Origin: a virus | Reading direction: 5' to 3' (one strand) | DNA length: 25,160 nt | Virus record (IMG/VR): IMGVR_UViG_3300023268_000004 | Location: 1-25,160 of that record | Part shown: one piece after another, positions 1-25,160 of the stretch | How positions within the stretch are numbered: the stretch's first letter is position 1 | Layout of the letters: every line of letters begins with the position of its first letter | Made by a program: the position numbers and the translations under genes | Notes under the pieces: model-generated | Told to the model about the DNA's origin: nothing | Seen by the model: the letters and a program-made list of their open reading frames with translations, nothing else | Database searches by the model: none

Positions 1-1
1 C

Positions 2-58
2 GTCGAGCCCTACAACTACGACAAGAAGATTGAGGTGCCCGCATGGCTGGCGTCCTAG
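2..58 (+). CDS. C-terminal end of an upstream gene (partial)
   Basis: An open frame enters from the left edge and ends at TAG 56-58, giving the tail VEPYNYDKKIEVPAWLAS. It overlaps the methyltransferase start at 43 by 16 nt, the same tight packing as the rest of the operon. Only 18 residues are visible, so no function can be given. Confidence 0.5.
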   Translation, partial: VEPYNYDKKIEVPAWLAS

Positions 59-1041
59 CTCAACAGATCACCGACCGATGGGCGATCTACAACGCCGACT
101 GCATGGACGTGCTCGCCGCGATCCCCGACACCAGCATCCACGGCACGATCTACTCGCCGCCGTTCACCGGCCTCTACCGGTACTCATCGTCAGACCGTGA
201 CCTGTCGAACGCCCGAACCACAGCGGAGTTCGCGCAGCATTACGGACTGGTTATCGACGAGATCGCTCGCGTCACGATCCCGGGCCGCACGGTCGGTGTG
301 CACGCGGCCCCGGTGCCGTCCGGCAACTCAGGGAAAGACTCGCTGGACGACTTCCCCGGGGATGTGATCCGCATGCACCAGGAACGCGGCTTCGACTGGA
401 TCGCCAGACACGTGATCTGGAAAGAACCGCTCGCAGTCCGCAACCGCACTATGGCGAAGAACCTCGCGCACAAGACCATCGTCGACGACGCTGCCTACGC
501 CGGCGTCGCATCCGCCGATGAGCTCCTCGTCTTCCGCAAACGGGGTGGTTCGGAGTTCCCGATTCAACACCCCTCTGGCCTACACGAATACGCGGGTTCC
601 ACTCCCGTGCCGGCCGAACTTTCGCAGTACCGCGGGTGGGAGGGCAAGCAAACCTCCAATCGCTACTCGCATTGGATCTGGCGACGCTACGCATCCAGCA
701 TCTGGGATGACATCCGCATCGATCGCGTGCTGCCGTTCCGGGACGCGAAAGACGAGGATGACGAGAAGCACGTCCACCCGCTGCAGCTCGATGTGATCGC
801 GCGCTACCTGCAACTGCGCACGTTGCCGGGCGAGCGTGTCCTCACGCCCTTCATGGGTGTCGGTTCCGAGGTGTTCGAGTCGGTCAAACAAGGTCGGTTC
901 GGAATCGGCGTTGAGCTCAAGCCCTCCTACTACGTGCAGGCAGAGCGCAATTTGGCCGCTGTCGATCGCGAACAATCGGACCCTGACCAGATCGACTTCT
1001 CGGCTCTTGAGGACGACGGATTCGGCGGTGATGCCGCGTGA
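43..1041 (+). CDS. Site-specific DNA methyltransferase, N4-cytosine/N6-adenine class, beta motif order
   Basis: This 332-residue protein probably transfers a methyl group from S-adenosylmethionine to an exocyclic amino group of a base in phage DNA. The catalytic motif IV is SPPF at residues 38-41 and the AdoMet-binding motif I is FMGVG at 270-274, followed by GRFGIGVEL. Motif IV before motif I is the beta order of the N6_N4_Mtase family. SPPF rather than DPPY leans towards N4-cytosine, but this is not decisive. The start at 43 has GAGG about 7 nt upstream. It is the first of two methyltransferase genes in this block, probably acting in protection from host restriction. No matching restriction enzyme is evident next to it. 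Confidence 0.9.
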   Translation: MAGVLAQQITDRWAIYNADCMDVLAAIPDTSIHGTIYSPPFTGLYRYSSSDRDLSNARTTAEFAQHYGLVIDEIARVTIPGRTVGVHAAPVPSGNSGKDSLDDFPGDVIRMHQERGFDWIARHVIWKEPLAVRNRTMAKNLAHKTIVDDAAYAGVASADELLVFRKRGGSEFPIQHPSGLHEYAGSTPVPAELSQYRGWEGKQTSNRYSHWIWRRYASSIWDDIRIDRVLPFRDAKDEDDEKHVHPLQLDVIARYLQLRTLPGERVLTPFMGVGSEVFESVKQGRFGIGVELKPSYYVQAERNLAAVDREQSDPDQIDFSALEDDGFGGDAA

Positions 1042-1052
1042 AAGAGCGCTGT

Positions 1053-1487
1053 TTACGGAACGGTCGAGAAGTCGATCCGATACTCGACGGCGCGTTCGAC
1101 CTGCTTGAACTCGAAGTCACCCACGTCGACGCTGATATCCCAGGGCAGGAGGCGGTCCTTGACGTACACGGTCCTGCTTCCGACTTGCGCGTTGGTCGCC
1201 CAGTCATCGGAGTAGTCACGGCGGGGGCGCGAGACCTCAGCAGGGCGCGCATCGGTCTTCTCTCCCATGTATCGCGTCCGAGGATCGCCGAGTACTGCCG
1301 CAACGGTTCGGGCTACCGCATAGCTCGCCCCGGGGATTACGCGAATCGAATCCTTCGGCCAGTAGACGGTGTAATTGCCCGTGCTTTCGTCGCCCGCGAG
1401 ATCGCGAAGCATCGCCTCGATCGAAATGCCCTGGTATCCAGCGGACAGCATTTCGAGGAACTCCTCAAAGTTCACGTACTTAATCAT
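1053..1487 (-). CDS. Unknown 144-residue protein on the opposite strand
   Basis: I do not recognise this protein. It runs leftward between two rightward methyltransferase genes. The minus frame has the codon habits of real genes here (GAG, AAG, TAC, ATC, GTC) and a balanced composition starting MIKYVNFEEFLEML. A plus-strand frame over the same bases (1038-1517) is also open but is poor in preferred codons and rich in Arg, His and Val, as a shadow would be. The gene converges with the upstream methyltransferase, ending 12 nt past its stop, and its start lies 26 nt from the next methyltransferase start. A lone antisense gene in a co-directional phage operon is typical of a late-acquired, separately transcribed gene. 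No signal peptide or membrane segment is seen. Confidence 0.72.
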   Translation of the reverse strand: MIKYVNFEEFLEMLSAGYQGISIEAMLRDLAGDESTGNYTVYWPKDSIRVIPGASYAVARTVAAVLGDPRTRYMGEKTDARPAEVSRPRRDYSDDWATNAQVGSRTVYVKDRLLPWDISVDVGDFEFKQVERAVEYRIDFSTVP

Positions 1488-1513
1488 CCCCGCACTCTAT
1501 CGGCGGTGATCTC

Positions 1514-2257
1514 ATGACCATCACCCCCAATGTGACCAAGCCGCGGATCCTCGATCTGTTCTGCTGCGAGGGCGGCGCTGGGATGGGTTATCACCGCGCA
1601 GGTTTCACCGTGTATGGCGTGGACATTGAGGCGCAGCCACGATACCCGTTCGCATTTCATCAGGGTGACGCCATCGATGTTCTACGCCGTCTCATCGCCG
1701 GAGAAGCCATCGAGTTCGTCCATCCGGACGGTCTCACCGAGCGCCTCTCCCTCAGCGACTTCGACGCAATCCACGCCTCACCTCCGTGCCAAGCCCACAG
1801 CGCGCTAAGAACAAGTTGGAACGCCCGTGAACATCTCGACCTAGTGCCCGATACTCGGAACGCCTTACAGCAGCTAGACATGCCGTGGGTGATCGAGAAC
1901 GTCGAAGGTGCACCGCTGGTCGATCCGATCCGCCTTTGCGGTTCGATGTTCGGGCTGGGCATTGACGGGTTCCAGCTGCGTCGCCACCGGCTTTTCGAGC
2001 TGAGCCCCGACGTGTTCATTCTCACCCCGCATTGCGATCACCGAGGGCCTGTCGTTGGTGTCTACGGTGACCATCTCAGGTCACGAGGACACTGGCGGAA
2101 GGGTGCGGACTTCCCCGGTCAGGACAAGGTGAAGCTCGCGTCTGAGGCCATGGGTGCTGACTGGATGTCCTGGCACGGGCTATCGCAGTCCATCCCGCCG
2201 GCGTACACGGAGTTCGTCGGCCTGCAGCTGCTCGAACGGTTGGGGGTAGCGGCGTGA
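1514..2257 (+). CDS. dcm: DNA (cytosine-5-)-methyltransferase, Dcm-like, short form
   Basis: The 247-residue protein should methylate C5 of cytosine in double-stranded DNA. The family motifs are in canonical order: motif I LDLFCCEGGAGMG at 13-25, motif IV SPPCQ at 89-93 with catalytic Cys92, motif VI ENV at 128-130, and motif VIII LRRHRL at 155-160. It is much shorter than bacterial M.HhaI-type enzymes (about 330 residues), so the target recognition domain is reduced. This compact form is common in actinophages. The start is ATG 1514 with a weak GGTGA upstream. Its stop overlaps the HNH gene start by 4 nt (2254-2257), so the two are likely translated together. Confidence 0.9.
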   Translation: MTITPNVTKPRILDLFCCEGGAGMGYHRAGFTVYGVDIEAQPRYPFAFHQGDAIDVLRRLIAGEAIEFVHPDGLTERLSLSDFDAIHASPPCQAHSALRTSWNAREHLDLVPDTRNALQQLDMPWVIENVEGAPLVDPIRLCGSMFGLGIDGFQLRRHRLFELSPDVFILTPHCDHRGPVVGVYGDHLRSRGHWRKGADFPGQDKVKLASEAMGADWMSWHGLSQSIPPAYTEFVGLQLLERLGVAA

Positions 2258-2685
2258 TCCGCCCAAAGACCGATGCGCCGCGGAAACCTACCGCCGCTGA
2301 GGAGCGCGAGGCGTACGAGCTCGCTACCCTTCGTGATCGCGACACCTGCCAGCGATGCCGGCGTAACTGCGGGTGGGGTGTGACGTCACGCGATCACCGC
2401 AAGGGCCGGGGTGTGGGCGGTCTGACCGTCGTCACCAACCTGCAGGTGCTCGGAGGCACTGGAACTACTGGGTGCCACGGTTGGAAGAGTTCGCACCCGG
2501 CCGAGGCGATGGCCGAGGGCTGGTCTGTGCCTTCGTGGGCTGACCCTGCAGAGTGGCCGGCGCGACGGTGGCTGAGTTCCACCGGTGGTCAGCTGCGTCT
2601 CGCGTGGGTGCTGTACACCCCGGACGGGCGTTGGGAAGAACTCAGCGACGCAGGCGCGGTACGACGGATGGCCGGTGACCGCTGA
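2254..2685 (+). CDS. HNH-endonuclease-like protein
   Basis: The 143-residue protein begins with a helical stretch, then shows CQRC, a DHRKGRGVGG segment (the histidine of an HNH beta-beta-alpha fold), NLQVLGG (the asparagine position) and GCHGW..SHP, where the second zinc ligand and third histidine would fall. The C-terminal third is Trp-rich and not assigned. The start is GTG 2254, overlapping the Dcm stop, and it ends in an ATGA-type overlap with the next small gene. Such HNH proteins in phages act as nicking enzymes, packaging helpers or homing endonucleases. Coupling to a C5-methyltransferase also allows a modification-related role, which is inference only. Confidence 0.7.
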   Translation: MIRPKTDAPRKPTAAEEREAYELATLRDRDTCQRCRRNCGWGVTSRDHRKGRGVGGLTVVTNLQVLGGTGTTGCHGWKSSHPAEAMAEGWSVPSWADPAEWPARRWLSSTGGQLRLAWVLYTPDGRWEELSDAGAVRRMAGDR

Positions 2686-2828
2686 TGGGCATCGACAGAA
2701 TCAAACTCCTCGCCTGGCTATACGCCCGCGCTACACCCGATCGTGTCCCACTCGTGGGATCGATCTATGCCGGGCTCGCTGAACGTCTCCGCCGTGGCGA
2801 TTTCGATGACGACAGAAACACGAACTGA
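2685..2828 (+). CDS. Small protein, 47 residues, unknown
   Basis: ATG 2685 overlaps the preceding TGA and the gene's own TGA (2826-2828) overlaps the next ATG at 2828, so it fills the gap between two genes exactly. The product starts MGIDRIKLLAWLYARATPDR and ends acidic (DFDDDRNTN). It has one amphipathic helix-like segment (IKLLAWLYARA) and no recognisable domain. The evidence for coding is the double 1-nt overlap and a well-biased third codon position. Function is unknown. Confidence 0.65.
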   Translation: MGIDRIKLLAWLYARATPDRVPLVGSIYAGLAERLRRGDFDDDRNTN

Positions 2829-3502
2829 TGGCGAAAACAAGAATGCTGAAGCCCGACCTCAGAACCTCGGAGAAGGTGGCCTCTTGGCCGATCCCGATCC
2901 GCTACTTCTGGGTTCTCCTCTGGGGATACGTCGACGACCACGGCAAAGCGCGCGACAACCCTCTGCTGATCAAGGCCGACTGCTTCCCGCTCGATACCGA
3001 GATCACCGGCGACGTTGTAGATCGGTGGATGTGGGGCCTTTCCGAGGCTGGTGTGATCGTCCGATACACGGTCGCAGGCAGCGAATATGTGCAGGTCAAG
3101 AACTGGTCTGAGCACCAGAAGCCCCAGCATCCGACTCGGAACATCCTCCCCGATTGGGACAGCCCGCAGTCCACCGTCCGACAGCTTCATGCAACCCTCA
3201 TGCACGATGCACGAGGGGCGCTGGAGACCTTCACTCCTGAGTTGAGTAGAGATGAGTTGAGTGGGGGCGACGCTCACGCGTCGGAGCCCCCCCTCTTTTG
3301 CTTCCAACATCCCAACGGCTCACGAGAGAGCTGCGGGCCGTGCGCGGACGCTCGCCGTGTTCACGATCAGTGGCAACGACAGCAGAAGCCTGTCGAGAAG
3401 CCGACCGTCCCCGGCATCATCACGGATCCCGACTGCGATGTGCATCTCGGCTATCCGAAGCGTGACTGCCCACGCTGTGCAGAAGATGCGGTGGCGTCGT
3501 GA
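2828..3502 (+). CDS. Replication-initiator-like winged-helix protein with two C-terminal zinc motifs
   Basis: Residues 1-105 (MAKTRMLKPDLRTSEKVASW onward, with YFWVLLWGYVDDHGKARDNP) match the N-terminal helix-turn-helix domain seen in actinophage replication initiators and replisome organisers. The part around VDRWMWGLSEAGVIVRY is the winged-helix core. A linker at about 112-155 is followed by two motifs of identical spacing, C-x2-H-x7-C-x2-C, at C158/H161/C169/C172 and C203/H206/C214/C217, probably two zinc-binding modules for DNA or partner binding. Next to a RusA resolvase and a PD-(D/E)XK nuclease, a role in origin recognition or primosome loading is likely. The assignment rests on fold-level resemblance, so initiator function is moderately supported. 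Confidence 0.7.
   Translation: MAKTRMLKPDLRTSEKVASWPIPIRYFWVLLWGYVDDHGKARDNPLLIKADCFPLDTEITGDVVDRWMWGLSEAGVIVRYTVAGSEYVQVKNWSEHQKPQHPTRNILPDWDSPQSTVRQLHATLMHDARGALETFTPELSRDELSGGDAHASEPPLFCFQHPNGSRESCGPCADARRVHDQWQRQQKPVEKPTVPGIITDPDCDVHLGYPKRDCPRCAEDAVAS
3239..3262 (+). repeat. 15-bp-period direct repeat inside the initiator gene
   Basis: GAGTTGAGT occurs at 3239-3247 and 3254-3262. In frame it encodes ELSRD-ELSGG in the flexible linker of the initiator-like protein. Several phages carry their replication origin as repeats inside the initiator gene, but two copies are few, so origin function is only a possibility. Confidence 0.4.
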
Positions 3503-4242
3503 TTGCTCATTCAGCCAAGGGTGTTTTGGATGCGGTCGAGCGACATCACATCTACAACGCGGGAGCCATTCTCCGTGAAGTTACGATCCTCGATCCGGAA
3601 GTGATGCGGATGAAGGCCGCTTATTACCGGCTGAGTTACCCCGATAGCTATTACGGCACCTCGAGCGCCTACGCTCAATACGACATCTCGGGAATCGATC
3701 TGGACGAGCTTCCCGCGGACCTCATGAGTCGCAAGGACTTCCGTCGTATCGACGCGCTGATGTTCGGCGCGCGGGACAAGTTCGGCGTCTACCAGCGGAC
3801 CGCGGTCGAGGTGAAGATCAGCCGTGCTGACTTTCGCCGCGACACCGACGAGAAGCGGCAAGCGTGGGCGAACGCCACTCACCGGTTCATCTATGCGGTC
3901 CCGGCCGGTCTCGTATCCGCGGATGAAGTTCCCCGCGGATGCGGACTCTGGGAGGTCGACTTCACTGTCCAGGATGACGCCGCGGTGTATGGCAATGTCC
4001 GTGTCGCCAAGCGTGCCGTAATCAACCGTGAGCCCGTGCCGCTGGCGGACGAGCCGTTCGTCGCATACATGGCCGGTCGTGCGTCTCGTGCCGAGTGGGA
4101 GCGTCGTTCGGATGCTCGCCTGAATACGGCTCTGGCTGAACTCGACCGCGCGAAGGGCATCGCCGAGTGGTATCGAAAGCAGACCGAGGAACAACAGCAG
4201 GAACTGCGGAAACTACGCAGACGGTTGGCGGTGGCCTCATGA
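3499..4242 (+). CDS. MmcB-like PD-(D/E)XK family nuclease
   Basis: The 247-residue protein has the restriction-endonuclease-fold signature RRIDALMFG (Asp85) followed by AVEVKISRADF (Glu104, Lys106), then a conserved RHRFIYAVPAGLV-like strand and GCGLWEV. This is the arrangement of the MmcB / DUF of actinophage DNA-repair nucleases, which cut or process DNA during recombination or repair. A C-terminal coiled coil (about 195-245, rich in E, Q, R and K) may mediate dimerisation. The GTG start at 3499 overlaps the previous TGA. A start at ATG 3604 is possible but would leave a gap. It lies between the initiator and RusA genes, consistent with a replication/recombination cassette. Confidence 0.72.
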   Translation: MIAHSAKGVLDAVERHHIYNAGAILREVTILDPEVMRMKAAYYRLSYPDSYYGTSSAYAQYDISGIDLDELPADLMSRKDFRRIDALMFGARDKFGVYQRTAVEVKISRADFRRDTDEKRQAWANATHRFIYAVPAGLVSADEVPRGCGLWEVDFTVQDDAAVYGNVRVAKRAVINREPVPLADEPFVAYMAGRASRAEWERRSDARLNTALAELDRAKGIAEWYRKQTEEQQQELRKLRRRLAVAS

Positions 4243-4589
4243 TCGGCCAGTTGTCGTCAGATCGTGAGTACGCGGAGTGGATCGCGTCCGTGCGCGTTCC
4301 GAACCGTCGTGTGAACGAGCGTCCTCGGATTAGTACTGAGGAGCGTGCTGCGAGGGCGTATGACGCGGAGACGGCCCGAATGTTGGAGATCCTCCACAGA
4401 CCCGCACCAACCCCGGATGTGGCCGCAGAACCGCTGCCACGGGTTGTGCGGCGCAGGACAGCGACGACGCGGATCAGTGATCAGCAGTTGGAGATCGCTA
4501 TTCGTGTTTACGACTCGTTGACTCCTGCACAGCAGGCGTCATGGGGTCGAGCGCGTACACGGGAATCACGGCAGGAGAGGGCCGCATGA
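4239..4589 (+). CDS. Unknown 116-residue protein
   Basis: I chose ATG 4239 because it overlaps the preceding TGA as ATGA, the rule in this operon. The frame also stays open upstream to a GTG at 4167. The product is charged and mostly helical. A basic centre (RVVRRRTATTR) precedes a helix pair, ISDQQLEIAIRVYDSLTPAQ..., that resembles a small DNA-binding or protein-interaction module, but no family is recognised. It is followed with a 4-nt overlap by the RusA-type gene, so co-translation is likely. Confidence 0.7.
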   Translation: MIGQLSSDREYAEWIASVRVPNRRVNERPRISTEERAARAYDAETARMLEILHRPAPTPDVAAEPLPRVVRRRTATTRISDQQLEIAIRVYDSLTPAQQASWGRARTRESRQERAA

Positions 4590-5065
4590 CTGATCACGAA
4601 CATGACTATTGGCGGACCCCGTCTGGTGCGTTGGAGTGCGCATGTGGCGAATCCCGGCGTGCAGTAACCGTCGTTCGCGAGCCTGCGCGCAGTTGGTCTT
4701 TTCCGCTGCACTTCGTCCGCCCACCGAGGGGCCTGTCGGCGAACGATCGTCCGCATTGGGCCACGAAGCACGAATCCACCCAGCAGGTGCGACTGATGGT
4801 GATGAGCGCGGCGCAGAACATCCCGCAGCTCGAGCGCTGCCGCGTCGATGTCGAGTGGGTGGTCATCACCCGGCACCGGCGCGACACCGACAACCTCGCC
4901 CCGTTTATGAAGGCGATCTACGACGGCATCGGTGCGGACAAGGGCATCAGCGCCCACATCGTTCCCGACGACGACCCTGAGCACATGGAGAAGCGCGGCG
5001 CGACGATCCGGTACGACAAGGCCGGCCCTGCGCTCTTCAACGTCACGATCACCGAACTCACCTGA
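4586..5065 (+). CDS. rusA: RusA-family Holliday junction resolvase
   Basis: This should be a homodimeric, Mg-dependent enzyme that cuts Holliday junctions and branched replication intermediates. The family signature is clear: RRDTDNLAPFMKAIYDGIG has the acidic residues Asp100/Asp102, Asn103, Lys109 and Asp113, and a further acidic patch follows at DDD 128-130. The start at ATG 4586 is set by a strong AGGAG about 9 nt upstream and an overlap with the previous stop. An alternative ATG at 4541 lacks this. The N-terminus (HEHDYW...ECACGESR) adds about 30 residues with H/C groups that may bind a metal ion. Total length (159) is slightly above typical RusA (about 120), because of this extension. 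Confidence 0.88.
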   Translation: MTDHEHDYWRTPSGALECACGESRRAVTVVREPARSWSFPLHFVRPPRGLSANDRPHWATKHESTQQVRLMVMSAAQNIPQLERCRVDVEWVVITRHRRDTDNLAPFMKAIYDGIGADKGISAHIVPDDDPEHMEKRGATIRYDKAGPALFNVTITELT

Positions 5066-5091
5066 TGAACACCAACCCGAATGGAGACACC

Positions 5092-5592
5092 ATGCAAGTA
5101 ACGAAGGGCGATTATGTACTCACCAGGAAGGCCGGATCCGCCAGATTCCTCCGCGGCTATGGCTCGATGGGCTACAACCAGGACGAAGAGCTCTTGGTCA
5201 CGTCCGTTGCCAATCAGCACTGGCTGAACGTGAAGAGGGCGACCGGTGGGGGCAACGTCTTCAGGATCTCCCGCGACCTCGTTTACCAGCCTGCGCGGAA
5301 GCTCGGAGAGATCCCTGCGGGCAGCATCGCCGCCGACGACCCGCGCATTGCGTGGCTGTTCGAAGACGCGATGCGCCTCGCCGACCGCCTGGGCCTCTGC
5401 AGTGACTTCGACCGCATCGCCGACGCTCTCGGCGTGCCGGGCCGCACCCGCACCTTCAACATCAAGATCCCTGCCGGCGACGGCATCGAGATCGTCGCAA
5501 AGGTCGAAGCCCGAAGCAAGAAACTCGCACAGCAGCTCATTCTCGAGCGGCTGCAGGAAGCGCAGCCGCGCATGAAGGAGCTGAGCGCGTGA
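5092..5592 (+). CDS. Unknown 166-residue protein
   Basis: The start is set at ATG 5092 by GGAG with 5-nt spacing. An ATG at 5065 overlapping the previous stop would add nine residues. The N-terminal half (VTKGDYVLTRKAGSARFLRG..., LLVTSVANQHWLNVKRATGG) looks like a small beta-barrel fold, and the rest is helical with a C-terminal QQLILERLQEAQPRMKE segment. No known family is recognised. It sits at the end of the replication block with a 4-nt overlap to the next gene. Confidence 0.72.
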   Translation: MQVTKGDYVLTRKAGSARFLRGYGSMGYNQDEELLVTSVANQHWLNVKRATGGGNVFRISRDLVYQPARKLGEIPAGSIAADDPRIAWLFEDAMRLADRLGLCSDFDRIADALGVPGRTRTFNIKIPAGDGIEIVAKVEARSKKLAQQLILERLQEAQPRMKELSA

Positions 5593-5801
5593 CCGCCCCT
5601 GTCCCGTCCCCGTCTGAGCAGATCATCATCGATGGTTTCGGCATCGATCATCCGACACCGAAAACGGAATATGAGATCCGTGAGTGGAAGGTTGAGCTGA
5701 CGAAGGAACTTGACGCGCACGGTGACATTCCGACCATGGCGACCGCGCTTCGTGCCGCTGTCGACACCCTCACATGGGTGCTTGGAGAGCATGCTGCGTG
5801 A
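5589..5801 (+). CDS. Unknown 70-residue protein, last gene of the left operon
   Basis: The GTG start at 5589 overlaps the previous stop as GTGA. The product is acidic and alpha-helical after residue 25 (EYEIREWKVELTKELDAHGD, then TMATALRAAVDTLTWVLGEH). It is unrecognised. The stop is followed after 7 nt by a strong hairpin, so this appears to be the last gene of the rightward transcript. Confidence 0.68.
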   Translation: MTAPVPSPSEQIIIDGFGIDHPTPKTEYEIREWKVELTKELDAHGDIPTMATALRAAVDTLTWVLGEHAA

Positions 5802-5808
5802 CACAGCA

Positions 5809-5841
5809 ATGGCGCCGCACCCATCAGGGTGACGGCGCCAT
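5809..5841. terminator. Bidirectional hairpin terminator between convergent genes
   Basis: ATGGCGCCGCACCC pairs with GGGTGACGGCGCCAT over 14 bp with a single bulged A and a 4-nt ATCA loop. It lies between the end of the rightward operon (5801) and the end of the leftward helix-turn-helix gene (5857). There is no long T-run on either side, so it may need Rho or act as a block from both sides. Confidence 0.75.
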
Positions 5842-5856
5842 TCGTGTGCGTGGGGG

Positions 5857-6063
5857 CTATTCGGTGGTTTCGCCCACCCGTGAGGCCTTGACTGCTCCGT
5901 GCTCGGTCATGCCGAGGCGGTTAGCGATCTCTCGCCATGTGACGGGCGGGTCTTCCTCTCGTGCTCGCTTGATCAACGCTGCACGACGAGCGGGAGCGCC
6001 GTCCATGAACGCTTTGTACTCATCGAGCTCTTCGCGAATTCCCATGCGAGCACGGTAGCACAT
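5857..6063 (-). CDS. Small helix-turn-helix protein on the minus strand
   Basis: The 68-residue protein carries a helix-turn-helix at about 41-60 (VTWREIANRLGMTEHGAVKA: WREIANRL helix, GMT turn, recognition helix). The N-terminus is a charged helix (EELDEYKAFMDG). It could start at 6063 or at ATG 6045 (MGIREELDEY). Neither has a strong ribosome site. The gene is transcribed away from the next rightward gene and shares the 6064-6244 region, which holds palindromes. This is the classical layout of a phage regulator controlling a divergent promoter region. It may equally be a small transcription factor of unknown target. Confidence 0.68.
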   Translation of the reverse strand: MCYRARMGIREELDEYKAFMDGAPARRAALIKRAREEDPPVTWREIANRLGMTEHGAVKASRVGETTE

Positions 6064-6158
6064 ACCTACCGAGAATTACCTAACTAGAGTTGCGTAGAGT
6101 GCCGAACCGTGCCATGCTCGTTACGTAACCGCAGTTTGGTAATCCAAATTGTGGCTCA
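6064..6158. promoter_or_regulatory. Divergent control region with palindromes (candidate operators)
   Basis: This is AT-richer than its surroundings and lies between divergent genes. It contains the perfect palindrome GTTACGTAAC (6120-6129) and the inverted repeat TTTGG-taat-CCAAA (6135-6148). Two ACCTA copies and AACT-ag-AGTT lie near 6066-6090. A candidate rightward promoter is TTGCGT followed by 17 nt and CATGCT, which is weak. Binding by the adjacent helix-turn-helix protein is inferred. Confidence 0.5.
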
Positions 6159-6213
6159 CCGGGCGGGGTCTCTGAGTATTCGGAGCCTCGAACACCAACT
6201 GGTGCCCGCCCGG
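6159..6213 (+). other. Structured leader RNA (long stem with internal hairpin)
   Basis: CCGGGCGGG (6159-6167) pairs perfectly with CCCGCCCGG (6205-6213) across 37 nt, and CACCA-ac-TGGTG (6193-6204) forms an inner hairpin. It ends 31 nt before the start at 6245, leaving the ribosome site free. It could be a regulatory leader or a transcription attenuator. It does not have the layout of a tRNA. Confidence 0.5.
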
Positions 6214-6244
6214 CCCTCAATTTCTCCCGATGAAAGGGCCGCTG

Positions 6245-6598
6245 ATGGCTGAGAGCACGAACGGAACGGGCGGGATGCCTGATCTGCGGGAACGGCTGGC
6301 CGTGGCTGAGCAGATGAACTCGATGGCTGCGTCGGCGGGCCTTGAGGTTGAGCTTGTGTCGATCAGTCGGTACGGGACGCCGGTCAAGTTGCAGGTTTCG
6401 AACGACGATCACAGTCCTTCCGGTGCGGAGCGGGCGGCGTCGGCTCTGCTCACGATGTGGCCGCGCTGGGATTTGCAGGAGATGCGTGGTCTTCTGTATC
6501 TCAGCGCCACAGTCGGTGACACTGCTGCCCAGTTTTATTTCGGTTCCGGGTCTGCCGACAATGTTCGTGCCCTCCGCGCTGTGGTGGTGTCGGCATGA
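6245..6598 (+). CDS. Unknown 117-residue protein, first gene of the right-hand small-gene operon
   Basis: ATG 6245 is chosen because GAAAGGG lies 7 nt upstream. ATG 6230 would add five residues without a ribosome site. The protein is hydrophilic: a helical N-half (LRERLAVAEQMNSMAASAGL) then a mixed region with TVGDTAAQFYFGSGSADNVR. No family is recognised. It follows the structured leader directly, so it is the first gene of the downstream transcript, and it overlaps the next small gene by 4 nt. Confidence 0.7.
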   Translation: MAESTNGTGGMPDLRERLAVAEQMNSMAASAGLEVELVSISRYGTPVKLQVSNDDHSPSGAERAASALLTMWPRWDLQEMRGLLYLSATVGDTAAQFYFGSGSADNVRALRAVVVSA

Positions 6599-6705
6599 TC
6601 CGCCGCCGCTCCACTTTCGTCGCCCCGCGCCGTTCCTGGCTGCCATCGTTCCTCCGCCGGCGCGGGTACGCGGCCGATTTCAAGTGGCAAGGTTCGGTCC
6701 GGTGA
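6595..6705 (+). CDS. Very basic 36-residue peptide
   Basis: ATG 6595 overlaps the previous TGA. The peptide has many arginines (MIRRRSTFVAPRRSW... LRRRGYAAD) and its stop overlaps the next GTG. The high positive charge suggests nucleic-acid or membrane-surface binding, but no family is known. It is supported mainly by exact stop-start overlaps on both sides. Confidence 0.5.
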   Translation: MIRRRSTFVAPRRSWLPSFLRRRGYAADFKWQGSVR

Positions 6706-6812
6706 TCGCCGTGAACCGGGTGAAGGGGTGGATTGCTGCTGTGGTGATTTCCGCGTTCATCTGGACGGTCATCGTTGTGGCGATCACCCAGATTGCAGCG
6801 GCTCTCTCATGA
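6702..6812 (+). CDS. 36-residue single-pass membrane peptide
   Basis: GTG 6702 overlaps the stop of the preceding gene. After a basic start (NRVKG) there is one long hydrophobic segment, WIAAVVISAFIWTVIVVAI, long enough to span the membrane, and a short polar tail. Its stop overlaps the next ATG. It is one of three consecutive genes of this shape. Function is unknown. Holin-like, membrane-anchoring or superinfection roles are possible but not shown. Confidence 0.6.
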   Translation: MIAVNRVKGWIAAVVISAFIWTVIVVAITQIAAALS

Positions 6813-6904
6813 CCCGCAGACAGTTGGCTTTCGTCCTCGGGATGACTGGGGTGGCTGTGACCTTCGCGATTCTCGTTTTCATCGTCCCGGTGGCGTCACT
6901 GTGA
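6809..6904 (+). CDS. 31-residue single-pass membrane peptide
   Basis: ATG 6809 overlaps the previous stop by 4 nt. MTRRQ is followed by a hydrophobic run (LAFVLGMTGVAVTFAILVFI) to the end, VPVASL. This gives the basic N-end, helix and short tail of a membrane peptide. It overlaps the next GTG. Unrecognised. Confidence 0.58.
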   Translation: MTRRQLAFVLGMTGVAVTFAILVFIVPVASL

Positions 6905-6993
6905 GCCGCTCGGATCGCATCGCCCTGGCGTTGCCCATCATCTTTACCGCCGCCGTTCTGGTTGCGGTGATCATCAGTCACATCGCCGGTTGA
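6901..6993 (+). CDS. 30-residue single-pass membrane peptide
   Basis: GTG 6901 overlaps the previous stop. MSRSDR is followed by IALALPIIFTAAVLVAVIIS and a short HIAG tail. This is the third single-helix peptide in a row, of nearly the same size as the other two. The DUF4406 gene starts 17 nt downstream with its own ribosome site. Confidence 0.58.
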   Translation: MSRSDRIALALPIIFTAAVLVAVIISHIAG

Positions 6994-7010
6994 CGGCGAG
7001 GAAGGCAACC

Positions 7011-7406
7011 ATGATCGTCTACGTCGCGGGCCCGATGAGCGGCCTCCCCGATTTCAACTATCCGGCGTTCACCTCGGCTGAGTTCCAGCTGCGGGAGCGC
7101 GGTTTCGATGTGCAGAACCCTGTCGCGTCGGAGGCGGAGAACCTGTCGGGTGCCCCGGAGTCGTGGGATTGGTACATGCGCCGCGCACTGCGGATGGTGA
7201 CACTCTCGGACGGCATCTGCCTTCTCCCGGGCTGGCAAGCATCGAAGGGCGCGAACCTCGAGGTGACGGTAGCGGAAGCGCTCAGCCTCGACATTCGCCC
7301 GTTCGACGAGTGGCTGAAAGAGAAAGTCCCCGCAGACACCTGCACTGGGGTCGTTCGAGTGCGGGAACCCAGATTGTCGCTGCCACGATTCGGAACGGTT
7401 GCGTGA
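7011..7406 (+). CDS. DUF4406 family protein (nucleoside deoxyribosyltransferase-like fold)
   Basis: The 131-residue protein shows the DUF4406 pattern: YVAGPMSGLPDFNYPAF at 4-20, WDWYMRRAL at 52-60 and ICLLPGWQASKGANLEVTVA at 69-88. The family has the Rossmann-like fold of nucleoside 2-deoxyribosyltransferases and is common in phages. It is thought to act on nucleotides, but the substrate is not established. ATG 7011 is preferred for GAGGAAGG 4-11 nt upstream. A TTG at 6990 is weaker. After about residue 98 (DEWLKEKVP) the 0-frame tail (ADTCTGVVRVREPRLSL...) looks less protein-like than the +1 frame, so the C-terminus may be altered by a frameshift. Confidence 0.85.
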   Translation: MIVYVAGPMSGLPDFNYPAFTSAEFQLRERGFDVQNPVASEAENLSGAPESWDWYMRRALRMVTLSDGICLLPGWQASKGANLEVTVAEALSLDIRPFDEWLKEKVPADTCTGVVRVREPRLSLPRFGTVA

Positions 7407-7569
7407 GCATCTCACCGAACAGGACCGGTTCTGGCGTGCACATACCCGTGAGGACAACACCCCTGATTGGGGTGACCTCACACCGGAGGAGCAACTACTG
7501 GTCGATGAAGACCGGTACCTGACCGAAAACGGTGGGATCGCATTCTACGACGAAACGGAGAACGACTGA
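7399..7569 (+). CDS. Small acidic protein, TTG start or frameshift product
   Basis: This frame reads REHLTEQDRFWRAHTREDNT, then DWGDLTPEEQLLVDEDRYLT, ending TEND before TGA 7567-7569. The codon use is good. No ATG or GTG exists in frame. The only usual start is TTG 7399, with no clear ribosome site. Upstream of it the frame stays open back to a TGA near 7317 and reads FECGNPDCRCHDSERL, which also looks like protein. It may therefore be the +1 continuation of the DUF4406 gene, or that gene may be broken by an indel. Its stop overlaps the next small ATG as TGATG. Confidence 0.5.
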   Translation: MREHLTEQDRFWRAHTREDNTPDWGDLTPEEQLLVDEDRYLTENGGIAFYDETEND

Positions 7570-7634
7570 TGACAACCATGGAGCGCCTACTAACGGCCGA
7601 TCGCCGAGAATGCGAAACAAGGATCTGCAAATGA
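7569..7634 (+). CDS. Possible 21-residue peptide, coupling reading frame
   Basis: ATG 7569 overlaps the preceding TGA and its own TGA (7632-7634) overlaps the next ATG 7631. The product is MTTMERLLTADRRECETRIC followed by K. It carries the ribosome site (AAGGA) of the next gene inside it. It may be a true mini-gene or a coupling leader. Evidence is positional only. Confidence 0.35.
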   Translation: MTTMERLLTADRRECETRICK

Positions 7635-7882
7635 GCACGCCAACACTGTTCGGGGACGAACCCCAGCAGGTCACCTCCGCGAATATCGAAGTAGCCGTAG
7701 CCCTGGGGAGAATTCGATCCGCCTACACGGAAGATATTGACAAGCTCACCGAAGTGCTCAAGGGCGGCGGATCGATTCCGCAAATGCGAGCAGCCGTCCA
7801 GGCATACGACACCTTGAGCGCTGTCGGCCGGGAGCTGGAAGCCGCCATGGACAAGGTATCGACCCTGAAGATTGGTAACTGA
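7631..7882 (+). CDS. Unknown 83-residue protein
   Basis: ATG 7631 has AAGGA 8 nt upstream. An in-frame GTG lies further up (7532) but would overlap other frames. The product MSTPTLFGDEPQQVT... is followed by helices (VALGRIRSAYTEDIDKLTEV, then QMRAAVQAYDTLSAVGRELE). It is acidic and helical, and no family is recognised. The start MSTPT is shared in style with the genes at 8309 and 8632. Confidence 0.68.
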   Translation: MSTPTLFGDEPQQVTSANIEVAVALGRIRSAYTEDIDKLTEVLKGGGSIPQMRAAVQAYDTLSAVGRELEAAMDKVSTLKIGN

Positions 7883-8136
7883 TGGGCTGGCGATACTGCA
7901 TCGCAAGAGAACGCGACAACGACGAAAACTTTTTTAGCTTGCGAGAGCTGCACACCGGAACCGACGGGACACTGTCTTGGACTGCCCCTGTCGTCGTATG
8001 TGGCTACAGCCTGAGCGAGATCCAGGACCAGTTGTCACTGATGTTCGCCGCGACCGCGAGCCCAATGTTAGATCTCACCGTTGAGCCGGCCGCACCGACC
8101 GACTCCAACGCTTTCAACGACGCGAAGGAGTCCTGA
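7882..8136 (+). CDS. Unknown 84-residue protein
   Basis: ATG 7882 overlaps the previous stop. MGWRYCIARERDNDENFFSL suggests a beta-rich N-terminus similar to small phage proteins of unknown role. Then come SLSEIQDQLSLMFAATASPM and an acidic tail ending DAKES. The last codons form part of an 18-bp repeat that recurs 173 nt downstream. No family is recognised. Confidence 0.68.
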   Translation: MGWRYCIARERDNDENFFSLRELHTGTDGTLSWTAPVVVCGYSLSEIQDQLSLMFAATASPMLDLTVEPAAPTDSNAFNDAKES

Positions 8137-8141
8137 TGTCT
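8124..8141 (+). repeat. 18-bp direct repeat, copy 1
   Basis: GAAGGAGTCCTGATGTCT spans the last codons of one gene, its stop, the ribosome site and the first two codons of the next gene. An identical copy is at 8297-8314. The pair brackets the 57-residue gene exactly. Confidence 0.85.
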
Positions 8142-8309
8142 GATCTGCCCGCTCTCGTCCAGTACCCAAAGGTCGACCGCATCGAGGTGATCGACAGCAC
8201 CGGACGCGCTTTCGTCGCCCACTACGAGGCTGGCGCTGAGGTGCACATCCAAGACGGTTACCGAACGCTGAAAGTGTTCGCGGGCCAACGAGCAGAGAAG
8301 GAGTCCTGA
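8136..8309 (+). CDS. Unknown 57-residue protein flanked by 18-bp repeats
   Basis: ATG 8136 overlaps the previous stop and is served by GAAGGAG. The product MSDLPALVQYPKVDRIEVID has a beta-strand-rich pattern (RAFVAHYEAGAEVHIQDGYR) and ends AEKES, nearly the same as the end (DAKES) of the preceding protein. The repeat copies at both borders suggest the gene came in, or can be lost, by recombination between them. No function is known. Confidence 0.65.
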   Translation: MSDLPALVQYPKVDRIEVIDSTGRAFVAHYEAGAEVHIQDGYRTLKVFAGQRAEKES

Positions 8310-8314
8310 TGTCT
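8297..8314 (+). repeat. 18-bp direct repeat, copy 2
   Basis: This is identical to 8124-8141, again covering the end of one gene, the ribosome site and the start of the next. The stretch TGATGTCTACCCC just after it recurs a third time at the 8632 gene start. Confidence 0.85.
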
Positions 8315-8632
8315 ACCCCAACCCCTGACCGCGCCACACTGATCGACCTCTGCACCCGGGGAGTCGTCCCGGTAGAGCACTGGTCTAATCGCGACTCGGC
8401 GAACGCGCAACGGAAGCTCGGAGAGGCGCGCGCGCTGCTCTCTGCCGGGTGCGACTTCGAGTTCACGAACAGCCCGGAGCAGACCACCAACACGATCTGG
8501 ATTCGGATCGAGTTCCCGGGGTTCAACGCTTTCGAGCATGACCCGGCGAACAAAGACGAGTGGGAGGACGGACTGTTCTACATCCCCACCCAGGAAAGGC
8601 TCGATATCGCCGACGGAAAGGACTGGTACTGA
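8309..8632 (+). CDS. Unknown 107-residue protein
   Basis: ATG 8309 is preceded by GAAGGAG. MSTPTPDRATLIDLCTRGVV leads into a soluble protein with WSNRDSANAQRKLGEARALL and a mixed beta part (TIWIRIEFPGFNAFEH), ending in an acidic Trp-containing tail. The layout resembles small actinophage proteins of unknown function, and I assign no role. Its stop overlaps the next ATG by 1 nt. Confidence 0.7.
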   Translation: MSTPTPDRATLIDLCTRGVVPVEHWSNRDSANAQRKLGEARALLSAGCDFEFTNSPEQTTNTIWIRIEFPGFNAFEHDPANKDEWEDGLFYIPTQERLDIADGKDWY

Positions 8633-8811
8633 TGTCTACCCCTGACCCCGAAGCCCCGAAACTCGACCCGCAGCCATTTGAGAAGGACATGGGCAGCTTT
8701 GAGGGTGAGCCATTCGTCGCGCGAAGTGGTAATGAGTGCGGCGGTTGGCCCGTGGTGTTCAAGCCCCGCCCCGAGTACAGCCAGCGACGAGAGGACTACC
8801 CCAATGACTAA
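8632..8811 (+). CDS. Unknown 59-residue protein
   Basis: ATG 8632 overlaps the previous TGA, with AAAGGA 9 nt upstream. The product is Pro- and acid-rich (MSTPDPEAPKLDPQPFEKDM) with GGWPVVFKPRPEYSQRRED near the end. Its first bases repeat those of the 8309 gene, hinting at local duplication of starts. No family is recognised. Confidence 0.62.
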   Translation: MSTPDPEAPKLDPQPFEKDMGSFEGEPFVARSGNECGGWPVVFKPRPEYSQRREDYPND

Positions 8812-9232
8812 CCCCGAAGAAACCGAACGGGAAGCACTGATCGCGGCGCTTCGGCGCCCTCGTATCCCCGCGAGCGGTGCCTATTGGAAGCTCGACCGCG
8901 ACGCCGCTGCGGTACTGGCGAACTTCTTGATTGGCGATGGCTACTCGCGCCTGTCCGAGCGCACCGTGACCGAGGCCTATCACGACGGAGTTGTGAGCGT
9001 TGCGCAGCGCAAGATTCACGAACTGGAGGGCGTGATCGAGCGGTTGCGCCTGTCCGAGTCCGAGACACCCCGCGAGTGGGGAGTGTTGAACGCTACTGGG
9101 GTCGTGGATGAGTTCGCGGATGAGGAAACTGCGCGGAGATATGAGCGCTTCCATAGAACCGAACTGGGGCATGCCGCCTCCCTCGTATCCCGCCATCCTG
9201 CGGGCGAGTGGATGAAGGAGGGTGACCAGTGA
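8804..9232 (+). CDS. Unknown 142-residue protein
   Basis: ATG 8804 lies just before the previous stop (8 nt overlap) with GAGG about 10 nt upstream. Upstream in-frame ATGs would run deep into the previous gene. The product is mainly helical: a coil-like VVSVAQRKIHELEGVIERLR segment, then an E/R-rich part and ELGHAASLVSRHPAGEW at the end. No known domain is recognised. The next gene begins within its stop. Confidence 0.7.
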   Translation: MTNPEETEREALIAALRRPRIPASGAYWKLDRDAAAVLANFLIGDGYSRLSERTVTEAYHDGVVSVAQRKIHELEGVIERLRLSESETPREWGVLNATGVVDEFADEETARRYERFHRTELGHAASLVSRHPAGEWMKEGDQ

Positions 9233-9654
9233 CCGACGAATACACGCCTGAATGGCGTGACGAAGTGCTGGGCTGGATGGAGCTGCCCACTAAGGCGCAG
9301 GTGTTTGCCGCAGTAGCCGCTCACGATGCCGAGATACGCCGCGACCAAGCCGAGAAAGACGCGGCCATCGCGGGCAACTCGCAATCAGCAGGGCTGCTAA
9401 CCGACCCCGTGCCCGGAGACTGGGCGGCCGATGCACGCGCCCGACTAATCCGCCGACGCATTCTGAGCCAGTTCCCCACCCCTTCACCCGAGACGGGACA
9501 GGAACCGAGAACACACGATGAGCCATCAGAGCGAATTTGGGCCAGTGACATGCATATGCATGACGCATGGCGCGAACGACCGTCGCTATCTCGCCGTCGA
9601 CGGGCGAGATCTAGTCCCGGTAGAACGCGATACGCCAGACATCCTCTGCACTGA
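9229..9654 (+). CDS. Unknown protein, up to 141 residues, C-terminus doubtful
   Basis: The GTG 9229 has a strong GAAGGAGG site. The first 95 residues look like a normal soluble protein (MTDEYTPEWRDEVLGWMELP, later WAADARARLIRRRILSQFPT). From about 9518 the frame overlaps another gene that has better coding character, and here its product becomes Arg/Ser-rich (RERPSLSRRRRARSSPGR), as a shadow would be. Either the two overlap by 137 nt or this gene has lost its original end. Confidence 0.62.
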   Translation: MTDEYTPEWRDEVLGWMELPTKAQVFAAVAAHDAEIRRDQAEKDAAIAGNSQSAGLLTDPVPGDWAADARARLIRRRILSQFPTPSPETGQEPRTHDEPSERIWASDMHMHDAWRERPSLSRRRRARSSPGRTRYARHPLH

Positions 9655-9685
9655 ATGCTGCCCTTGCGAACGGAGAACCAGATGA
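9518..9685 (+). CDS. Cysteine-rich 55-residue mini-protein
   Basis: ATG 9518 starts MSHQSEFGPVTCICMTHGAN and ends CTECCPCERRTR: a CxC pair near residue 12 and a CxxCCxC group near 44-50, which suggests metal binding. It is nested in the end of the preceding open frame in another register. Its stop overlaps the next ATG at 9682. The ribosome site is weak (AGGA at 14-nt spacing). Coding is supported by residue composition and the neat overlap with the next gene. Confidence 0.55.
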   Translation: MSHQSEFGPVTCICMTHGANDRRYLAVDGRDLVPVERDTPDILCTECCPCERRTR

Positions 9686-9846
9686 GCGAGGACTACTGGA
9701 CCCGCAAATGTGACTGTGCAGACTGTGGTGTACACCTCGGCCACCAACACCGCCCAGGATGCCCACACCACGTCGAGACTGGCACCTGCCCGGCATGCCA
9801 TGGTGAGTTCGGGCGCCACTTCGACGGATGCGAGATGGCCCCATGA
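9682..9846 (+). CDS. Cysteine/histidine-rich 54-residue mini-protein, probably zinc-binding
   Basis: ATG 9682 has GGAG at 6-nt spacing. The product contains CDCADC, HLGHQHRPGCPHH, TCPACHGEF and HFDGC, giving about eight Cys and six or more His in 54 residues. Two zinc sites are plausible. It has no larger family that I recognise. Its stop overlaps the lipoprotein ATG at 9843. It forms a pair with the Cys-rich gene just before it. Confidence 0.65.
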   Translation: MSEDYWTRKCDCADCGVHLGHQHRPGCPHHVETGTCPACHGEFGRHFDGCEMAP

Positions 9847-10034
9847 AACGGATACCGCTGATCGTATTGGCGACACTGACTGCGGCGATCCTCACCGGGT
9901 GTGCGCAGACGGCGGCGGATGTGAAGCGGGATGCCGCGTTGGCGAAGGTCTGCCACGAGCACGGCGGGAAGGTGTATTACGCCGACCCGTATGGTGACAT
10001 CGCCTGCGACTTCACAGACCGGACAAAGCCGTGA
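9843..10034 (+). CDS. Small lipoprotein, 63 residues
   Basis: MKRIPLIVLATLTAAILTGC is a type II signal peptide: basic start, hydrophobic core and lipobox LTGC with the lipidated cysteine at residue 20. The mature part, about 43 residues (CAQTAADVKRDAALAKVCHE, ending PYGDIACDF...), has two more cysteines that could form a disulfide outside the cell. Phage lipoproteins of this size often block superinfection at the cell surface. That role is inferred from type only. Confidence 0.72.
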   Translation: MKRIPLIVLATLTAAILTGCAQTAADVKRDAALAKVCHEHGGKVYYADPYGDIACDFTDRTKP

Positions 10035-10276
10035 ACCGGGAGCAGTTGCGTGCCGAGTTCATCGCTGCGGCGGGTGCCCATGCATCACCCACGACCGCTG
10101 TGCGCACATTTACCACCACGGCCGGCATCAACCCCAGATCGCGTGCTCACGCGGTTCGCGAGATCCTCCGCAGCTTCGGCAGCATCCAACTCACTGGGGA
10201 TCGGACAAGCGACCTGAGCACACTCGGGAACGCCGCAGCCGACTGGGTGATCGAATTCGCAGGAGAAGCAGCATGA
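10031..10276 (+). CDS. Unknown 81-residue protein
   Basis: The GTG 10031 overlaps the previous stop. The product has a helical start (NREQLRAEFIAAAGAHASPT), then TAGINPRSRAHAVREILRSFGS, and an acidic end. It is hydrophilic with no membrane segment or family match. The stop overlaps the next ATG. Confidence 0.66.
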   Translation: MNREQLRAEFIAAAGAHASPTTAVRTFTTTAGINPRSRAHAVREILRSFGSIQLTGDRTSDLSTLGNAAADWVIEFAGEAA

Positions 10277-10431
10277 TGCGGATAGGCGATGCGCTCGCCG
10301 CGTTCATGGAACAGCTTGCCGAATCCTTACGCATCCACAACCATGCGGAGTTCGCATCCTGGTATGAGCAGGGATACGAACAGGGACGGCAAGACACGAT
10401 CGACCAGTTGACAGGACGAAAGCATGAGTGA
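10273..10431 (+). CDS. Unknown 52-residue protein
   Basis: ATG 10273 overlaps the previous TGA and has AGGAGA 7 nt upstream. It is helical: ALAAFMEQLAESLRIHNHAE, then SWYEQGYEQGRQDTIDQLTG. The repeated YEQG is a short internal repetition. Its stop region overlaps the next ATG at 10424. Unrecognised. Confidence 0.66.
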   Translation: MMRIGDALAAFMEQLAESLRIHNHAEFASWYEQGYEQGRQDTIDQLTGRKHE

Positions 10432-11074
10432 CCCGAGACACGAGAACCGCCTACTAGACGCTGTGGACGACCTCACCAAGTCACGCATCGAGCACATGAC
10501 CCAGACGGCCGACGATGGCAGCTATGTGAAAGCCCACTCCGTCGAACACCCGGCCCTGCTGCACCAACTCCGTGATGCGGTGAACCCGTCCAGCAACACC
10601 GCTGCAGGGTCGAGCTCGTTGAAGTCCACCCGGAACCTGATCGACTCCGACGCCCTGTTCGAGTACGGGAAGATGACCGCGGCGATCGGCGACTGGTGCC
10701 GCATCGTCAACATCCAACCCACCCGCGAACCCGTCGCAGATCTCCGCCAGTGGTACATCGCCTACGACCGCACCGGCGCTGACGACCAGTGGTACATCTC
10801 CGAACTGCGCCGGTGGGCGAACCTGATCCGCAACATTCTCGAACCACTGAAACGCATCGAAGTCACCACCCCATGCCCGGTATGCGGGAAACGCACATGG
10901 CTTGACCTAGACGGCAAGGAGATGATCTTCCCCGTCGTCATCCAGTACCGGCTGCCGAAAACAGGTGAAGCGATCCACCCAAATGCGATCTGCCGAGCAT
11001 GCGAAACGGTCTGGGAAGGAATCGCCGCAGTGGAAGAACTTGGGGAGGAACTCAACGAACGACACGCCGGATGA
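10424..11074 (+). CDS. DUF7341-like actinophage protein with a zinc-binding C-domain
   Basis: The 216-residue protein resembles a group common in actinophages. The N-half is helical (NRLLDAVDDLTKSRIEHMTQ, then a YGKMTAAIGDWCR helix). The C-part has a treble-clef-like pair, CPVCGKRTWLD and CRACETVWEG, with VVIQYRLPKTGEAIHPNAI between. Members are annotated DUF7341, with no proven role. The zinc motif suggests DNA or protein binding. It ends the gene run just before the first structured non-coding stretch. The family name is from memory of similar proteins, so it carries some doubt. Confidence 0.68.
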   Translation: MSDPRHENRLLDAVDDLTKSRIEHMTQTADDGSYVKAHSVEHPALLHQLRDAVNPSSNTAAGSSSLKSTRNLIDSDALFEYGKMTAAIGDWCRIVNIQPTREPVADLRQWYIAYDRTGADDQWYISELRRWANLIRNILEPLKRIEVTTPCPVCGKRTWLDLDGKEMIFPVVIQYRLPKTGEAIHPNAICRACETVWEGIAAVEELGEELNERHAG

Positions 11075-11104
11075 AAACTGACCGCACCACGCACCCGAAT
11101 GTGG

Positions 11105-11114
11105 CACAATTGTG
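11105..11114. promoter_or_regulatory. Palindrome CACAATTGTG (candidate operator)
   Basis: This perfect 10-bp palindrome sits 31 nt after the previous gene and 3 nt before a terminator-like stem. It could be a repressor site or part of a promoter. There is no direct evidence. Confidence 0.35.
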
Positions 11115-11116
11115 AG

Positions 11117-11152
11117 TGCCTCGGTGGACTATGTCCCGAGGCATTCTTGTTT
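11117..11152 (+). terminator. Rho-independent terminator
   Basis: TGCCTCGG pairs with CCGAGGCA over 8 perfect bp (up to 10 with flanking pairs) around an 11-nt loop, followed by TTCTTGTTT. This is the standard terminator form, 43 nt after the end of the DUF7341-like gene. Confidence 0.72.
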
Positions 11153-11516
11153 AAACTTCCGGGACCGCGGGCACACCATAGCCGACATGATCGGCCAAGC
11201 CGCCGAGTCACCGGAACCTTCCACCCGCCCCACACAGGCATGTGACCCCCACCGGATTGCTGATGGCATGCGGTCAGCGTGGACGCAGAACATCCTGTGC
11301 GGAGGTGGGCACACTTCGGCCCGCAATAGCCGAACGACGGTAGCGGCAATACGCCGACCGTCACACCTGTTGCAGTGACGGGAGAAACCACTGCAACCGG
11401 TCGCGGGTGACGGGCTGGTCCTCACATTCGGGTAGGACCCAGCCCGCACCCGCCCTCCCACTTCCGCCAAATGGGCGGATAGACGTCGAGACGACGTTGA
11501 AACGAAAGAGGCGCTT
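11153..11516 (+). other. Non-coding stretch with two strong stem-loops
   Basis: No convincing gene is seen here. One frame (11112-11378) is open but looks non-coding. The stretch holds GTTGCAGTG/CACTGCAAC (11369-11397, 9 bp, 11-nt loop) and a long stem at 11403-11453 with inner GGGCTGGTCCT/AGGACCCAGCCC (one bulge) and outer GCGGGT/ACCCGC. Close to the next gene, ACGTCG-aga-CGACGT precedes its AAAGAGG ribosome site. It could contain a structured RNA or leader for the gene at 11517. Confidence 0.5.
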
Positions 11517-11729
11517 ATGCCTGCAGAAAAGTTCTACCCCTCCACCGCCGTCGAGAACGTACCGTCCGACCATATCGAGGTCGCTTGGCACCGCGACTAT
11601 CCGGGCGTCTACGTGACCATGATCATCGGCGGTACAGCATCCGCGATCGACATGGAACGCTCCGGCCTGAACCGTCTGATCAACACGTTGCGAAAAGCCC
11701 GCAACCAGACATACGGCAAAGACAGCTAA
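11517..11729 (+). CDS. Unknown 70-residue protein after the structured leader
   Basis: ATG 11517 has AAAGAGG at 6-nt spacing. The product MPAEKFYPSTAVENVPSDHI is followed by a beta-rich core (EVAWHRDYPGVYVTMIIGGT) and a basic helix (MERSGLNRLINTLRKARNQT). Similar small proteins are frequent in actinophages without assigned function. It stands alone between two hairpin-filled non-coding stretches, unlike the overlapping genes elsewhere, so it may be separately transcribed. Confidence 0.7.
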   Translation: MPAEKFYPSTAVENVPSDHIEVAWHRDYPGVYVTMIIGGTASAIDMERSGLNRLINTLRKARNQTYGKDS

Positions 11730-11734
11730 CACTT

Positions 11735-11827
11735 CGCGACTGGTCGTGCCCCCGTACGGTCGCGGATCGATAAACACACCCCCGATGGGTGTCACAACCG
11801 CTGACTGTTCCCCCCAACAGGCAGCGG
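11735..11827 (+). other. Three consecutive hairpins upstream of the tRNA
   Basis: CGCGAC/GTCGCG (11735-11764); ACACCC/GGGTGT (11776-11792, 5-nt loop); and a composite stem CCGCTG-a-CTGTT / AACAG-g-CAGCGG with a six-C loop (11798-11827). The last is strong, ending 5 nt before the tRNA. These are possible processing or termination signals. Confidence 0.55.
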
Positions 11828-11832
11828 CCCAC

Positions 11833-11906
11833 GTCAGGGTGCAAGTAACGGTAACTGGCCGGCCTCATAAGCCGCGCGATTGAGGGTTCGATTCCCTCCC
11901 CTGCCA
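11833..11906 (+). tRNA. tRNA-Met-like gene, anticodon CAT
   Basis: The 74-nt element has the expected positions: anticodon CAT at 11866-11868 in the loop CTCATAA, T-arm GAGGG-TTCGATT-CCCTC, and acceptor GTCAGGG against CCCTGCC with one mismatch, then discriminator A. The CCA end is not encoded. The anticodon stem has a C-C mismatch at its outer pair, and the D-stem has only two normal pairs. It may be a functional phage tRNA of unusual form, or decaying. CAT could also be read as Ile if modified to lysidine. Confidence 0.68.
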
Positions 11907-11925
11907 CGGACGCCTAGCTAGCGTC

Positions 11926-12058
11926 TGACGTGACTGGTGCGTCAACGCGCCTACCCGCGCGGGAGTCACGTCATTGCTCCCCACCTTCCTCCGGGAATGG
12001 TGGGGTTCACCTGAGCGGGGCGCGTTGTGCTGCCCACTGCAGCCCGCCCCGCTCGGGT
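11926..12058 (+). other. Three strong hairpins downstream of the tRNA
   Basis: First, TGACGTGACT/AGTCACGTCA (11926-11973) encloses CGCGC/GCGCG. Second, CCCCACC-TTCC / GGAA-t-GGTGGGG (11979-12005). Third, a 14-bp stem with core GAGCGGGGCG/CGCCCCGCTC (12009-12058) encloses GCTGC/GCAGC. No gene is seen in 11730-12076. They follow one another with almost no spacer and end 18 nt before the next ATG. The second hairpin has CCTCC, like the anti-Shine-Dalgarno sequence, in its strand and loop, which may be chance. Confidence 0.6.
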
Positions 12059-12076
12059 GCCTCGAAAGGAAACCCG

Positions 12077-12229
12077 ATGATCATTCCGCGTACGCTCAGC
12101 AGCCGGAAGCGATCAAACACGACCGCGCCCGGCCGGCCGATCTCTGCCGAGGAACAGCGAGCAGTAGATCTGAGCAAATGGCTTTGGAACTACACGATCA
12201 ACCAGGCGATCAAGAGAACCACCCGATGA
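12077..12229 (+). CDS. Unknown 50-residue protein
   Basis: ATG 12077 has AAAGGA 7 nt upstream. The product is basic (MIIPRTLSSRKRSNTTAPGR) with a C-terminal helix (AEEQRAVDLSKWLWNYTINQ). It is the first gene after the hairpin array and overlaps the next by 4 nt. No family is recognised. Confidence 0.62.
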   Translation: MIIPRTLSSRKRSNTTAPGRPISAEEQRAVDLSKWLWNYTINQAIKRTTR

Positions 12230-12357
12230 CTGACCTCGGCTGGTGGGCAATCTCCGGCGCTGCCCTCATGGATGCACTGAAGCGAGCCAACGACGGCGAA
12301 GACGCCGACCTGATCTACCTCGAGTTGTACGCGAACACGGAGACCAAAGATGCCTGA
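12226..12357 (+). CDS. Unknown 43-residue protein
   Basis: ATG 12226 overlaps the previous stop. MTDLGWWAISGAALMDALKR is followed by an acidic helix (EDADLIYLELYANTET). It is compact and soluble, and its end overlaps the next ATG by 8 nt. Unrecognised. Confidence 0.6.
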   Translation: MTDLGWWAISGAALMDALKRANDGEDADLIYLELYANTETKDA

Positions 12358-12595
12358 GGACGAACGCCTCGATATCGACCTTGCGGTGCGTCTCGGGTAT
12401 GCCCAGTATGCGGCGGCCGACAGTGAGGGTTACACCAACCTCCCCTTGGATCAGTGCGTGCTGCCCGTGAATCCGTTCACCCGTATCGGCCCCATCGTCC
12501 TGATCCGTGAACTTGTGCTCGACAGCAAAGGCAACACAATCAAACGGCGCGGCAAGCAGAAGCTACGCCGCAAAGTGCGACTCATCCCCGCATGA
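12350..12595 (+). CDS. Unknown 81-residue protein
   Basis: ATG 12350 has GGAG at 7-nt spacing. The N-half is acidic (EDERLDIDLAVRLGYAQYAA) and the C-half strongly basic (GNTIKRRGKQKLRRKVRLIP), so it could bind nucleic acid. No family is recognised. The stop overlaps the following ATG. Confidence 0.66.
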   Translation: MPEDERLDIDLAVRLGYAQYAAADSEGYTNLPLDQCVLPVNPFTRIGPIVLIRELVLDSKGNTIKRRGKQKLRRKVRLIPA

Positions 12596-12753
12596 CAGAA
12601 CCATCCGGCTATGACGGGCAAGGCGCGCCCCTCTACGCCCATGTGTACAGCCCGCTACACGAAGCCGCCACCACCGTCAGCCAACGCATCAGTGACGATG
12701 CTCGAGCCGCAATGATGCGGATGCTCGAAGCCAACGACAAGGACGAGAGCTAA
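12592..12753 (+). CDS. Unknown 53-residue protein
   Basis: ATG 12592 overlaps the previous TGA. The product MTEPSGYDGQGAPLYAHVYS leads to a helix (EAATTVSQRISDDARAAMMR) and an acidic tail. It stops 3 nt before the HNH gene. It is small and soluble, and supported by the overlap and codon bias. Confidence 0.6.
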   Translation: MTEPSGYDGQGAPLYAHVYSPLHEAATTVSQRISDDARAAMMRMLEANDKDES

Positions 12754-12756
12754 GCC

Positions 12757-13050
12757 GTGACGAAGTACGGCAAAGACTACGAACGGGAACGAGCCCGCTT
12801 CAAAGCCGAATGCGCCAAGACCAACGCACCCTGCTGGATATGCAACAACAGTAAAGGCCCCATCGACTACACCTCGCCTTATAGGCGGGGCACGCAACAG
12901 CCGTTGCTGTTCAACCTCGACCATGCCGCCCCTGTATCCCTCGGAGGCGAGAGCGCCAGGCCCGCCAACTTCCGCGCATCCCACTACGTCTGCAACGTCA
13001 GCCGCGGGAACACCACACGCGGACAGTTCCCCACATCGAGAGCCTGGTGA
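12757..13050 (+). CDS. HNH endonuclease adjacent to the terminase genes
   Basis: The 97-residue protein shows a CWIC pair at 26-29, the DH of the HNH motif at 55-56 (FNLDHAAPVSLGGES), Asn71, His76 and CN at 79-80, all in canonical order with CxxC zinc ligands. HNH proteins next to terminase genes help cut DNA for packaging in HK97-like phages, where HNH and terminase work together. That is the likely role here. The start is GTG 12757, 3 nt after the previous stop, with GAGAGC upstream. It ends 3 nt before the terminase-like fragment gene. Confidence 0.85.
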   Translation: MTKYGKDYERERARFKAECAKTNAPCWICNNSKGPIDYTSPYRRGTQQPLLFNLDHAAPVSLGGESARPANFRASHYVCNVSRGNTTRGQFPTSRAW

Positions 13051-13053
13051 CCA

Positions 13054-13425
13054 ATGCGTACCAGTGAAGAGACCCTGGCAAGCTCCGGCCAGCACGTCAT
13101 CATCCTCACCGAGACAGCGACCGAGCGACGCATGCTGCTCGACCAGGTGCAGCAGAGCGACGACATCATGCGCAGCAACCGCACACGAGGTGCCGAGCGC
13201 GTGACCTACCTCAGCGGCGGCAGCATCCAGTACATCCACGCACACAGCCACGGCATGCGCGGGCGGAACGCCGACGTACTCTCGGTCACCCCCATCCTGT
13301 ATGCCGATCGCACCGTGATGGACCAAGCGCTCCCATGCCTCGCAACATCACAGGTCGGACAAGTCATCATCCGACTCCAACCTTCCTCCGGTAGCGCCCG
13401 CAGCCACCCCGGCACCCCCACCTAG
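13054..13425 (+). CDS. Terminase-ATPase-like fragment, 123 residues, no Walker A
   Basis: The text resembles the segment of a terminase large subunit between the Walker A and motif III: QHVIILTETATERRMLLDQV, then RVTYLSGGSIQYIHAHSHGM and RGRNADVLSV at 70-78, where a terminase would have the Walker B strand, followed by CLATSQVGQVIIRLQP (like the coupling motif). There is no P-loop, and the acidic Walker B residues are missing (ADVLSVTPI). It could be a degenerate relic, or a partner subunit working with the complete large subunit downstream. Resemblance is by reading and is not proven. Confidence 0.6.
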   Translation: MRTSEETLASSGQHVIILTETATERRMLLDQVQQSDDIMRSNRTRGAERVTYLSGGSIQYIHAHSHGMRGRNADVLSVTPILYADRTVMDQALPCLATSQVGQVIIRLQPSSGSARSHPGTPT

Positions 13426-13466
13426 CGCATATACGACTCCGGACCTCCGGGGCGGGCGCTTTTCTC
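13424..13466 (+). terminator. Possible terminator before the terminase genes
   Basis: AGCGC pairs with GCGCT around an inner CCGG-acct-CCGG stem and is followed by TTTTCTC. The outer stem has a long interior. It lies between the terminase-like fragment and the next ATG at 13501, which has its own GGAGG site. Moderate support only. Confidence 0.4.
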
Positions 13467-13500
13467 TCCCCATCAGAAAAACGACCCGGCTGGAGGGCTC

Positions 13501-13734
13501 ATGGCGGTCCTGGGGTCGGTTGTCGCTGCTCTCGATGGGGCGGAGGTCTCCGGCTATCTGCGGGAGATCGCTGAGGCTCTCGCTGCGGCGATGGACGATT
13601 CCCCGAACGCGTCGACGGCGAAGGAATTGAAGGCGTTGATGCTCGATTTGGTGGGCGAGCAGGTCGAGCCGAAGGCGGATGTGGGTGATGAGCTTGCTTC
13701 CAAGCGCGCAGCTCGTCGTGCCGCCGCGAGTTAG
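13501..13734 (+). CDS. terS: Terminase small subunit (probable)
   Basis: The 77-residue protein directly precedes and overlaps the large subunit gene, the usual site of the small subunit. It is helical: VVAALDGAEVSGYLREIAEA, then TAKELKALMLDLVGEQVEPK and a DELASKRAARRAAAS tail of the kind seen in actinophage small terminases. It would bind phage DNA and regulate the large-subunit ATPase. The start ATG 13501 has GGAGG. It is small for the family (commonly 100 or more), so the call relies on context. Confidence 0.62.
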   Translation: MAVLGSVVAALDGAEVSGYLREIAEALAAAMDDSPNASTAKELKALMLDLVGEQVEPKADVGDELASKRAARRAAAS

Positions 13735-15166
13735 GTCCGTTCCGGCTTATTCGTTCACCTCTGGTGTCGAGGCTGTGGAGCTTGCTGAGTCTGTTGGGCT
13801 GAACCCTGATGACTGGCAGCGCGCCGCGGTAAACGACATTCTGGGCGAAGACGATCAAGGCCATTGGGCGTCGTTCGAGTCGGCCCTGCTGATTCCGCGC
13901 CAGAACGGCAAGGGGACCATCTTCGAGGTGGTGCAACTGGCTGATCTGTTCCTCTTCTCCTCGGCCCAGCGTGACTTCTTGGCCATCCATACGGCGCATG
14001 AGTTCAAGACTGCGCAGGAAGCGTTTCGGCGTCTTCTGTTCTGGGTGGATAACACTGATTGGCTTCGGAAGAAGGTCAAGCGGGTTTCTACTGCGCATGG
14101 CGAAGAGGGCATCGAACTTCTGAACGGTGCGCGGCAGCGGTTCTTGGCCCGTTCGAACGGGTCGGGGCGTGGGTTTTCCTGTGATCGTCTCGGATATGAC
14201 GAGGCATACAACTTGCCGGAAGAGACTGTGGCGGCGTCGCTGCCTGCCCTTTCAGCTCGACCTAATCCGTCCGTGATCTACGCATCGTCGGCGCCGCGCG
14301 GCGACCAGTACGGTCTGGTTCTGCGACGTGTCATGCGTCGAGGTCGACGTGAGCCCGAGGTCAAGGGCGGGGACATCCCAGAACCCGACAAGCATCTCTG
14401 CTACATCGAGTACAGCGCTGACCCGAAAGCTGATCTGGATGACCCTGCTGCCCGGCTGCAGGCAAACCCGGGCGCTTCATCGGCTCGTGCGGTTCCTTCG
14501 CTCGAGTACATGGAGAAGGAACGCGCCGGCATGTCCGAGGTCGCGTTCGCTCGCGAGCGTCTCGGAATTTTGGATGAGTCCGAGGGTGGGCAGGTTATTG
14601 AGGCTGACGCGTGGCTGAATGCGGCCGATGCGCTCTCTTCGCCGCTGGATCCGGTGTCTTTCGCTCTGGATGTGAACCCGGATTCGTCGTGGGCGTCGAT
14701 CGCTGTTGCTGGTCGTCGAGCTGATGGTCGAATTCACACTGAGGTTGTCGTGCGTGAGCGCGGCGTGGGGTGGGTTGTCGACCGGATCGAGGATCTGGTC
14801 AACAAGTGGTCCCCGAAGTCGGTGACGCTCGATGCGATCGGCCCGGCCGGTTCGTTGCTTCCACAGTTCGCTGAGCGCGGCATATCAATCGACATTGTTT
14901 CGATGACGGAGTACGGGCGCGCGTGCGGCGGGTTCAAGTCGATGATCGACGAAGACCGACTCCGCTACAAGGAGCAGTCGGGTCTTTCTGCTGCCCTTGA
15001 ATCGGCCCGAAAGCGCCCGCTGGGCGAGTCGGGCCTGTGGGGGTGGCACCGACGCGACACCACCGACATCACCCCGCTCGTTGCGGTCACATTGGCCACC
15101 TACGCCCACGCGCGAACCTCGGCACCTGCTGAGACGACTGATAACCGCATGTTCATTCTTCATTGA
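13679..15166 (+). CDS. terL: Terminase large subunit
   Basis: This DNA-packaging motor of 495 residues has an N-terminal ATPase: the Walker A is RQNGKG at 74-79 and the Walker B LGYDEAY at 171-177 with Asp174/Glu175. A C-terminal RNase-H-like nuclease follows: ALDVNPD (Asp331) and TLDAIGP (Asp385). It pumps DNA into the prohead and cuts the concatemer. ATG 13679 has AAGG upstream. ATG 13688 is an alternative. It overlaps the small-subunit gene by 56 nt, a normal arrangement, and is followed by the portal gene with a short overlap or 17-nt gap depending on start. Confidence 0.93.
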   Translation: MWVMSLLPSAQLVVPPRVRSVPAYSFTSGVEAVELAESVGLNPDDWQRAAVNDILGEDDQGHWASFESALLIPRQNGKGTIFEVVQLADLFLFSSAQRDFLAIHTAHEFKTAQEAFRRLLFWVDNTDWLRKKVKRVSTAHGEEGIELLNGARQRFLARSNGSGRGFSCDRLGYDEAYNLPEETVAASLPALSARPNPSVIYASSAPRGDQYGLVLRRVMRRGRREPEVKGGDIPEPDKHLCYIEYSADPKADLDDPAARLQANPGASSARAVPSLEYMEKERAGMSEVAFARERLGILDESEGGQVIEADAWLNAADALSSPLDPVSFALDVNPDSSWASIAVAGRRADGRIHTEVVVRERGVGWVVDRIEDLVNKWSPKSVTLDAIGPAGSLLPQFAERGISIDIVSMTEYGRACGGFKSMIDEDRLRYKEQSGLSAALESARKRPLGESGLWGWHRRDTTDITPLVAVTLATYAHARTSAPAETTDNRMFILH

Positions 15167-15183
15167 CTCCGATGGGAGCTGTT

Positions 15184-16542
15184 GTGCCGCTCTCTGACGA
15201 CGAATTGGTCCAGTTCAACAAGATGCGCGCGATTCTCTTGGCGACGCGCAAAGAAACTCGCATGTTGAACGACTACTACGAGGGTGTTCATCTGCTGCGG
15301 CAGTTGGGGCTCGCGATTCCGGAGGAGTTGAAGCGGTTCACCGTTCAGGTCAACTGGCCTCGGGTGGTTGTCGATGCGATCAAACGTCGTCTGATCGTCA
15401 CCGGGTTCCGCCGGCCCGGGTCCGATGCTGCAGACGATGACCTGTGGGGCATCTGGCAGTACAACAACATGGATGAGCGTGCCAGTTTCGCCCACACGGA
15501 CGCTCTCGCTTTGAAGCGTTCCTATGTGTGCGTCAGCACGAACGGCGAGGATCCCAAGTTCCCGCTGATCTCGGTGGAGTCGCCGGAGGAAATGATCGCT
15601 CTCCGCGATCCTCGCACTCACCGCATCGTCGCGGCGATGCGTATGTACGGCAAGAACGTGTTCGGATCGGACCGTAAGGTCACCCTGTACTTCCCGGACC
15701 GCACCGTGTGGCTGCAGTTGAACGATAACGGGCGCTGGGAAGACGAATTCGACCCCGACCCTCACGAGCTCGGCACGCCTGCCGTTGTGGCCCTGGTGAA
15801 CCGTGACCGGGCCACCCGGGTGACGGGAAGCGTCGCCGAGGGCGTGTCGGAGATGGCCGACATCATCCCGATCGCCGATTCCGCGTCCCGCGCACTCACC
15901 AATGCGCAGTTGGCACAAGAAACGGTCTCCACCCCCCAGAAGTTCGCTCTCGGGATGGCAATCACGGACTTCGTTGACCCTGTCACCGGCGCTCCGGTGC
16001 CGAAATGGGATGCCTACTTCGGTTCGGTGTGGGCCTCGGCGAATAAGGATGCGAAGATTGGCCAGCTTGAGGCTGCCGATCTGGGCAATTTCGAGAAGAT
16101 GATGAACATCTACGCCCGTGTCGGGTCTGGTGTGACTGGTCTTCCGATCGAGTATTTCGGGTTGAATACGCAGAATCCGCCGTCTGAGGCTGGCCAGCGT
16201 GCCGGTGAGACCCGGCTGATCAACACTGTTGAGGAACGTCAGGTGACGTTCGGCAGCTCGTGGGAGTCCGTCAACCGTCTCGTGCTGCGTTTCCGTGACG
16301 GGGAGTGGAAGCAAGATGCCCGCCGTCTCGAGACGGTGTGGCGTGATGCTGGCACCCCGACGCGCGCGCAGATCACCGATGCTGTGGTGAAGGAGTTCCA
16401 GGCTGGTCTGACCGACTGGGAGACCGCGCAGGAGTCTTTGGGGCGTTCCCCGGAGACGATCAAGCGCATGAAGGATCGTCGGGCGGCTGACACTGCGACG
16501 TCCCTCGGTTTCGGTGTTCAGGCGGCTAACGAGGCGGTCTGA
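15184..16542 (+). CDS. Portal protein (SPP1 Gp6-like)
   Basis: The portal forms the dodecameric ring at one capsid vertex through which DNA passes. The sequence fits the Gp6/DUF1483 portal type: an N-terminal helix (ELVQFNKMRAILLATRKETR, then YYEGVHLLRQLGL), a VNWPRVVVDAIKRRL stretch, and a C-terminal crown helix (TTDWETAQESLGRSPETIKR-like). The start is set at GTG 15184, which has GGAG 5 nt upstream. TTG 15163 and ATG 15172 are also in frame but lack it. Length is 452, normal for the family. It is translated as part of the terminase-portal-MuF line. Confidence 0.9.
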   Translation: MPLSDDELVQFNKMRAILLATRKETRMLNDYYEGVHLLRQLGLAIPEELKRFTVQVNWPRVVVDAIKRRLIVTGFRRPGSDAADDDLWGIWQYNNMDERASFAHTDALALKRSYVCVSTNGEDPKFPLISVESPEEMIALRDPRTHRIVAAMRMYGKNVFGSDRKVTLYFPDRTVWLQLNDNGRWEDEFDPDPHELGTPAVVALVNRDRATRVTGSVAEGVSEMADIIPIADSASRALTNAQLAQETVSTPQKFALGMAITDFVDPVTGAPVPKWDAYFGSVWASANKDAKIGQLEAADLGNFEKMMNIYARVGSGVTGLPIEYFGLNTQNPPSEAGQRAGETRLINTVEERQVTFGSSWESVNRLVLRFRDGEWKQDARRLETVWRDAGTPTRAQITDAVVKEFQAGLTDWETAQESLGRSPETIKRMKDRRAADTATSLGFGVQAANEAV

Positions 16543-17654
16543 TGACGACGATTGCGGAGCTCGCTGATGCTCGGCAGCAGCGTCTCATCCAGATCAACGA
16601 CACGGCCACGAACCGGACCCTTTCGGCTTGGAATCGGATCGACTACGACAATCTGGACGAGTCATGGGTTGATGTTGGTGCGGCGATAGTGGAGCAGGTC
16701 ACTGCAGCCCAGTTCGCATCCGTCCAGGGCTCTACCCGGTATGCGGCGAACGTTGCGACGGTGCATGACTTCACCGGTGACCGGTCGATGGTCATCCCGG
16801 AGGCTTTCGCCGGCGTGGATGGTGTTGGTCGTGAGGTTGAAGGTGTCCTTTACGGTGCTGTGACGACGACGAAAACAGCGGTTGGTGCAGGCCTTGGCCG
16901 CACACAGTCGCTCGAGACTGGTGCTGCGTACCTGGCGTCGATCGTGAAGACGTTGATCGCCGACAAAGCCCGTTCTGGCGACATGGTTGCGGCGACCGGC
17001 AAAGGTTTCACCCACTATGTGCGGGTCGTCAACGCGGGCGCATGCTCACGGTGCGCAATCCTCGCGGGCATCTCGTCGTACGAGAGGGCGTTCAAACGTC
17101 ACCCGGCATGCCACTGCACCGCCGCACCGGTCGTGGACGGCAATACGACTGGCCTGTTCTCCTCCCCGGAAGAGTATTTCGATTCCCTTTCGGAGGCTGA
17201 GCAAGAGCGGGTGTTCACGAAAGCGGGTGCCCAGTCCATTCGGGACGGGGCCGAACCGTCGAAGGTCGTTTCTGCTCGCCGTGGAGCTCGGGGCATCGGC
17301 TATTCGAACGCAATCGGCGGCACACGGCAGCTCGGATATCCCCGCGGCAGGTTCGTGAAGACCACTATCGGGCGCCGCCCGGACGGCGCACCGGTTCAGG
17401 TGTACACGACCTCTGAGGGCACCACCGGGCGCGGCGCGTTTGGGTCACGTTCCCGCGGTCGCGTGCGGCTCATGCCCGAATCGATCAACGAGATAGCCGG
17501 GGAGGATCTAGCTCTGCGTCAGGCATTCCTCCGCGATGCCGGGTACATGACCACGCCACGCCTCACCCCACATGCCCTGCTCGAGCAGCAGCGCGCCGAC
17601 CGAATTCTGGTCGATCGAGCCACCCGGAAGTTCAACAACTTCTATCTCGGGTAA
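16542..17654 (+). CDS. MuF-like minor capsid / head morphogenesis protein
   Basis: The 370-residue protein has the MuF hallmark after the N-terminal helical part: VNAGACSRCAILAG (Cys168, Cys171) and FKRHPACHCTAAPV (Cys190, Cys192). It sits directly after the portal gene (1-nt overlap), which is where MuF proteins are found. It is likely a few-copy internal head protein that joins the portal. The C-part (after 200) is less conserved, with a GTTGRGAFGSRSRGRV stretch. Start ATG 16542 has GAGG 7 nt upstream. Confidence 0.88.
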   Translation: MTTIAELADARQQRLIQINDTATNRTLSAWNRIDYDNLDESWVDVGAAIVEQVTAAQFASVQGSTRYAANVATVHDFTGDRSMVIPEAFAGVDGVGREVEGVLYGAVTTTKTAVGAGLGRTQSLETGAAYLASIVKTLIADKARSGDMVAATGKGFTHYVRVVNAGACSRCAILAGISSYERAFKRHPACHCTAAPVVDGNTTGLFSSPEEYFDSLSEAEQERVFTKAGAQSIRDGAEPSKVVSARRGARGIGYSNAIGGTRQLGYPRGRFVKTTIGRRPDGAPVQVYTTSEGTTGRGAFGSRSRGRVRLMPESINEIAGEDLALRQAFLRDAGYMTTPRLTPHALLEQQRADRILVDRATRKFNNFYLG

Positions 17655-17748
17655 CCACACTTCCTGGCCGCACGGACAGGACGACTCACCATCTATGCCG
17701 AAGGCCGCACGGCCGCTATTTGGCGATCCCGCACGGGAAGGAACAGCA

Positions 17749-18252
17749 ATGCCAGACCCCATCGCCCCGGAGAGCACTCCTACGGCCGTCGCCGCACCCG
17801 CACCTGCCGCCACACCAGAGCCCCCCGCCGTTCCTGCACAGGAAACGACGGACTGGAAGTCGGAAGCGCGTAAGTGGGAGGACCGCGCCAAGGAGAACAA
17901 ATCCGCGGCGGAAGAGCTCGCGTCCATCAAGGAAGCGCAGAAAACCGAGCAGCAGAAGCTCGAGGATCGCGCCGCCGCCGCCGAGAAAAAGGCGGAAGAA
18001 AACGCGAAAGACGCACTCCGCGCACGGGTCGCCCTGGAAAAGGGCCTCACCCCCGCGCAGGAGAAGCGTCTCATCGGCACCACCCGTGAGGAACTTCTTG
18101 CGGACGCCGACCAACTGCTCACGGACCTTGGCAAACCTGCACCGAAAACGCCAGTGCCCGACCCGTCGTTGGGGCCGAAGAACGAAGCCAAGACGGCATC
18201 GGTCGGAGCCGGGCGTGACCTGTTCAACCTCACACGCAAAAAGACTTCCTAG
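17749..18252 (+). CDS. Scaffolding protein
   Basis: This 167-residue protein has the composition of phage scaffolds: a Pro/Ala-rich N-terminus (ESTPTAVAAPAPAATPEPPA), a long charged coiled coil at about 33-95 (KWEDRAKENKSAAEELASIK), and a C-terminal region ending basic (LFNLTRKKTS). It is expected to organise capsid assembly and then be removed. Start ATG 17749 is decided by AAGGA 6 nt upstream, although the frame is open from earlier ATGs. Its place between MuF and decoration/capsid genes is typical. Confidence 0.85.
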   Translation: MPDPIAPESTPTAVAAPAPAATPEPPAVPAQETTDWKSEARKWEDRAKENKSAAEELASIKEAQKTEQQKLEDRAAAAEKKAEENAKDALRARVALEKGLTPAQEKRLIGTTREELLADADQLLTDLGKPAPKTPVPDPSLGPKNEAKTASVGAGRDLFNLTRKKTS

Positions 18253-18263
18253 AAGGGAACATC

Positions 18264-18656
18264 ATGCCTCGTATTCGTACTGAGAACATCGGCACTGGTG
18301 ACCAGTCCTGGCTCGGGTCCACCCACGGTCTGCGCAACGCGCGCACCGAGGTCCTCGACATCTCGACGTTCACCGCCGGTACGCACTACCCGAACGGTTA
18401 CATCCCGTCCGGTTTCCCCGTCGCCATCGTCGGCGGAATGCTCGTGCCTTACGACGTCACCGTTGGCACCGTCACCGGTGCCGGCATCCTCGCCGGGCAC
18501 CTCCTCACCGACCAGCAGGTCGTCGGCACCACGGACTTCGCAGTCCCCGTGCTCGACCACGGTCGCGTGAAGGCGGCGAAGATCGCCACCCTCGCGATGA
18601 TCGGCTTCGTGAAGCCGATCGCCGCGAAGTCCGCCACGACCATCGTCTACATCTAA
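18264..18656 (+). CDS. Capsid decoration protein
   Basis: The 130-residue protein starts MPRIRTENIGTGDQSWLGST and is beta-rich (FPVAIVGGMLVPYDVTVGTV), matching small head-decoration (lambda gpD-like) proteins that lie just upstream of the major capsid gene. It would bind the outside of the expanded head and stabilise it. ATG 18264 has AAGGG, and the gene ends 13 nt before the capsid start, which has a strong AAGGAGG. Confidence 0.85.
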   Translation: MPRIRTENIGTGDQSWLGSTHGLRNARTEVLDISTFTAGTHYPNGYIPSGFPVAIVGGMLVPYDVTVGTVTGAGILAGHLLTDQQVVGTTDFAVPVLDHGRVKAAKIATLAMIGFVKPIAAKSATTIVYI

Positions 18657-18669
18657 GGAGGGATGAACA

Positions 18670-19707
18670 ATGGCACTCTGGACCGACATCATCGACCCGG
18701 CCGAACTCACCGGCTACGCCCGCGCATCCCTCGCTGACTACGAGGCCACCCGCGGCACCCTCGCCCAGTACCTCCCCAACCGGGAAGTTGCTGACGTGGT
18801 TGTCCGCTTCGTCGCAGGCTCCACCGGCCTCGTGGAAGCTGCACAGTTCCGCGCGTACGACGCAGAGCCCGAGGTGGGCAAGGCCCGCCCCGGCAAGCGC
18901 GTCACCCTGGAACTCCCGGCGCTGGGGCAGAACATCCCCATCTCCGAGTACCAGCAGCTTCGCAGCCGCAACGCCGAAGAGGATCAGGTTCGCGTCGCGC
19001 TCCTGAACACCACCGACCAGGTGGTTCGTGCGGTCGCTGACGCGATCGAGCGACTTCGCGGTACGGTCATCGCGACCGGCAAGGCAACCATCACCGCATC
19101 GACCGGTGCCGTGTTCTCCGACGACGACTTCGGTCGCTCCGCAGGGCACACCGTCACCGCCGCATCGCCGTGGTCCACCGCCTCGGTGTCGCGCCTCACG
19201 GATCTGACCACATGGTCGGACACGTACCTGGCCGACAACGGCGTGGCACCTGGCGAAATCGTCATGTCCACCCGTGTGCTTCGTGCACTCGCGGCTGGCA
19301 CCGAGTTCCAGACGCAGCTGCTCAACGGCGGCGCACGTCCGGCAACCCGGACCGATGTGGACGCGATCATCGCGGGTGCAGGTCTGCCCCCGATCCGCCT
19401 CTACGACCGTCGTGTCAACGTCAACGGCACCTCCACCAAGGTGCTGCCCGACGACCGCCTGTTCTTCCTCCCCGCCGCGGTGGGAACGGACGACTGGCAG
19501 GGCACCGAGCTTGGTGCGACGTTCTGGGGTCAGACCCTCACGTCCACCGACCCGACCTACGGCATCGCCCCGGTCGACCAGCCGGGCATCGTCGTCGGCG
19601 CCTACAAGGGGGAGAAGCCGCCGCTGATCGCCGAGGTCATCTCCGACGCGATCGCACTGCCGGTTCTCGCCAACGCAGATTTGAGTTTTAGCGCCGATGT
19701 GCTCTGA
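18670..19707 (+). CDS. Major capsid protein
   Basis: This is an HK97-fold major capsid protein of 345 residues, the size seen in related actinophages. It includes NREVADVVVRFVAGSTGLVE, PELPALGQNIPISEYQQLRS-like text and FFLPAAVGTDDWQGTELGAT towards the C-end. It forms the capsid shell around the scaffold. The ribosome site AAGGAGG at 8 nt is the best seen in the window, in line with a highly made protein. A strong terminator (19741-19774) follows. Confidence 0.93.
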   Translation: MALWTDIIDPAELTGYARASLADYEATRGTLAQYLPNREVADVVVRFVAGSTGLVEAAQFRAYDAEPEVGKARPGKRVTLELPALGQNIPISEYQQLRSRNAEEDQVRVALLNTTDQVVRAVADAIERLRGTVIATGKATITASTGAVFSDDDFGRSAGHTVTAASPWSTASVSRLTDLTTWSDTYLADNGVAPGEIVMSTRVLRALAAGTEFQTQLLNGGARPATRTDVDAIIAGAGLPPIRLYDRRVNVNGTSTKVLPDDRLFFLPAAVGTDDWQGTELGATFWGQTLTSTDPTYGIAPVDQPGIVVGAYKGEKPPLIAEVISDAIALPVLANADLSFSADVL

Positions 19708-19740
19708 CCCAAATAGTCGGTAGCTCGGATTAAACTGAGC

Positions 19741-19774
19741 GGGCCGGGAAGTTGTTTCAGCAACGTCCCGGCCC
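19741..19774 (+). terminator. Strong hairpin after the major capsid gene
   Basis: GGGCCGGGA pairs with TCCCGGCCC (9 bp), then after an A/G mismatch GTTG pairs with CAAC, closing a 6-nt TTTCAG loop. It begins 33 nt after the capsid stop, with no long T-run. It likely reduces read-through from the very active capsid gene or stabilises its mRNA. Confidence 0.75.
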
Positions 19775-19780
19775 TAGCCG

Positions 19781-19807
19781 AACCTGTGTGAGAGGTCCAA
19801 CCTGTGT
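19781..19807 (+). repeat. 9-bp direct repeat before the HNH gene
   Basis: AACCTGTGT occurs at 19781-19789 and 19799-19807, the second copy covering the HNH start codon. It could be a remnant of insertion of the HNH gene or a chance repeat. Confidence 0.4.
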
Positions 19808-20469
19808 CAAATAGTACTGATGTTCCCGCTGGCCTGAAACGGTGCTCACGGTGCCGAGAAAATAAGCCATTCGAGTCGTTCTCCCCGTGGAAGCGGGCGA
19901 AGGATGGCAGGTATAACTACTGCCGACCCTGCGCTGCCGATATTGCCCGCATAGCCAATGCCGATCCAGAGGTTCGCGCGCGAAAAGCGGCGTACCAACG
20001 TGCTCGGCGTTCCAACCCGGCCAAAGCGCAGGCTGACCGTGAAACTTCCGCGCAATGGAAGATAAGCAATCCAGAGCGTGCCCGCGCTCACAACTCAACG
20101 CCCTCGAAAGTCGCAAATAACGCCGCGTGGAACGCCGCGAACCGCGAGAAGAGGTTGGGTTATGTGCGCGCGTATCAGGAGCGCAACCCCGAAATTGGCA
20201 AGGTGGCGCAGCAGCGACGTCGTGCTCGCAAACTCGACACTGACGACAGCCTCACCCATGCCCAGTGGTTGACCATTCTGGATGAGTTCCGCCATTCCTG
20301 CGCATATTGCCTCCGTTCCGAAATCCCGATGCAGCAGGAGCACATGACACCGCTTGCCCGTGGAGGTAAGCACGATCGCTTCAATGTGATCCCATCGTGT
20401 GGCCCTTGCAATTACAAAAAGCACACGAGAGACCTTCTCGAATTCTTAGCCGTTGGAGGCAAAGCATGA
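19804..20469 (+). CDS. Free-standing HNH (homing-type) endonuclease between capsid and connector genes
   Basis: The 221-residue protein has an N-terminal zinc ribbon (C14xxC17, C40xxC43: KRCSRCRENKPFESFSPWKR), a basic coiled region, and a C-terminal HNH nuclease: CAYC at 166-169, EHMTPLARGGKHDRFNVIPS (His180, Asn194) and CGPCNYKK. It interrupts the conserved head gene order, with an AT-richer, less biased codon use (AAT, AGT, AAA). This is the profile of a homing endonuclease gene lodged beside the capsid gene. It starts at GTG 19804 with AGAGG at 8-nt spacing. Confidence 0.88.
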   Translation: MSNSTDVPAGLKRCSRCRENKPFESFSPWKRAKDGRYNYCRPCAADIARIANADPEVRARKAAYQRARRSNPAKAQADRETSAQWKISNPERARAHNSTPSKVANNAAWNAANREKRLGYVRAYQERNPEIGKVAQQRRRARKLDTDDSLTHAQWLTILDEFRHSCAYCLRSEIPMQQEHMTPLARGGKHDRFNVIPSCGPCNYKKHTRDLLEFLAVGGKA

Positions 20470-20741
20470 GTCACCTAATCGCTGTCGTCCACGTCAAAGA
20501 CTCGGACGGAAACACCCGCATCTTCGAACCCGGCGATGACGTCCCGAAGTGGGCGGCTGACCTGATCGTCAACCCGAAAGCCTGGGACGGTGAACCGGAA
20601 GAGAAGACATCGAAGCCGTTCAGTCTCCTCAACAAGACCGAACTGACCGCCGTAGCCGAAAACGAGAAGATCGACATCTCCGGCGCCACCACGAACGATG
20701 AGATTCGCGCCGCGATCAAATCTGCTCGCGACTCGAAGTAG
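20466..20741 (+). CDS. Head-region protein with HeH/LEM-like C-terminus
   Basis: The 91-residue protein starts MSHLIAVVHVKDSDGNTRIF (beta strands) and ends with a helix-turn-helix-like segment, LLNKTELTAVAENEKIDISG then TNDEIRAAIKSA, similar to HeH/SAP-type modules found in small head proteins. It overlaps the HNH stop by 4 nt, with GGAGG 6 nt upstream of ATG 20466. Likely role: a connector or capsid-linked protein. Function is inferred from position. Confidence 0.65.
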   Translation: MSHLIAVVHVKDSDGNTRIFEPGDDVPKWAADLIVNPKAWDGEPEEKTSKPFSLLNKTELTAVAENEKIDISGATTNDEIRAAIKSARDSK

Positions 20742-20756
20742 CGAAAGGGGCTCGTG

Positions 20757-21173
20757 ATGGCGACCAGCCCGGCGATCACTGACGATCTGACCAACCGGTC
20801 ACTGCGCCCCCTGTCCGATGCTGAACTCCGGGTCGGAGATTACCTACTCCAGGACGCATGGAACATCATCGCGTCCGCCCAGCGCACCGTCTCCCCCCGA
20901 CTCGACCAAGTGCCCGACACCGACCCGTTCTGCGCCCTTGTGGTGCAGATACAGGTCGCAATGGTCCTTCGGGTCCTGTCGAACCCTGACGGGGTGCTGG
21001 AAGAGTCTGGTGACGACTACACGCGCCGGTTGGACGCGGCACGCTCGAGCGGCTCCCTGTATCTATCCGACGCTGAACTGGCGATGCTCTCCGAAGACAG
21101 CGGAACCACCAATGGTGCGTTCACCATCCGACCCGGAGGTATTCGAGCACGTCACCCGTGGGCTGAAATATGA
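20757..21173 (+). CDS. Head-tail adaptor (Gp19/Gp15-like connector)
   Basis: The 138-residue protein matches the compact helical connector family annotated as Phage_Gp19/Gp15/Gp42: SDAELRVGDYLLQDAWNIIA, then VVQIQVAMVLRVLSNPDGVL and TRRLDAARSSGSLYLSDAEL. It would sit under the portal to extend the DNA channel. Start is ATG 20757, with GAAAGGGG upstream. A GTG at 20754 is also in frame. It overlaps the following gene by 4 nt. Confidence 0.78.
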   Translation: MATSPAITDDLTNRSLRPLSDAELRVGDYLLQDAWNIIASAQRTVSPRLDQVPDTDPFCALVVQIQVAMVLRVLSNPDGVLEESGDDYTRRLDAARSSGSLYLSDAELAMLSEDSGTTNGAFTIRPGGIRARHPWAEI

Positions 21174-21577
21174 GCCGCGATTCGGTGATCCTCGCCGGCC
21201 GTCGTTTCAACGAACAGCTGATGGTCGACGGATGCACCGTCTCCGCGTTCAAGCTCGACGTCGACCCGGATACGGCCGCGACGATCGTGACGATGATCGG
21301 TGACCCGCACTATGTGGGGCTGTGCCGAATCAAGTCGGATTCGTCAGCGGTGTCGGAGATCAACCCGGGTGGGCAGCCGATCGCAGCGCAGAACCTGGTC
21401 TGGTGTGTCCCCATCGGGACCGCGGGTGACGTGAAGGTAGACGACGCGATCCGCATCACCACTGTGGATCCTGTGACCGGTGACCAGTCCCGCATTGGGA
21501 ACGTTTACCGGGTGAAGGGTCTGTATGACTCCACCTACGTCACCGAACACCGATTCCCGATCGAAGTACTCAACTAG
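21170..21577 (+). CDS. Head-tail stopper (DUF6093-like)
   Basis: The 135-residue protein is beta-rich with LMVDGCTVSAFKLDVDPDTA near the start, YVGLCRIKSD..., and the ending NVYRVKGLYDSTYVTEHRFP. This resembles DUF6093 head-closure proteins of actinophages, which seal the head after packaging. It follows the adaptor and precedes the HK97-gp10-like gene, the correct place for a stopper. ATG 21170 overlaps the previous stop. The family name is moderately sure. Confidence 0.75.
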   Translation: MSRDSVILAGRRFNEQLMVDGCTVSAFKLDVDPDTAATIVTMIGDPHYVGLCRIKSDSSAVSEINPGGQPIAAQNLVWCVPIGTAGDVKVDDAIRITTVDPVTGDQSRIGNVYRVKGLYDSTYVTEHRFPIEVLN

Positions 21578-21585
21578 GAGGCGTC

Positions 21586-21978
21586 GTGGCTGACTTCGAC
21601 TTCTCCGACCTTGCGAGACTCGACGCCGACCTCGGAGCCGTGGAGGACAAGATCATCCCCTCGGTCACCAAGGCGGTGGAGGTCAGCGCGCGCCTCGGTC
21701 GCGACGAGTGGCAGAAGCGCGCCAAGGGGCCATCTGGCCGGATGGCGAAGGCGTACCCCCGCTCGATCGACTACGAACTGGTGCTCGACCAGGACGGTGC
21801 GATCGGTGCGGAGATAGGCCCGAATCTCGGTAAGTCGCAGGGTAGCCTCGGCATCCTGGAAGACGCTCCGGGCGACGTGCGAGCCAAGCCACAGCATGCC
21901 GGCCGTGACACTGCGAAAGCGATCCAGGCAGACTTCGTGAAGGGCATCGAGCTTGCCGAGAAGGAAGCATTCTCGTGA
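21586..21978 (+). CDS. HK97 gp10-like neck / tail-completion protein
   Basis: The 130-residue protein begins MADFDFSDLARLDADLGAVE with a long helix, then ARLGRDEWQKRAKGPSGRMA and YPRSIDYELVLDQDGAIGAE, the pattern of HK97-gp10 family proteins (helix then beta meander). It ends in FVKGIELAEKEAFS. These proteins join tail and head. GTG 21586 has GGAGG at 6 nt. It overlaps the next gene by 4 nt. Confidence 0.82.
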   Translation: MADFDFSDLARLDADLGAVEDKIIPSVTKAVEVSARLGRDEWQKRAKGPSGRMAKAYPRSIDYELVLDQDGAIGAEIGPNLGKSQGSLGILEDAPGDVRAKPQHAGRDTAKAIQADFVKGIELAEKEAFS

Positions 21979-22385
21979 TCGCTGAGTACACGGATGTGAA
22001 GTCTCGACTGACCGCGGATCCGGCGGTGAAGGTTTACGACGCAGTCCGGCAAGATGCCAACGGGAAGTTGCTCCGAGAGACGTATCTGCTGCTGTTCCCT
22101 GGTGCTGGTGACGCGGACGATGACCGCCTGTCTGCCGCTCAGTCCCCAGATTCGGACGTCGAGTTCGAGTGGCGGATCCGAGCGGTGAGCATCAACACCG
22201 ACGGGATCATGCTGCTCCTGGCGAAGGTCCGCAACCAACTGTCCGGCTACGTCGTGACTGCCGCCGGCCGCCTCTGCTCGCCCATCCGAATCGAGGATGA
22301 CAGCGATGTCGAGCCCGACTACAGCGTGACACCGCCGCTCCTTTACTGCGACGTGTACATCACGTTCCGGTCCAACCGCGCGTAA
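21975..22385 (+). CDS. Tail terminator protein
   Basis: The 136-residue protein sits between the gp10-like gene and the major tail gene, the usual site of the tail terminator, and has the usual mix of strands and helices: KVYDAVRQDANGKLLRETYL, MLLLAKVRNQLSGYVVTAAG and LLYCDVYITFRSNRA at the end. It should cap the tail tube and fix its length. GTG 21975 has GAAGGA upstream. The call rests on size, fold type and gene order. Confidence 0.78.
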   Translation: MIAEYTDVKSRLTADPAVKVYDAVRQDANGKLLRETYLLLFPGAGDADDDRLSAAQSPDSDVEFEWRIRAVSINTDGIMLLLAKVRNQLSGYVVTAAGRLCSPIRIEDDSDVEPDYSVTPPLLYCDVYITFRSNRA

Positions 22386-22401
22386 TCCGCGCCCTCTCTC
22401 T

Positions 22402-22462
22402 TCACCGGTCGACCGATCGGTGATTCCGGCATGCCCGGAAACCTGAGCCCCGGCCACCGGGG
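22402..22462 (+). other. Three adjacent hairpins in the leader of the major tail gene
   Basis: TCACCG/CGGTGA (22402-22423), TTCCGG-catgc-CCGGAA (22424-22440) and CCCCGG-cca-CCGGGG (22448-22462), each 6 perfect bp, end 18 nt before the ATG. They may block exonucleases or set the level of the tail mRNA. Confidence 0.55.
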
Positions 22463-22480
22463 AACGAAAGGAATAACCCC

Positions 22481-22999
22481 ATGGCTGATGTCGCAGAAGC
22501 ATTTGGTGGACCCCCGGCGGTCGACCAGTCCGGCAACCTGACGATCTGGGCGATCCCCGGACGGACGATCTCGCAGACCGCCCCGTCTGTCGCGCTGCTT
22601 GGCGGCGTGACGGCGTTCCGTGTCACGTACTCCTTCCTCACTGGTGGGTGGGCGCTCACCGCGCCGCAGGAGAAGCCCACCGACGAGCGCCTCACGTCCC
22701 CGCAGGTGCGCGAGTCGCTCGGGAAGATCACGCCTGCCCTCGCGGACCTGAACTACGTCGACACTCCCGATGTCGCAGGGTCGGCTGCTGCCGTCCTGGC
22801 CGCGGGCGGCGCGTTCCAGTTCATCGAGCGACGCAACATCCCGCAGACGACGCTCGCCGTCGCCGCGCAGAAGGTTCGCGTGATCAATGTGAACCTCGGC
22901 AAGCAGGCCCCCGGCCCCACCGATGGCACGGGGAAGTTCTCCCTGATCCAGCCGGTGGCGATGGAGTCGCTCGGCGATCTGGTCGCGCTCGTCGCGTAA
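22481..22999 (+). CDS. Major tail protein
   Basis: The 172-residue tube subunit begins MADVAEAFGGPPAVDQSGNL and has a beta-rich fold: ALLGGVTAFRVTYSFLTGGW, FQFIERRNIPQTTLAVAAQK and VRVINVNLGKQAPGPTDGTG. It precedes the tail chaperones and is followed by a strong terminator, as in other siphoviruses. ATG 22481 has GAAAGGA at a good distance. Many copies are expected in the tail tube. Confidence 0.9.
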   Translation: MADVAEAFGGPPAVDQSGNLTIWAIPGRTISQTAPSVALLGGVTAFRVTYSFLTGGWALTAPQEKPTDERLTSPQVRESLGKITPALADLNYVDTPDVAGSAAAVLAAGGAFQFIERRNIPQTTLAVAAQKVRVINVNLGKQAPGPTDGTGKFSLIQPVAMESLGDLVALVA

Positions 23000-23004
23000 C
23001 AACC

Positions 23005-23050
23005 CCTGTGCGGTCGGTTCCACCGGCCGACCGCACAGGATCTTCTTCTC
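23005..23050 (+). terminator. Rho-independent terminator after the major tail gene
   Basis: CCTGTGCGGTCGG pairs with CCGACCGCACAGG: 13 perfect bp with a 9-nt loop, followed by ATCTTCTTCTC. This is the strongest stem in the window, starting 6 nt after the tail gene stop. It should cut transcription down before the chaperone and tape-measure genes. Confidence 0.88.
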
Positions 23051-23075
23051 ACGGTGGACACGGTGGAGGTAAATC

Positions 23076-23696
23076 ATGAGTTTCAGCGACAAGCTGGCAG
23101 CAGCAAAAGCAGCGCCCCGCAAGCACGAGGACGTCGACGTTCTCCTAGACGGCGACCTCGCAGAGATGCGAGCTGATCTCCAGGCGTCGCTCGATGACGT
23201 GAAGCGTCGCAGCGATGGCGACCACCGTCTCGCCGGCGGCGCGGACCCCGAGGCAGCAGACCTGCAGGACAAGCTCGATGCGCTGATTGCGGAGTCTCGG
23301 GACTCGATCGTCACTCTCCGGTTCTTCCGACTCCCGGGAGAAGCGTGGGCGAACATCCAGTCCCACTGCCCTGCAAGGCTGGGCGTTCCGATGGAGTCCG
23401 ATCCGACCTTCGGGTACGGCTACAACATGCAGCAGGCGGCCAAGCTCGCAGCGGCGTACACCGACCAGCAGGGGCAGATCTACGCGGGCCGAGTAGAGGG
23501 CGAAGAAGTTCTCCCACTCCAGTACGTGGCCCCGACGAAAGACAACCCGGGCATCAACGAGTGGGACGACCTGTTCAGTGTGATCTCTGGTGCTGAGCAG
23601 TCCCGCATCGAGTCCGCGGTGTACTCGCTGAACGTGGCCGAGCCCACCACGAACCTGCTCGCGCTCAAAAAAAAATTGGGTCTTCCCCTCGACTGA
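23076..23696 (+). CDS. Tail assembly chaperone G (upstream form)
   Basis: The 206-residue protein (MSFSDKLAAAKAAPRKHEDV...) is the short product of the gene pair. It binds the tape measure protein during tail assembly and is absent from the virion. It has a coiled part near residues 25-75, then TLRFFRLPGEAWANIQSHCP and FGYGYNMQQAAKLAAAYTDQ. It ends ALKKKLGLPLD just after a nine-A run used as a slippery site. ATG 23076 has GGAGG 7 nt upstream. Confidence 0.9.
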   Translation: MSFSDKLAAAKAAPRKHEDVDVLLDGDLAEMRADLQASLDDVKRRSDGDHRLAGGADPEAADLQDKLDALIAESRDSIVTLRFFRLPGEAWANIQSHCPARLGVPMESDPTFGYGYNMQQAAKLAAAYTDQQGQIYAGRVEGEEVLPLQYVAPTKDNPGINEWDDLFSVISGAEQSRIESAVYSLNVAEPTTNLLALKKKLGLPLD

Positions 23697-24142
23697 GGGA
23701 CGAACTCTCACTGGCGCTGCATCTCGGAGTCGCCCCGCGCGTCCTCTCGGGATGGGCGCCGACGAAGCTCACCGAGTACGAGTACGACAGTGCCGGGCGC
23801 TTGGTTGCGTCAATCACCACGACCGAGAGCCCGTTCAACGTCGAGCAACTGGACCTGCTCCTGGCCATGCGCAACTACCAGCAGATGTTGGATTCGAACG
23901 GCATCCCCTTCGAGGAAGCGACGTCGAACGCCGCGAACCCGACGAACTACGACTCTCCCGAGATCGTTCGGTTCATCGCTCGGGGGCCGTTCACGAACTG
24001 GGCTGACAAATCCCGCCTGGACGCTGAGGACGCGTTCCGCAAGGAGCAGGGCGACAACGCCAACCTCAACGGTTTGTTCTGGACGGTCGAGAAGAAGACC
24101 TACGAGAACCCGGCTGCTAGTTCCGCCGCCGATGAGACATGA
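23076..24142 (+). CDS. Tail assembly chaperone GT fusion made by -1 frameshifting
   Basis: The fusion reads frame 0 to 23675, then re-reads base 23675 in the -1 frame (IGSSPRLRDELSLALHLGVA onward) to TGA at 24140-24142, giving about 355 residues. The T part has PRVLSGWAPTKLTEYEYDSA, then QLDLLLAMRNYQQMLDSNGI and ends NPAASSAADET. The -1 frame carries no good independent start near the slip, supporting frameshifting over separate initiation. In such pairs both forms are needed at a fixed ratio for tail-tube growth on the tape measure. The T region overlaps the end of a minus-strand gene (24117-24302). Confidence 0.85.
23667..23675 (+). promoter_or_regulatory. Programmed -1 frameshift slippery site (A9)
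   Basis: Nine A residues (codons AAA AAA AAA in frame 0, before TTG) form a slippery run near the end of the first chaperone frame, seven codons before its stop. Slipping back by one base moves the ribosome into the frame that stays open to 24142. This is the standard G/GT arrangement of siphophage tails. Confidence 0.85.
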
Positions 24143-24302
24143 CCCAGCCGGTTACGCCGATCACGACTCCGAGCCCCATCAGGATCACGCCGAACCAGCT
24201 GTTCTCTGACGCGAATCCGACCACCACCCAGATCAGTCCTACGACGACGAGCAGTGCCGAAGTTCCCACGAGCACGGTCGACGTCTGCTGAGTTTTCCCC
24301 AT
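24117..24302 (-). CDS. Two-helix membrane protein on the minus strand
   Basis: The minus frame from ATG 24302 gives 61 residues: MGKTQQTSTV, a hydrophobic helix (LVGTSALLVVVGLIWVVVGF), a short loop (ASENSW) and a second helix (FGVILMGLGVVIGVTGWVMS), then HRRRN. This is a clear two-span shape with positive ends and good codon use. It fills the only sizeable gap (24143-24345) in the tail operon, is on the opposite strand, and overlaps the end of the GT frame. The ribosome site is weak. Role unknown. Holin-like activity is possible but not shown. Confidence 0.6.
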   Translation of the reverse strand: MGKTQQTSTVLVGTSALLVVVGLIWVVVGFASENSWFGVILMGLGVVIGVTGWVMSHRRRN

Positions 24303-24345
24303 GCGCTGAGCGTAGCCAACTTCATACGACGAGACGAGGTGCCCC

Positions 24346-25160
24346 TTGGCCGATCGCGTCGTAAAGATCACTCTCCAGGCTCAGGTCGCGAACTACATCG
24401 CCGGTATGCAGCAGGCGCAGCGGGAGACGAATAAGACCACCAAGACGGCTGCCGATGCTAAGGCTTCGTTTGAGGCCCAGAACCAGGCAATGACGCAGCT
24501 CGGTGTCGGACTTCTCGCGATGGGGGCCCTGGCGGCTGCGGGTGTCGGTCTGGCGATCAAGAAGTATGCCGAGTTCGACCAGGCCATGTCCGAGGTTCAG
24601 GCGTCCACGCACGAGTCCGAAGCGAACATGAACAAGCTGCGGGATGCAGCGATCGAAGCCGGTGCAAGGACGGTGTTCTCTGCGACTGAGGCTGCCCACG
24701 CGATCGATGAGCTCGCGAAGGCGGGGCTGTCGACTGCGGATATCCTCGGCGGAGCCCTTGACGGCGCATTGTCGCTTGCCTCTGCTGGCGGTCTGGATGT
24801 CGCGGATGCAGCGCAGATTGCCGCGACGGCGCTGACTCAGTTCAAGCTTGAGGGCAAGGATGTTCCGCACGTCGCTGACCTTCTTGCGGCTGGTGCAGGC
24901 AAGGCGCAGGGCTCCGTTGAGGACCTGTCGCAGGCCCTGAACCAGGGTGGTCTCGTTGCTTCGCAGGCGGGTTTCTCGATTGAGGAGACCACTGGTGTTC
25001 TGGCTGCGTTCGCTTCGGCCGGGCTGAAGGGTTCGGATGCGGGCACGTCGCTGAAGACTGCGATCCTCGCACTCGAGTCGCCGTCGGCAAAGGCTGCCGC
25101 GGTGATGGACCAGTACGGCATCAATGTGTACGACTCGTCCGGCAAGATGCTGTCGTTCGC
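24346..25160 (+). CDS. Tail tape measure protein, N-terminal part (runs off the window)
   Basis: Frame from TTG 24346 (GAGG at 6-nt spacing) stays open to the window edge, giving 271 visible residues: ADRVVKITLQAQVANYIAGM, a coiled stretch, a hydrophobic segment (LGVGLLAMGALAAAGVGLAI) and the TP901 core pattern QAMSEVQASTHESEANMNKL... ARTVFSATEAAHAIDELAKA... The protein sets tail length and passes into the cell during DNA entry. Its full gene is usually several kilobases. No ATG is available nearby, so TTG is the best start. Confidence 0.9.
   Translation, partial: MADRVVKITLQAQVANYIAGMQQAQRETNKTTKTAADAKASFEAQNQAMTQLGVGLLAMGALAAAGVGLAIKKYAEFDQAMSEVQASTHESEANMNKLRDAAIEAGARTVFSATEAAHAIDELAKAGLSTADILGGALDGALSLASAGGLDVADAAQIAATALTQFKLEGKDVPHVADLLAAGAGKAQGSVEDLSQALNQGGLVASQAGFSIEETTGVLAAFASAGLKGSDAGTSLKTAILALESPSAKAAAVMDQYGINVYDSSGKMLSF

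Follow-up and report, generated by a model that had tools for sequence, protein, structure and literature searches.

Three overlapping genes for predicted single-helix membrane peptides among the non-structural genes of an actinobacterial tailed phage

The DNA analysed here, a 25,160-bp IMG/VR fragment (the window), is part of an actinobacterial tailed phage and contains three consecutive ORFs of 36, 31 and 30 codons (TM1, TM2 and TM3), each specifying a short basic N-terminus followed by a single hydrophobic stretch. In all likelihood TM1–3 are real genes, and the trio most likely illustrates, in a fairly ordinary way, how quickly accessory genes of phages change, with a function that is only predicted. 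Our preferred reading, to which we give slightly better than even credence, is that the trio encodes separately translated, single-pass peptides that belong to an early operon, turn over rapidly as accessory functions and act at the host membrane. The frames, overlaps, basic starts and helices described in the first-pass annotation were all confirmed, as was its remark that such genes are easily overlooked by automatic annotation, a risk that the short length of the trio does carry.

6702..6812, + strand: TM1, predicted 36-aa single-helix membrane peptide; GTG start with AAGG upstream; MIAVNRVKGWIAAVVISAFIWTVIVVAITQIAAALS
6809..6904, + strand: TM2, predicted 31-aa single-helix membrane peptide; ATG start in an ATGA overlap; MTRRQLAFVLGMTGVAVTFAILVFIVPVASL
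6901..6993, + strand: TM3, predicted 30-aa single-helix membrane peptide; GTG start in a GTGA overlap, with GGTGG upstream; MSRSDRIALALPIIFTAAVLVAVIISHIAG

The junctions at the TM1, TM2 and TM3 starts read GTGA, ATGA and GTGA, respectively, and each is a 4-nt stop-start overlap (−4). No Shine-Dalgarno sequence was seen before the TM2 start, which is probably reached by reinitiation. The best 19-residue Kyte-Doolittle means are 2.65 for TM1, 2.59 for TM2 and 2.95 for TM3. When the three peptides were compared with each other they were not among the better-scoring pairs, and hence there is no sign of duplication.

The G+C contents of the first, second and third codon positions are.54/.46/.73 for TM1,.56/.44/.75 for TM2 and.58/.48/.77 for TM3, which resemble those of other genes of the same phage and include third-position values of 0.73–0.77. 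Codon log-likelihoods are positive in the real frame of all three ORFs and modest in size because the genes are so short. The weakest codon signal is that of TM3, for which the +2 frame scores about equally on synonymous codons alone. The chain formed by TM1–3 is far beyond what chance would be expected to produce. Simulated first-order Markov sequence of the window's composition (3.0 Mb) contained no −4-linked hydrophobic pair or triple (ORFs of 20–45 aa, Kyte-Doolittle mean ≥2.5, −4 overlap). In 3.9 Mb of real phage DNA, with both strands counted and ORFs of ≤75 aa, the trio was the only triple (also seen in its own copy, L001) and was accompanied by five pairs; relaxing the limit to 90 aa added one further triple, in the related phage L168. 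It is therefore highly improbable that the frames are non-functional, whether as chance frames or as remnants of a broken three-helix gene. Such an origin would suit their very short length, their lack of homologues and the weak codon signal of TM3, but it is opposed by the empty simulation, by the gene-like codon-position composition of all three frames, and by the junctions: at two independent places an exact −4 overlap leads into a new basic N-terminus, which is unlike random frameshifts and would have to yield the same orientation three times.

Relatives of the capsid gene were found at 45 IMG/VR loci and in genomes of Microbacterium nanhaiense, M. thalli and Nakamurella. The left part of the window carries methyltransferase, HNH, replication, RusA-like and DUF4406 genes, and the terminase, portal and capsid genes begin to the right of these at 13.7 kb. 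TM1–3 are placed among the replication, methyltransferase, RusA-like and DUF4406 genes, away from the structural ones. The near-identical contigs L088, L106 and L190 end at window positions 10410, 10530 and 4484, flanking a stretch of 4.5–10.4 kb that includes the trio; these ends perhaps mark a variable module that breaks assemblies, or may be due to chance. The trio itself lies within a block of genes (6245–7406) that begins after a non-coding stretch, and the neighbouring features are as follows.

5857..6063, − strand: small HTH-like protein of 68 aa, candidate regulator; weak Pfam HTH matches below the cut-off (E 0.03–0.12)
6063..6143, no strand: region with a tandem repeat of 14 nt and an inverted repeat of 22 nt, candidate operator/promoter
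6159..6213, + strand: leader hairpin upstream of the block, 9-bp perfect G+C stem, without an Rfam match
6245..6598, + strand: 117-aa protein, first gene of the block, without known family; family and viral homologue searches empty
6595..6705, + strand: 36-aa peptide, very basic (10 R/K versus 1 D), with a −4 overlap to each neighbour; MIRRRSTFVAPRRSWLPSFLRRRGYAADFKWQGSVR
7011..7406, + strand: DUF4406 / nucleoside 2-deoxyribosyltransferase-like protein, next gene after TM3; PF14359 E 2e-23, phrog_355 E 7e-33

The HTH-like gene is divergent, being transcribed away from the block, and the repeats that lie between the two (a 14-nt tandem repeat at 6063–6090 and a 22-nt imperfect inverted repeat at 6075–6096 / 6122–6143) could be an operator. 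The leader hairpin is mildly more stable than its shuffles (z −1.96). No sigma-70 consensus promoter was found near the block by a scan that covers actinobacterial promoters poorly, and neither a terminator nor an Rfam family was found in the block region. As a search marker, the first gene of the block (117/122 aa) gave no convincing match and is an orphan. The very basic peptide that had been noted ahead of the trio is present, with weaker coding support than the three helix ORFs. The DUF4406 gene has its own strong Shine-Dalgarno sequence, GAGGAAGG, and its product has a 69% relative in L002, while the 175-aa protein encoded upstream has a 68% relative in L189.

An involvement of the trio in lysis timing had also been suggested. 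This is now disfavoured by contig L106 (with L174), which shows 18 mismatches to the window in 14,631 bp and runs on past its end. In this contig the tail genes are followed by those for a VanY/M15-like protein, for a coiled-coil protein weakly matched to a holin (E 5e-4) and for a multi-helix membrane protein; the Pfam match of the first (E 1e-4) falls slightly short of the cut-off, and its best PHROG is a tape-measure/peptidase family. Together these genes make up a putative lysis cassette, which lies about 25 kb downstream of the trio. It occupies window-equivalent positions of about 32.1–34.3 kb, and a collagen-like repeat protein is encoded between the VanY/M15-like and holin-like genes. 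Most Microbacterium phages have the lysis cassette after the tail genes (PMC7302621), and lysis timing by TM1–3 is unlikely because the putative cassette is in this usual place. Furthermore, no endolysin gene was found near the trio using PHROGs, Pfam and the gene neighbourhood. In actinophages, lysis cassettes frequently include more than one small membrane protein of holin-like type, one-helix forms among them (PMC13148394; PMC13056207), which would be in keeping with holin-like or lysis-timing proteins. Given the distant cassette and the lack of an endolysin gene nearby, we nevertheless consider such a role for TM1–3 very unlikely.

Database comparisons indicate that TM1–3 are orphans. There was no family match in Pfam, PHROGs, NCBIfam or PADLOC, and no homologue when the trio was used as a single query in IMG/VR or as a query against 39 related virus records. 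In 400 genomes from the family of M. nanhaiense only weak matches were obtained, all within open frames of >130 aa, and a DNA search with 6230–7010 against 38 related records gave only chance-sized matches. A 31-aa peptide of L156 resembles TM2 by eye, yet the similarity falls within that of shuffled sequences (p 0.07–0.17), and the values for TM3 against peptides of L157 and L162 (p 0.03–0.04 among about 40 comparisons) amount to chance. A 30-aa match at 5173 in L156 was rejected as the tail of a larger secreted protein rather than a separate gene. A secreted protein with a LAATG sortase-like motif, a helix and a basic tail is encoded at 4654–5265 of L156 and is possibly a cell-wall-anchored phage protein.

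The type of gene recurs in related phages, and the expectation that the helices would be conserved in them thus holds for the gene type, as coupled membrane ORFs, and fails for the sequences, which have no homologues. Relatives were scanned for hydrophobic ORFs of 25–80 aa with coupling or a Shine-Dalgarno sequence, a lenient scan whose counts are upper estimates, and most records yielded one to four such ORFs, mostly on the coding strand. Most related phages have one to three coupled membrane ORFs of this size among their early genes. Coupled membrane ORFs of 25–80 aa, located before the terminase gene and mostly on the coding strand, were found in L156, L157, L158, L162, L164, L166, L168, L172, L133, L189, L193 and L194. 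TM1–3 share the traits of this class, namely a length of 25–80 aa, one or two helices, −4 or −1 overlaps with neighbours, the coding strand, and a position in the non-structural region upstream of the terminase gene. L002/L172 have membrane ORFs of 43 and 55 aa near DUF4406, and L189 has membrane ORFs of 31–39 aa and 61 aa about 1.6–2.2 kb downstream of the gene for its 175-aa relative. The position of the trio is not kept, as L156, with 92% capsid identity, has its mini-ORFs upstream of the replication gene, and this counts against our preferred reading.

A coupled pair, consisting of a 36-aa one-helix ORF and a 57-aa two-helix ORF, is common to L193, L194 and L196–L200 (five phages, L196 and L199 being the same contigs as L193 and L194). 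It is located at 862–1142 in L193, at 1462–1742 in L194 and at about 1391–1674 in L196–L200, and is apparently undescribed and without a database name. For the 36-mer, dN/dS is 0.39 (L193 versus L194), or 0.50 pooled over the five phages, which suggests mild purifying selection, although with few sites and related pairs these values give an indication and no firm result. The 57-aa homologue of L157/L203 is preceded, in the same place as the 36-mer, by an unrelated helix peptide of 40 aa, and in L201/L202 a mini peptide before the 57-aa homologue was not found. The gene type is thus maintained even as sequences are exchanged or disappear, and mini membrane proteins of this kind appear to turn over fast and to be open to swapping.

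The stop-start overlaps had been taken to suggest a hetero-oligomer in the membrane. This is a weak argument: −4 or −1 overlaps link at least a dozen other gene pairs in the window, mostly with soluble products, and because the same phage joins so many genes in this way the overlaps by themselves are no argument for a complex. In prokaryotes, on the other hand, short overlaps are enriched between genes for subunits of heteromeric complexes, and reinitiation at such overlaps is established (PMC10666635), so a complex retains some plausibility. That TM1–3 form one hetero-oligomeric membrane complex, its stoichiometry set by coupled translation, would fit the strict −4 coupling across all three genes, as well as the conservation in relatives of a coupled one-helix and two-helix pair. 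We nonetheless regard it as unlikely, since overlaps of this kind occur all over the phage between genes for unrelated soluble products, and since in the relatives the two-helix protein can stay the same while its one-helix partner is swapped or absent, which weighs against an obligate complex in those phages. The more specific proposal that TM1–3 make up a new and minimal hetero-oligomeric device in the membrane (an exclusion pore, say, or a blocker of injection), in which all three subunits are obligate and reinitiation governs the stoichiometry, is a slim prospect.

Returning to the preferred reading of fast-turnover accessory peptides, we infer that TM1–3 would be translated separately, in series with their neighbours, by stop-start reinitiation, and that each would span the membrane once with its N-terminus inside, as predicted by the positive-inside rule. 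The trio would belong to an early, non-structural operon of the phage, and its products would act on the cytoplasmic membrane of the host at an early stage of infection or lysogeny; the most likely effect there would be to block the entry of competing phages or to adjust host membrane proteins. To name exclusion specifically as their function is a guess that we hold only tentatively, and TM1–3 did not match known exclusion or defence families in PHROGs, Pfam, NCBIfam or PADLOC. A probable small lipoprotein of 63 aa with the lipobox LTGC, encoded at 9843–10034 on the + strand of the window, is another candidate exclusion-type protein; its PHROG matches are weak and all of unknown function. The peptides might instead be growth inhibitors resembling type I toxins, depolarising the membrane for host takeover or addiction. 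Membrane type I toxins are generally <60 aa with one predicted helix (PMC8309996), a size and hydrophobicity that TM1–3 fit, and small phage membrane proteins can be toxic on overexpression (PMC13148394). This is distinctly unlikely, however, in that searches at the block turned up neither a gene for an antisense RNA nor a match in Rfam nor a consensus promoter in the opposing direction (actinobacterial promoters being poorly covered), three coupled genes in a longer operon would be an unusual toxin-antitoxin anatomy, and a family match is lacking.

The trio clearly exemplifies a pattern that is invisible to sequence-based families: within one group, phages retain tiny membrane genes as a type, coupling included, but exchange their sequences. 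Should the peptides exclude other phages, an arms race would predict such turnover. Coupled membrane ORFs of 30 aa in such genomes merit annotation.

Among known systems, membrane type I toxins of the TisB/Hok/Ibs type resemble TM1–3 in being <60 aa with one hydrophobic helix, but TM1–3 differ from them in having no family match and in forming three genes of one coupled operon, and no antitoxin RNA signal was found with Rfam and the consensus-promoter scan. The holin-like proteins of actinophage lysis cassettes are likewise several small membrane proteins side by side, but they adjoin endolysin genes, whereas the trio is in the early region of a phage that has its own putative cassette elsewhere. 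The array in the capsid relative L168 also has three coupled small membrane ORFs in tandem (41, 68 and 78 aa), but these are larger, two of them have two hydrophobic stretches, and they lack similarity to TM1–3. The 36-aa and 57-aa pair differs from TM1–3 in that its similarity to them is no better than chance, its second gene encodes two helices, and it maps upstream of the replication gene, at a distance of about 7 kb, whereas the trio is downstream of that gene. The pair nevertheless has in common with TM1–3 a tiny single-helix ORF with a basic or charged N-terminus, −4 overlaps and a place in the non-structural region, and the phages that carry it share replication, g216-like and (L157) capsid genes with the phage of the trio.
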